The translations under genes were made by a program, and so were the position numbers. From positions 16,040,727 through 16,104,726 of the forward strand of contig CM073327.1 in NCBI GenBank assembly GCA_037043015.1: a DNA stretch of 64,000 nucleotides, in the 5' to 3' direction. The stretch's first letter is position 1, and each line of letters begins with the position of its first letter. This document shows, in pieces, positions 1 through 64,000 of the stretch. Origin of the DNA: Bryum argenteum. Lineage: Eukaryota > Streptophyta > Bryopsida > Bryales > Bryaceae. Below the pieces are notes generated by a model. That model saw only the letters and a program-made list of their open reading frames with translations. It had not been told where the DNA came from and did no database searches.

Positions 1-139
1 CTCATAAAATTAAACTTGACGTTTCCTTGTTACTTTCAATTGCCCACATCCTCTTGCTAGCTAAAGAAAATTTAGTATGGTAACTTATAATTATGTTAAG
101 TGGAACCGCATGTATAAGATCACTATGTTTTTGGTAAGA

Positions 140-720
140 AAGCTCCTCAATTTTTAGTTTGAGTTATTGCTTGACTAAGCAAAGCCTCCTGGACATTAAC
201 CCCTAAACGACCACGGCCACCCATTCGGCTTTTACGGTCTAGGCAAAAAAGAATTTACAGTCAACTTCAAACGTTATGATCTCACATCTAGTGATGATCC
301 AACGGTTGAAAATTTCCACACTACTACCAATGGTAGTCTACTTCAAGATCCTACGGTTGAAAATATAAAAAATTTCCAAAAATATTGGACGTACCCCCAT
401 TAGTACATAGTGGTACGTGTTGGGATTTCAAGCTCCCAAAACATCGTGGATCTTTAGGGGTTAACAATGCATTTATTATTAACTTGGAGAGTCGTTTACA
501 CGAAGCCTATAAAGGGACAAAAGGCACCTCACATAGACTCATGTGTTATGGCCTAAACCGCTCTTTTCTTCTTCGAGCCTTATTTTTATTTCACTTGCAT
601 TTGACAAATCACAACGTTTATGCTAAGATTATCAAAAACATTTAGAAGCCATACCTAATCATCCTTGTCTCAAACCATGGAATCTCTTATTTCCTTGGTC
701 ATAGGGTCACCCACACAAAA
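140..720. repeat. Dispersed repeat copy carrying a MITE insertion
   Basis: This stretch is similar in the same orientation to about 37980-38400: shared words on both sides of the insert include gcaaagcct/gcgaagcct, the run before ggacatt, aatgcatttatta and catagactc. The other copy lacks the 269-bp TTAA element found here, so it serves as a related empty site. No coding potential was recognised. Confidence 0.6.
196..464. mobile_element. piggyBac-like MITE with TTAA target duplication
   Basis: The 269-bp element is bounded by TTAA on both sides. Its left end reads TTAACCCCTAAACGACCACG and its right end, reverse complemented, starts TTAACCCCTAAAGATCCACG, so the inverted termini are imperfect. 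It holds no transposase. Its interior shares aagatcctacggttg with the 26495-27544 element, suggesting an internal-deletion derivative of a longer family. Use of TTAA as target is characteristic of the piggyBac superfamily. Confidence 0.75.
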
Positions 721-1495
721 TATAACCAAGTGAGAAAATTACAAAGGATCTTCTATAGTCAGTGTGTTTATTTTTTATTTTATCTTTTCATACATTTAGA
801 TGCAGCTCTCAAGAAATAATGCATGCTATAGAGTATATATTCTCAAAAGGGGAAAAGGCTTTGAATCACAGTACTTGATCGAGTTCCTTAATTCAATTAA
901 AGAAAAATAAGTAAAATTATCTTGATGGTACTCGTGTTGGTTGTTTAACATTTGATAGTCATTGTATGGAACTTCCCCATGGTTGAGTTTGTTATGTTTA
1001 GTGCCATATATTGTTTTCGGATGAAATATATAAATATATGGATTATATATATGCTATGCAAGATTCTTGAGAGACTTTTAGAGTAAGTTATAGATGACTC
1101 ACTAATATAGTGAATATTAAGACATAGATAAATTTAATAAAAGAAAGAAATGAATTCATCATCAACACCTTTGGTAAACTTTTTAAACATCCAACTACAA
1201 GCATGTGGTGAAAATATCCTCGTTGAGTTATTTAAGATTTTCATGCACATTCTCCATAATATCTACTCATTTCTATAATATGACACAATTTGACAATTTT
1301 TCACCTTTGAAAAGTAATCAAAGGGCAAATATGTTTTAATAACCATTGAGAAACAGGCAAAGTAAGGCCATTATAACAAAATTGAGGTTCTTAGATTTTT
1401 CTCACTTAGCTATTCATTAATATTCTCACCAGTATTGACATCCATGCCACTGAAAGTGAAAATGCATTGAAACGAAAATGCAATCCAAAAACTGC
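721..1495. other. Intergenic, no gene recognised
   Basis: AT-rich sequence with no convincing open frame, RNA gene or repeat on either strand. Confidence 0.5.
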
Positions 1496-2477
1496 TTAAC
1501 CTCTAAACACCCGAGCCTATTTTTAGCAGAAAAGCACATTTCCATAGAAATCGTCATAGATGAAAATCAAGAGAAGCTATTAAGATCTCAACCGTACAAA
1601 CTTGTAATAGACATATCGAAGATCATGTGGACCAAAATTTGAGTCATGAGGCCTTATAGATCGGGAGATCATAACATATTAATATAAAAAAAAAACTGCA
1701 AAATTTCATCATTTTCACTTCGAGGTGGAAATGCTACCAATATACCTATTGCAATGAAAAAATCACCATCTAGAAAGATGTTCACCTTCATCTTAATAAG
1801 TCCTTTACCCAACAAAAAATTCATCAAAAAAAATTCTTGGCTCAAATAAAAGCCATGCAATGGTAAAAACTACCGAACATTTTACAAAGGAAAAATAGTC
1901 CAAAACTAGACCCTTTGCATTCAATTTCATGCCTTATCTTCAAAACATTTTCGATCTTGTTAAGGTTTCTACCACTTAGACTAGACTCTAATTGGAGGCC
2001 ATCCCAAAAAATTAAGTTGAAATCCAACGGTGGATGAGGGAGATATAGCTCCTCAAATATCATCCATTTTCTCACTTTTTGTGTTGACAAAACATCATTG
2101 CAAATCCAATAGCAAAATCATTTGGATCAAAAAACTTCTCACTACAAAGTTGATAAGAATCACTTTAAGATCATGACCATGAAAAAAAAAATCATGAAAA
2201 ACTATTTCTAATTTTACATAATTGGCTTGCAATGGTAATACATGCCCCATGCTTAGAAACCCAAAAACAAGAGTTTTTTTCACTAAAGTGCATTCCATTA
2301 ATCCATACTTTATTGTATGGGCTTGAAAATTTTACAACACAAACTAGAGTTGATTTGGAACCTAACCCAAGTGATTTCATCCAAAACGGACCTCGGATGA
2401 AGAAGATATGGCTCTTCAAAGTTTCTGATGTACATCCAAAATGTCTTTTTTCGACATCGTGGGCGTTTAAGGGTTAA
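1496..2477. mobile_element. piggyBac-like non-autonomous element, about 1 kb
   Basis: It is bounded by TTAA at 1496-1499 and 2474-2477. The left end is TTAACCTCTAAACACCCGAG and the right end, reverse complemented, is TTAACCCTTAAACGCCCACG. Just inside the right end is a small hairpin (GATGTCG, spacer, then GACAT, followed by a TGGATG word) that closely resembles the right end of the large piggyBac element at 23870. This suggests the two are mobilised by the same transposase. The small open frames inside overlap on both strands and look like shadows. A degenerate inverted copy lies at about 24360-25142. Confidence 0.7.
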
Positions 2478-2554
2478 GACATCATACTGTACTACCTTGT
2501 GGTTCAGATGTATACATGGATAAGGCCCTTGGTATATCAGGAAGGTTTTTTCAA

Positions 2555-2900
2555 AAGTCGAAGAACAAAACTGCAATCTGAAATCTCTACGGGGAAGGTA
2601 AGGATTACAGGTCGAATCGCCAGTTGTTGCAAGAGATACGGCGATTGCAAGGTCGAAGAAGTTTACTTGGTCAAGACCAGCACGCCCATGAGTCCACCAG
2701 CAAGCTCATAATGCACAGCTTTCGAGAATCCTACCTCCTTCGCAATCGTCTCCTGCTCACGTCCCGTAGGAAACCTTGCAATCGAGGTTTTCAAATAAGC
2801 ATACTCGTCTTGCATACCAAATTGCGACGCCACAGGCACGACCAAATTATCAAGCATCCACCCTTGAAACCCTAAGATACTCTCGCTCTCAATCCGATTG
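2555..2900 (-). pseudogene. MENG 3'-end gene fragment (duplicated)
   Basis: Read on the minus strand, this is an almost identical copy of 63500-63840: the last roughly 79 codons of the phylloquinone methyltransferase plus about 100 bp of its 3' flank. Only a handful of differences are visible, so the duplication is recent. Homology starts abruptly inside the coding region (at CAATCGG in the parent) and stops abruptly after CTTCGACTT in the 3' flank. The SAM-binding half is missing, so it cannot encode an enzyme. A reading frame stays open from a chance upstream ATG at 2935, which adds 11 unrelated residues. The parent gene is intronless here, so DNA-level and RNA-level copying cannot be told apart, although no poly(A) tail is seen. 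Confidence 0.9.
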
Positions 2901-3677
2901 GAGTCTAAGACAGCATTTGTTGTTCTAAGCAACAATTTTGACGAAATTCGTACCGGTGAATTATTGATGTAAGGGTGCTTTGAAAGAGTACGTCACAAGC
3001 TTCTAATAATGATCCGAGGTCGTTGGAAGATTTTGATACAAGGTCTAGACATGATAGGTTTATAGTGGAAAAATCACTTTCTTATACTCTTCACTAGAGA
3101 TATGCATATCACCTTGAATCAGTGTATATGCATGAGCCATCGCTAGGATCGTTAGCCTAGCACAACTAAAGTACACGAGAGGCGTCGTTCTTCCGCTACT
3201 CACGAGAAGATAATGCGTACTACTACATGCAAGTATGAATTTCACATGCAATTACAAGCAAATAACACAGGCACACCGTGAAATTTTGGAGTTCTAGCCG
3301 ATGTCACACAAAATCCCCTCGAAACACTCACTCCAAAAAGCAAGCGGCAAGAAGACAAACTAGATGATTGTTGGGGTTGGTGGAGTACCCCCATAGTGCA
3401 AGCAAGCTCGGAGGAGAGAAGAGCAAACGGAAGCAATCAACCGTAAAAGTGGCTCTACAATGACTACCAAATATGTGATTCTCGTGTATGAATTATTCTT
3501 ATATTTGATTTTGAGAATTCAAACTGTAGAATCTTGTTGAGAACCATCTAGTTAGTGTACCTACCACGTTTCTTCAAAATTTGATCGTTGAGATTTTGAG
3601 ATATATTCACTCTAAGTTCAATGTTTTGGATAAAAGCAAGTGCATTGGCTCACTTTGGGCTTCTAATGCTTCAGAGG
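2901..3677. other. Intergenic, no gene recognised
   Basis: No supported gene. The only open frames are short (about 60 codons) and lack family features. Confidence 0.5.
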
Positions 3678-4029
3678 TTAAATCCATAGACGCCCAAGCA
3701 AGCCCGATTGGCTTTTATCCAATACTCAACTTTCAACTTAATATATTTTGATGTCAAACTCGTCATGATGCATTCAAAAAGTGAAATTTTACAATTCAAA
3801 TGACAATTTCTATTAGTGATTTTGTGCTCGGATAGAATTGAGGTGGTTGGCTGAGGTTGTACTTAACCTTGTAGGAGGTTGCAAGCTCATCATTGATTGG
3901 TTCATTCATGATGCCAAAGTTCTAGAAAATACACTATTTATGATGCCTAAGTCCAAAACATGATTTGATCTAATTTTAAGCTCCAACTATGGGCTGGCGT
4001 TTCAAACCCCTTGGTTGTTTAAGGGTTAA
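3678..4029 (+). mobile_element. piggyBac-like MITE, 360-bp family, copy 1
   Basis: It is bounded by TTAA at 3678-3681 and 4026-4029. The right end GGTTGTTTAAGGGTTAA matches the family terminus, while the left end (TTAAATCCATAGACGCCC) has decayed from TTAACCCTTAAACGCCC. The interior aligns with 56117-56486 throughout (words such as cccaagcaagcccga, gatgtcaaact, gcattcaaaaagtgaa, aggaggttgcaagctcatca). It has no coding capacity. Confidence 0.75.
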
Positions 4030-5367
4030 CTTGCGCATGGACAACAACCACAAGCTTCGTACACAACACCTAGACTATTCTAATTGATGAGGCAAGAAGA
4101 TAAAAAGGCAATGTTCAGAAGAGACAAGACTAGAGAGCAAGTGAGATAAGTAAACAAGAAAAAACGAAACAAGAGACAAGGGTTTAATTGGCCAAGACAA
4201 GAAGAAACTTGGGCCCGGCGAGGGAGAGAGTATTCTCATTCACTTTGCATGCACAAGGAGTTCGAAGCTAGCTGCATTTTTTGTACTATGTGGTGTGGAG
4301 TGACAAGTCGTGTATTCGTAGCGAGTAATTTTGGCTGCAACCATGACATTGACCCCTCCGTGTCTTTATAAATTGTTTTTGTTTCTCAATCATACCAAAT
4401 CATTTTTGTGGCCATTGTTAGTACTAATTTCGTCAAGCATGAAGCAAAAGATAGATTACTGCCGTGATTGTAAATGGGAGATTCACATTGACTACAAGAG
4501 AAAAAACATACCAAAATGTTGGTGTTAAAGAGGAAATTTTGAAGCACATGCAATTAACTTCAAACCAATGATCAACCATAAAAGACATGAACACATCGAG
4601 ACTTAAGGTTATTATATAATCTTCAAAAACACTAATTGAAACAATGAACAAAGGCTGATCACGACACCTGTACTAGGACGTACATTCAAGAAGTCCCTAC
4701 ACATATACCCATTTGGACAAATTCTCTTCTTTGCATCTTAAAGTAATTCTTGCAGAAGGAATTGTCCACCTAACAAAGGTTATCCTAACAAAGTACTTGA
4801 GCGAATGAAAACCATGTCAAATCTTGATGTAATTGAAGAGATTGAAATTGCAATGTAATTTCATGGATAGTAAAGAGCATAGAACCTACCTTTCATGTTT
4901 GAAAGCATTTCATGATAGCAATTTTACTTGAAGGAAGTAACTTCTCAAAAATAAACCTTGAACTTAACTTTTGGTACTTTCTTAGTACTATTCACTACGC
5001 AAGTATGCCACCCTAGCGCCCTTCCACCCTACTCAAAAATGGAACAACAAAGTATACAGAACCTACATTTTACAAAAATCATCATCGTTATTATTCTCAT
5101 TATTCTATACATTATCATCATAATAACAAATATATCTTTTGACTTCACGTTCAAGATCATTATCCAAACAATACATCCAATTTCTTCAATGATAATGTCA
5201 TACCACAAAATTTAAGTCTGAATAAAGGTCACATGATAACCCAAATCAGAATCATAACAACATTGTAGCGTCTCCACAAGGAATAGGTCCTACGATTTTA
5301 TAATAAAACGGGGTGTGAATAAAACATTTGAGACACATGATATTCGCCATCCTAAGGAAGATACCCT
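4030..5367. other. Intergenic, no gene recognised
   Basis: AT-rich with some ATC/ATT-rich runs near 5070-5140. Open frames here are short, low in complexity and without domain features. Confidence 0.5.
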
Positions 5368-5727
5368 TCAACCCTTAAACGTCAGGCTATACGGATTTGG
5401 GCAGCCCAGTATTGGATCACAACATCTTTTAGACTCGGGCATCATGAATAGTGCACTTTTTGAACTTGGGCATCATGAATGCACCAATCAATGATGAGCT
5501 TGCAACCTCCTACAAGTATTGTACAACCCCAACCTACATACTACAATCATTTCAAATCACAAAATCACTCATACAAATTGTGATTTGAATTCTAAAATTT
5601 CACTTTTTGAATGCATCAGAAGAAGGTGACCAGTTTGACATCAAAATATAAGTGAAAAGTTGAGTACATTGAGAGCTACAGAGAAGAAAAAGGACCCCTC
5701 GGGTCACCTTAGACGTTTAAGGGTTAA
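5368..5727 (-). mobile_element. piggyBac-like MITE, 360-bp family, copy 2 (inverted)
   Basis: Ends are TCAA-CCCTTAAACG at left (TTAA with one change) and CGTTTAAGGGTTAA at right. The interior is the reverse complement of the 56117-56486 copy, including the catcatgaatg and gatgagcttgcaacctcct words. No coding capacity. Confidence 0.75.
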
Positions 5728-5739
5728 GAGAGTGTCTAG

Positions 5740-7130
5740 GGTAGTTTAAGTACAATCCTAGAATAGAAGAGGTCTGGGATCTGCTTGACACCATATCATA
5801 TTTCACCAAGTAATCATTGTAGCTAAGCCACATTTCAGTCGCGTGGGAGTGGCACCGCACCCAACCTTCATCCTTCTCCGACTCAAGGTCATCCATCGCC
5901 ATGCTACGACAAACCTCAAGTGGCAAAATATAATCATATCGGGGGGGCTCGGGTTCAGTTCTAGAGGACGTATCCTCACTTGGCGAACACCACCTCCACC
6001 ACCAAGCGGTGCCATAGAGAACTGTAGGGGTAAGTAGCCATAGTCATTGTAAGTCTTCAAGCTAGCTTCCTCGACTACCTGATCAGCCAACATGATCTCC
6101 TTCTCAACTATCTTCTCGAAGTCAAGCAATGTAGGAATGAGTGCAAACAAGCCACCTAGACATTCCACAAGCGTAATGTTAGTGCTACCATCCCTTAATC
6201 TGTTAAATGTGGCCGAGAAATAATTCCGAAGTGGAACTCGCATAGATTGTTTCTATGTTCCTCCATCCTCGTCGACTTTGAACACTGCCACATGAGCTAG
6301 TGCTTGCATACATTCGCTATCATGTATGGCCTCGCCATTTATCTCGAGCTCTCCGTAGTGGAGCTTCCCATTCACAAGTGCTTTGGCAGGACTTTGAAAT
6401 ACAAATGTTGGCTCCTCAAATTTCCGCACACTCCAAGAGTTGGAAGTCGACTTGTCAACAAACAACCAATCCTTGCTAAGGAGAATCACTTTGTATGAAT
6501 GTGCTTTCTCATCCACTACTATGTCCAATAAGTTCCACATCATCGGTAGGTCATCACCGAATTGGTTTTCAATGAATTGGTCATCTAGGATTTTAGGGAG
6601 CTCCCTGCTTTCGTTGGTTAGAGGATTGTGTTCCCACTCTTTGTCGAAATACTTTCCCCCACCTCCGGCTCCGGACAGCATGAGTCCACCGGCTACTGCA
6701 AGGAGGGTGGGCTCACAATGGTATGTTGCCACATGTTGTGGACAATTGCCAACGGAGGGGAGATCCATCCTAGCAACCATCTAGGCATCCACGACTATTT
6801 CAGAAATGTGAACAAGGGTGTGGAATTCTAGTGATGGGTGGTGGATGCCGGACCAAGTACGTTTGTGTACGTGCCGCCCTCCTTCTTTAGATCAAGTGAC
6901 TTTGGAACAAACTGGGAAGTACCAGTCTTGTTGTGTAGGAGTAGCGCTCATCAATTTGTCTAACACCATCAGTCTCCATGCTCTGAAGCTGCGATTGTAT
7001 CTTGCAAGCTCATTAGTTGTCCATGTTTCGCAAGGTGTTGGAACACCGGATCACCACTCCGTGGATTCAAGAGGATGTTTCCGGGAATATAATTTGAATT
7101 CTTTGCACATTAACATACCTTTAGAGTGAT
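5740..7130 (-). pseudogene. Decayed F-box/kelch-type gene
   Basis: Two long minus-strand open stretches (6780-6253 and 6243-5803) lie in the same frame, separated by one stop. The translation has features typical of plant F-box proteins with kelch-like repeats: a conserved block around AVAGGLMLSG, the N-P-L-T...R-E-L-P signature that follows a kelch blade, then LPMMWNLLDIVVDEKAHSYK, and an S-W-S-V motif in the next blade. Weaker homologous coding continues upstream to about 7130 with stops and frame changes. No F-box is visible at the N-terminus. Stops and frameshifts indicate a pseudogene; the family assignment is from pattern recall. Product, if ever functional: substrate-recognition subunit of an SCF ubiquitin ligase. 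Confidence 0.5.
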
Positions 7131-7569
7131 TTGTATTGCAAGAAGGCATTTTAAGTAGCAACATAGCTCAAACTTATCAATAGTCTTTGGTCTACTAACT
7201 ACACCTTAAATTCGGGAGGATGATGAAAAGCAATCATTATCGCGGGTCCCTATTAGAACGAGTCATTTCCAAGAAATCAAGGAATATTGAATATACTGAT
7301 ACTAGTATTTATTTAATCACGACCTTGATTGTTTAGAGTCTTTCTTTTTGTTTTTAGGGTAAAATAATTTAGCATCACTTGCTGGAAAGGGATTAACAAA
7401 TCCAACATGGAAATGAACACAAGAAATAACTTTACCTACGAGCATGTGCAATTTTATGAAAATTTGTACCGCATACTTCGCTGTCCATTTCTGTGACTTT
7501 CTCTTCAACCGTTTTTGACAATGACGTCCTTGTAGTCATAGTTACTTCAAAAGTTGCACTCCAAATGCA
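7131..7569. other. Intergenic, no gene recognised
   Basis: Nothing supported beyond short shadow frames. Confidence 0.5.
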
Positions 7570-8330
7570 AAAGCAAAATGTGAGGCTGTAAATATATGTG
7601 AGCTTTTCAAACCCTAGACTTTTAGAAGTATTTACCCTTCTAAAAAATTATCTCTTTTTATGTTGACTTGGAGAATACGGTTGATTGATTGATTAGACAA
7701 AAATCAGAAAGCAAACAAGATGTGATTGACAATGTTTGAGATTAGAAGAACACATTTGCATTTGATCTTGTAATAACAATCTGAATCAACTAGAGACCAA
7801 AATAGTTTATGGCCCGTGAATCTAGTTGAAGGTAATTCTATCAGTTGGTATTGCAAAAAATTTAATATTTAATTTATCATTTAATTTATCGTTATTTTAC
7901 AATCGGACACACATTCTTTCTTTTTTACTCTACAAAAATGATCAAAAGAGAGCATGGAAGAAATTAAGTATGTTATTACAACAAATGAAAAGCTTGAAAA
8001 GTCAGAAAATGATATAAACGGGACGAAAATAAACACGTGTTCACATAAACCCAAATTAAAAATCTTGACAATATGATAGTCCACATGTAAAAAGACTTTG
8101 CCTTTGTTCAATATAATCTTTATAGTTCTAACCTTGTGCAACTTTCAAGGCTTGCAAATTGTAGAGTACCCTCGTTCCCTCGGTTCGAGTTTTGCCAACT
8201 TATGTTCGTTCGTATTTCATTCTTCGCCCTTTGTTTCCTCGCTCCAAATTTTCCATCTTCCGTTCATTGTCTTGCCAACAAGTTCAATTGCATAGAGGGT
8301 TGCAAATTCAACTATCTCATTCATTCCACA
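7570..8330 (+). repeat. Dispersed repeat R1, partial copy
   Basis: Aligns over roughly 750 bp with 51350-52200: shared words include gagcttttcaaacc/gtgcttttcaaacc, cacatgtaaa, tttgttcaatat, aaggcttgcaaattgtagagta and the pyrimidine-rich TCCCTCG...GTTTTGCCAACTT tract. It is non-coding with no terminal structure visible, so its class is unknown. Confidence 0.65.
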
Positions 8331-8995
8331 ATGGTGGATTAACATTGTGGAGAAAGAATTATGGCTATATTCATTAAATTGAGACTTTTCATAGACTCAA
8401 TTTTTATTCTTGATTTTATGTTTTTCATTGATTTCTTCACTAATCCTACATTTGTAATTGACTTTTTTACTATATATGGGAAGGTTACATGTTCCAACTT
8501 GAAAGAATACGTAACATCTTTCCGTGCCCAAAAATTGAAATTGCTTGCATATGGACATAAGGTAACAAGTTCGAAATCCACACAAAGCTCAAGATCCAAC
8601 CGCTAGTCCGCTACTATTTAGCCTAAAGAACCCGAATATCAAACTAATGAATTCCTTGAATGGATGAGCTTCATATACTTCTTGATGGGCGTGCATTCTA
8701 TCATTCTATATGCAGAAAGGAGCACATCTAACATGTTTTTTTCATATATTCATATACACACATACACAAAATTGATAATTTTTGTTGCATCACCCTCCTT
8801 ATTACTTTGCTCGTTCACAAAAAAAAAATCCTGTCTATTTTGAGGTCACAGTATTTAATCTAAAATTTATGTCGTTATTGAACAGGTTACCTTATAAAGT
8901 ATGAACAAATGCCAATTATCTCACAAGTGCCTTGCAAGCGTGGAACATTGTACCGATCACTCAAAGAAGTGTAAGTGTGTAACCCGCAATGTTTT
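8331..8995. other. Intergenic, no gene recognised
   Basis: No supported gene. Overlapping open frames on both strands are AT-rich shadows. Confidence 0.5.
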
Positions 8996-9693
8996 TTAAC
9001 CCCTAAACGTTTCGATCCATTGGGCCCGCTGGACGGGGGTCCAACACTCAAAAAAATGTCAAGCTCATTAGTTGATAATTGAGGCTGTAAACTAAAATTG
9101 TAACCGTAGGATCTTCTTCTCCCTAGTCTAAATAGTAGAAGTGCCAATTTATATGCCATTTGGAGCTTGGGTGAGGTTGCATCCACTTGATTGAAACCCA
9201 AAAGTGAGACCCGAAATTGGAGGGGCAGACACCAATTTCAGACTTTGATGTGGAAAGCCATATCAAAGATTCCCTCGAAGTGAAATTTGGCAAATGCTAA
9301 TTTCATTGGCATGAAGCAAGGAAACTATTCCTAAAAAAAAAAACAAAAGTACCTATTTCCATTTGCACACAATCCTACTTGAAATGCATGTAGGTTGAAA
9401 AAGGAGCTTTGCCTCAATAGTGTTTCAAGGCTGCCCACCCACACTCTTGTCCTCCGTGGACAAATCTTTGTGTGGGAGGGGCAGACCATTATAAAGAAAA
9501 AAACAGAAAGATGATACAAAGAAGTCCTTAGTTCCCTGACACCATGGTAAAGTACACGGAATAAATTAGAAAAATAATATTAGAAGCTTGAATTCCCATC
9601 CATGTCTCACATGCCTCCCATGCCTTCCATGCTGATTTGGCCCCTTGTGGGGATATGAAATCCACCCCATATCACCCTTCCTGGAAGAATAAA

Positions 9694-9900
9694 CCCCCCC
9701 CCCCCTTATGAGCTTCGAAATTTTCCTAGAGTAAGCCAAGAAGTCCCTGGACTAACCCGAATAGTCCATGGAATAACCCAAAAAGTTCCTGGAATAACCC
9801 AAAAAGTCCCTAGACTATCCCCAACAATCTCTCGAGTAACCAAATAACTCCCTGGAGTAACCCAAAACTCCATAGCATAACCAAATACCTTGGAGTAATT
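9694..9900. repeat. C12 homopolymer followed by a decayed 23-24 bp minisatellite
   Basis: A run of 12 C at 9694-9705 is followed from about 9728 by seven or so degenerate copies of a unit like gaataacccaaaaagtccctg. It lies just 3' of the transposase gene. Confidence 0.7.
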
Positions 9901-10055
9901 TACATAATTTATAGTAGTAGTGAAAATACATAGTCAAATCGAAAGAAAATCAAGGACATAAAACATAATAACATGGAAGGAAGAAAATCTTACATGGTCA
10001 TGGCACACTACCTCCGTCGAGCAAAGTGGGACTTATTGAAACATTGCCCCATATG

Positions 10056-12434
10056 TTACCAAACTCCACCACAATCTTTGCAAACATAATTGGTTAGGTT
10101 TTTTTTGTCTTTGCAAACCCCACATTGGTGCCTAGCTCTTGGAACTTTTTCAAGCCCATGAGTGCCCGGGGTGTATGTGGTAAGAGACACCACACCCTTC
10201 CGGTCTCGCCGCCACTCTGCCATGAGTGAGAATGCCAAAGCCAAAACAAAGTCCAAATGATTCCGAGGAGTCTTCCTCAAGTCCGCACTCTCCCGCTTAT
10301 GTATTATCCATGCATTCGTAATAGATAAGTCTATCAAGAACATAAATATACGATGCCACCACTTATGCGTTTTCGATAGCGCCGTGTACACTCCTCTAAG
10401 TTGGTCACTCACATCAACGCCGCGCATCATGCGCGTATATTCCAAGTGCATAGGAGAAGTAGGAATGTGCTCAGTCCTCCCACGGGTATACCGGGGCACC
10501 GTAAGAGGCACCTCGGTATTCGGTGACAATGGCTCCGCGTGGGTTGACAATAAAAGCACGGGTTTCTTGTCCACCCAAACAAGAGAGCATAACTCACCGG
10601 TGCAATGCATGCGCCAATCGGAGCTCCCTTGGGGTTGCTTTACCCACCGCCGCTTGTCCACCAAGTCGCTCGGTAAGCCGATCCGATTGACGCGCACGGT
10701 GCCGGTGGCGTATGTCCCCATGCTATGCAAATCGACAAAAAGTCTTGGCGAGGTGAAAAAGTTGTCGGTGACGACAACATGGCCCCGCCCGTGCAATCCC
10801 TCCATCAATCCCATCACCACTTCGTATCCCGTTTTCGCCTCCCCCGGTTTCGCCGTGCGCAGACTTTTCTTCAGGTCCGCCCCCGTGTAGACTTGGAAGT
10901 TGTAGAGGTACTTGGACTTCGAATCCGCCGCCGCCCAAATTTTGAAGCCAAACTTGACCGGCTTGTTTGGCATGTATTGCTTCATGCCGTGGCCGTAGAT
11001 TCCTTTGTATCTAACCATGAGCTCATCAACGGTTACAAATTGTCCAAGATTCCAATTTGCCACACATTGGAGTCTCACCTCCTCAATTAGCCACCTCAAT
11101 TCCACTAATTTGTCAAAGTTAGGATCATTCTTATCCGTCGGGGCCATGGAGTCATCATGGATATGCAAGCATTTTGTTATAGCTTCATATCTCTTCATGC
11201 TCATGGTGTTAGCAATAGTGTGACAATAATAAAACGGTTCTCTACCCCTCCAATAGCATCTACGGTTAGGCATAATTTTCAACCCCATTAGTATTGACAC
11301 TCCTAGCCACGCCTCTAACTCCGGAACCGTCAATCTCCACCAATCTTTGGCGCCCCTAGTAAATCCCGTAGCGGGATCAATTGAAGCGGCATATCGGTTA
11401 CTCTCTCTAACTATTTTCCGCAAAGTCTTCCTTGTGAAGAATTTGTGGAACAAGTCTAACAAGGGTGTCAATTTCCTAAGAACATACGGCGGGCCGTCAC
11501 TAGGGCCGGTGAAAACAACGTTGTCATGAGTGTATTTTGAGCCAAATTTGCCCCAAAACTCATCGGCGTAGCACTCCTTGAAAGATGCCCCAATATCCCA
11601 ATTACTTAGAGTTTTTACCACTCCCCTTCCTCTCCCCCTTCCACCATTAGAAGGCCCACTTACCCTTGCACTTTCAACTTCAGCAAAGTGTGGCTGCTCG
11701 CTGTGAGACACATGCATGTTGCCTCCAGGGCTTTCACTTGGGGGCCTAACCCCCAAAGAAAAGTTTGTACATGGGGTTCTAACCCCCAAGGACTGAGTGA
11801 AATTCGGCGGGGCCACCTCGGCGGGGCCTGCCACCTCGGCGGGGCCTGCCACCTCGGCGGGGCCTGTCCGCTCCGCGGTGGCCTCCCAGCTTGAATGGCT
11901 TCGGATGGCGGAGGGCCTGCCAGCTTGAATGGCTTCGAAGGGCGGAGGGCCTGCCACCTTCGGAGGGTCTGCCAGCTTCTGAGCGGGGCCTGCCAGGCTC
12001 GGATGGCTTCGGAGGGGCCACCTCGGCGGGGCATGTTCGCTCGGCGGGGCCTGCCAGCTCGTCGGCAGGGCCTGCCACCTCGTCGGCTCCCGCCCTCCGA
12101 AGACATCCACCGGCTGCCTCGTGGAAAACGGCAGCCTGCATGCCACCATCTGTCGCTCAATTGGGGCCCGAGTGCATCCCCGTGGCAGCGGCTCTACCGT
12201 TCGCGCCCTCGCTCCATCGGCCGCCAAGCCTACGCATCTGAGATCCGAATTCGGTATTCGAATTCTGAAGCTGGTGCGCGAAGTCGTCATTGAGTAGGAG
12301 CAAGTCCAGTTCCTCTTCACTGGATGAATCGCCGAAGTCACTACCACAAGGAGGAGCAAGATCTTCAGGTTCGCCCACTTCTTCTTCACTTTCCTGCAAC
12401 TGTGTGTGTGCATAAATCGTAGCAATATCACCAA
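10056..12434 (-). CDS. piggyBac transposase, catalytic region
   Basis: A 792-codon frame encodes the DDE_Tnp_1_7 fold of piggyBac transposases, which cut and paste DNA at TTAA sites. The domain begins near residue 280 (NWDIGASFKECY). The three catalytic aspartates are recognisable at about residues 470 (VTVDELMV), 557 (VVTDNFFTSP) and 674 (MRGVDVSDQLRG), with spacing like that of the family. A motif-rich middle (NKPVKFGFKIWAAAD) and a cysteine-rich C-terminal zinc module (CGVCKDKKN...YVCKDCG) complete it. The first roughly 270 codons of this frame run through a GC-rich minisatellite and are probably not the true N-terminus. That is more likely the acidic segment in another frame at 12646-12157, joined by an intron or frameshift near 11.8-12.2 kb. 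The catalytic core itself looks intact. Confidence 0.9.
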   Translation of the reverse strand: MVILLRFMHTHSCRKVKKKWANLKILLLLVVVTSAIHPVKRNWTCSYSMTTSRTSFRIRIPNSDLRCVGLAADGARARTVEPLPRGCTRAPIERQMVACRLPFSTRQPVDVFGGREPTRWQALPTSWQAPPSEHAPPRWPLRSHPSLAGPAQKLADPPKVAGPPPFEAIQAGRPSAIRSHSSWEATAERTGPAEVAGPAEVAGPAEVAPPNFTQSLGVRTPCTNFSLGVRPPSESPGGNMHVSHSEQPHFAEVESARVSGPSNGGRGRGRGVVKTLSNWDIGASFKECYADEFWGKFGSKYTHDNVVFTGPSDGPPYVLRKLTPLLDLFHKFFTRKTLRKIVRESNRYAASIDPATGFTRGAKDWWRLTVPELEAWLGVSILMGLKIMPNRRCYWRGREPFYYCHTIANTMSMKRYEAITKCLHIHDDSMAPTDKNDPNFDKLVELRWLIEEVRLQCVANWNLGQFVTVDELMVRYKGIYGHGMKQYMPNKPVKFGFKIWAAADSKSKYLYNFQVYTGADLKKSLRTAKPGEAKTGYEVVMGLMEGLHGRGHVVVTDNFFTSPRLFVDLHSMGTYATGTVRVNRIGLPSDLVDKRRWVKQPQGSSDWRMHCTGELCSLVWVDKKPVLLLSTHAEPLSPNTEVPLTVPRYTRGRTEHIPTSPMHLEYTRMMRGVDVSDQLRGVYTALSKTHKWWHRIFMFLIDLSITNAWIIHKRESADLRKTPRNHLDFVLALAFSLMAEWRRDRKGVVSLTTYTPGTHGLEKVPRARHQCGVCKDKKNLTNYVCKDCGGVW
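11800..12090. repeat. GC-rich minisatellite in the transposase gene
   Basis: Starts with about four copies of an 18-bp unit (CCTGCCACCTCGGCGGGG) and continues as degenerate relatives (cttgaatggcttcgg, gggcctgccagct). It is open in several frames on both strands and much more GC-rich than the surroundings. It sits between the acidic N-terminal segment and the catalytic core, so it may lie in an intron or be a late expansion. Confidence 0.75.
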
Positions 12435-12646
12435 ATGGTATTTCCATGCTTACATCGTTGACTTGCACCACATACATCAATCTTGATGAGATTGGACATA
12501 CAAAGCTTCCTGTGGCAGTTCCCCTCAACCACTGCTCTAAACTTTCCTCATCCTCTTCTACAGCTTCACTCTCTGGACCTAACACTCTTTGCTGAAGCAC
12601 CCTGACTTCTACAGGTGAAACAATATGCCTAGGCAAGGTCGGATTC
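12157..12646 (-). pseudogene. Acidic N-terminal segment of piggyBac transposase gene
   Basis: A minus-strand open stretch rich in E/D (AVEEDEESLEQW, then GDSSSEEELDLLLL), typical of the poorly conserved acidic N-terminus before the piggyBac catalytic domain. It begins at the Gypsy LTR boundary and is in frame with the coding sequence on the far side of the insertion at 21710. Removal of the retrotransposon and one target duplication would therefore rejoin the frame (short junction: VPMD then PTLPRH). It ends in a stop at 12157, before the catalytic frame takes over. Confidence 0.65.
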
Positions 12647-12807
12647 TGTCAGGGACACGGAAACAGATGATAAGAATATGTGGAAACTAACAAGAACTGA
12701 CAGGAGCTTGAATTAACAAGAAGAGTACACGAACAACAACAAGAGAGATGAGCTAGAGCTCCAAGAGATGCGTTGTCGAGACTGAGGTTGCCCTCAGCCT
12801 CGACTCC

Positions 12808-12815
12808 TATATATA
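12808..12815 (-). promoter_or_regulatory. TATA box of LTR promoter (3' LTR copy)
   Basis: TATATATA read on the minus strand, with the heat-shock-element-like array directly upstream at higher coordinates. The same arrangement is in the 5' LTR at 21395-21402. Confidence 0.6.
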
Positions 12816-12860
12816 CTAGCTAAGAAGAAGGTTCTCCAGAACCTTCCTCAACCTAGGACC

Positions 12861-13004
12861 TTCTAGGACCTTCCAAGAACTTCCAAGACCTTCCAGAAGC
12901 TTCCAGGGCCTTCCGGAAACTTCAAGAACCTTCCAAAAACTTCCAGAGACTTCCAGGAACTTCCAGAAGTTTCCGGAAGCTTCTAGAACCTTCTAGAACC
13001 TTCC
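12861..13004. promoter_or_regulatory. Heat-shock-element-like array in LTR
   Basis: TTC occurs at an exact 10-bp period fifteen times in a row, from 12861 to 13001. Between them GAA sits in the right phase at 12896, 12916, 12926, 12966, 12976, 12986 and 12996. From 12961 to 13003 this gives nine perfect alternating TTC/GAA pentamers. Three alternating units already form a functional heat shock factor site in plants. The array abuts the LTR TATA box. Confidence 0.7.
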
Positions 13005-13133
13005 TAAGTTGTCTACCTAGTACGTGGCCGTGACACAGGGAATCTTCAAGGAATCTTCAAGGAATCTTTTAGGGAATCTTCAGAGAATATTTTAGAAGAA
13101 CCTTCTAGAAACTTCTTGTGTATGTCCGTGACA

Positions 13134-13147
13134 TCACCTCCCCTTCT
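13134..13147 (-). other. Polypurine tract of minus-strand Gypsy
   Basis: On the minus strand the sequence immediately before the 3' LTR is AGAAGGGGAGGTGA, a classic plus-strand primer tract. It independently fixes the orientation of the element. Confidence 0.8.
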
Positions 13148-13659
13148 AGCTTCGAGGTCTCCGAGAAGCAACGTTGTTGTTAGTCAATACCAACGCAGAA
13201 AAATGAAAATCTGCCGCATGACATCTGCAATAAACTCCAATTGTTGTTCACGAGGCAAGTGGTTCATCGGTCCTTGAAGCCAACGACAGTGGCCGACGCC
13301 TTCCACTTCTGACCAAGCGTGAACTTACGTGTCTTCGTTATGGAATTGTCGCAAAAACACACCTTCAGCGGAGACCATTGAAAGCGGCTCGACCTCAAAT
13401 ACAATCACCAGCGATCGATTGCTCGGAATCCTCCGTCGGCGTCGTGGCGTGGCGGTTCTTCATCTCTCGTCGCCGAGAGTTGGTTGGTTGAGATGGCATA
13501 ACTGGTATGCTATCTATCTCTTGACTATCCATGACTAAAAACCAAACTATGACTATAGAGAAATTCTATCTAGAACAAAATATGTAAATCAAATGTGAAT
13601 CAAGGTTGTGTTCACTCTCCCCCTTTTATTCTCCTGAGTGGGCAAGCGTCAGAGAGAAG

Positions 13660-13967
13660 TTATCGTCGGAAAGGCTTAGGTTTATGAGGATATCGTTGAT
13701 GAAATTCCTGTACCTTTTCCGGCGCATTTACAAGATTTTCGGCATGTTCCCACGTTCTTTCATTGATGTCGTATCCGCTCCAATGCACAAAATACTCCAA
13801 GTTTCCCCTTCTGCGCCGTGAATCCAGTACCTTATCCACCTCATATTCCTCGTGGTTCTCAATTTCGATACTAGGTGGCGGCCCTCGCACTCTTCCCGGA
13901 AAAGTCGACTCTCGATAAGGTTCCAATAAAGACACGTGGAAGACTGGATGTACCTTCATAGTAGCTC
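13660..13967 (-). pseudogene. Chromodomain end of Gypsy pol (minus element)
   Basis: Minus-strand frame with the integrase C-terminal motif VHPVFHVSLLEPY followed by a chromodomain (YEVDKVLDSR, then YFVHWSGYD and RTWEHAENL). Chromodomain-bearing Gypsy elements are chromoviruses, which target modified histones. It is cut from the rest of integrase (which resumes at about 16868) by the plus-strand insertion. Confidence 0.88.
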
Positions 13968-16360
13968 TATATCCCCAGCTTCCTTCATGGGTCACATGAA
14001 CAGGTTGTTCCGGGACCTTTTGAACAAGTGTGTAGTTGTTTTCATTGACGACATTTTGATCTATAGTAAAACCCCGGAAGAGCATGACCAACATCTACGG
14101 GAGGTGCTACGTCGGTTACGGGATAGTCACTTCTATTGCAAGCAATCAAAGTGTGAACTTTGGAAGTCCGAGGTCACCTTTTTGGGGCATGTAGTATCAT
14201 TCGAGGGTGTGTACATGGAACAAGCTAAGGTGAATGCAGTGAAGGATCGCCCAACTCCCAAGGATGTTTAAAGTTCGTTCTTTCTTAGGCCTCGCCGGAT
14301 ACTATCGTCGTTTTGTTCGGCGGTTTGCGCATTCTTTGCTCCTCTCGACAAATCTATTGGAGAAGGGCGCTCCATTTGAGTGGAAACTACAACAACAAGG
14401 CGCTTTCAATAATTTGAAGGAGGCACTCACTACTGCTCCAATTCTGCAACCATATGATCCTGACCTTCCGTGTACGGTTGACATTGACGCCTCCGACTTT
14501 GCTATAGGCGCGGTCCTCCAACAAGACTTCGGTAGGGGCCTTCAACCGGTGGCATATGAGTCACGCAAACTTAAGAGGGCAGAGCGCAACTATTCTGCAC
14601 GTGATCGGGAACAACTAGCAATTGTACATGCTACTAAAGTATGGCGGCACTATCTATTGGGGAAACTGTGACAATTGGGATCGATCATCGGCCCTTACTA
14701 CACGATCTGCATTTAGAAAATATGAAATCGAGACACCACCACTTGGAAGAAACGATTCTGGTTTTTGATATTCAACTTCAAGATGCAAGGGCGACAACAT
14801 ATTGTGCCAGGCGCTTTATCTCGGAGACCGATCTCAAATCAATCGGAGGACACGAGGGAGATTGCTACCATTAGTAGTATTGTTCGGATCTAACCAGAGG
14901 AGAGAATGGAAGGAAGCCACCTACCAGGATGCTTACTTCACAATGGTGATTGATCGAGTAGAGGTAGGTGATGTGCAATATCAAGATTACAACCTCGTTG
15001 ACGGCCTCCTCTATTTTAAGAAGCGGATTTATGTACCTAACGATGCTAAACTTGAACCCGCATACTTCAAGAAGGGCATGACATTCCTATCTCTCGGACA
15101 TCTCGGACGTGAGAAGACCTTAGAACGGATTTCTAGAACATGGTTTTGGGTGGGCTTGGATCGTGATGTTCGAGCTTTTGTGCGTTCGCATGAGCTATGC
15201 CAACGGAACAAGGCACGCAATCTTGCACCTCTTGGATCTGCTGCGGCCGATTCCACTACCTACGATGCGATGGGAACAAGTAACCATGGATCTCATTACT
15301 TGTTTGCCACACACGCATCGTGTCACATCGCGGTTTCTTTGTCTTTGTGGACCGCCTTTTGAAGCAAATTCATTTGGTCATGCGCGCTCCGATATTGATG
15401 CCCCAACACTTGCACGAGTCTTCTTCGACACTTTGTCTTCCGTCATCATGGATTGCCTCGTGTCATTATCTCGGTCGGGATCCGCGCTTCACACAGGAGT
15501 TTCTGGCAAGCACTATTCAAGCTTCTCGCACACGACTTGCTATGTCCACGCCCTTTCATCCTCACACCACGGGATGATGCAGAGCGTGTTAACCGGACTC
15601 TTGGAGGATATCTTTGCGGGCGTTTGTGGCAATTCACCACAACGACGGGATGAGATCGACCCCTTTGGAGTTCGCCTATAATGATAGTTCCTGTTAAAGA
15701 CGGGTCATTCACCATTCTTTCTTAACGCCACAAGACCGATTACGCCGCAACGCTCCACCGCCCCATCAACACCAACAACCCTACAACGGAGGAGTTTATA
15801 CAACGACTAACATCGGCGTTGCAAGAGGCTCGGCAACAGCTCTCATCGCATTAATCGACAAAAACAATATGCAGATAACCACCGCAACATAAGACCTTTC
15901 GGAAGGTGACTTGGTTCTCGCTTCTCAAATGCCAACCTTCCGTTAGCTACATCGACTCAAATCAGTAAACTTGCACCCCGGTGGATTGGACCTTTCCGAA
16001 TCTCTACGGTCATATCTCGATGTTGCATACCGCCTCGAGCTCGCCACATATCCACATCCATCCAGGTTTTTCATGTATCGCCATGACCAAAGAATTTCAT
16101 CTTCAATCGGGAGCGCTTTCAGCCGACATCGGCCTCCGCCGCCACCGGTAGTGATTGAAGACCGGGAGGAATATGAAGTGGATCGCATTTTGGAACACCG
16201 CTATCTTCGTCGTGGCAATGGACGTCCGCAACTACAATACAAAGTCCGATGGAAAGGTTACCCTATCCACGTCTGCAACATGGGAGCCGTTCACAACCTT
16301 ACCCATTGTTGTCGAAACCATTTGGAGATATCATCGTGAGCGAAACGAGGACGTTCCGCA
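13968..16360 (+). pseudogene. Gypsy pol remnant: RT, RNase H, integrase, chromodomain
   Basis: In order: RT active-site block with VVVFIDDILIYSK (the xxDD catalytic box, about 14032-14070), the FLGLAGYYRRF thumb motif (14280), RNase H (VDIDASDFAIGAVL at 14475; DREQLAIVHATKVWRHYL at 14600), a decayed integrase zinc region (GHLGREKTL then SHELCQRNK), an integrase core with shifted frames and a chromodomain (YEVDRILEHR, QYKVRWKGYP at about 16170-16265). At least four frame changes are needed to read it, so it is dead. It differs clearly in sequence from the minus-strand element, so it is a different family. Confidence 0.88.
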
Positions 16361-16376
16361 TTAGCGGAGGATTAAT

Positions 16377-16867
16377 TGTAGAATATGGCAAGCACTAGAT
16401 TTTTGTGTTTCTTTAGAAAAGTAGATAGATAGTTGAAACCATTTTAGGAGTTTTTAGAAAATTTTAGAATTTGAGGTAGATGGCCTATGTGGGACCCACC
16501 ATAGAAGCTTCGAGAAGGTGGGGCCCACCTCTAGAGTCTTCTAGAAGGGCGGTTATCTAGGTGGGGCCCACCTCTAGGACCTTCCGGAAAGTTCCATGGT
16601 GGAGCCCGCCATTGGAACATTCTAGAAAGTTCCAAGGGGCGGTTAGGCGAGTATAAATAGAATCGGCGGGGGGGCCATTTGGAGGCATTCGGTCGCATGC
16701 GCCTTAGTCCCTCTCTCTCGGTAAAGTTTGGTTTGTCTTTCTTCTTTAGTTATAACTTAGTTACATTACATTTCAAGTCTATTCGGTCTTGTTTAGTCCG
16801 GTTTTCGAGATCTTGTTAGGTTAGCGGTGTTTGAGTTGTGACCAAAGAGAGAATTGATCCCGTTTCA
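16377..16867 (+). repeat. 3' LTR of plus-strand Gypsy
   Basis: Starts TGTAGAATATGG just after a purine stretch (AGCGGAGGA) and probably ends TTTCA at 16867, where host coding resumes. It contains a TATAAATA box at 16652. The right limit is inferred because no second LTR is present for comparison. Confidence 0.65.
16489..16660 (+). promoter_or_regulatory. LTR promoter with HSE- and TCP-type motifs
   Basis: A perfect four-unit heat-shock-element-like site (GGAACATTCTAGAAAGTTCC, 16614-16633) lies 18 bp before TATAAATA at 16652. Further TTC/GAA pairs lie at about 16537 and 16580-16594. Three near-palindromes GTGGGNCCCAC occur at 16489, 16518 and 16561, which fit the TCP transcription factor consensus. 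Function is inferred from motif match only. Confidence 0.5.
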
Positions 16868-19785
16868 CCTGTGTAACTCCAACCGATCTGCCACTGGATT
16901 GATTTGTTTACGGATGGCAAATGGTCCCAATCTTGATAGTCCAACTTATCACACGGCCGCTTGGTCTTGATATTCCGTCAAGCGACCCATACTTTATCTC
17001 CGATCTTAAAAGTAGGTGCCTCATTCAAATTTATCTGCGGACGCCTTGTACGACTCTTGGCGGTTTGCGATTGAAGTCTCGGCGTTCTTGAAGTTCCGAT
17101 AGCTGCTTCGCAAAATCTTCTGCTGCTGGGTTGTTATTGGCCACTGAATTCCATAAATCAAGCTTCGGGTGGTATCCGTAGTTGGCAAAGAATGGTGTTT
17201 GTTGGGTCGACGCATGAATAGTGTTGTTGTAGGCGAACTCGGCAAGCGGTAGATACTCGATCCAATCGTCTTGCTGATAGTTGATGGTGCAACGTAGATA
17301 CTGCTCCAATACTTGATTCACCCGTTCCGTCTGTCCGTCGGTTTGAGGATGAAATGCCGAAGAAAGCTTGATATCCACCTTCAATATCTCAAATAGAGAT
17401 TTCCAGAACTTGGAGACGAACTGGGTTCCGCGATCCGAGACAATATCATCTGGCAAGCCGTGATAACGATATACATTATCAAAAAAGAGTCTTTGCAGTA
17501 TCTTCGCCGACGATGTCTTCTTGCAAGGAACAAAATGCGCCATCTTCGTCAGCCGATCTACCACAACAAAGATGCTGTCAAACGAGTTTGAAGGCGGCAG
17601 GTCCGTAATGAAATCCATGGAAACTGAAGACCATGGTCGATGCGGGATAGGCAATGGCTGCAAAAGTCCATAGGGCGATCTGAGGGTTCTTCGACCTTGA
17701 ACAAATATCACAAGAGAGAACAAACTCCTTCACATCCTTCCACATTTGGGGCCACCGAAAGTCTCGCGAAATAAGCTCCAATGTCTTGTTGTATCCAAAA
17801 TGTCCTGCAGCTGGAAAGTCATGGCGTGATTGGAGGACTCGAAGCCGTGTTCGTCCCTTAGGAATATACGATCGCTCTTCAAAGTACAAAAGATCTCCCT
17901 CCACCTTGAACTTGTCATTATCAAGACGCTTCTTGATCTCGAGAGCTACTGAAATCTTCAATTGTCGCAGATGACGTATCCTGTTAAGGAAGTCCGTGTC
18001 AATTGGCATGATAAAGAACGCAAATTCTAAAATGCTCCGGTTTCAACAATGTGGTGCATTGTTGATCAAACGCTTCTCGACCGCTTAGGCGCTAGATACG
18101 ATCTCCTCGATAAGGCATCGGATAGTCCTTATTGCTTCCCAGGCCGATAGGTAATAACAAAGTCAAATCGCGACAACGACATATTCCACCGAGCAGCGTC
18201 GATTCAAGACTCGAGCCGACATAAAAGATTTCAAATTCTTGTGATCCGTGTATACGGTCACCTGGATGTCTGTGCCTTTCAAAAGTGTCGCCACTCTTGG
18301 AAGGAATCTACTATGGCAAGAAGTTCCTTTATCGTGGATTTCATAATTGATTTCAAAGCAGAAAAACTTTCGAGAATAGAACGCCACTGGATGAAGCTTC
18401 CGTCCACGTCCATCTCAGAAAAGTACGGCTCCCAAAGCAAAATCAAAGCATCGGTCTCCAAATAGAAGGCCTTTGTAAAGTCAGGATGTACCAAGATTGG
18501 AGCTGTGATAAATGCCATCTTGAGGTCTTGGAATGCCTTTTCTGCTTGAGGTCCCCATTCGAGCTTGTCCTTACAAGTCAACCGAGTGAGTGGAGCAGCG
18601 ACTCGAGAATAATTCTTGATGAAGATTCGATAGAAGTTAACAAATCCAAGAAAACATTGTACGTCTCTAACCGTCTTCGGAACCTCCCATGATACAATTG
18701 CTTCCACCTTCTTAGGGTCCATCTTCAAGCCGTCTGTAGTTGCAATGAACCCTAAAAACTCCATCTCGGTTTGGTGGAATAGGCACTTCTCCAACTTGGC
18801 GTAGAGTCCCGTTCGTAGTTTCTCGAGGACCAAACGAACGTCTTCTCGTGCTCTTCTTCGTTCTTGGAAAATATCGGGATGTCATCCAGGATAGATGACA
18901 ACAAAGTCGTCAAGTGCTCCCGAAAGATGTCATTCATCATGTGTTGGAAAACAAATGGAAGATTTGTTAGTAAGCCAAAAGCCATGACATTATATTCAAA
19001 ATGGCCATACTCAGATGCGAACGCTGTCTTCCACTCGCTCTCCTTCCTTGATCCGTACTTGGTTGTAAGCTCCCCTCGGATCAATTTTTGTAAAGATCTT
19101 TGCACGCCCGAGCCGCTCCCAAGAGACTGAAATCGAGGGTAACGGATAACGATTTTTCTTAGTTACCTTGTTGAGGCCTCGATAGTCCATGCACATTCGT
19201 AAATGAGCCATCCTTCTTCTTTACAAACAAGATCGGTGCCCCACCGGGCGACTTTGAATGACGAATGAAGTTCTTCGCTAGATTCTCGTCAATGTATCTT
19301 TCGCACTCCGCTAACTCCGTTTGAGAGAGATTGTAGATTGGGCCAAAAGCGGTTGTCTTTCTTTCTTGCGTGTCTATGGCGCGATCGTATGGCCGATCTT
19401 TCGGTAGTATGTCCGCGTTCTTCTTCAAACACGTCCTCAAAATCCTCATTGCTCTTCTGTATGCTTGCCGTCGAACTCTTCTCCGTGTTAGTTGGGACTG
19501 CATAGATGACAAAGGGTGTTGCTTCTTTGGATGATCGTACGTTAACGCCCTTGCTCCAATAAACAATGGTTTCCCTATCTTGGGATGTCTACTAGGTTGG
19601 CTCTTGGAATGTTCTTTGGAAAAAGTCATTTTCCGCAACTTCCAATCTATGGTAGGGTTATGTTGTTCCAACCAAGAGAGACCTAGGATGACAGGGTTTG
19701 ACGGGGTTCTAATGACATTAAAAACGACGTAACTACTATGGTCCTTAAACGCCACCTCTATAGTGCGATTCATGGGTGACACTCA
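16868..19785 (-). pseudogene. Gypsy pol remnant (minus element): protease end, RT, RNase H, integrase
   Basis: Minus strand, reading downward: protease/linker (VILGLSWLEQHNPTIDW, about 19700), RT ([18 protein letters not shown] at 19190; a degenerate catalytic box ILDDIPIFS at about 18900), RT connection (FLGFVNFYRIFIKNYS, 18640), RNase H (FYLETDA, IKELLAIVDSFQEWRHF), integrase zinc region (H...CDICSRSKNP, about 17700), and integrase core with DFITDLPPSN, IVSDRGTQF and QTERVNQVLEQ carrying the D, D and E residues. Frames change several times and stops interrupt it. The integrase tail stops at the nested insertion. Confidence 0.9.
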
Positions 19786-19881
19786 CCGCCCAGACAATAA
19801 AGGTCGTCCATCTATCACCTCTACATAAACAGTTTGGACTTACATACTAGACGAATTTGTGGCGCTTAGCAAATTCTTCAT

Positions 19882-21178
19882 CTAAAAACAAGTAGATGCT
19901 CCCGAATCTAATAGAGCTAAAGTTTTGTGTTTTGAAGACCAAGAGACAAGAGAATTGTAAAACAACGGGCGGGTTGGATGAGAGAAGAGAAACTGATTGT
20001 TGTTGTGGCGTTGAATCGTCCAACCCGCATGGTTCCCATCAGAATGGGCATCGTCGTTTTCCGGGATCACCGCACTTCTAGTCTTAACAATGCGCCGGTT
20101 CTGCTTCTTGGGGCAATTTCCAACCTTGTGGCCTTCTTTTCCGCAGTACAAACAGAGTCCTTCTTCCATACGCCGTTTCTTCTCTTCTAGAGTAAGAGCT
20201 TTGACACGTGCCGCGTCGATTTGCATGGCTTCTACCTCCGAATTGTTTGCCGACATACTCAAATTGTTTGCCGACATACTCGTGGTGTAGCGACTCGTTT
20301 GGTATTTTGGGCGCTGGTCTTGACGACGCTGGAATAAACGGTTGTCGCACTTTATAGCTTGGCTAATGGCTTCGTTGAGCGTTTGCGGATCAGGAAGAGA
20401 TAAAAGTAGGTCCTTCACATCATCCCTCAAACCCCAATAAAACTGACTCACCAATGTTTCTTCGTCCCAATTGATGTCACTAGCCAGTTGTCTAAAATCC
20501 GATGCGTAGACTGATGCAGAGCGCATTCCTTGTCGTAGTGATCGGATCTTTGTTGTAGCCCATCGGACCTTGTCATGTTTGCCAAATCTTCGCAAATGCC
20601 TCCAAGAACGCGTCTCAAAGTTGCTTCGGGAATTGGCGATCGTTTCTCGAACAAGGGCAAAAACCACGACAAAGCTTGCCTGTAGCGAGTTCCAACAAGT
20701 CCAACACGCGCCTCCTCCGTCGGATATCGTTCAGTACAGAAATCATTATCAACTTGATTTGGTTGACAAAACCTCGAAACTTGGAACGCGTTCCGTCGAA
20801 CTTGTCGGGAAGACTAACTCTAGGCTCCTTCCGTTGTTGAATCATTGGGTTTTGTTGAACCAAAGGTGTAGTCGCCTCATCCGGTATAGTTGCTTGAGAC
20901 TGGTGAATCCTGGATGATGTTATCCCGGATGCTCCGTCATTGTGAAGTCTTGCCATGGCTCCTTCTATCTCCGCTTGTCTATGTGATAATGCAAAGAAGA
21001 AGCGACTCATGATGGCGTCCAATTTGGATTCCAAATTTTCAGCCATACTAACGTCTTGATCTTTGACTAAATCTACGAAAGAAAAGAAAAATTTGACAAG
21101 AGAACAATATTGGTTTAAAGGAGGGTAATCCGCAACCTCTAAAACACTAGCACACCTTCGAGAAGAGGGGTAATCCAC
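19882..21178 (-). pseudogene. Gypsy gag and start of protease (minus element)
   Basis: Two overlapping minus-strand frames. The first (21178-20615) has the gag signature LPDKFDGTRSKFRGFVNQI. The second (20667-19882) carries capsid-like sequence, a CCHC zinc knuckle CLYCGKEGHKVGNCPK and, at its end, the aspartic protease active site LLDSGAS. The join needs a frameshift. Between this region and the 5' LTR, TATCAGAGTTAG (about 21192-21204) resembles a Met-tRNA primer-binding site but lies about 30 bp from the LTR edge. Confidence 0.88.
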
Positions 21179-21394
21179 TCTCTAACAAGAAGGGACTAAC
21201 TCTGATATTTGTGAGAAGGTAGTCTCGACAAACCGTCATCGGGACACGGAAATGATGATAAGAATATGTGAAACTAACAAGAATCGACGGGAGCTTGAAT
21301 TAACAAGAAGAGTACACGAACAACAACAAGAGAGATGAGCTAGAGCTCCAAGAGATGCGTTGTCGAGACTGAGGTTGCCCTCAGCCTCGACTCC

Positions 21395-21402
21395 TATATA
21401 TA
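21395..21402 (-). promoter_or_regulatory. TATA box of LTR promoter (5' LTR copy)
   Basis: TATATATA on the minus strand, placed to drive transcription into gag-pol. Confidence 0.6.
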
Positions 21403-21447
21403 CTAGCTAAGAAGAAGGTTCTCCAGAACCTTCCTCAACCTAGGACC

Positions 21448-21591
21448 TTCTAGGACCTTCCAAGAACTTCCAAGACCTTCCAGAAGCTTCCAGGGCCTTC
21501 CGGAAACTTCAAGAACCTTCCAAAAACTTCCAGAGACTTCCAGGAACTTCCAGAAGTTTCCGGAAGCTTCTAGAACCTTCTAGAACCTTCC
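21448..21591. promoter_or_regulatory. Heat-shock-element-like array in 5' LTR
   Basis: Same TTC/GAA array as in the other LTR, shifted by 8587 bp and with the same 10-bp period. In this LTR it lies directly upstream of the promoter that would drive the element. Confidence 0.7.
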
Positions 21592-21709
21592 TAAGTTGTC
21601 TACCTAGTACGTGGCCGTGACACAAGGAATCTTCAAGGAATCTTTTAGGGAATCTTCAGAGAATATTTTAGAAGAACCTTCTAGAAACTTCTTGTGTATG
21701 TCCGTGACA

Positions 21710-23129
21710 GATCCATGGGGACTCGCTGAGGTTGTTTTGTCTGCAGGAGCGGTGGTGATGATTGTGGAAGCACCTGCACACGCCTCGCACGAACTGCACG
21801 ACCTGAAGACCTTGTTGGAGTAGCCTCTGCCGAAGCTGTTGGCATAGCTTGAGTTTGAAGCCTCGCAGCCTCGCTGTCCACCAGCCTCGCCGACTCTGTG
21901 CTGATCGACGGCAGCACCGACGCCGCCCTTGCTGCAGACCTTGTTCTCCTCGACGAGGCTCCTCCACGGGCGGACCTGTCCACCAACCTTGCTAACTCCT
22001 CGGTCGTCTCTGACGGTGCAGCTGCCGCTGTGGTCGCCAACTTTGGCAGAAGATGCTCTAGCGACCTCAACTTCAGCACACCCTGCTCCAGCGATCTGAA
22101 CTTTGGCAGAGGCTGCTCCATCGACCTCGGAGGATTCGTGGCCAGTGGGTCTGGCACCTTCCTTGACAATCCAGGAAGCCTCCACGGAGCTCTCATGGCG
22201 CCTCGACCCTTCCCCCATGAATCTCCCGCAGCGAGTACTAGCAAACTGCTTCCTCTCCCGCTTGTTCCCGTAGCCGCAGTTTTCATGAGATTTGTGGTTT
22301 TGGTATTCACGATAGTTGAAGCCAGGAGGATTTTCGTGATTGTTACCTTCTCCTTGTTGTTCATGAGCGTTTCTTTGCCCGGGACGTTAACTGCTAAACC
22401 CACCGTGCCGCGAAGGTCGTTCGATCGCGTGGATTGGGCTGCGCAATGTGGGAGGCGCCGATCGTCGCCCCATGGTGTTGTCCTTTGATGCAGCTCCGGC
22501 GACAGGCTCTCCTGTCCGCCCTCCCTGCTGAAAACCGTTCCCCTACTTGGATGAGTCTAGGCTCTCCTGCCTTCGCTTCCTTCGCTGTAGTCTTGATCCA
22601 GGGAGGGGTTGTGCCCGGAGTCTTCCTCTTGGTTCACAAATCGCACCTGCTATGTGCATGGCGTTTTTTAGCATCAGATTCCAATCATCATAAATCTAAG
22701 TGTATGTAAAATCATGGTGAGATTAGTTTTACCTGAATGCTGCTGGCCTCCTCTCCCTGATCCACCCGTCGTTCCATTTCTGTAGACAATTGTATGGATT
22801 TGCTCCTCGTTGTTGCGATGATGTTGACTAGGCCAAATTTGCCTCACCAAATTATATATAAGAGGACTTATCCCAAAACTATCACCCTCAGACACCCTCT
22901 CCTTCCACCCCAAAATGTTGCTTACGTGATGGTAAAACAAATGCCTAATTCCCTCTGGTGTGTCATGTTTCTCAACTTTGGAGGAGCATGGCAAACTCAA
23001 TAGATGTTCTCTATTCAACAAATCTAGCAAGTACCCTAGTTGCACCTCTCCCAAACCTTTCTCATGTTTTCCCCACCTTACTAACTCCTCCCTAGCTTCA
23101 CAAAGCAAACTCTCTAATGATGAATCCAT
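21710..23129 (-). pseudogene. 5' part of the piggyBac element gene, cut by the Gypsy insertion
   Basis: The first candidate exon runs from an ATG at 23129 (MDSSLESLLCEAREELVRWG) to about 22733, where the frame meets a GTAAAAC donor-like site. A second long frame from about 22403 to the LTR edge is rich in S, A, R and P (RSLEQGVLKLRSLEHLLPK) and enters the LTR at GTCCCCATGGAT. That frame is the one that continues into the acidic transposase segment on the other side. Neither part resembles a known domain. It could be a transposase N-terminal extension or an accessory protein. Confidence 0.45.
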
Positions 23130-23913
23130 TTTATGTGGTTGGAGAGGTATAAGTTAGGTGTGTTGAGGCAAATTGGTAGAGGAGTTTGTTGGAGAAACCC
23201 ATGTACATCTATTTTGAATTTGGAAGTTATGGCATTGATGCCATTGGAGATAGTTGGTGGTGGTGGTTCCCAAGGCTTGATTTTTTTGGTTTGAAATCTG
23301 AATGTAAGACGTTGGGTGCACAAAGTTGCCACTTTTTATTGTTGGAGCATTTATCATGGCAAGATTTTGAATGGTCTAAGGCATAAGCAAAAATTTGATT
23401 TTGAAAACCGCCTTTGTGTCCAAAAACCAACGGCTGATGCCTTCAAGTTGGAGGAGCAGTCAAAAAATGGAGGCTCAACTGCCATGGCAGTGGCAATTAC
23501 TCACTAACCCCTCCCCCACTTCTTTCAAATTTATTATTTACTTACTCAAATCTCTCTTTCCAATTGCATTTCTTTTGCAAATTACAACCCGTGCCCAACT
23601 GCCCCATTTCAGTGCCCAAATGGCAAATTTTCACACCAAAATGCAAGAACCAACCTTATCATGAGAAAAATTCACTACTAAAATCCCCTTTGAAAAATGT
23701 GGGAGTAAAATTTGTAAACACAGAAAAGTGCACGGTAAACTACTCCCACTTACCAAGAAGGCAAAAAAATCGACGGATGAAAAATCGCGAGGATGAGAAG
23801 TCGGGGAGACTTCAAACATCCCTGGCCTCATCCAGAATGTCGAAAATCGACATTCGGCCCGCTCAAGGGTTAAATATCGAAGTTAGATTGCAACTAGATT
23901 TTGTTCTTCCTCC

Positions 23914-23935
23914 AAAAAAAAAAAAAAAAAAAAAA
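23914..23935 (+). repeat. A22 homopolymer
   Basis: A run of 22 A about 40 bp outside the right piggyBac terminus. It could be the tail of an unrecognised retroposed fragment, but no upstream gene body was identified. Confidence 0.8.
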
Positions 23936-24359
23936 GCTTTGCGATCATTCAAGTTAACCATTGACTTCTCAATTAACCACTTTGTGGTCGTTTAATAGAA
24001 AACTTTAAAGGTTGTCATCACTAGAAACAACTTAATTCGGTAGATCAAAAAGTATATCATTGAGAAACTGGTGATGAAGAGTTATGTACAATTTACAAAT
24101 TTCCATTTGGATTTGTAATTATTTCTCTATAAGCATGTGAAAACAAAGAATGCAACATTATTCTCATGCATGGATAATTGCAAGGCATTAATTTCATCAG
24201 TTCATAGTTGAGGTTTATAATAAGGTGAGTAGCAACTTCGTTGAAAATAAATTTATAAGTGCAAGTAGGGTGTGGGGTCAGTTCGTCAATCCCTTCTAAT
24301 CTTGGTTTTTAAAATGCTATACACTATTACTAAATGGAGATTGTAATCATAAGTGGTCA

Positions 24360-25142
24360 CTTTTTTATTCACTTTGCGTTTAAGTAAGACTCAGATGAAA
24401 GGTCCTTACAAGCAACCTTTTGTTCAAACTTGCCCAAGTCATCATTTAGTTCTCAAATATGACTATTATCCACCCTCAAATTCGTACTTTATATTTACAA
24501 ATAGATTCCAACTAGACTCTAGTTATAGTGGTAGAAAGTTTGACCCAATCAAGGATGCCATAAGCTAAAGCAGAGATTGAAATGGAAAAGGTCTAGTACT
24601 CTAGTTTTGAATTATTTCTCGTGTGTAAAATCTCTTGCAATTTTTACCAATGCAAGACTGTCATTTGAGCGGAGATATTTTTCAAAAAAATCCTTTTGGT
24701 ATAAGGGTGTAATTGAGATGAAGGTCAACAAGTTACAAGGTGGAGATTCATTGTATTGGCTATGTTTATAGAATTACTAATTTAAAGTGAAAATGATGAA
24801 ATTTTATAGTTTAAAATTAATACTAATACGTTATAATCTCACAACTATGAGGCTTTATGAGTCAACTTTTGGTCCACATGATTTATGATAAATTTATTAC
24901 AACATGATATGGTTAAGATATGAATATTTTACCTTCATTCTATGAAACATTTTTTGAAGATGTCTTTTTTGGCTAAAAATACCATGAAACTTGTCCTAGA
25001 GGCAAATACTCTACAAAATCTTACGGTTACAAATTTTTAAATTATCTTATGTAAAAAATTTGAAGAATGATTCATTAACTTGTCCATTTCTATTTTTAAG
25101 GGAATGTTGAAATTCCATACTCCGATGACGTTTGAAGGTTAA
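24360..25142 (-). mobile_element. Degenerate inverted copy of the 1-kb piggyBac-like family
   Basis: Reverse-complement similarity to 1496-2477 (shared blocks around gactctagttatagtgg, ctctagttttgaattatt, tttttaccaatgcaagac and acttttggtccacatgat). Right terminus is GACGTTTGAAGGTTAA at 25142. The left terminus could not be found. Confidence 0.55.
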
Positions 25143-25616
25143 CTTAATCCTATTTCGTTCTACCTTTAGTAGTTAACTCACAATTATCAAATTAAAAGTA
25201 AGTGCTTAACTTCTTTTTAACTCCCAGCTACAAACTTAACCAGTTCAAAATATATATCCATCTTGATCCATAAAGTTTACTAGCGTCGATAGTGCCAAAA
25301 AGTCTCAAAATTGTCGTTAAGTACCTCATTTTAATGCAAAATAAAAAATTTCAACTTTTGATAGATTTTTAACCACCCTTACTGAGTTAAAGAAATACCT
25401 ATGGCAGGAAGTACGTTGCATCCTAGCGTGCCAATGACTTTAGCGGAGCCTTTGGGACTGGTGGCGAAACAAAAGTTAAATTGTACTAGGCACGCCTAAA
25501 ATGAGGTGCATGAGATAATGTTTGAGTTCAAGATAAAATTGATAAGTTGATGCAACAAATTGTTTGTTAAAAAAGATTGTTTTAGATGCCATAGATTACT
25601 TATCTATTGAAGAAAG
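25143..25616. other. Intergenic, no gene recognised
   Basis: No supported feature. Confidence 0.5.
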
Positions 25617-26229
25617 TGTTGCGGACAGCAACTCCAAAGCAAGATCAAAGACAAGATTGAGGGGAGACTCCAAAAGGAGACCAAGATAAACTAGAAGTGA
25701 GGGGATTCCTCACACAAGACTCAGAACGACACTCAAAGTAAGAGAATAGAGAGTAGTATTGATAACTGGAAGAGTAGGTACAACTGGTGTTGAAGAGAGT
25801 GAAGAACAACGACCTTCAACTCTCTATATATACTAGGCTAGAAGAAACTTCCGGAGTAAGGTCCTAGAAGCTCCTATGGAACCTTCCGGAGACTCGTGGG
25901 AGCTTCCAGAATCTAGGAAGGTCAAGCGGAACCTTCTGGAAGTTTATGGAACCTTCCAGAAACAATTGGATCCTTATGGAACCTTCCGGAAGCTTAGAGA
26001 ACCTTCCGGAAACTACTAGAACTATCTGGAAGCTTGTGGAAGCTTCCGGAAACTACTAGAGCTATACGGAAGCTTGAGGAAGCTTTCGGAAACTAGTGGA
26101 AGGTTCTAGAACCTTCCAGAAAACTTGAACTTGCAAAATATACGGAATCTAGGAAATCTTTGAGAAGTAGGGCTAATCACGGTAAACTCATGGGGTGTAG
26201 ATAATACCCAGTATGGCATGTCCGTGACA
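25617..26229 (-). repeat. Solo LTR related to the 12.6-21.7 kb Gypsy
   Basis: Starts TGTTGCGGACAGC and ends CATGTCCGTGACA, like the LTRs of the nested element. It has the same CTATATATACTAG TATA region (about 25830) next to a long TTC/GAA array (about 25850-26125, e.g. GGAACCTTCCGGAAGC). No internal coding or second LTR lies nearby. The 5-bp flanks (GAAAG and TCAAG) do not match well, so the duplication has decayed or the edges are off by a few bases. Confidence 0.7.
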
Positions 26230-26494
26230 TCAAGTCACGAAGAAATCTTGAACAAATTAGGTCATGATACATTGTCATGAAATATCATTTTTTTAAAGAA
26301 ATGAAATCTAATTAAGGTTATAAGAATATAATATTATTTTTAAAATGATAAAATAATAATTGAAAAAGTTAATATAATAAGATAGGTATTTTAATACTAT
26401 GAAATAAATATTTTGATATGATGTAGTGGTATAATATTGTTAAAATATAATACTATTAGAATATATAATATAAAATATAAAAATATTATGTACT

Positions 26495-27544
26495 TTAACC
26501 CCTAAAAGCCCAATCGACCATATTCTGGTCGATGCCGATTTTTGAGGGGCTCCAGTGGGTAAAAAAAGTAACTTTTTGCAAAGTTTTTTTTTTTACTAGG
26601 AGTTTGGTGAGTTGAGAACTACATCCAATTTACAAAACCTCATTTGAATTCATAGAATTTTTTCTACTAAGCTTCAAACACAAACAGGGCAAAGATTTGG
26701 ACTTGGGGGAACTGTGGCAAGATCTAGAGCCAATCAAGTGTGAGTTTGGCCATTGATTGGGCAACAGTTTGAAAATGGAAATCTTGAAATTTGACAGAGG
26801 GGCAGAAAGGGTTTGAGCGACACCCATGATTCCTCCCCTCACTCTCCACTGTTCACATGCTTACAAAATATTCAAAACGGCAATGGATAAGGGGGAAGGG
26901 GATTGCTTTTATGGGTAAAGGGAGGAGGAGACTTGCTTATGTGAGACAGGATTTGGGTGGATGCCATATGCGACAACTCACATGCCACCTCACGCTACTT
27001 TGCTATTTTTTTTTTATTATTATTGAATGTGTTTTATAACAATTATTCTTCTTTTCTTGAATCAGAGTGAAGGGCCCATCCGCACCCTTTATTTTCCACT
27101 GTGCCCCAAGGTGTGTAAAGTTTTTGAGAAATTTTGCAATGTTTCAAGATTTTGTGTACCTCATTTATTCAAAGCCACATTATAAAATATGTATACATCC
27201 TAAAATTCTACTTTTTTTTGAAAATGGTATAGAACTACACATGACAATGTATTTCCAAGAGAGGTCATGCGTTTTCAACATTGTATGAAGTCGTAATAAT
27301 TGCTCAAAGTCTCACGCCTGAAAAATCAAAACTTGCATATTTTTCATCTAATGCATATATCTCCCAATCCGTGCGGGCAAGAATTCTGAATTTTTTTGTG
27401 AAGGTTTCCATACTACTATCCTACAAGATCCTACGGTTGGATTTGTTCAGATCTAATTTCAAAAATCCTTAAAAAATGTTGATTGTCTTGCTCTTTTTAG
27501 GGTGAAGTTCAAGCTTCCTACCCCCTTGGGCTTTTAGGGGTTAA
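26495..27544. mobile_element. piggyBac-like non-autonomous element, 1.05 kb
   Basis: TTAA at both ends and 15-bp perfect inverted termini CCCCTAAAAGCCCAA. The subterminal region shares words with the 269-bp MITE at 196. Internal open frames are short, with no transposase motif. Confidence 0.8.
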
Positions 27545-27659
27545 ATCTAAAATATATAAAATGATATGAGTGGGTGCCCTTTTAAATTGCAATTCATGGC
27601 AATGAGGAAAACGAATGTGAAAGTCATGGAGGTTGTGACAAGAGGCACCCTCCTCTTAT

Positions 27660-28030
27660 CAATATTTTAACGGAGAGGGGACATTGTACAAGCCCGACTG
27701 CAACTATCGTTGCAGATCCCAAAGAGAATGAGATGGTCGTGAAGCGTATTTACCGCTCTTAAGAGAAGACCCCTTATCACTTGCTTCTGTAGGATCAAAA
27801 GTTAGTTAAGCTCCTTTCCGTTCACAATACAGATGCTATACACCGCGCTATCGATGAAGCGTCCAACGAGGTTGTTGAGCAAATAAAGGCCCGGCTATAT
27901 TCTATGCTAGATGCAGATGATCTTAGAATTGTGAAAGAGCTTACAAGGTTCATGAAAATCAGGTCTTTGGGGATATGTACTCAAAAAATAAGGATGATAA
28001 GCATCACTTAGCGACATGAACAAGGTAACT
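27660..28030 (+). pseudogene. Unidentified coding-like remnant
   Basis: Base composition is less AT-rich than the neighbourhood and one frame stays open from about 27800 to 28012 without an ATG (contains IDEASNEVVEQIKARLYSML). Stops bracket it. The family is not recognised; it may be a fragment of a gene or a transposon. Confidence 0.3.
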
Positions 28031-28289
28031 GACACTTCGTGACATTAAAGCTTGTATTAAAAACGAGGATGCAGAGGAGCTTAAACAAATTCGGCTCTAA
28101 ATTAACACTTTTACTAATGTACCTGGTGGTAGATTCGTCGATCTCATATATGGCTGCTTGAAGGCTAACAACATACTCACGAAGAACAAACTATCGGCAT
28201 AAGATCTACTAGAGTCAGACCGATTCTAAGCAATTGGCGCTATCAGCGCAGGCTACTCGATTCAACTGCTTAGATCTCGTTAATATAAC

Positions 28290-28617
28290 TCAGCGGTCGC
28301 TCAGAAATCGACATGGACATAAACGACTTCGGACGCCTCGGCGCGAGCTCTCGATGCTGCATTCCTCTTTTGGGAGGGATATTGGATTAGGAGACACGAG
28401 TACATTAAAGACCTAATGGAATCCGACCTTTTCTGTCTTACCAGCGTTGTCATCGCTGCCACCTCGATTCCGCTGCTTTAATCATTCAGACATTCCTGAG
28501 CGGTCGCTCAGAAATCCGTAAGTGACCGCAATTCACGACCTCTCATTTCTGATTACGATCCTGTTCTATCGTAGTTTAGACGCCATCATCGTGCCCTCGA
28601 ATCTGAGCGGTCGCTCA
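28290..28617. repeat. Thrice-repeated 14-bp palindrome GAGCGGTCGCTC
   Basis: The near-perfect palindrome TGAGCGGTCGCTCA followed by GAAA occurs at 28290 (first base C), 28497 and 28604. Flanking sequence around the first two copies is also partly similar (cagcg...tcatcg/tatcagcg, cgattc, ctgctt), so these are diverged tandem units of about 200 bp. Confidence 0.6.
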
Positions 28618-28979
28618 GAAACTCCATATTCATTTCTATGTATAAATTCGATTCTTCTGTTAAGTTCTTACATTGGTGGACGCCCAATGAACTCAGAAAC
28701 ATCTCAGATTCTCATTTGTCATCTATAACTCGATTACTCAATCCGTTAAAGAATACGGCTAACGTCATTTAAGTTTTCTCAGCGCCCCTTTAGAACTGCG
28801 GTGGTCATCCTAACATCTATCAATTTTAATTTTCTTGCGCTCTATGGTTCCACATACGGTGGCCATACGGTACATTCGATCGATGCTTTTAACGACTGAG
28901 CTTAAGCAGCAACTAAACCATTGACACGGAATTCATACATTGAATTCAACTTATATTTGCAAATCAAATACAGCGACAA

Positions 28980-29212
28980 GTTTACAGCAAATTACTCTAC
29001 CGAGAATGTGCTGCGGAAACAACATATAGCAACCGATTTAATCCCCAAATGATTGCAGCTGAATCGTTCAACTTCAATTCCAACTACAGAGACAAGTTTA
29101 CAGCAAATACTCTACCGAGGCTGTGCTGCGGAAACAACAGACTAACCGAATGTTCAAATGAATGCAATTGAATCAGCAAATACTCTACCGAGGCTGTGCT
29201 GCGGAAACAACA
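28980..29212 (+). repeat. Three spaced copies of a 38-43 bp unit
   Basis: The unit ACAGCAAATACTCTACCGAG...GTGCTGCGGAAACAAC occurs at about 28983, 29099 and 29175, followed each time by a diverged TGAATCCCCAAATGAATGCAATTGAA-like segment. No coding function is evident. Confidence 0.75.
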
Positions 29213-30222
29213 CACTAACTGAATCCCCAAATAAATGCAATTGAGTGCTAAAACGATGACTTCTACATACATCTATTGTCGGTCCGGAACCTAAACCTAC
29301 TGGACTCATGCAGCACACAATGCAGCAGAGGTTGAACATCACAATTTGAAAAATAATCGAACGAATCGAAACAAATACACACTCAAATAGAAAAAGAGCT
29401 GACCTCGAGGTTGGCGTAGCTCGTGAACTCCACTACATCCACCAGCCGCACCTCTTCCTCGTCCGTCTTATCGAGGGTCGCGCTCAACACGACGTCCTTC
29501 CGACGCACATATCACACTTCCGGTGTGCTAGTCTAGAACTCCGTTACTTCCAGAATGTCTCCTAGTCAATGTCAATACAGACCTAGTACCAAAGATCGTA
29601 GCTTAGTGATTCTAACGTTCGAAATGGGTATTGATCAATGTGTACCTAGAGCGGTCCTAAATCAAGAAACCCCGAAACCTCGATCGCGGCGCTTACCTGT
29701 GAGGTCTGTAGAGCTTCGTTCTCAAATCCGCCGCGCTTACTTCTCAAGTCCGTCCCGCTGTCAAACTCACGTCCCACGAACAACTACAACTAACGTCAAA
29801 CAGCAAAAAATTTCTCATAAACCTACACATTGGACAAGCAGACTGTGCACAAAAGCAGAAAAACGGCCTCAAAAAGCGAGCTCGAAGATGGCAGACTGAG
29901 AGTTCCGTGCACGAGGACGGCGGCAGCGGAGACAGAGGGAGGAAGAAACAAATGCAGAGTAATGACGTGAGAGTCGGCGGAAACCGCTCAAGTCGTTCGC
30001 TTGCCCGGGACAAAAAAAAACAGGCTTTGATGGCGAACACCTACCCGCTAGACATGAGTTAATTAGTCATGTCCATATTTCATCATGTTGCATCATGTTG
30101 CATCATGACGGTTCATTCTTTCACACAAGATCTGATTTTCGCATCATTACACCGACTTCTCACTTATTACTATTCATCACCATTTCTTACAATGCATTTG
30201 TTTTAGCCATTTATGAATCTGC
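29213..30222 (-). other. No firm gene; one exon-like minus-strand segment
   Basis: At about 29413-29510 a minus-strand frame of 34 codons with coding-like composition (DKTDEEEVRLVDVVEFTSY) ends at a GTCAGC donor-like site. It could be a relic first exon. The remaining frames up to 30040 are low in complexity. No product can be named. Confidence 0.3.
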
Positions 30223-30315
30223 GTGATATTACAGAGTATTTGTGCTATTACGGAATTTATGTGATATTACGGGGTTTTTGTGATATTACAGAGTTACTAT
30301 CATATTACAGAGTCA
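30223..30315 (+). repeat. Minisatellite, period about 20 bp
   Basis: Five degenerate copies of GTGATATTACAGAGTTTTT. Confidence 0.75.
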
Positions 30316-31543
30316 CATTCATATTTCGCAGTTCATCTGATGGTTGGCCACTTCGGGTTTTTTTAAGCAGCCGCCCAAAAAATCACGTACAAAAATGAGC
30401 TCCAAAATGAGCTACAAAATAATAATCTGCCTCAATTTCAAGTTCTTAGATTTTATAGTTACAGAGTTAAGAAAGACTGACAGATGGTCAAAACAAAAAT
30501 TAATGTCTTTAAATATGCATATTCCTATTCCGAGTTCTTAAAACTTAGACAGACACAAGAAAGTATGTGTGACCAAAAAAGAAATAAACAAAGCAAAATA
30601 ATGTTAAGAATGTGAAGTAAATATCAAATCACCAAAAAGCAGAATCAATAAACTTGAAAACATGATAGTACATAGATGAATGAGTTTTTTCTCCGTACAA
30701 CTATGTCTTTATAGTTTTTACCAATTCAACTATCAAGACTCGCAAGCATTGTACTTCAACTATCGAGGCTTGTAAGAGGCGTTCTTTAAGAAGCAAATTA
30801 GCCATGAACTTTTAAATATGTATATTCCTATTCCGAGTTCTTAAAACTTGGACAGACGTAAGAAAGTATGTGTGACCAAAAAAGAAATAAACAAAGAATG
30901 TTACAAGTATGTAACCACAAACAACAACAACAAAAATAAAACTTAAAATTTTAAAAAATATAAAAATATAAAATAAAATAAAATGTTATATTTGAGGCAT
31001 TTGAAAAAATGTTTTATATAGACTCTAAATAATAAAACATGATTTAATACCTCTTCTACATGTAGGAAATACAAAAACTTGAAAAATCAAGACAAGTTTG
31101 CTAGTAAAGACACGTTCGGCACTTCGGCATAGAAGAGTCTTCTAAGACTTGGTTAACTCATATCCTTGCAAACTTCCTGCAAGGTCAATTGAAATTCATA
31201 AATTTTGTTGTATACAAAGCGATTGCTATCTCATGTAAATTTCGTTAAGTAATGTCAATATCATACTTTTTTCGTTTTAAACTTCGTGAACTATTTCACA
31301 TTACTCGATGTATTTTTTGCACGTTAGGAATAAAACTTGTGCCACTTTTTTATTATTGTTATTTTATTTTAGTCTAATAAAAAAATCCATTTTATGACTA
31401 ATTAAGAATTGATAAATAAAAAGTAATTTAGAAAAAAGAAGAATAATTAAAAATCCTTACTTTTATAGTTATCTCAGTTAACTTGTCTTAAAATCAATTA
31501 TTCAAACTTTATAGCTACAGTTCGATAGTTAAGCAACTTAATT
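30316..31543. other. Intergenic, AT-rich
   Basis: Contains a short duplicated segment (gcatattcctattccgagttcttaaaacttagacagac at 30518-30555 recurs at about 30820-30856). No gene was recognised. Confidence 0.5.
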
Positions 31544-31663
31544 GTCTATCATAAGCTTGAATCTAGTGTCTATCATAAGCTTTAATCTAGTGTTTATCAT
31601 AAGCTTGAATCAAGTGTTTATCATAAGTTTAAATCAAGTGTTTATCATAAGCTTGAATCAAGT
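31544..31663 (+). repeat. 24-bp minisatellite, five copies
   Basis: Exact 24-bp period at 31544, 31568, 31592, 31616 and 31640; unit GTTTATCATAAGCTTGAATC plus AAGT. Confidence 0.9.
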
Positions 31664-33859
31664 TATCAAACTATAGTAAATGAAAGTTTTTGACATAAAT
31701 TTCCAAAAGGATTTAAAACAAAGAAGATTTACTTCAATTGTCTATAGCAAAAAATGAGAGTTAAATGTAAATGAGTATAAAAGAGATAAATTGCCTCATA
31801 AAAGTTGAATTTAAAAATAAACCAGTTGTCAAAGAGAGTTCAAAAATATAGAAAACATGATAAACAGTGTAATTAAACATTTTTGAAAAAAAAAAAAAGT
31901 TAATAGGAGCAAATTGTTGGAGAATGTTTAATGCTGCCTTAAGATTGAAGTTGTTTCAAAATATAAAATAAAAAAATAATAAAAATCTAGTCTTACTTTT
32001 AAGGAGACACAATATTATTGTTGAGTGAAAAAGTATTTAATGTGTTCAATTTGATGAGAGACTTTTTATATTTAATGCTCAATTTGTCTACTTTCAGGCA
32101 AATTGTGAATATAAGTGAAAGAAAAAGACAAATTGTTGGATAATTTTTTTGAAATTAAATGGGTTAATTGCGGAGTGAATGTTGTTAATTATAGAATTTA
32201 ATTCATTCAAGAGCGTAACAAGAGATGAATTATGCTAGTGCAAATTTTGATTAAGAGTGAATTTGCTCAATCAATTGCTTGAGGGAATTTGGAATAATTT
32301 TAAAGTCCAATTGTTAAAAGAATGAACAAGATGATAATTTATTTGGAGCAATTTATCATGGGAAAGAATGCTCAAATTATGAATGGCCAAGTTAAATAAA
32401 ATGGTCTATGCTGATATTTGAATCGAAAGACGCTTACAGTCATCAAGTCGTCGTGCTCCCAGAGAGCGTAGCACGGCGCGTGCGGCAAGTGAAAAGCAGT
32501 AGAAGGAGATGATTAAAGTGCTTCTCGAGTCCGCTTCTTTATACTTGTCTTTCGAACGGCAAAATTGGTTCTGGAAGAGCTTTCATCATCTCCAAAACAA
32601 TTGGATATAAGCTCGGCGTATCGATCGAGAGTCGTAGGCAGATGATACGAGTGTCAGCTCTCTCCAAATAAAAAGTTTTTAAGGAGGATAGCAAGTGTGA
32701 ATGGAGATTTAAGTGCTTGGAAAATGGAAGAAGATGTAAACGCGAAAGGAGATAAGTTATTGGATCTTCTGAGAAATCGTTGCTGACCCAATATATAGAC
32801 TTTGTCAGGAAGACAAAATCAATAAATTAACTTGAAAGTATAAAGCATGTGATAAAAAAAATATTTCAAAAAATAAAAATAAAAAAAATTCAAGAAAATT
32901 AAATGTTATAAGACTTTCATTAACAAACAATAAATAATATCAATAAGAATGTGAGTTAAAATATGATAAATTAGCAAATAGGCAAATTGATGGAAGAAGA
33001 AGAAAAGAAAGTAAACTTATTAAACCAATTGACAAATGAGAGTGAGGCATAACAAAACAATTGCTAGAGTATTTGTCAAATTTTTAAAGGTGTAGGTCTA
33101 GTTATAGATGGATTAATTGATTCTCGTGTCGAGTTGATTTGCACAAACACTGCACTCTATTTTATTTTTTTACTACTAGAAGAAAGTAGAAGTTCAAGTG
33201 ACCATTGATTTGTCACAGTGAGAATTGAGTTTTATGACTTTTATGGGCAAATAGATTAATCAGGTTGTCAGTTTTTTGTTGTCAAATCTTACTGCTCCAT
33301 ATCTTTTGTAAGAAGGAAAACATGATAAAAATGTGAGAGAGGGTGATAAACAATTGGTTTCACTCAAATTGTTGAGAGAAGGAAAAATTGTCATATAATT
33401 TAATCTCATCTGAGAGGAAGGGAAAAAAAGAGGGCAGCTAGGGCGTGAGCAGAGAGCGGTGAGCGATGAGTAATTTTGCCTATAACAGTGGATGTTTGGA
33501 CTTGTAATCATGCATTTTCAACCTTTCTACATTTTGATAAATCAAACTTAATTTTAAAGAAAATATATAATTTTCACGTACGACACTTATGACTATAAGG
33601 AATTGTATTTAAAATTGACGATATGACGGAAGAAGTGAGAAGGGGATGGGCTCGCAACAATTTGGGCTAATTTCATTCAAATCATTGCTTGATTTGGTGC
33701 AAAAGTTACTTCAACAAGTACAAAAACATTCGACTAATTGACAAGGTAATTAACAAGTTTATGCAAAAATTGACAAATACACAAACTTAGCATATAAAAT
33801 TTAACAATCAAAGGAGCATGCTAATCATAGTTACAAAATAGTAATAAACAAGTAGATTG

Positions 33860-33861
<2 letters not shown>
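31664..33861. other. Intergenic, no gene recognised
   Basis: AT-rich. A more GC-balanced island at about 32430-32660 has no open frame or recognised element. Confidence 0.5.

Positions 33862-33905
<44 letters not shown>
33862..33905. repeat. (AT)n microsatellite
   Basis: About 22 uninterrupted AT dinucleotides. Confidence 0.95.
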
Positions 33906-33908
<3 letters not shown>

Positions 33909-34012
33909 AAAATTATATTATCAAGGATTATAAACTAGTAACACGTAGAGCAATATATCATCATATGCCTAGATCCGGTTTATAAGTAATGGTAACAAAA
34001 TAAATCTAGAAT

Positions 34013-35029
34013 TTAGGGAGTCGCATGTGGTAGAATACCAAAGTCTAATGCTAACTTGATCTCATTGAAGCTAAAGATCGGTGCGTGAACAAACAGATTT
34101 ATGTCAGGATCATGAGCACACACGGTTAAGAGAATGTAGTACAAGTGCTTACACGATCGGAAATGCTTCCCTTTTCTACGGAACTCGGACATCGTAACCT
34201 TAAATGCATTACAGTTGCAATTTAGATAAGAACTAATCACCATGCTGTAAATGAATTCTGTCGAGCTTGATTTGGATTGCAAACAAATAACATAGCCAAA
34301 TCCAGGTTGGACTATCGTGGTTACCTTAAGAATGGTCGCGTTCACTATTGCTGCAGAAGACATATTCAACTTCATCTTCGACGAGGAGACCGTCAAACTT
34401 CTTCCAATATTCTTAGACTTCCTCGACTTGGAAATGACATCTAGATTGGGCGGAACTGACACATTCAAGAAGTTATGAGGAGGTGGAAGCGCATTGTTGA
34501 AAAGACGGTTGAGTGACAAGGTTTGCTTCTGCGAGAGCTAAAAGCCTGAATTCTCAAGTAGAAGGATCTCAGAAAGAGTAAGCTTGGTACTAATCTTGAA
34601 AGGCCGGATACTCGGGATAGGTGGGTGATCAATTGTATTATTCAGAAATGGCTCGATCCACTTGCAACGAGATTCCTTCACACACTTTTCGATATTGTTC
34701 GGACAAAAAACAAACTGCATAAATTCTAGAGCTAGTGCCTTCTAATCTTGTCAAACACCGGAGTAGGTTGGTACCGGTGTGCTCTTTGCATTTTCGATAA
34801 GTTGATTCTCGCATTTCTTCTTCGTCACAGCATGTTGCGCCCAACAAGATTTGTTAGAGGATGTTGGAAGTCGGACAATATGCCAAAGTCTTTCATTGAC
34901 TTTCGATTCCTGCACGCTTGAGACTCGACGAACATCTTCTGCTACGGCGATGGGTGCGGCAGCAACATGTTGAACATCTTCCAGCGTCTCAGCGATTGGA
35001 GGTAGAATTGGGGGTAGCGATTGGTCCAC
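34013..35029 (-). pseudogene. SWIM zinc-finger protein gene, interrupted by stops
   Basis: A single minus-strand frame runs 339 codons from ATG at 35029 to the stop at 34013, broken by in-frame stops near 34753, 34741 and 34538. The C-terminal third has a SWIM-type zinc finger: C-x-C (NCNCNAF), a spacer, then C-x-H (SCKHLYYILL), followed by a conserved tail (DPDINLFVHAPIFSFNEIKLAL). SWIM modules occur in plant Mutator/FAR1-type transposases and in proteins derived from them. Before it lies a Pro-rich conserved-looking stretch (ALPPPHNFL). It is either a pseudogene or a gene with small introns removing the stops. No transposase core is visible in this frame. Confidence 0.55.
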
Positions 35030-35089
35030 GTTCCCCCTCCCTCAACTTTTGCTCCTAGTTCGGTAGTTCCCTATAGCCCAAATCCCATT

Positions 35090-36248
35090 TCTCGTTGCTG
35101 CCCTTTGGATTCTTTTTCAGTTTTGATCATTTTTTCCTCGTTCTCTTGATCGTATTCCCTCATTCAGTCGTTCCCTCGTACTCCCTTTTACATGTTTGTA
35201 AGTCTCATTCTCATGTTACTAATTTATTTTTCTCTCGACTTCTTTTTAGATTGTTTGAATTTAATAAACTCTTAACAGAATTCATATAAGACTTACCAAA
35301 TCTCTTCAAACTCTTTAAACCTCTTCATGTTGTATATGCATGACGAAATGATGATGACCATGTTTATGACCATATATGTATAGATTGCCAACAACAAACG
35401 GACAAACACTATTCTTTGATGTATATACAAGTCTTTACCTATGTCCTTTGCACATAGATATTAGTAAGGTCAGATGGAAATTTATAAAACATGTAAAAAA
35501 TCCAGATCTAAGTATAAAAAAAATCCAAAGGTTGGAGGTTTAGGGTGTTGTTAAAATTATGGTCTATGTAGTCAAAATTTAAGATCCGTGCTTCTGGGTT
35601 GTCTATGTTGTTTAAGATTTATAGAATGTCCTCTGTTTTCGTTTTTTCGGTTTTCCGTGCTTTTCAAGATTGGTGGCATTTCTTTCGTTCCATTGTTTTT
35701 AGTTCCCTGTCCTCTATTATGGTTCCCCATTCCCCATTTTTTTCGTTTAGGGTCCCTACCTCTAAAATTTCATTCATGGTTCCCATCTTTTCTTCTTCGT
35801 ATCCGGTCTTACAACTTCCCATATTGGTTTCCATCATTTGTTCCTAATTCCCATAATTCGTTCCCGGTTCCCATCATTCATTCCTAATTTCCATCAGCAA
35901 TTCCTAGTTCTCAGTATTTTTTCCTTCTTTTGTATCCTCTGTTCCTAATTTCTATCCTTTGTTCCCGGCTCCCAGTCCCCTCCCATACTCCCTTAATCTC
36001 CGGTTCACTCTCTCTTTCTTTGCTCTCACTTTCATTTTCCACATTCCTTATCTCTTCGACCCTCTATTTAATTATAGAGATCTAAAAACTCTTCATAACA
36101 ATAAACTGCCACTCACAAAAACTCTTTAAATTTTTTAAAGCTCTTCATACCATGTATACATGACCAAATGATGCTGGTGACCATGACCATGCATGTTTGG
36201 TGGATCACCGAGGACATAAAAACAGACAAAGTGCAAATCGTGTTCTTA

Positions 36249-36279
<31 letters not shown>

Positions 36280-37620
36280 CTTATTTATTCTTTTATTTTA
36301 TTTTTTATTTTTTATTTTTTTATCGCTCCAAATTTTGTAGTTAGTACTCTTAATGATAAGAGAAGTAAAAGATTGTTGAATATGAAGATTAATTGCGAAT
36401 TTTGACATAAACTTCAAGAAATCTAGCATGTTTTTTACATCTCAAACTTGCACGTATAACATTGTTAGAATAATTCACAAATTCGCGTGGTTTAATTGTT
36501 AAATATGTGAAATGTGAAATGTGAATGTATAATATATAAATATGAGGTTTGGCCGAGCAATTCGAGGAGTGAACTATAGCCAGTAGATATAAGTTGCAAA
36601 TTCTTCAACAAAGTTTAAGTGCCTTAACTTCTAAGCATTTCAACCTAATATAAGCCATCATTTACAAACAACACATTATAGACTAGAAAGGTCCTGTCGT
36701 TCCGACCAGAAAAATCTTTACATGGTACTTTCAAAAAAGTATCCCGTGTCTACCATTTCTCAAACAATATTATTGTTATTTTTTATTTTTGTAACATAAT
36801 CCAAAAAACATAAGAGAAGGTAGGTAGGTTGGTAAGTTCGTAGGTTGGTAGGTTGGTACGTTGGTGGGTAGGAAGGATCGTAGTGCAATATTTTATTATA
36901 TTAATACTAACAATGTACCTGTCGTCCCGACAAGAAAGCTCTTTATATGGTACTTTTATAGAATTATCCCGTGTCTACCATTTCCTCATATTATGTTTAT
37001 TATTTTTATATGATAAGGTACTCGTCGTCTCAACGGAGAAGCACTTTATATGGTATTTTAAAAAAGTATGTCGAGTCTACCATTCCATGATAATTTTATA
37101 TATGCCCATGTGTTTTTGAAAAAAAAAAAAATTATTTTAATTTAATTCACTTTAATTTACTTAATCCAAATAACATAAAAGAAGATAGGTAGATAGGTTG
37201 GTTGGTAAGTGTGTAAGATGGTAGGTTGGTACGTTAGGTAGGAAGGTTCGGTGGGTAAGAAGGTCTGGTAGGTAGAAAGGATCGCCGAACAATATTATGT
37301 TATAGAAGTAGATAGATATAGATGGAACTAAAGGAAAGTTATTCAATGTCTACCATACAATCTTCTAGTTAACTTATTGAAGGTCATGTAGGTCAAGTTA
37401 TTTTGGATCAATTGGCTTCATAAAATGTGACATCACAATGTAGTAGTCTTCAAAAAATGAATATGCCCGTGCACAATTTGCAATGTGGCGACACTTGGTC
37501 ATTGATAACAATCTACCCCTTCCAACTACCTTCTTTACAAAGGAGTAGCTATTTACTTCTTATCTTTCATAGACCCTAGTAAACAAATTTTTTGTTAAAT
37601 TGAGACTTAAATTGGAGATA
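35090..37620 (+). repeat. Dispersed repeat R1, longest copy
   Basis: Aligns in order with 51950-53060 over several blocks: the pyrimidine-rich TTCCCTCG tract, cttcatg...aaatgatgatgacc, gtactcttaatgataagagaag, aaagtttaagtgccttaac, gtctaccatacaatctt and cacttggtcat. A 640-bp insert at 36680-37320 is absent from the other copy. No coding or terminal motifs were recognised; a TA microsatellite lies at 36254-36279. Confidence 0.65.
36680..37320 (+). repeat. Internally repetitive insert in R1
   Basis: Three diverged copies of a unit containing CTGTCGTTCCGACCAGAAA...TTTA.ATGGTA and ...GTGTCTACCATTTC (about 36690, 36905 and 37015) alternate with GGTAGGTTGGTA-rich tracts (36825-36880 and 37185-37275). 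The class is unknown. Confidence 0.6.
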
Positions 37621-37711
37621 CGACAAGATCCTTGAATAAAGTAAGATTAGTTGACGCCACGTCCTTTTAGTGAATTTGGACTTCCTACAAATACCACGAT
37701 ACCTTTTGATA

Positions 37712-37826
37712 AGCGCATGTGTAAAAGGAAGCATGCGTAAGAAGGAGCATGCGGAAAAGAGGAGCATGCGTAAAAGGGAGAAGGCGTAAAAGACAGCATG
37801 CATAAAAGGTAGCATGCGTGAAGGGG
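37712..37826 (+). repeat. Minisatellite of about 18 bp
   Basis: Six to seven degenerate copies of GCATGCGTAAAAGGAG. Confidence 0.8.
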
Positions 37827-37979
37827 AAAGAAAGCAACGGAAGAGATAAGGTAACCCACTCAATAACCAACCACATTTCACATGAATAAGTTTCTCATAA
37901 CGTGGTCAAATAATCGTTTTTGAGTTAAAGTGATAGATGGCCTTTGTACCTAGGTAGGCTTCGGTCAGCCTAATAGGTT

Positions 37980-38400
37980 TAGTGAAACTTCACGTGTCAA
38001 ATTGCTATTACTTGGGTGAGCAAGTTATTCAAGTTAAAGGCAAAGGCTTTCCTTGACTTAGCGAAGCCTTGTAGACATTGGCAACGCATTTATTAATGAC
38101 TTGTAGAGACATTTTTACAAGGCATATAAAAGAAAAAGTGGGGCCTTGCATAGACTCTTGTGTGAAAGTCCAAAATCCTTTCTTGACTTGGAGTCTTATA
38201 TTTCACTTGCATCAGTTTGTGGTACTTACTACAGTCGCAACTTGGAGTCTTATATTTCACTTGCTTATGACATATCACAATATTTCATGCTAAGATTATC
38301 CAAAAGTGTTAGAAGTTATATGTATACATGTCTCAAACAAAAACCATGGGAGTTTTATTCGCTTAGTCGTAAGGTCTTACACAAACCACAACTTATTTGG
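37980..38400. repeat. Dispersed repeat copy lacking the MITE
   Basis: Counterpart of 140-720. Where that copy has the 269-bp TTAA element, this one reads tagacaTTGGcaacgcatt. That matches a precise empty site apart from two substitutions in the target tetranucleotide. An internal duplication of CTTGGAGTCTTATATTTCAC is at 38192 and 38239. Confidence 0.6.
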
Positions 38401-38869
38401 AAAAATCGCTTTCAAGATGTCTTGTTGTCTTGCAAAATGTCTCGTAAAATGGGAAGATATCTTGTCGTTTTGAAGGTGTCTTTAACTAGGAGTGCGGGAT
38501 GATTAAAGACATCCAAAGATATGTGGATGTTTTATAAATGTCTATTTAGAGATCGTGTTAAACATGAAACTGCCACGTTGGCAAGAAATTCCATTTTCAC
38601 CAAGTAAAAAACTTTGAAAGTTAGCGGTACAGGGGTAGAAAGTAGCCCGATTGTAAAAAAACATGATAAATAATGGGCAGCGGTTTGCATGAGAAAAAAA
38701 TAGGGACTTCATCTTTTTAAATACTCTTTTGTTATTTGTGCATAATAATTTTATTTTGTACAACTAAAAATATTGAAATATGAATTTTATAATATTAATC
38801 TTGTAATCTCAGATTTTTTTACTGGTCCAATTTTTATAATAATATTTAAATATTGTAATGTTATAATAT

Positions 38870-39190
38870 TAATAAAAAACACCTCCAAAACATCCTCGCA
38901 GACACCTTCAAAACATCATAGAAGACATCTTATAAAACATTTTGTAAGACTACAGAAAACATCATATACACATCTTGCAAAGCATCATCTAAAACATTTT
39001 ACAATATGAAAAGTAATCACTACAATGGCTAAGTAGATGACTCCGACGACGCGCTTAGACTACTAAACACATCACCGTGGACATTAACAAATACATTGTA
39101 AGATGTCTCATAAGACATTGTAAAATGTCTCATTAGACATCCTTAGATGTCTCGTAAGACGTTCTCAGATGTCTCAAAAGGCATCCTTAA
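38870..39190. repeat. TGTCTC/GACAT short-repeat region
   Basis: From about 39098 four copies of a 22-bp unit ATGTCTCATAAGACATCCTT follow one another. From 38880 to 39000 the complementary words (gacatctt, aaaacatc) recur, so the two halves are loosely inverted relative to each other. Confidence 0.6.
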
Positions 39191-39199
39191 ATGTATTCC

Positions 39200-40654
39200 A
39201 ATGTCTTTTATGACCATTAATTCAATATAAAAGCAGTGAAAACTATGCTGATGTGACATGCAACGTTGGATTTTTCCGGGTGCCACGTCAGATTTTTCCG
39301 GGTCGACGCTGGATTTTGGCACCACCACGTCACACTTTGATTGACCACGGAAAACTCCACATCAAGATGAATTTCATCGCCATGTGGCACTGCCCGTCCA
39401 CATGGCGTTGATGTGTTCTCGACGTGACCCACTTCTTACCCTCCCAAGTTTACCTTGACAGGTCATATCTTCTAAGGCATCTTCCCCTATTTCAGATGTC
39501 TTCTTAGACACTAACCCAACATTTAGTATAAAAGTCATTTTAAAAATGTTTGACACAACTTTAGATGTCTTATTTGAGACATTTAAAATTCGATGATTTT
39601 CTTATAGTCTTAGTACTAGATCCTACGCTTACACTCTTAAAATTATTTCACAAAGTGAGAAATCTTAGCTTGTTTTGAAAGAGGGCATTTTTGAGGTTAG
39701 AGTGGTGAAATTAGGCCTTGTAGCTTTAGAGGTTAAAGATACTCTTTACACCAAATTTGCCCAAGTAATATAATGTTTCTATTTAGTTCATAGAATAATA
39801 AGATTTCCACTATTTTGCACCTTATTTGTAACTTTGTATAAAGGTTTTTTAAAGTTAGATGTTTGTTATTATGGGTGGAAGCATACTACGGTGGCTACAC
39901 TTTCGGCAAACTTAATGTACTCAACTTTGTACAAGAATCAAGGTCGTGGTGTTAGCTATTTGAGGTTGGAGAGTCTCTGCTACTTTTGGTTTTTATTTTT
40001 TTTTTTTATTTTTTTATTTTTTTTTTCCTTTTTTTATTATTTTTAAGAGGGAGGAGGGAGGACAAATTTATACTAGGCGCTATAAATCATATTTTCTCCT
40101 GTAGTCTGCAGATTTAGGTGTTGGGGTAGGTTTTACCCGGAGCTACTCGAGCTGCTTCATGAGAAGTGACTGGTTACAACACAGGTGACCGATAATCAAT
40201 AATCACCTCTATCGAGCAACTTGGCAAGTTGTGGTTGGATTTTGAAAGTTGTGCATTTTTTGCGTTGCTCTTTGCCTTGGTTCGTCGTTGCACGATGATC
40301 ACTTCTTTTGCACCCTCTCTCATTTTTCTTGTGCTACTTTACTTCATTCTGTGGAGGTGTTAGTCGATTAGGTTTAGGGGGATCGCTTGTAGTGTGTTGT
40401 AGTGAGGAGAACGTGGTGGACTTGATAAGGTCGTAGTTTAAGGATCTAAGCCGAAGTTTTAGGAGTACTTAATTGGTCAGAGTAGTAGGATTGTTGGTGC
40501 GCTCATTGTTTTAGAGGTCATACAAGGTTGTAGTTATTAAAAGAGTTCGGTGGCATTGGGTCAGGTTTTGTGAATGAGGTGTAGTTTTATGAGCCTCATA
40601 TATGTTTAGTTGCGGGGAAGTGTGTTTGGCTTCAGTGTTTCATCATTGTTTTAG
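39200..40654. other. Intergenic, no gene recognised
   Basis: Holds a duplicated GGATTTTTCCGGGT-type word (39268 and 39292) and a long T-rich tract at 39990-40045. No supported gene. Confidence 0.5.
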
Positions 40655-40999
40655 TTGCGTCGTTTAAGGTTGTTTACAGCGCTGCGAGGTTTTTGTTGTC
40701 TCATTGTCAGGTTGCACGAAATGCTTCAATGTTGCGTGGGTATACTTGGGCAGGAGGGTAGGGATGTGGAGGACGTTGTGTCGAAGTACATTGACGAAGT
40801 AAGTTACATGAAGTTCTTCGACATTGAAGGCCGTTTTTGTCGTCTGCATGTTGTTCTATCAAAGCTAACTGAGGTTGGCTTTGTTGAACAATATGAGTGG
40901 TGTAACAAGGGCATCAACCCTTATGAGTTCATGTTCAAAAACAAAGGTGCCATGATAATTGGTGACGGGAGTATATGGGAGGCGATAAGGGAAGAATAG
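40655..40999 (+). CDS. Hypothetical open frame, 114 codons
   Basis: The C-terminal two thirds have a protein-like composition (YIDEVSYMKFFDIEGRFCRL, then VEQYEWCNKGINPYEFMF) unlike the AT-rich shadows nearby. No family is recognised and no flanking exons were found. It may be a relic exon of a lost gene. The start codon is arbitrary. Confidence 0.25.
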   Translation: MRRLRLFTALRGFCCLIVRLHEMLQCCVGILGQEGRDVEDVVSKYIDEVSYMKFFDIEGRFCRLHVVLSKLTEVGFVEQYEWCNKGINPYEFMFKNKGAMIIGDGSIWEAIREE

Positions 41000-41285
41000 A
41001 TGTGTTTGTTATTAGTGGTAGGACATTTGAAGTAAGGACCTCACCACAAGGGTGCGGAAATTGCACCCCATCTTGTACTCCTACGACTAGCGGGCAATGC
41101 CTGGCAGCCACGTGAAGGTGGCTTTGCGCATGAGATTGTTGTAGAGTCCTGATATGTCTCAATCTCTCAATTTGCGCACTAAGAATTATTGATTTTTTGT
41201 AATATTTTGCATGTTCTAGTATCCTAAGAAATCCCTTACAATTTTGCTAAGATCATCAATAAAAAATCCAAAAATTTATACATTA

Positions 41286-41708
41286 AGGGACGCTTTACAT
41301 GGAGAGTGAAGCCAAGCATGGGGCCGACAAGAGAGCAAAAAAGTTCTCTCAATGTGATTGGTCCATTACGTGTAGCTCAAAAATCAATTTATCACATTGA
41401 AAAGAGATTTGCTCTCCATTGGCCCATGTACGGCGTGACTCCCTATAATTATCAATAGAGTATTCCGAAGTTGCTCAATTTGAAGGAAACTTGGAGCTTA
41501 CTAAAACCTTTTGGGAATTTTAAAGTCTTGAAGAACCTCTAAAGACACTTTTTACGGGGAGTCAAGCTAATCATAAAGCCTAAGGAGGGTGAAAATTCCT
41601 CTCATATGATAGGTTTATTCAAGGCATTACAAGAGATGAACCAATTACACGAAAGAAATTTTTTTCTCCTTCAGCTATTCGGTTTGACTTTTCGTGTAAA
41701 GCGTCCCT
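41286..41708. mobile_element. Fold-back (MITE-like) element pair
   Basis: The outer ends form an inverted repeat: AGGGACGCTTTACATGGAGA at left and, reverse complemented, AGGGACGCTTTACACGAAAA at right. The left part (41286-41450) also folds on itself (CATGGGGCC...AAGAGAGC against GCTCTCCATTGGCCCATG), as does the right part (about 41545-41708). This looks like two adjacent hairpin elements of one family, or one element with nested palindromes. No coding. Confidence 0.6.
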
Positions 41709-42137
41709 ACGAGCATTTCTAATGGAAGGAAGGATCGCTAAATGTGGCATCTTTTGGACTACACCATTCCAAAATAATTATCTTAATTTGTTGGTTTTAG
41801 TTTGCCTTCACAACACTATGACAAGAGTTCGAAAGTACTTGAAGTCCAAATGTTTCATTAAAGTGAGATTTTCCCAAAAGGCTTAGTATTTCCGAAGAGT
41901 CAAGTTAACTATGGGTATATGGAAAGCGCCGCATATAAGCTAGAGTTATGTGGGTTGATCTCTCCAACAAAGTTTGCATGTTCTCCAAATGAGATTCTCT
42001 TGACCGCTTCATAGGAACTTGTTCATCTTAAATCTAGTTGGTTATTGAGCAGGTTACGTTTCTCCTCATTTCTTCCTCCCCTTTACCGTACCGTGTTCCC
42101 CTTTGTAACGCATGTTCCCTTTCACCTACTTTCCCCC

Positions 42138-42275
42138 GCTTTTATTCCCTCGTCTTTTTATACTCTCATCTCCTTGTTTCCCCGCTTTTATTCCCTCGTC
42201 TTTTTATACTCTCATCTCCTTGTTTCCCCGCTTTTATTCCCTCGTCTTTTTATACTCTCATCTCCTTGTTTCCTT
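42138..42275 (+). repeat. 46-bp minisatellite, three near-identical copies
   Basis: Exact 46-bp period (42138, 42184, 42230). The pyrimidine-rich unit begins GCTTTTATTCCCTCGTC. The near identity implies recent expansion. It lies about 300 bp upstream of the MED15-like coding start. Confidence 0.95.
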
Positions 42276-42567
42276 AGTCTCTTTCTTCGCTCCATGCTTA
42301 TTTTCGTCGTCTTTTTGTTCTCAGTCTCATCTCTAGAACAAGTTGTATTCTTATCATCAGTTTTCTTATTAGACAAAGCGCCTCGTTGATCTCCTCGCGT
42401 CGCTCGATCTGGTAAATTCACTCATTTTTCTATGTTTCTTGACTTGCTTCATTTTGTATTTGGTTTTTGTTGTTTGTTATCATTGATATAAAACAACGAA
42501 ACGATGATCCTTTTTTTATGGTGAAAAGACAATCTTATGTATTTGTATTTGTGAAACATAGGCGAAG

Positions 42568-45500
42568 ATGGAGTCGGATGAGCCTCCTCAACAGCCCCAA
42601 CAATCTCAAGACCCTCGTCAACTAGCCCCTAAGCAACCTCAACAATCTCCTCAGCCTCAGCAACCTCAGGAGCCTCAGCAACATCCGCAACATCCCCAAC
42701 CTCAGCCGCCTCTGGAGGTATCTCCAACGACCATTAAAAGAGGGAGAGGGCGACCACTAGGTTCGGGGGCTAAGATGAAGCACCAGCAGCCTTCTACGGC
42801 AATTCCACTGAACATCAAAAGAGGTAGAGGGCAACCTCGAGGTAGCGGACGTGGTCGTATTGGACAAGATGCAGCCTTTGTGGTGAGCTTTTCAGTTCTC
42901 TTTTTCACATCAACTCATGTGATTTACAATCCAATATGTACAACATCCTTTGAGCTCCATGAAACCTCAATTGCATGAATCCAATGATTATATAACATAT
43001 TTCTCAGAATGCCTCAATTGCAAGAAAGGACATGTTGCTGCACTAAAAGCACATGGTTTGTTATGCTTTCATGATTTAGAAAATGCAAAATTGTTTGAAG
43101 TTTGCATTTAAGTAGCTCAATCCTCTTGCAGGCTCTTCAACGCCAAACCCAACTAAGTAATGAAAATAGAACTCGAAATAACATACCAAGAGGGGGAGAA
43201 CCTGTCCAGTCCAATACTGGAGCACATGATGCTGTTCAGCAGCCCACTCTTGAGAACTTGCAGCAACACTATGGTGATAATGAATCTCCACGTGAGCCTT
43301 TTACTCTACAGGTGAGCTCTCGGCATGATGTCACTTAAGATTTCACAAGTATCGCTACTTGAATCTCATTTACATGATTGACATGGCAATCTCATTTCTG
43401 TGTTTCAAAGACGGCCACTGTCACAAGATTCCTTCTAACTTTGAATGTGCAATATTTTCATAATTCTTGCATTTAAACAGCTGCATGCATTCCTCTTGCA
43501 GAATCTGCATCTGCCACTAGAGCATCGTGGTAGAGGCATGCTCGACGCAGGTCGTTTCCAGTCTGATGTCGCACCACATGATGCGGTTCAGGAGTCCTCA
43601 CGGGGCATTTTACAGCCGCTTACTCCTGAGGATGGTCAGCGGGCATTTCAGGAGTTGCAACATCAGCCTTCACTTGAGCAGCCATCTTGGGATAATGTAC
43701 CTCCAAGGCTCGAGAATCCTCAGCTCCTGGTGAGCCTTTCCGTTCTCTAATTCACACCATTTGATGCCTGCTCCGAATCATTGTGAGACTCTATAGCCTC
43801 ATTTTTATGTTTCACATGCAGCATGACATTGTATCTCTGTTCTGGTTTTCAGGGACTCGTAAGGTAGTTGCAAGAATAGAACATGATTCATTCTAACATA
43901 AGATTCCCGAATGTGCAAAGTTTTATGAAGTTTGTGTTCAAATAGTTGAATTCCTTCGTAGGCTCTGAAAATGCAAATGGAACGTCGTGCTGCACGCATG
44001 GCTGGAGGAGGTCCTAAGTTCAGAGGAGGTACGTCCAGCGGAGGCCATACATTCAGAGGAGGTGGCGTCGGGTTCGAGCACATGATGCGATCACAAGATG
44101 CTATTCACCAGCCCTTTCATGGAATTCGTGATAACCAAACTCACGATGATCACTTACAATTGCTGGTGAGCTTTTCAGTCCACATTAACTAATGCTAGTT
44201 ACACTTCGATGTGTTTATTGACATTTCACCACTTCCTAGTTCCTCAATTTTGTGAATAGACCATTTACATGATGTTTTGTAACTTCTGTACTTCATGGAC
44301 AAGGTAGTTGCACCAAAAGTCATTTCAATTCTATAATTGAGAGCAAAGAATATTGTTTGAGGTTTGCGGTTGATAATCTAGATTCCTCTTGTAGGATTTG
44401 CGACGCCACTTGGAACAAAACCACGATATGGGCATTCACATAAGTCGTGTCCAGTCTGATGTTGGAGCACATGATGTTGTTAAGCAGGTGGCATGCGAGG
44501 ATGTCCAGCAGCCCCCTGGCCAGAATGATCATCAGCCTGCTAGTGAAAATGTTCAACAGCCGGCTAGCCATAATGTTTACTGGTCCCCTCCCGGCGAGAA
44601 TATCCCTCAGCCGGCTCCTCAGAATGTTTATCAGTCCCCTCCACAGAATGTCGAGCAGTATTCTCCTGAGCAGCTAGCTCTCAAGAATTTACATCAACCC
44701 TCTTGGATGGAAGAGCCCGCTCCCGAGAACGTACAACAACCCTTTTGCTTGGATATTGAAGAGCCCTCTAGACAATATGTACAGCTACCCTCTCAAGAGT
44801 ATGTTCAAGAGCCCTCTTGTGAGAATGTCCAGCAGGCCGATCGAGAGAATCAGTCTCCTCGTGAGATAATTTTGAGACAGGTTTGATCGACATCTACTCT
44901 GAAAATTTGATTATGATTACTTACTTTTCGTGCACGTGAGCTTTTGGTTTCATGTCAGTTGAGATTCAACAAGTATTGCTATTCTCAATTTAGTGTTTTA
45001 AGGACACTCACTGTAGCTGCGATTAAAGCACAATATTCATTCTACTTTGAATGTGCAATATTGTTATGAATCTTGCATTTAAGTAGCTAGATTCTTCTTG
45101 CAGGATCTGCAACTGCCACTGGAACATCGTGATAGAGGCATGCCTGCACACACTCGTTACCAGTCTGACGTCGGAGCACATGTTGCGGTTCAGGAGTCCT
45201 CCGGGAGGTTTTTACAGCGGGTTACTCTTGAGAATGCTCAGCAGGTTATTCAGGAGTTGCAAAACCCATCTTCTCTTCAGCAGCCATTGTTGGATGATGT
45301 TTCTTCCAGTCTCCAGAATTCTTCCCTGGTGAGACTTTCCGTTCTCTGATTCACATGCCTTTTGCGAATCATCGTGAGCATGAACAGCACGAAACAACAT
45401 GGGAAGCTTGATCTGTAGCCACATTTTCTTTTTTCACATGCATGACATTGTATCTCTGTTCTGGTTTTCAGGGACTTGTAAGGTAGTTGCATGAACAGAA

Positions 45501-48500
45501 CATGATTCATTCTGATACAGGAGTCCGGAATGTGCAAAGTTTTATGAAGTTTGCATTCAAATAGTAGAATTTCTTCGCAGGCTTTGAAAATGCCACTACG
45601 CCATTGTGCTGCACGCATGGCCAGAAGAGGAACGTTCAGAGGCCGTATGTCTAGAGGAGGAGGTACATCTAGAGGAGGCCGAACCTTAAGAGGAGGTGGG
45701 GTCGGGTTTGAGCACATGATGAGATCACAAAATGCTGTTCAGCAACCCTTTCGTGAGATTCGTGAGAATGAAACCCACGATGATGATCGGTTACAATTGG
45801 TGGTGAGCTTTTCAGTCCACACCAAGTGATGCCACTTACACTTCGATATGTGTACATATCTCCATTTCACCACTTCCTTGTTCCTCAGTTTCATGTGTAT
45901 CTTTTGTACAACATGAAATAGGCAGTGACATTTTAATTCAAAGCGAGGAATAGTGTTTCAGTAGTCATTTTTATTCATATGGAGGAATACTGATTTAGGT
46001 TTGCGATTGATTGGTCTGGATTCCTCTTTCAGGCTTTGCAAGACGACTTCGAACAACACCAAGGTTTGGGCATTCACATAAGTCGTGTCCAGTCTGATGT
46101 CGGAGCACCTCGTGTTGTTATGCAGCGGGCCTGCAAGGATGTCGAGCAGCCTGCTCGTGAGAATGTCCAACAGGCGGCTGGCCAGATTTTTTACTGGTCC
46201 CCTCCCGACAATCAGTACCGTCCCGAGATTGTCGAGCAGTATTCACTTGAGTATGATCAACAGCCAGCTCCCGAGAATGTACATCAACCCTCTTGGATGG
46301 ATGTTGAAGAGCCCGCTCCCGAGCATGCACAACAACCCTTTGGCTTGGATATTGAAGTGACCTCTCGACAGAATGTACCGCTACCCTCTCAAGAGAATGT
46401 TGAAGAGTCCTCTTGTGAGAATGTCCAAGAGCCCGTTCGAGAGAATGATCGTGAGATAATATTGAAAGAGGTTCGATCGACATCTTCTTTGAAATTTTGA
46501 ATAAGAGTACTTTCTTTCGGTTTGATGTCATTTGAGATTCCACAAGTGTCGCTACCTAATTTACATGATTGATGACCTGTGTCTCAACCGTCACGGTAGC
46601 TGCGACTAAGGCACAAGATTCATTCTAACTTTGAATGTACAATATTGTTATGAATCTTGCATTTAAATAGTTGGATTCCTCTTGCAGGATCTGCAAGTGC
46701 CACTGGAACATCGTGGTAGAGGCATGCCCGCAGACGCAGGTCGTTTCCATTCTGATGTCGGAGCACTTGAAGCGGTTAGGGAGTGCTTTGTGGGGGTTTT
46801 ACAACAGTCTACTCTTGAGAATGTTGAGTTGCAACACCAACCTTCTCTTGAGGAGCCACCTTGGGATGATGTAACTCCCAGTTTTGAGAATTCTTTCCTA
46901 GTGAGCCTTTTCGTTCTCTGATTCACACCATTTGATGCCTCTTACAAATCATTGTGAGCATGAACAGCATGAGAAGCTCTGTAGCCTCATTTTTATGTTT
47001 CACATGTATGACTTTATATCTTTGTTCTGGTTTTAACGGACTTGTAAGGTAGTTGTACAAATAGAACATGATTCATTCTGACATAGAATTCCCGAATGCA
47101 CAAAGTTTTATGAAGTTTGCATTGAAACAATTGAATTTCCTCGCAGGCTTTGGAAATGCCACCGGGACGTTGTGCTGCACGCATGGCCAGAGGAGGTACG
47201 TCCACAGGAGGTTTTATGTCCACAGGAGGCCGAACCTTTAGAGGAGATGGAGTCGGGTTCGAGCACATGATGAGATCACAGGATGCTATTGAGCAGCCCT
47301 TTGGTGAGATGCGTGAGAATGGAACTCAGGACGATGAGTTACAATTGCTGGTGAGCTTTTCAATCCACTCCAACTGATATTTACACTTCGAAATGTGTAT
47401 CAATATTTCACCACTTGCTCCCTCTTCAACTTTGCGATGTTGTTGTTAAGAAGCGGGCTAGCAAGGATGTTGAGCAGCCCCATGGCCAGAATGATCACCA
47501 GCCTGCTCTTCAGAATGTCCAACAGTCGGCTGGCCAGAATGTTTACTGGTCCCCTCCCGAGAATATCCCGCAGCCGGCTCCTCGGAATTTTTATCAGTCC
47601 CCTTCCGAGAATGTCCAGGAGCAGTATTCTTCTGAGTATGTTCAGCAGCCAGCTCCCGAGAATGTACAGTACATCAACCCTCTTGTATGGATGTTGAAGA
47701 GCCCGCTCGTGAGAACGTACAACAACTCTTTGGCTTGGATATTAAAGTGACCTCTGGACAGAATGTTCAGCTAGTAGCCTCTCAAGAGAATGTTCAGCCT
47801 GGGCCCACTCTTGAGAATTTGCAGCAGCACTCTCGTCTTAACGAATCTCCACCTGAGCCTTTTTCCGTGCATGTGACCTTTCGATTTGATGTCAGTTGAG
47901 ATTTCACAAGTAGGGCTACCTCATTTACATGATTGACATGGCCATCCCATTTCTGTGTTTCAAGGACAGTCACGGTAGCTGCAGTTAAAGCACCATATTC
48001 ATTCTAACTATGAATGTGCAATATTGTTATGAATCTTGCACTTAAATAGCCGGATTTCTCTTGCAGGATCTGCAACTGCCAGTGGAACATCGTGGTAGAG
48101 GCATGCCCGAGTTTGATGTCGGAGCATTTGACGCGGTTAGAGAGTCCTTTGGGGGGATTTTAGAGCAGTCTAGTCTTGAGGATGCTGAGCGTGCCTTTCA
48201 GGAGTTGGAACAACAGCCTTCTCTTGAGCAGCCACCTTGGGATGATGTACCTCCCGGTCTCGACGATTCTTTCATGCTGGTGAGCCTTTTCGTTCTCTGA
48301 TTCACACCATTGGATGCAAATTACAAATCATTGTGAGCATGAACAACATGAGAAGCTTGAATCAGATTATTTACATTGAATGAGATCATTTACATGTTCT
48401 ATATATCTTCAGTACTTCATGCACTAGCAGCTCCACTAGAAGTCATTTCAATTCTGATTCAGAGCAAGGAATATTGTTTGAGGTTTGCAGTTGATAATCT

Positions 48501-50650
48501 GGATTCCTCTTGCAGGCTTTGCCACGCGACTTCGAACTAAACCATGGTTTGGGCATTCACATAAGTCGTGTCCAGTCTGATGTCGGAGCACATGATGTCG
48601 TTAAGCAGCGGGCTAGCGAGGATGTTGAGCAGCCTCCTGGCCAGAATGATCACCAGCCTGGTTGTGAGAATGTCCAACAACCGGCTGGCCAGAATGTTTA
48701 CTGGTCCCCTCTCGAGAATATCCCGCAGCCGGCTCCTCGTAATGTTTATCAGTCCCCTTCCGAGAATGTGGAGGAGCAGTATTCTCTTGAGTATGTTAAG
48801 CAGTCAGCTCCCGAGAATGTACATCAACCCTCTTGGATGGATGTTGAAGAGCCCGCTCCCGAGAACGTATAGCAACCCTTTCACTTGGATATTAAAGAGC
48901 CCTCTCGACAGAATGTTCAGCAGGCCGATCGAGAGAATCAGTCTCCTCGTGAGATAATATTAAGAGAGGTCTGATCGACATCCAGCTACTCTGAAAATTT
49001 GATCAAGAATACTTATGAATTTACACAGTAGTGGGAACTAGTACGGTGTCAATTTTACTCGATCAACAAATCATTCTTGGTCTGTTGCGGAAAAATTAAT
49101 GACTAATCTTGTTCTTGTGACTGTCTACAGATGCCAGCAACTGAACGCAATATAGTGCCGACCAACTTCACACCCGAGCTCGTGGACATATCACGCCAAC
49201 CCTACCAGGCAGAAGTTCCGACAGCCACAGCTAGACCACGAGCTTCATTGAGGCGGTTTCGACGTACAGTCGAATCGGTGCCAACCACCATGATGTCCGC
49301 AGACGGGAGTGTAACCAGGATCCAGCCCGGGCCTTATGACTCTGCAGTCCTACTTCCCAACAGTCCCCACAGTATCGAGGTATGTCATGAACAACATAGA
49401 CTACTGCTAGGAAAAGTGAGAATCAGTGCAATGAACGAAACGATTGTCGTGTCAGTGTCAATGTGAACTGATACTGTAAGCTTCTACGTGTATGTTTATT
49501 TAACTAGGAACGGCGGATCACAGTCATTTCAAGGATATGGAATCGAAACAATCCACAATGTCCTGCAAAAGACTTTTATTACAATGTATGAACAGATCTT
49601 CAATCTACTGTTCCACCAGTAAGTCATAACTCTACACCCTGGTTTCTCACTTCAAAATAGTAACAGATTTTTGGTTTTTTGGGACATGATCAGATCCGAG
49701 AAAAGGTGCAGGAAGAGTTGAACATCATCAACGACAGATTGTTTGATACTTTTTTGGAAATCTGCGAGGCTCCTGCATCGAGCCAAATTGGCATATTGAG
49801 GCTTTCTTGCACTTACAAAGCCGTGGGCTTTAGTGCAGATTGGGGTCCTATGGTAAGAAACTTTCGCCGGTCTTGCTTGCTTTCGTACCAATACTTAAAT
49901 CTAGTTGATGCATATATCCATTCAACGTTAATGTGGAGTACTTAAGTGTAAGTGAGTTATTACATTATTTAGTTTATTGTTTTATATCTGATTTAAACTC
50001 TAATTTTTTTGTGCAACATGACAGAAACCCAAGCCATATACACTCTTTTTGACTGTACCACCAGCCTATCCCCAACAGTCCCCCGATCTCTGTTTAGACG
50101 AAGCAGAAACAGAGTAAGCTTCTATCTTTTGTCCATGCTGTCTCTTCAATCTTGCAATTTGATAGATCATTTGTAACTTATCCTCCCTACATTTGGCAAA
50201 CTCTTGGGCTTGAATTCCAAGAGAAAGTAATTTTTACAGCTTGTTTGCATGACTCTAAAGTATTTAAAAGTTGTGTTCATAATACACCTCTTTGAGTCAT
50301 TATGAACAAGTCGTATAAATCAAGAGGATGTTTGTCTTCAGTAGCAGCATTGAATGAACAAGTAACGTTGATTGATTAGCAAAAGTGATGTAGGAGGGAT
50401 ATGGCATTGTAGTTGGTGAGTTACCATTCTGACGAAATGTTTTGGAAAAATTTGTAGAGCCCCATGTTACAAGGGAGTACGAGAGTACTTTATACAATAT
50501 ATCTCTAGCAGGCGAGCACCTATTTCTCTCATTGAGATTGCCACCACTTGGGACCAGTATGCTCGGAATGCTCTCAACGGGTATGCAATTCGGCATGGTG
50601 GTGGCGGGTTCTCTGAGGCCATTGGTGTTTGGGAGACGGCAAATTTTTGA
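42568..50650 (+). CDS. MED15-like Mediator subunit gene with amplified exons
   Basis: Multi-exon gene model: 42568-42882, 43132-43311, 43502-43729, 43962-44165, 44395-44880, 45104-45328, 45581-45802, 46033-46470, 46688-46900, 47147-47350, 48067-48279, 48516-48968, 49131-49379, 49508-49585, 49694-49852, 50025-50113, 50458-50650. All introns start GT (mostly GTGAGC) and end AG. Exon 1 is P/Q-rich with AT-hooks (KRGRGRPLGSG). The middle exons are Q/P-rich and RGG-rich. The last three exons match the plant MED15 C-terminus: LNIINDRLFDTF, TVPPAYPQQSPDLCLDEA, and SLIEIATTWDQYARNAL followed by a G-rich F-x-x-x-x-G-x-W-E end. MED15 is a tail subunit of the Mediator co-activator of RNA polymerase II. 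No KIX domain is seen in this window. An AG just before the first exon (42561) suggests an upstream leader exon. Exon 48516-48968 holds an in-frame TAG at 48870, so a full-length product needs that exon skipped. The last five exons alone give 255 codons from an ATG at 49131. Confidence 0.7.
43502..45103 (+). repeat. Tri-exon unit 1 (exons B1, C1, D1)
   Basis: Exon B1 43502-43729 (LPLEHRGRGM, SDVAPHDAVQ), C1 43962-44165 (RGG/FRGG box, VGFEHMMRSQDA), D1 44395-44880 (HISRVQSDVG, then about ten ENVQQP-like repeats). Introns are homologous to those of the other units, so the duplication is at DNA level. This is the best-preserved unit. Confidence 0.9.
45104..46687 (+). repeat. Tri-exon unit 2 (exons B2, C2, D2)
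   Basis: Exons 45104-45328, 45581-45802 and 46033-46470, in the same order and phase as unit 1. C2 has a stronger RGG box (SRGGGTSRGGRTLRGGG). D2 is 48 bp shorter than D1. Confidence 0.9.
46688..48066 (+). repeat. Tri-exon unit 3 (exons B3, C3, decayed D3)
   Basis: B3 46688-46900 and C3 47147-47350 are intact. D3 (about 47436-47890) has lost its splice acceptor and first roughly 30 codons. It also carries a 5-bp duplication (GTACAGTACA, 47664-47673) that shifts the frame. It is probably no longer an exon. Confidence 0.85.
48067..49130 (+). repeat. Tri-exon unit 4 (exons B4, D4; C exon missing)
   Basis: B4 48067-48279 runs through a single 236-bp intron to D4 48516-48968. The C exon and flanking intron are deleted. 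D4 has a nonsense codon TAG at 48870-48872 where units 1 and 2 have CAA. Confidence 0.88.
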
Positions 50651-51349
50651 GTTGCTGAATTTAGATAGTGGCATGCTTGAAAGTTGAAACCTTATTGGAG
50701 ATTGACTCTTGGAGTTTTAGCAAGGTTCGTACTTGCGTCAAGATAGTGGTTGGAGAGGATGGGGTTCAAAATCATGCAAGTAGGATCATCTTGTCATGAA
50801 GATTGCTTGTATTAGCATTTGTATACATTTATGTTTTTCTTCTTAATATGAGTGTCGGTTGGTTGTTTTTTTTTTTGTTTGGTGACTTTGTGATGAGCTT
50901 TATGATGAGCTTTTTGATTATGAAAGTAGGCTCAATTACTTCATGATCTAAAATACCTCTTATTTTTATATATGCGTCATTTTCATAATGATATTGTATA
51001 TCTTATACAACACTTCATATGTTTGGTGTAATGGAAAGATATGGAGATAGAAGCACAATAGAGTGGATCAAATAGCATGTGAAAATTGTTGTTTACTAAG
51101 AATTCTTTACTTCAAGTGTTGTTTGAGGTGATTCTCTTGGCATAAGTTATAATATTTGTACAATTAGTCAATTTGAAGGAGCATCATTTTTTAATTTTAA
51201 ATCTTTTCCAAAGTACATATTTTGAAACCGTGTTTTCTTTTTGCCAAAAACCTACGATAATATTAGTAGTCTATGTTAAAGTTATAAATCTAAGTACTAG
51301 AGGAATCTTTTTATTTATATAGAGTTCATTATAAGTTTTTATAAACCCT
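50651..51349. other. 3' flank of the MED15-like gene
   Basis: Presumed 3' UTR for the first 150-200 bp (T-rich tract near 50850), then AT-rich DNA without features. Confidence 0.4.
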
Positions 51350-53060
51350 CAAGCTAAAAATGAATGTGTGCTTTTCAAACCTTAGCCTTGTAGAAGTAAT
51401 AACCTTCGTAAAGAATAATCCGGTTTCCTTGTTTGTGACCCAATATTTGAAAATACAGTTCGATTAATTGTTTAGACGGAATTGAAAAAGCAAACAAGAT
51501 CCGATTGACAATGTTGGAGATTAGTGGAGCTCATTTGCACATGATCTTAACAACAATATATATAAATTGGACACCAAAATAGCTTTAGGCGCATGAATGT
51601 ACTTGGAGGTAATTTTGTTAATTGGTATTGCGAAAAGTTTTGTATCAAATTTATCATTAAATTTATTACTATATTATAGTTTAACACATATTCCTCTTTT
51701 TTATACTCAAAATAAAAAGTATGTTATCACAATAAATAAAAAGCTTGAAAAGTTAGAAAAATGATAGAAGGAGAATTTAAACAAACACCTGATCACAAAA
51801 ACCCAAAATTGAAAAGCTTGACAATATGATGGTACACATGTAAAGAGACTTTTCTCTTTGTTCAATATGATATTTATAATTCTAACCTTGCGCAACTATC
51901 AAGGCTTGCAAATTGTAGAGTACTCTCGTTTCTCTGTTCCCGGTTTTGCCAACTTGTGTTCCCTTGTTCTCTCATGTTCGATTTTCCGTCCTTTGTTCCC
52001 TCGTCTCTAATTCTCCATCTTCCATTCCTTTGGTCCTTGTTCTCTAACCCAAGCTCCCGCTCCAAGTTTCGTGGCCCTCCAACTTCCATTCCCGTTTTCC
52101 ATCATTTGTTCATGGTTCCATGTCCCATTTTCCCTCATTCGCTTCTTCTCCCATTTACTCATTTGCACGTCCTATTTCATGTTGTTCATTCCTTATCCTC
52201 TCAACTTCTTCTTATTATGTTCAAATTTGATCGTCACTTAACAACATTCATATAATACTTAACAAATATTTTCAATCTCTTCAAAACTCTTCATGCTCTA
52301 TATGCTCTTCATGTTCTATACCCAAATGATGATGATCATGTTTATGACCGTGTTTGTATGGATTGCCAACAAAAAATGAACAGACACTATTCCTTTATAA
52401 ATATATCGATCTCTCAAAATTTAGTATTTGGTACTCTTAATGATAAGAGAAGTGAAAGATTACTGAGTATCGAGATAAATTGGGTTCTTTGCCATAAACT
52501 TCAAGAAGTTTAGAAACTTTTTTACGTTTCAAACTTGCATCTATAAGATTGTTAGAATAATTTACAAATTTATATGGTTTGATTGTTAATACTTGAAATG
52601 TGATTGTATTAAATATAAATGAGATTTGGCCAACCGATATGAAGGTCAACTATAGCAGGTAGATATATTTTTCAAATTCTTGAAGAAAGTTTAAGCGCCT
52701 TAACTTTCTAAGCATCCCAACCTAATTTAACCCATGATTTACAGAAAACACGTTATATGTAACAGATGGAAATTAAAAAAAAGTTATTTAATGTCGACCA
52801 TACAATCTTTGGTTCTCTTATTACATGTCATGTAGGTCAAGGTATTTTGAGTGAATTGGCTTCATAAACTCTAACATCGCAATGTATTAGTCTTCAAAAA
52901 ATAAATACCATATCATGGTCCGTGCACAAGTTGCAACATGACGGCACTTGGTCATATATAACAATCTACCCTTTCCAACTATCGTCTTTGCAAAGAAGTA
53001 ACAATTCACGTTTTTAGATTTCAAAGACCCTATTAAACAACAATTTTGTTGAATTGAGAC
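51350..53060 (+). repeat. Dispersed repeat R1, second long copy
   Basis: The 5' part matches 7570-8330 and the 3' part matches 35090-37620. It therefore bridges the two and shows they are parts of one family at least 1.7 kb long. No coding or recognisable ends. Confidence 0.65.
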
Positions 53061-53522
53061 TTTGCAAGTCTCATTTCAACTCCCCTTAGTTTCCGACTCT
53101 CTATCTAAAAATGTATTGATTTCCACACCTCCTCTTCCCACAAATCACGGGTTTATACTTGGCGTAGAACGCCTCATCTCAAGAATCATTCTTGAACCAA
53201 GAACGGCAACTCCGAGAGAAGAGAAAAAAAGTTAAAACAATTCCTAGGCTAAGAGGGTTTCATTTTGTGCAAAAAATTTCAATCTAATCAAACTAATTAT
53301 TAAACATGCTAAGTCCAAAATTAACATAGTACTGATAAATTCTTTAAAATCTAGAATCATTTTTCCAAAACAAGTGCACTTCTTCAGTACAAGGATATGA
53401 CCAGAAAGTAACACCCCTATCATTATTTCCTTATAAGTAATGGGGGTCATCACTAAAATATATGAGAGTTTGCAACGTATTTCACGAAGTTGCTCAAGTG
53501 AAGCAACGTCCAAGTATGTTCT

Positions 53523-54463
53523 TTAACCCTTTCATGACCACTCCTGTTTTGGAAGTCAAGGTTTTTTTGAGGTGTCTGGATGTATTTTGGAATGCATCGA
53601 ACAAATGAAGGGTAAAAATTAAGATCCGACCGTATAAATGTGTAGTGAATTTCATATACATGCTAGTAGCCAAACATGGGTCAGATCTACCGTATGAACT
53701 AGAGTATTATGATGTTCTGAGTCAACTGTAGTACAAAGCGTATACATGGCCTCGAAGCTTTTTACTAGAATTAGAGACCAGAATATCCAGATTTGGGCAA
53801 AACACATGTGGTCAATATTGTAGAGAGTTTGAAGATCTATCCAACAACACCATGAGCGCTGCATTTCGAGCATTTATGAAACTTAAATTGTGAAAAGAGA
53901 CCAAAAACCCAGTTCCTTGTATACGGTAGCGTACGAGAAATACATTGGATATTGTAGCAAATATGGTCAGATTGAAAAATTAGACATGGTCACATTCATT
54001 AGATGCCGAGCCTTGACATAGAATTAGTGTGCAAACAACATGTGGTTGATTCTTTTTGGAGAGGATTTCAGGTTGTACAAACGTATACGCTTTGATGGAC
54101 GGTGTTGGATTGCCAAAAGAAATAAACTCTTCTTTTGTCGATGGAGCCAATTGAGTAGTACCCCCATGTTCCCAAGGGACCCTTAGAATTGGTGTCATGT
54201 GTTCTTGACAGCCGTATTTCTTGAATCTTTCTTCCTTCTTTCCAGACCAGCTACCGTATCGCATACTCATCACCATGTATAAACAGCTCTACCAGGCGGA
54301 GTATGAGTCCAAATGCATCGTTGTTTTGTGTAATAGATCCAGTACACACTCCTCTTCCGGCGTTGTTCTCTAACATTTTGCTCTTTCTACACAGATTCTA
54401 CTCAATCATGGAATAACCACACTTGAGCGACCATATTTGGTTGATTGGTCATGAAAGGGTTAA
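53523..54463. mobile_element. piggyBac-like non-autonomous element with perfect termini
   Basis: TTAA at both ends and 14-bp perfect inverted termini CCCTTTCATGACCA / TGGTCATGAAAGGG; 941 bp. Its ends differ from the CCCTTAAACGCCC families, so it belongs to a separate family. The internal 98-codon minus-strand frame has no transposase motif. Confidence 0.85.
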
Positions 54464-56116
54464 CAACGTTTTGACCTCTCAAAGTCTATGAGAAGAAAAC
54501 TAAAGATGCTTCTCAAGACAATAACATTGCTCATTCTCCTAATACTATTGTCACAATGTTGAAAACATTACCCGATGAAACAAAATGCTCATACTTTTTT
54601 ATTGTTTGCTCGAGGATGGAGTGAATATACAATGCTCAATTTCTTCTCCATATTAGGAAACATAAGATGAAACTATTGGTACCGATAACCACATGATATA
54701 TTGCTTATATAACATGATAGTAAGGAAAATAATGAGGATGTGAAATGTTTCAACATGGTCGGGATTGTCTAGAAGAGCGGAGGTGCCTCAAGAACAAGGA
54801 GGTTTTTGAGCAACATGATTTAACTCCTAAATATCAATTCCTTGTGTGTTTTTGGAGCTTGAAACCTCAAAACCGTATTTATTTACCTCTATGTATGCGC
54901 TCACTGGAATGTGAAGCACATTATTGAAGTATTTTAAGATTTTCAGCGGAAAGTCTAATCAAAAAGTCTATTTCTAAACACTTGTCCAAATATTGGCCGT
55001 TGATGTATAACATTGAGAGTATCATAACATTCAAAGTTTGGCGAAAGTTTTTACTGAAACTTTGAAGCTTGATCCTTTAAAGTTTGGAGGCTGCTCTTGT
55101 AGGATTGGTAAATTTCTTGACTTAGGGTCCTTTGAATCTCAAATAGTGATTTGGTTATGAATATATCTCTAAGAAAAATTTCAAAAAAATACAATGTTTC
55201 TTTCTCCCCGCTCACGACGTAAAAACTAAATTTTTTGTTAAACAACTCTAAAATTGGACATTGACTTTCCAATTAGTTACACACACACCTTATAATATAG
55301 TGAGCATTGGGTGAAAATCTTAGTTAAAAGTATTAATTTTAACCCAAAAACCTAGGTTGCCCAAAATGGCAAAAGACCATATGGCAAGAATGATTAGTGG
55401 TTGAGTTGCTTTGCACATTATTTAGCTCATGTGTCATCATGTGACATGTGTTTGTTTCTCGAATACCATCCGATCAATTTGTTTAGCACTTTGCATTCGA
55501 AATTGCTTTCTCACAGACATGTCTTGATAGGTGGAAGATTCGAGCTTTGGAGGTGAGAATAATATTGAGACAGTTCATTGTATTAGTTTTTTTTTACTTT
55601 TAATAATTATATTTGTATCTTCATAAATCGATAAATATTATGAAGCAACTTTCTTTCACATGATGCTTACTCACTTTCCATCTATGTTATGTAATAAGGC
55701 ATTTCTATATATCTGTTTGTTTGATTGTGTTGTCACTTGGAGAGGGAAACAAGGAGGCGAAGGGGACAAAGGGGACAAAGGGGTAGGAGACATGTTGAAC
55801 TTTTTTGAGATTGACTTAACCTAGATCGAATGGTTGTAGTCGATTGAAAATTGTGTTGCATAGTTTTTAAATAAATCTCAGCTTATTTTAGCTATTGTAG
55901 GAACTTCAGGTAAAGCAAGAGTTGCTACATATTTATGAACTTCAGATGAAACTTCATTTGTTGCAACTACCTTACAAACATCAAATGGAGTTGGACTTGG
56001 TGGAGCAACGACAAGACCCTTGAATAAGGTAAGATTAGTTGAAGCCACCTCATGACCTTTGAATGAATTTGGACGTTCTACAGATACAACAATACCTTCT
56101 AATAAGCTTATACTTG
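54464..56116. other. Intergenic, no gene recognised
   Basis: AT-rich. A small purine tandem (GGGGACAAA) at about 55760 is the only structure. Confidence 0.5.
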
Positions 56117-56486
56117 TTAACCCTTAAACGCCCAAGCAAGCCCGAGGGGCATGATTCCAACAGAATCTTCCCTGTAGCTCTCTCTGTACTCAACATTTCT
56201 CTTATATTTTGATGTCAAACTGGTCACCGTCTTATGATGCATTCAAAAAGTGAATTTTCACAATTCAAATCACAATTTGTATGAATGATTTTGTGGTTTG
56301 AAAGGATTGTGGTAGGTAGGTTGGGGTGGTACATAACCTTGTAGGAGGTTGCAAGCTCATCATTGATTGGTCCATTCATGATGCCCAAGTTCAAAAAGTG
56401 CACTATTCATGATGCCCAAGTCCAAAAGATGCTGTGATCCAATTTTGGGCTGCCCGTTTTAGACCCCAAGGGCGTTTAAGGGTTAA
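56117..56486 (+). mobile_element. piggyBac-like MITE, 360-bp family, copy 3 (best preserved)
   Basis: TTAA on both sides and 13-bp perfect inverted termini CCCTTAAACGCCC / GGGCGTTTAAGGG. The 370-bp length and interior match copies at 3678-4029 and 5368-5727. No coding. Confidence 0.9.
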
Positions 56487-56631
56487 AGTTACAAAGTTAA
56501 TGAAATAATATTGGGATTATTGCAAATGTTGTAGAACTTTTCAATAAGCAGTTTTTTGCAAGAGTTTGTTATGAGGGTTGAGAGGGGCGGAGAGAACAAA
56601 ATCAAAAGGCAAAAGATGAAGAAGTGAGGTG

Positions 56632-56697
56632 ATGTAAAGACAATGGGGCGCGGTGATGTAAAGACAATGGGGTGCGGTGATGTAAAGACAATGGTTA
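56632..56697 (+). repeat. 26-bp minisatellite, 2.6 copies
   Basis: Unit GTGATGTAAAGACAATGGGG plus YGCG; near-identical copies. Confidence 0.9.
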
Positions 56698-57867
56698 TGT
56701 TTATTTGAAAGAATTTTTTTTCAATGAATTCATACCTTAAAATGTCTAAAATAGAACTGTACAAGTTTTCAAATGTATCCGCCATTTAAAATGGAACATT
56801 ATCAATCTTCAAAAGCTTGAAATGGGATTGTATGCGTTTTCAAGCTTACCAAATGTTTAAAATAAAACAAAATTAAAGCTAAAACTGCGAGATGGAACTT
56901 TTGAAATGAGAATTCTTTAATGCCCAAAAGGATACTGAACAGAGCAATGGTGACTAAGGTCCATAAACCTATTCATATTTATATTCACAGTTGTCCATTG
57001 GAACAACTAAATTGCGTTCCAAAATAATTTGAATGGGGAATAAGACAAAGTGTCCATATTTAGAACAACTATTTTTATTTTTTACAACCTTTGCGTTTAG
57101 TAATGTAAACAACTATTGTGTAATTATTAGACATTAAAAGAATAAGCCGACTTTTGAATGTGAAGATGAATATTCATTTAGTTGATTGGTACGAACAAGG
57201 GGAATAAAGAAGTAAAGTGTTCAATAAAGAAGTACACAAATCTTCCAACATGGATCACCAAATAGAATCAAGTAACTTCCTTATGTCGAACATAGAGTAG
57301 AATCATGTTTATCATACGATAGAGTGACCAATTGTACATCAAGAACATATCAATTTTTAATGATAATAACAAAGATATGGATTGAGTTGAGTCAAATTAT
57401 AAAAAATTTATCCCTAAAATCACGTAATAGAAAACCCATTAAGTTTCAAGTACATCTAGTTTACGACTACATTTTTTTGAAAACCATTGCCGAGTTGACA
57501 TTAGAGCACAACACGTGAACAACTTACACCTACTACCGAGCGCTAACATATGCAATTTTGAATCAAAGAGGAATATAAATATAAAACATTGCCATCATAT
57601 TCTCCTTTATTTTGGAGCCTTTTATTTCCCACAAGACAAGTCTATGCGGACAATATTGCACAACAAACCACCATGAATTTTTATTCATATATAATTTTAC
57701 TTTTTGAATTTCGAATTCCAAAATGCATTGGGATGATTCTGCCAAACGATACTCCCTTGGAACAAAGGACAAAATGGAAAATAAGGACATACTCGTGGGG
57801 CTCCAAGTCTCCAAACCTCCTTGCTCCAATTTCTTCAAGGCGCATTGCCCTATGCCCCTAATAAGAG
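56698..57867. other. Intergenic, no gene recognised
   Basis: Overlapping open frames on both strands near 57560-57890 look like shadows of each other and have no family features. Confidence 0.45.
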
Positions 57868-57979
57868 AACGGGCCTGGTGCGGAAGATTCCGCACCGTAA
57901 GCGGATCTTTGGTCGAGCTGTCAAGGCAAGACCTACCTACGACTGGGAACCGTGTAAAATCTTCCGCACCCGGCCCGTT
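57868..57979. mobile_element. 112-bp fold-back element with 21-bp inverted ends
   Basis: Left end AACGGGCCTGGTGCGGAAGA, right end reverse complemented AACGGGCCGGGTGCGGAAGA: one mismatch in 20. The left arm also contains the palindrome GTGCGGAAGATTCCGCAC. GC-rich in an AT-rich setting. Size and ends fit a tiny MITE or a structured regulatory hairpin; no target duplication is obvious. Confidence 0.65.
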
Positions 57980-58239
57980 GTAATCGTTGAATGCATCAGA
58001 GGCTAATTTGTGTACAAATGATAAAGCCCCTCAATGTTGAGAACTCTAAATCATCAAATGGACATATTTATGAGGTAATTTGACACCATCAATGTGGAAT
58101 TTGTAGCAACTTCTCTAGTGTTAAAGTAATGTGTGCTAAATTATACAGTATATGGTCACCGAATCGGCAAGCGTGGTCAAACATGGCTAAGGTAGAGGCA
58201 CCTATGACCGACCACTTAAGGATTTTAGCATATGATATT

Positions 58240-58243
<4 letters not shown>

Positions 58244-58301
<58 letters not shown>
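58244..58301. repeat. (TA)n microsatellite
   Basis: About 29 TA dinucleotides followed by T7. Confidence 0.95.
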
Positions 58302-58303
<2 letters not shown>

Positions 58304-58895
58304 TTTAGAATTTTCATGTGTGCAAACATAAGGTTCTTGTTGAATGCAAAAAGTTTCGTGATTTTATTTGCATTATTCAAATAGTTATAATTGTTTAAAG
58401 TGAAAAGTTGCTTGGAACCTAAAGTCGATCACATGCTCAAATATACAACTGAGGTACATCTGTTCTTTCAAAATCTAGGAATTGGGCTTCATCGGTTATG
58501 GGTCCCCGGTCGGGAATGGGTCCCTTTACCTTAATAGAATTGAGAGTCCACCTCGGCTGCCGATTTTGTCGAGAAGAAGGGCTCAAAAATTGGCGGAATT
58601 GGACATACGGTCCTTCAACGTCCAACCAATGACAGCATACGCCGGCGATGCTTGCGTTCATGTGTGTCAGCCGGTCACGTTCACAGCCCCTGACCAGCGC
58701 GTTCCCAACCGTGTTCCCATCTTTCGGGGAGCGTCGAGTATTACAAGCCCGTGCATTCCGCTTCGGCAGAGGAGCAGATCGAGACCCGGAGATCGAGGGC
58801 ATCACTTCACCAGAAAGCGCAAACATCACATTCTCTCGATCTCTCCCTTTTCCCATACAACTGCTTTGATCGATCGGGGGCAGGGCATTGCAGCG

Positions 58896-61631
58896 ATGGG
58901 GAAGGAAGACGAGCAGCCATCGTGGGTAGTGAGCAAGACGGCGCGAGCGCCCAGCAACATCGCTGTGATCAAGTACTGGGGCAAGCGTCACGAGAAGCTC
59001 ATCCTGCCCATCAATTCCAGCATCAGCGTCACGCTCGACCCCCAGCACCTGTCCGCCACCACCACCGTCGCTGCCAGCCCTCTCTTCTCCTCCGATCGCC
59101 TCTGGCTCAATGGCAAAGTACGCCCCGACCCCACCTCCCGCAATGTACTATTAGGTCATTGTTGTGATCGGACCAACTTAACCTTCTGCTGTCCTTGTTG
59201 TTGTTGCAGGAAGTGTCGGTGGAAGGCGAGCGATACAAGAATTGTTTGCGGGAGATGCGAGCTCGAGCTACGGATGTTGTAATTGAGTCTAGTGGTGAGG
59301 TTATTCGGAAAGAGGATTGGAGTAAGTTGTACATTCACATTGCCTCCGAGAATAACTTTCCTACTGCTGCTGGCTTGGCCTCCTCCGCTGCTGGCTTCGC
59401 TTGCTTAGGTACGCTACCCCTTTTTCAATGTTCAATCTTTCTTCTCGATCACCTAGAATCTTAATGAAAATGTTAGAAGTTTTTTCGTAACACATTAGCC
59501 ATTCTTATTTCTTCTGCTAATCATGCAGTAAGAATTGCTTAATTTGACCTTCTTTGTATGAGAAAGATTCAAACAATTTTTTGATATTGCTGCCTTGAGT
59601 GACCTTGTAGATGCATGCTTTTACAGACTCAGATGAATGCTGAATGTGAGTTTGAGATGTTGTTACTCTTGATATAGATACGGGTTACTATGGTTACTCA
59701 CACAATGCAGCAGATATTGCTTACTCTGACGAGAAAGATATGAATGATCTTTTCTTGTGGCAGTTTTTCCAAATTGCTCCTTGACGATCCTCGTAGATGT
59801 ATGCTTTCACGAGTTTTGAATCTAATTTTGAGATGTCGTTGTTTCAGTGTACGCTCTTGCTCAATTGATGGGAGTGAAGGAGCAGTATGAAGGAGAGCTA
59901 TCAGCAATCGCACGGTATGTAGCTTCCTCTCGCGCTCTTCAAGAACATAATTCTGAAATCGATCCTGAAATTGACCATGCGGTGTTTGTAGGGTTTTGTT
60001 CGACTAGATTCTAACACGTAGTTGTAAATGCAGGCTTGGATCTGGAAGTGCGTGCCGAAGCTTAGCCGGTGGATTTGTAAAATGGAACATGGGTCAGGTA
60101 AGCGAATACGTTTGAAGAATGTATTTTCTTCGATGAGTGGTATGAGCATTCATTGACAAGTGATGCCGTGTTTGCTGCAAGAATAGGAGGCAGACGGGAA
60201 GGATAGCATTGCAACGCAGCTCGCAGATGAGTCACACTGGGACGACCTTTTTATCATCATCGCTGTGGTAAGGATCTCTACCATTCTGGAAGCTTTCATG
60301 TTTCATGAATGTTTTCGTGCTTTTGTTGACGTTTATGAAACGGTAATGCAGGTGAGTTCGCGTCAGAAGGAGACTAGTAGCACCGCCGGAATGCAGGAAA
60401 GCGTCCGCACCAGTCCTCTTCTCAAGTACCGAGCTGAGGTCCACACATTCTCCTCCCTAATAGCAACTTATGCTCACTCTCTTAAATGATTGTTTTCAGT
60501 ATGGAAGTGGCTTACATTGTAATAGATTTGATGGACAGGAGGTTGTGCCGAAGCGTATTGAGCAGATGGAGAAAGCCATCGAGTCAATGGACTTTGCAGA
60601 GTTTGCGAAGATCACCTGTGCAGACAGCAATCAGTTCCATGCGACGTGCTTGGACACTTCTCCGCCAATCTTCTACCTAAATGACACTTCTCGCAGGTAA
60701 TGCTTTGAATCACTTCCAAATTTTTGGATTAGTAGCTTTCAGATGAGATGAGTGAACATCCTTCGTGGTCATGCAGGCTCATTGGCTTGGTGGAGCGGTG
60801 GAATCGTCATGCTGGAGAAGCTCAGGTGATTACCGAACCCCATTTTTCTCAATGAAGTGTATTGTATTTGGATTGTTCTCTGAATGGATCGTTTTGCAGG
60901 TTGCGTATACATTCGATGCAGGTCCGAATGCTGTGATGTTTGCTCGTAACAAGGAAGTAGGAGCGCAGCTGCTCCAACGCCTTCTTTATCAGTTCCCTCC
61001 TGCTTCTGATTCTGATTTCTCCAGGTGAGAATCACTCCTAATTGTGCAGGAACGTGATTACTGTGGAGAGTTCTTTATTTTGATACCAATCAAATTTTCT
61101 AATCATCCGTATGGACTCTTTCAAAATGGGAGGTTGTTCATAGTCAACCCAGTCACCCAACTTGTGTGAAATGAAAAACTTGACAACTTCTGCCACCAAT
61201 TACAATATTAATTCACCGAGAGTGCAGGCGGCTCAACCGTATGGAATTAGGGTCTTGGAATCCTCGAGGTTGTAGTGGAGATGCAGAACTAGTTCTTATG
61301 GTATTCTTAGCTACGATTAGAATTATTTTACTCACTCTTTTTCTGTCTATGAGAGTACAAACTCATTGCTTCTGGTGGCGATGCTTGCTGCAGGTATGTA
61401 GTAGGCGATCAAAGTATACTTGAATCAACAGGGTTGAAATCACTGAAGGATATCGACGCCCTCGCAGCACCAGTGGAGTTGACGACTGCCGGAGTGGTGA
61501 ACCCGCCGAGGATTCGTGGCGAGGTGGACTACCTCATCTGCACTCGTGCTGGGAAGGGTGCGCATGTTGTGGAGGATGCCAGCAGCAGCCTCTTGGATCC
61601 TGTCTCTGGTGTTCTCAAGCAAAAGCAATAG
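58896..61631 (+). CDS. MVD: Mevalonate diphosphate decarboxylase (10 exons)
   Basis: Catalyses the ATP-dependent decarboxylation of mevalonate 5-diphosphate to isopentenyl diphosphate, the last step of the cytosolic/peroxisomal mevalonate pathway. Exons: 58896-59117, 59210-59408, 59848-59914, 60034-60097, 60187-60267, 60352-60438, 60539-60696, 60777-60825, 60900-61024, 61394-61631. They sum to 1290 bp, 429 residues plus stop, with GT-AG introns and matching phases throughout. Key motifs: [14 protein letters not shown] (residues 18-31, active-site Lys26), the GHMP-kinase ATP loop [14 protein letters not shown] (125-138), GSGSACRS with Arg171, [11 protein letters not shown], and catalytic Asp315 in YTFDAGPN. 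Length is normal for the plant enzyme. The ATG at 58896 matches the family start. An in-frame open stretch continues 138 codons upstream without a stop but has no family similarity. It appears intact and functional. Confidence 0.95.
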
Positions 61632-62846
61632 TGGTTCTCATTCTTTCTAGTTTTATTACTGAGATACTCTTGGTATCTCAGACAGAGGTACTGTAGTGGT
61701 CTGTAAATTTAGCCATTCTTATTACGTATTGGTACACTCTCCATTCTATTTAGTGTGCTACCTACAGTAAAATTGAAACTATTTAGTGTGCTACCTACAG
61801 GAAAATTGAAAACGAACAAGAAGCTAGAGTTTGTCAAGACATCATGCTCTTCGACTTTGTAAGGGAGTTTTTTTACAAATTTGAATATTTCATCATTCTG
61901 ATTCGAATAATCTATCATCGTTCAATTGGTTGCATTTGAAATTGCAGTAAGGTGCTCAATAATGGCTCAATTTTCAGCGCAAAAAAATTTACAGGGATGT
62001 TACCAGTGCAAGTGATTTTTGTGCATGGAGAAGAGAGATAGAGCAAGTGGAATCATCACTTTTGGACTATTCTACAATGGGTTAGGAATTTTTGAAGTTG
62101 AAAGTACAGATGTTTCTAAAATGGTGCCCTAAAGTCACACCTTATAATGTATACAGTGAGTATATAATACTGTTATATAGGGAAGCTCATATGAACTTGT
62201 GAGTGAAGATTACTAGATCTCCATTATAGGACCAACTCCAGTTTAAACCACTCTACTATACATTCATTGTTGTCCTAAGAGTATCCCTATCCTTCAGTGG
62301 TTAATGCCACTTTCTTGAAAACCATATATGGTATGTGGCTTAAAACCCACACAACACCACAAGAGGAAGTACATTCTAGCAACTTCAGATTCTGCTGTAC
62401 TCATGGTGTGAATTTTTAGATTGAACCATTTTAGGTTCCACTTTTAAAATTCATAACCAATTCAATTTTCATTCAAACTTTATGATTAAATTGGTCCAAT
62501 CTCTTACACATTTTGCAGATCTACCAAAAATATGTCACTTTGTCACTTCTCATTGAGTTAGACAGACTGAAATTTGAGCGGTTTCTGAGCCAGTTACTAT
62601 AGCCAGCTTGGTACTTGGTTGAAATGATAGTACGTTTCTCTTCGTGCAAAGTCTGCAATTGAGTTCGTGAAAAGGATGGATAAGGGGCCCACACTTTCGC
62701 CGGAAGCTCGTATCATTTTCCAAAGACTGTAATCCATGATCAACCTTTCGAAGAGTCACTAGTCACGGCGGTGCTTCGATTACTGGCAATGGCGTGATTC
62801 TCTTGCTCAATTTCTTTCGGAAGCATTGTGAGACCGCAATTCCGCC
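61632..62846. other. Intergenic region between MVD and MENG
   Basis: Presumed 3' UTR of MVD and promoter/5' UTR of MENG. A 27-bp duplicated word (ctatttagtgtgctacctacag at 61746 and 61780) is the only structure noticed. Confidence 0.5.
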
Positions 62847-63734
62847 ATGGCAGCAGCAGCAGCCATGGCGCAAGCATGTGCACTGCGAGCCACTCTGCTC
62901 CCTCCTCCATCCTCATCTCAGAGAACCTCTCACAGCAAACAGGCAATGAGAATTAGTGCTATGACGACGGAGCAGGCGATGAGAGCAAGTGCTGTGGCGA
63001 AGCCGCTGGTGACGACGGAGCAGGTAGGGGAGCAAGAAGTGGAGCAGCGCCAGGAGCTTTTCAACAAGATAGCGCCAATGTACGACAATCTCAACGACTG
63101 GCTCTCTCTAGGCCAACACCGCGTGTGGAAGCGCATGGCAGTCTCCTGGAGCGGAGCAAAGCAAGGCGACAACGTCTTAGACATCTGCTGCGGCAGCGGC
63201 GACGTCGCTTTCCTGCTCAAATCCAAGGTTCGCCCTACCGGTACCGTCGTAGGGCTAGACTTTGCACAGGAGCAATTAGACGTCGCCGCAGAACGAGAGC
63301 ATCAAGCGGCATTCTCAAATTCCGGTGTGAGCATTGACTGGAGATTAGGCGATGCTTTGGATTTGCCGTTCGAGGACGGCACCTTCGATGCTGTCACTAT
63401 GGCTTACGGGCTCCGAAATGTAGCCAGTGTGCCCCTGGCTTTGGAACAGATTAGGAATGTACTGAAGCCGGGATCAAGAGCTTCAATTCTGGATTTCAAT
63501 CGGAGTGAGAGCGAGAGTATCTTAGGGTTTCAAGGATGGATGCTTGATAATTTGGTCGTGCCTGTGGCGTCGCAATTTGGTATGCAAGACGAGTATGCTT
63601 ATTTGAAAACCTCGATTGCAAGGTTTCCTACGGGACGTGAGCAGGAGACGATTGCGAAGGAGGTAGGATTTTCGAAAGCTGTGCATTATGAGCTTGCTGG
63701 TGGACTCATGGGCGTGCTGGTCTTGACCAAGTAA
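62847..63734 (+). CDS. MENG: Demethylphylloquinone methyltransferase, chloroplastic
   Basis: UbiE/MenG-family SAM-dependent methyltransferase that methylates the naphthoquinone ring in the last step of phylloquinone (vitamin K1, photosystem I cofactor) synthesis in the plastid. The intronless 295-codon frame begins with about 50 residues rich in A, S, T and R and poor in acids, as in a chloroplast transit peptide. Then come FNKIAPMYDNLNDWLSLGQH (72-91, UbiE signature), SAM motif I LDICCGSGD (111-119), VVGLDFA (134-140), GDALDLPF (168-175), FDAVTMAYGLRNV (180-192) and VLKPGSRASILDF (205-217). The C-terminus (Y-x-Y-L-x-x-S-I-x-x-F-P) is also typical. Mature length fits the family. A near-identical copy of its last 79 codons and 3' flank is at 2555-2900 in inverted orientation. 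Lack of introns contrasts with its neighbour MVD. Confidence 0.93.
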   Translation: MAAAAAMAQACALRATLLPPPSSSQRTSHSKQAMRISAMTTEQAMRASAVAKPLVTTEQVGEQEVEQRQELFNKIAPMYDNLNDWLSLGQHRVWKRMAVSWSGAKQGDNVLDICCGSGDVAFLLKSKVRPTGTVVGLDFAQEQLDVAAEREHQAAFSNSGVSIDWRLGDALDLPFEDGTFDAVTMAYGLRNVASVPLALEQIRNVLKPGSRASILDFNRSESESILGFQGWMLDNLVVPVASQFGMQDEYAYLKTSIARFPTGREQETIAKEVGFSKAVHYELAGGLMGVLVLTK

Positions 63735-64000
63735 ACTTCTTCGACCTTGCAATCGCCGTATCTCTTGCAACAACTGGCGATTCGACCTGTAATCCTTACC
63801 TTCCCTGTAGAGATTTCAGATTGCAGTTTTGTTCTTCGACTTGAAAGCTCAATCCTCCCTGTCGAGATACCTTGGGCTCGAGATAGCCATGTTAGCCATG
63901 GAACGATTTTGCAATACGGAAGAGAGTGAAGTTATGACGGCAGCGAAGGGAGGTATTCATTCATTCCTCATTATCAGGAACTGAGGTTTCGGGAGACTCC

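Follow-up and report, generated by a model that had tools for sequence, protein, structure and literature searches.

How a Bryum argenteum gene with a Mediator-type 3' end could have come to carry a long series of repeated exons, and whether it still reads as one gene, is the question raised by a locus in the window analysed here, i.e. the whole stretch of 64,000 nucleotides. The answer that we regard as likely, though by no means secure, is that the locus represents a fast-evolving, KIX-less MED15 paralogue whose 5' repeat arm arose by intragenic tandem duplication. In window positions, the layout deduced from sequence is as follows:

42134..42273, + strand: presumed promoter or 5' region with three exact 46-bp tandem copies (TRF, 3.0 copies, 100% matches)
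42568..42882, + strand: exon X1, first coding exon, starts with ATG; 315 nt, phase 0 at the 3' end, Q/P-rich
43132..43311, + strand: exon A, 180 nt, phase 0/0, kin to the B, C and D exons
43502..43729, + strand: exon B1, 228 nt, phase 0/0
43962..44165, + strand: exon C1, 204 nt, RG-rich, phase 0/0
44395..44880, + strand: exon D1, 486 nt, phase 0/0, donor CAG/gtttga
45104..45328, + strand: exon B2, 225 nt
45581..45802, + strand: exon C2, 222 nt
46033..46470, + strand: exon D2, 438 nt, donor GAG/gttcga
46688..46900, + strand: exon B3, 213 nt
47147..47350, + strand: exon C3, 204 nt
47437..47880, + strand: D3 remnant (dead exon), without 5' part and acceptor, frameshifted, 3' end of exon-A type
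48067..48279, + strand: exon B4, 213 nt
48280..48515, + strand: fused intron iB4/iC4, apparent scar of an intron-to-intron loss of C4
48516..48968, + strand: exon D4, 453 nt, both splice sites kept, in-frame TAG at 48870-48872
49131..49379, + strand: exon E1, MED15-like, 249 nt, phase 0/0, begins with ATG
49694..49852, + strand: exon E3, 159 nt
50025..50113, + strand: exon E4, 89 nt, Med15_C match starts here, ends in phase 2
50458..50650, + strand: exon E5, 193 nt including the stop TGA, Med15_C

A further candidate, E2 (49508-49618), was dropped as an exon, being marked by indels among the paralogues and having no frame that fits its neighbours. Exon X1, for which Pfam gives nothing at E values up to 1, contains two KRGRGxPxGSG segments that we take to be AT-hook-like, and exon D1 is built of internal 24-bp (8-residue) repeats, with a 48-bp register in the repeat-family comparison. 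The predicted product is Q/P-rich and RG-rich (24 RG and 7 RGG, with hydrophobic residues at 12–31% per exon), in agreement with the Q/P/RGG-type region described in the earlier note on this DNA.

The B exons start at 43502, 45104, 46688 and 48067, exactly as previously reported (spacings of 1602, 1584 and 1379 bp), each is preceded by a TTGCAG acceptor, and a B-C-D block measures ~1.6 kb with its introns. The introns are homologous too, showing 85–88% identity for iB1-3, 83–85% for iD1-3 and 69–74% for iC1/iC2, depending on the alignment. Self-comparison yielded 13 repeat families of 65–258 bp, 60–93% identical to their reference copies and lying in register, which excludes a chance origin. 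Exons and introns were copied together, head to tail, and the proposal of a DNA-level tandem duplication within one gene holds. As for the fourfold B-C-D repetition claimed earlier, the head-to-tail register of four B exons stands, but only blocks 1 and 2 are intact, the array comprising four B, three C and four D exons; the intact B/C/D exons amount to 9/12 of those expected and 9/11 of those present.

Block 3 consists of B-C with a dead D, and block 4 of B-D without C. The start of the fused intron of block 4 is like that of iB3 (93% over 81 bp) and its end resembles a C-D intron (83% to iC1), as would be expected if C4 had been removed by an intron-to-intron deletion. D3 has lost its 5' part together with the acceptor and has gained a 5-bp frameshifting insertion, while its 3' end and the start of the following intron are of the exon-A/intron-A type (79% over 128 bp); it is a dead exon and a chimera with exon-A-type sequence. 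D4, in turn, has an in-frame TAG at 48870 and intact splice sites.

The order B1-C1-D1-B2-C2 recurs on the same contig at C7:7.117 Mb, where 94–99% of the aligned bases agree in exons and introns alike and where D2 and the later units are missing. The exon copies of the array are 76–89% identical to each other, i.e. 11–24% different, and because of this divergence and the same order at a second place, misassembly, which the earlier note had named as a possible refutation, is unlikely. The amplification is probably old, since the copies have diverged so far and the C7 paralogue already has unit 1 and B2-C2. An array that is still copy-number polymorphic, with units gained and lost between individuals by unequal crossing over, appears improbable. 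The unit numbers do differ among the paralogues (four B exons here, two before the truncation at C7:7.117 Mb, one C-D on contig C3), and the past loss of C4 and the D3/A recombination point in the same direction. However, homologous exchange should be rare between copies of such limited identity, units 1 and 2 match the C7:7.117 copy unit for unit, and the C7:7.117 and C3 copies were truncated by other breaks, so that the counts there cannot be read as clean losses of units. As for the idea that the region varies in length by copy number, recent or polymorphic variation of this kind is unlikely, the copies being too far apart and units 1 and 2 predating the C7:7.117 copy.

The exon types are themselves akin. 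In the shuffle test, comparisons of A with D1 (z=11.2), B1 with D1 (z=14.9), A with B1 (z=6.2) and A with C1 (z=5.3) were reached by none of 200 shuffles, and the same applies to nine of the ten pairs among introns iX1, iA, iB1, iC1 and iD1, iA/iC1 being reached by 3/200. Judged by such similarity, exons A, B and D are interrelated, and so are the introns that follow X1, A, B, C and D. The C exons belong to this kin less surely: their homology is uneven, with B2-C2, C1-D2, C2-D1 and C2-D2 not significant in the shuffle test, which counts against the favoured reading. Because the exon types and introns are related to one another, the array can be described as a higher-order repeat. This kinship of the exon types, with the reservation on C, and of their introns had been missed in the first examination. 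A single ancestral phase-0 exon with its intron may have given rise to types A, B, C and D, and the B-C-D copies would be the outcome of unequal crossing over between homologous introns.

The MED15 identity of the 3' end rests on a narrow and partial match of the E exons to Med15_C (24.9 bits against a cutoff of 23.9, E 2.8e-5), spanning residues 142-202 of 229 and profile positions 48-109 of 110; that the cutoff is exceeded by only 1 bit counts against our interpretation. The canonical MED15 region, at ~C2:5.8703-5.8716 Mb, matches E1, E4 and E5 at 43%, 40% and 50%, respectively, and its 3' structure, read by eye, includes an E3 counterpart and E3/E4 and E4/E5 junctions in like places. The E1 peptide is VESVPTTMMSADG, and its counterpart at the canonical locus is VESIPLTMISADG. 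KIX_2 has no match in the window and matches at four C2 places (8/8 candidates scored). Hence, of the designation "Mediator subunit" the Med15_C domain is retained, but the term is too strong for a locus with no KIX_2 in the window when a KIX-bearing MED15 region is found on C2. Compared with MED15, a plant Mediator tail subunit with Med15_C (PF21539) and KIX_2 (PF16987), the locus has the same C-terminal domain, the same last-exon junctions (by eye) and a long Q-rich arm, whereas it has no KIX_2 match, its arm is made of repeated exons and it lies apart from the KIX-bearing C2 region. A high degree of disorder is reported for the Med15 of plants, metazoans and fungi (PMC4770211). Sub-threshold Pfam matches to RWD (E 0.12) and Daxx (E 0.048) were set aside, a PDB sequence search yielded three matches, all taken as chance, of which the one to Niemann-Pick C2 was weak (E 0.003, over query residues 100-194) and the other two weaker still, and an NCBIfam search gave no match.

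That the array is linked to the Med15_C exons, as originally assumed, is supported by the paralogue on contig C3, in which C, D and E follow each other as they do here and the D-E1 intron is similar (83%). The arrangement bears on a reading as two genes, one upstream, of low complexity and ending at the D4 stop, and one downstream, encoding Med15_C from the E1 ATG. The in-frame TAG of D4, the ATG opening E1 and the weak donors of the D exons (5-6/9 consensus positions) would suit it, yet the first E1 codon of the C3 paralogue is GTG, with C-D upstream, a normal acceptor precedes E1, and D4 and E1 are just 162 bp apart; two genes are therefore highly improbable.

Every intact array exon (nine B/C/D exons and A) has phase 0 at both ends and a length that is a multiple of three, just as noted before; such lengths are found in X1, A, B1-4, C1-3, D1, D2 and E1, and in D4 as well. 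Gaps between the copies have lengths divisible by three in 29/29 pairwise cases and 17/17 distinct runs in exons, against 5/21 and 3/14 in introns (Fisher on distinct runs p=4e-6). Owing to the phase-0 ends, skipping a dead or lost exon is enough to preserve the open frame. The gene model without D3 and D4 is open for 1205 codons to the natural stop, and under the predicted splicing, skipping of both exons would keep the frame open to Med15_C; if D4 were always spliced in, the modelled protein would stop at 1094 aa, ahead of Med15_C, which counts against the preferred explanation. Splice variation is possible, given frame-neutral exons and weak D donors.

The same lesions may be viewed as the first of a pseudogene that is dying or lost its function not long ago, made up of a MED15 3' end copy and repeat exons and open only for lack of time. 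D3 is dead, D4 has its stop, and the sister copies at C7:7.117 Mb and on C3 are damaged. Pooled pN/pS values of 1.01 for B, 0.56 for C and 0.75 for D, that of B being near 1, indicate weak amino-acid constraint and count against the explanation preferred here, and change in the E exons is near-neutral on the window branch: against C3, dN is 0.129 and dS 0.155 (p=0.74 for E3-E5), and the polarised E3-E5 changes (23 nonsynonymous, 3 synonymous; p=0.24) are not distinguishable from neutral. Positive selection is supported neither by the polarised changes nor by pN/pS. Against an older copy at C7:14.87, however, E3-E5 are constrained (dN 0.194, dS 0.466, p=3e-4), and relative to C3 the E exons have two gaps, both multiples of three, compared with 6 of 18 in the introns (p=4e-4). 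Of the seven exons shared with the C7:7.117 copy, four are broken there and none here (one-sided p=0.035). Despite the divergence of the copies, 9/11 B/C/D exons, X1, A and four E exons retain an open frame and splice sites, and all counted exon gaps are multiples of three whereas 11/14 distinct intron runs are not. A pseudogene thus seems unlikely, but is to be taken seriously.

Relatives of the array were sought among 5.8 billion predicted proteins, where the full-length model (7948 candidates) returned none at the thresholds used. As a length rule prevents this model from returning single-exon predictions, a D1 query was added (11 candidates), again with no array relative at thresholds; these outcomes weigh against the preferred explanation. 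The C-terminal query gave three matches of 146-170 aa, with one common source, in the same proteins. The predicted protein P0001, 66% identical, belongs to the same Pfam family (Med15_C), and AlphaFold of P0001 alone gave a pLDDT of 46.6. No paper in the open-licence PMC literature searched combines MED15, tandem and exon duplication, and no such exon array is named in the titles and abstract openings of that literature among the matches listed.

Intragenic tandem duplication of symmetric exons is known from collagen, titin, nebulin and similar genes. With these the locus shares head-to-tail copies, homologous introns and one exon phase, which allows units to be gained, dropped or skipped without a frame change, while here the period is three unlike, largely interrelated exons, the phase is 0 and the host gene has a Mediator-type domain; it exemplifies a known kind of gene growth and not a new mechanism. 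At the gene level, a soybean Mediator survey reports no tandem duplication in 95 subunit genes (PMC6770253). In plant ST proteins (DUF2775), 19/29 genes have a single intron near the start codon (PMC3499167), whereas here every repeat is a separate exon.

As a fast-evolving MED15 paralogue, the gene would encode a Med15_C tether with a long low-complexity repeat arm and no KIX domain. That such a protein acts as a Mediator tether that can compete with canonical MED15, tolerates dead units and has an arm whose length and composition depend on the number of units and on exon skipping, is a speculation to which we give little credence. The locus nevertheless presents exon-block growth in one place, with gain, deletion, chimerism and single-exon death all readable, and the triplet-only exon gaps show that the frame was kept. 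If the gene is expressed, the array would bear on how a Mediator-domain protein evolved, and the length of its arm could be counted as exons per transcript.

Exons were called in the window (contig C7, 16,040,727-16,104,726; the assembly comprises 259 Mb in 25 contigs) from acceptors, donors and open frames, and were then refined to X1 (the first coding exon), A, B1-C1-D1, B2-C2-D2, B3-C3, B4, D4 and the 3' exons E1, E3, E4 and E5. Judging by its genes and introns, the window appears to come from a plant. The exon set reproduces the B starts and spacings of the earlier note; of the four B-C-D blocks claimed there, however, 9 of the 12 expected exons are intact (B1-4, C1-3, D1 and D2), while D3 and D4 are broken and C4 is absent. 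In D3 the 5' part and the acceptor are gone and a 5-bp insertion is present; its 3' end is of exon-A type and the start of its intron of intron-A type. D4 retains both splice sites and is interrupted in frame by a TAG at 48870. The B4-D4 intron starts like iB3 (the intron after B3) and ends like a C-D intron, apparently the scar of a deletion that took out C4 and left the frame untouched. Repeats of 24 and 48 bp are nested inside the D exons. Directly upstream of the gene, 42134-42273 holds three tandem copies of 46 bp which, being exact, are probably younger than the exon array.

Exon copies, intron homology, exon phases and exon losses are established here; the copies would have been made by unequal exchange within introns, and D3 and D4 would be skipped in splicing. 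The gene model without both remains open for 1205 codons, and that with D4 stops at residue 1094, ahead of the Med15_C domain. Donors of D fit the consensus at 5-6 of 9 positions versus 6-8 of 9 for A, B and C, and this poorer fit makes D skipping plausible, though not proven.

For B, C and D, copies 1 and 2 entered the comparison of exon types, with 200 shuffles per pair. All 200 were exceeded by A with each of B1, B2, C1, C2, D1 and D2, by B1 and B2 with each of D1 and D2, and by C1-B2. Weak pairs were B1-C1 (reached by 1 of 200 shuffles), C1-D1 (4) and B1-C2 (8), and those not significant were C2-D2 (12), B2-C2 (16), C2-D1 (29) and C1-D2 (138), C being the least sure member of the related types. 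X1 is at most weakly related to the array types (best pair X1-C1, 1/200), and E1 to no other exon type (best D1, 12/200). Among introns iX1, iA, iB1, iC1 and iD1, nine of ten pairs lay above all shuffles, iA-iC1 being reached by 3/200. On these comparisons, the most likely reading of the array is that a single ancestral exon-intron pair was amplified into exon types and then as blocks, a deeper level of repetition that the earlier note had missed.

X1, A, B1-4, C1-3, D1, D2 and E1 are divisible by three in length, and array exons have phase 0 at both ends. Pairwise gaps between copies are multiples of three in 29/29 cases in exons (D3 left out) versus 5/21 in introns (without iB4 and iC3, which are chimeric or truncated, and without iD4, the final D intron). 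Since the same events recur among pairwise gaps, distinct runs were also counted with the same rows left out (17/17 versus 3/14; p=4e-6), which we read as selection having preserved the frame while the exon copies diverged. In the E exons both of 2 gap events in 690 sites are triplets, compared with 6 of 18 in 747 intron sites. For B, C and D the pooled pN/pS values are 1.01, 0.56 and 0.75, with D4 included, D3 left out and pairs not independent. Against the paralogous copy at C7:7.117 Mb, dN/dS values rest on few changes (X1 0.055/0.043, B1 0.018/0.018, B2 0.048/0.120, C2 0.024/0.020). The E exons of the window and of the C3 locus (C3:21.93 Mb) are near neutral (dN 0.129, dS 0.155); for E3-E5 the ratio is lower against C7:14.87 Mb (dN 0.194 to dS 0.466, p=3e-4), and polarised changes depart from neutrality neither on the window branch (23 nonsynonymous, 3 synonymous; p=0.24) nor on the C3 branch (15 and 8; p=0.14). 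The open frame is preserved and the residues are not tightly so, and a dying gene therefore stays a serious rival. Of the seven exons shared with C7:7.117 Mb, none is broken in the window versus four there (one-sided p=0.035): A, C1 and D1 by frameshift (in D1 near the 3' end) and C2 by a stop.

Besides the upstream region, that locus contains X1, A, B1-C1-D1 and B2-C2; it shares 94-99% of aligned bases with the window (87-98% in BLAST when gaps are included) and is interrupted after B2-C2 by inverted X1 copies. Incomplete copies of X1 and its upstream region cluster in both orientations at C7:7085374-7119675, where 17 of 22 matches fall, which suggests a fast-turning family of gene starts. 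Window unit 1 clusters with unit 1 of the 7.117 copy, and B2 and C2 with their counterparts (support 0.99-1.0), so units 1 and 2 are older than that copy. At C3:21.93 Mb (15 kb compared) the match covers C-D-E and sets in only with the last part of a B intron. Read directly from the DNA, the frames of C and D in this copy are disrupted; its E exons are open, and branching relative to it is poorly resolved (deep support 0.54-0.87). E-type exons occur both there and in the C7:14.87 Mb copy: at C7:14867921-14870698 a MED15-like 3' end carries the last 168 nt (last two-thirds) of E1 in three tandem copies. Identities of 76-89% between exon copies indicate that the amplification is old.

E1-E3-E4-E5 encode 229 residues, with Med15_C narrowly above cutoff, and no KIX match was found within the window. 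In the canonical MED15 region on contig C2, matching 3' exons lie downstream of KIX_2 matches with junctions, compared by eye, in like places, so the window gene is a DNA-level duplicate and not a retrocopy. Four KIX_2 matches over ~27 kb (C2:5836636-5863124), upstream of MED15 C-terminal-type exons, possibly reflect tandem MED15 or KIX duplication. No paper among the literature matches listed describes such an exon array in MED15; context alone is given by work on Med15 disorder (PMC4770211), on soybean Mediator genes, in which tandem duplication is given as absent (PMC6770253), and on plant repeat proteins (PMC3499167).

The window also holds:
10059-12449, minus strand, extended open frame encoding a DDE_Tnp_1_7 transposase domain (E 1e-77)
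17034-18881, minus strand, retrotransposon remains matching integrase core and RNase H-like domains
58479-59279 and 62832-63731, neighbouring open frames, diphosphomevalonate decarboxylase-like and UbiE/COQ5-type methyltransferase

The transposase is of piggyBac type, which is unusual in flowering plants.

The array is genuine and well preserved, and it is more degraded and older than first supposed. It is ordinary in kind; what is unusual is its host gene and its legibility.
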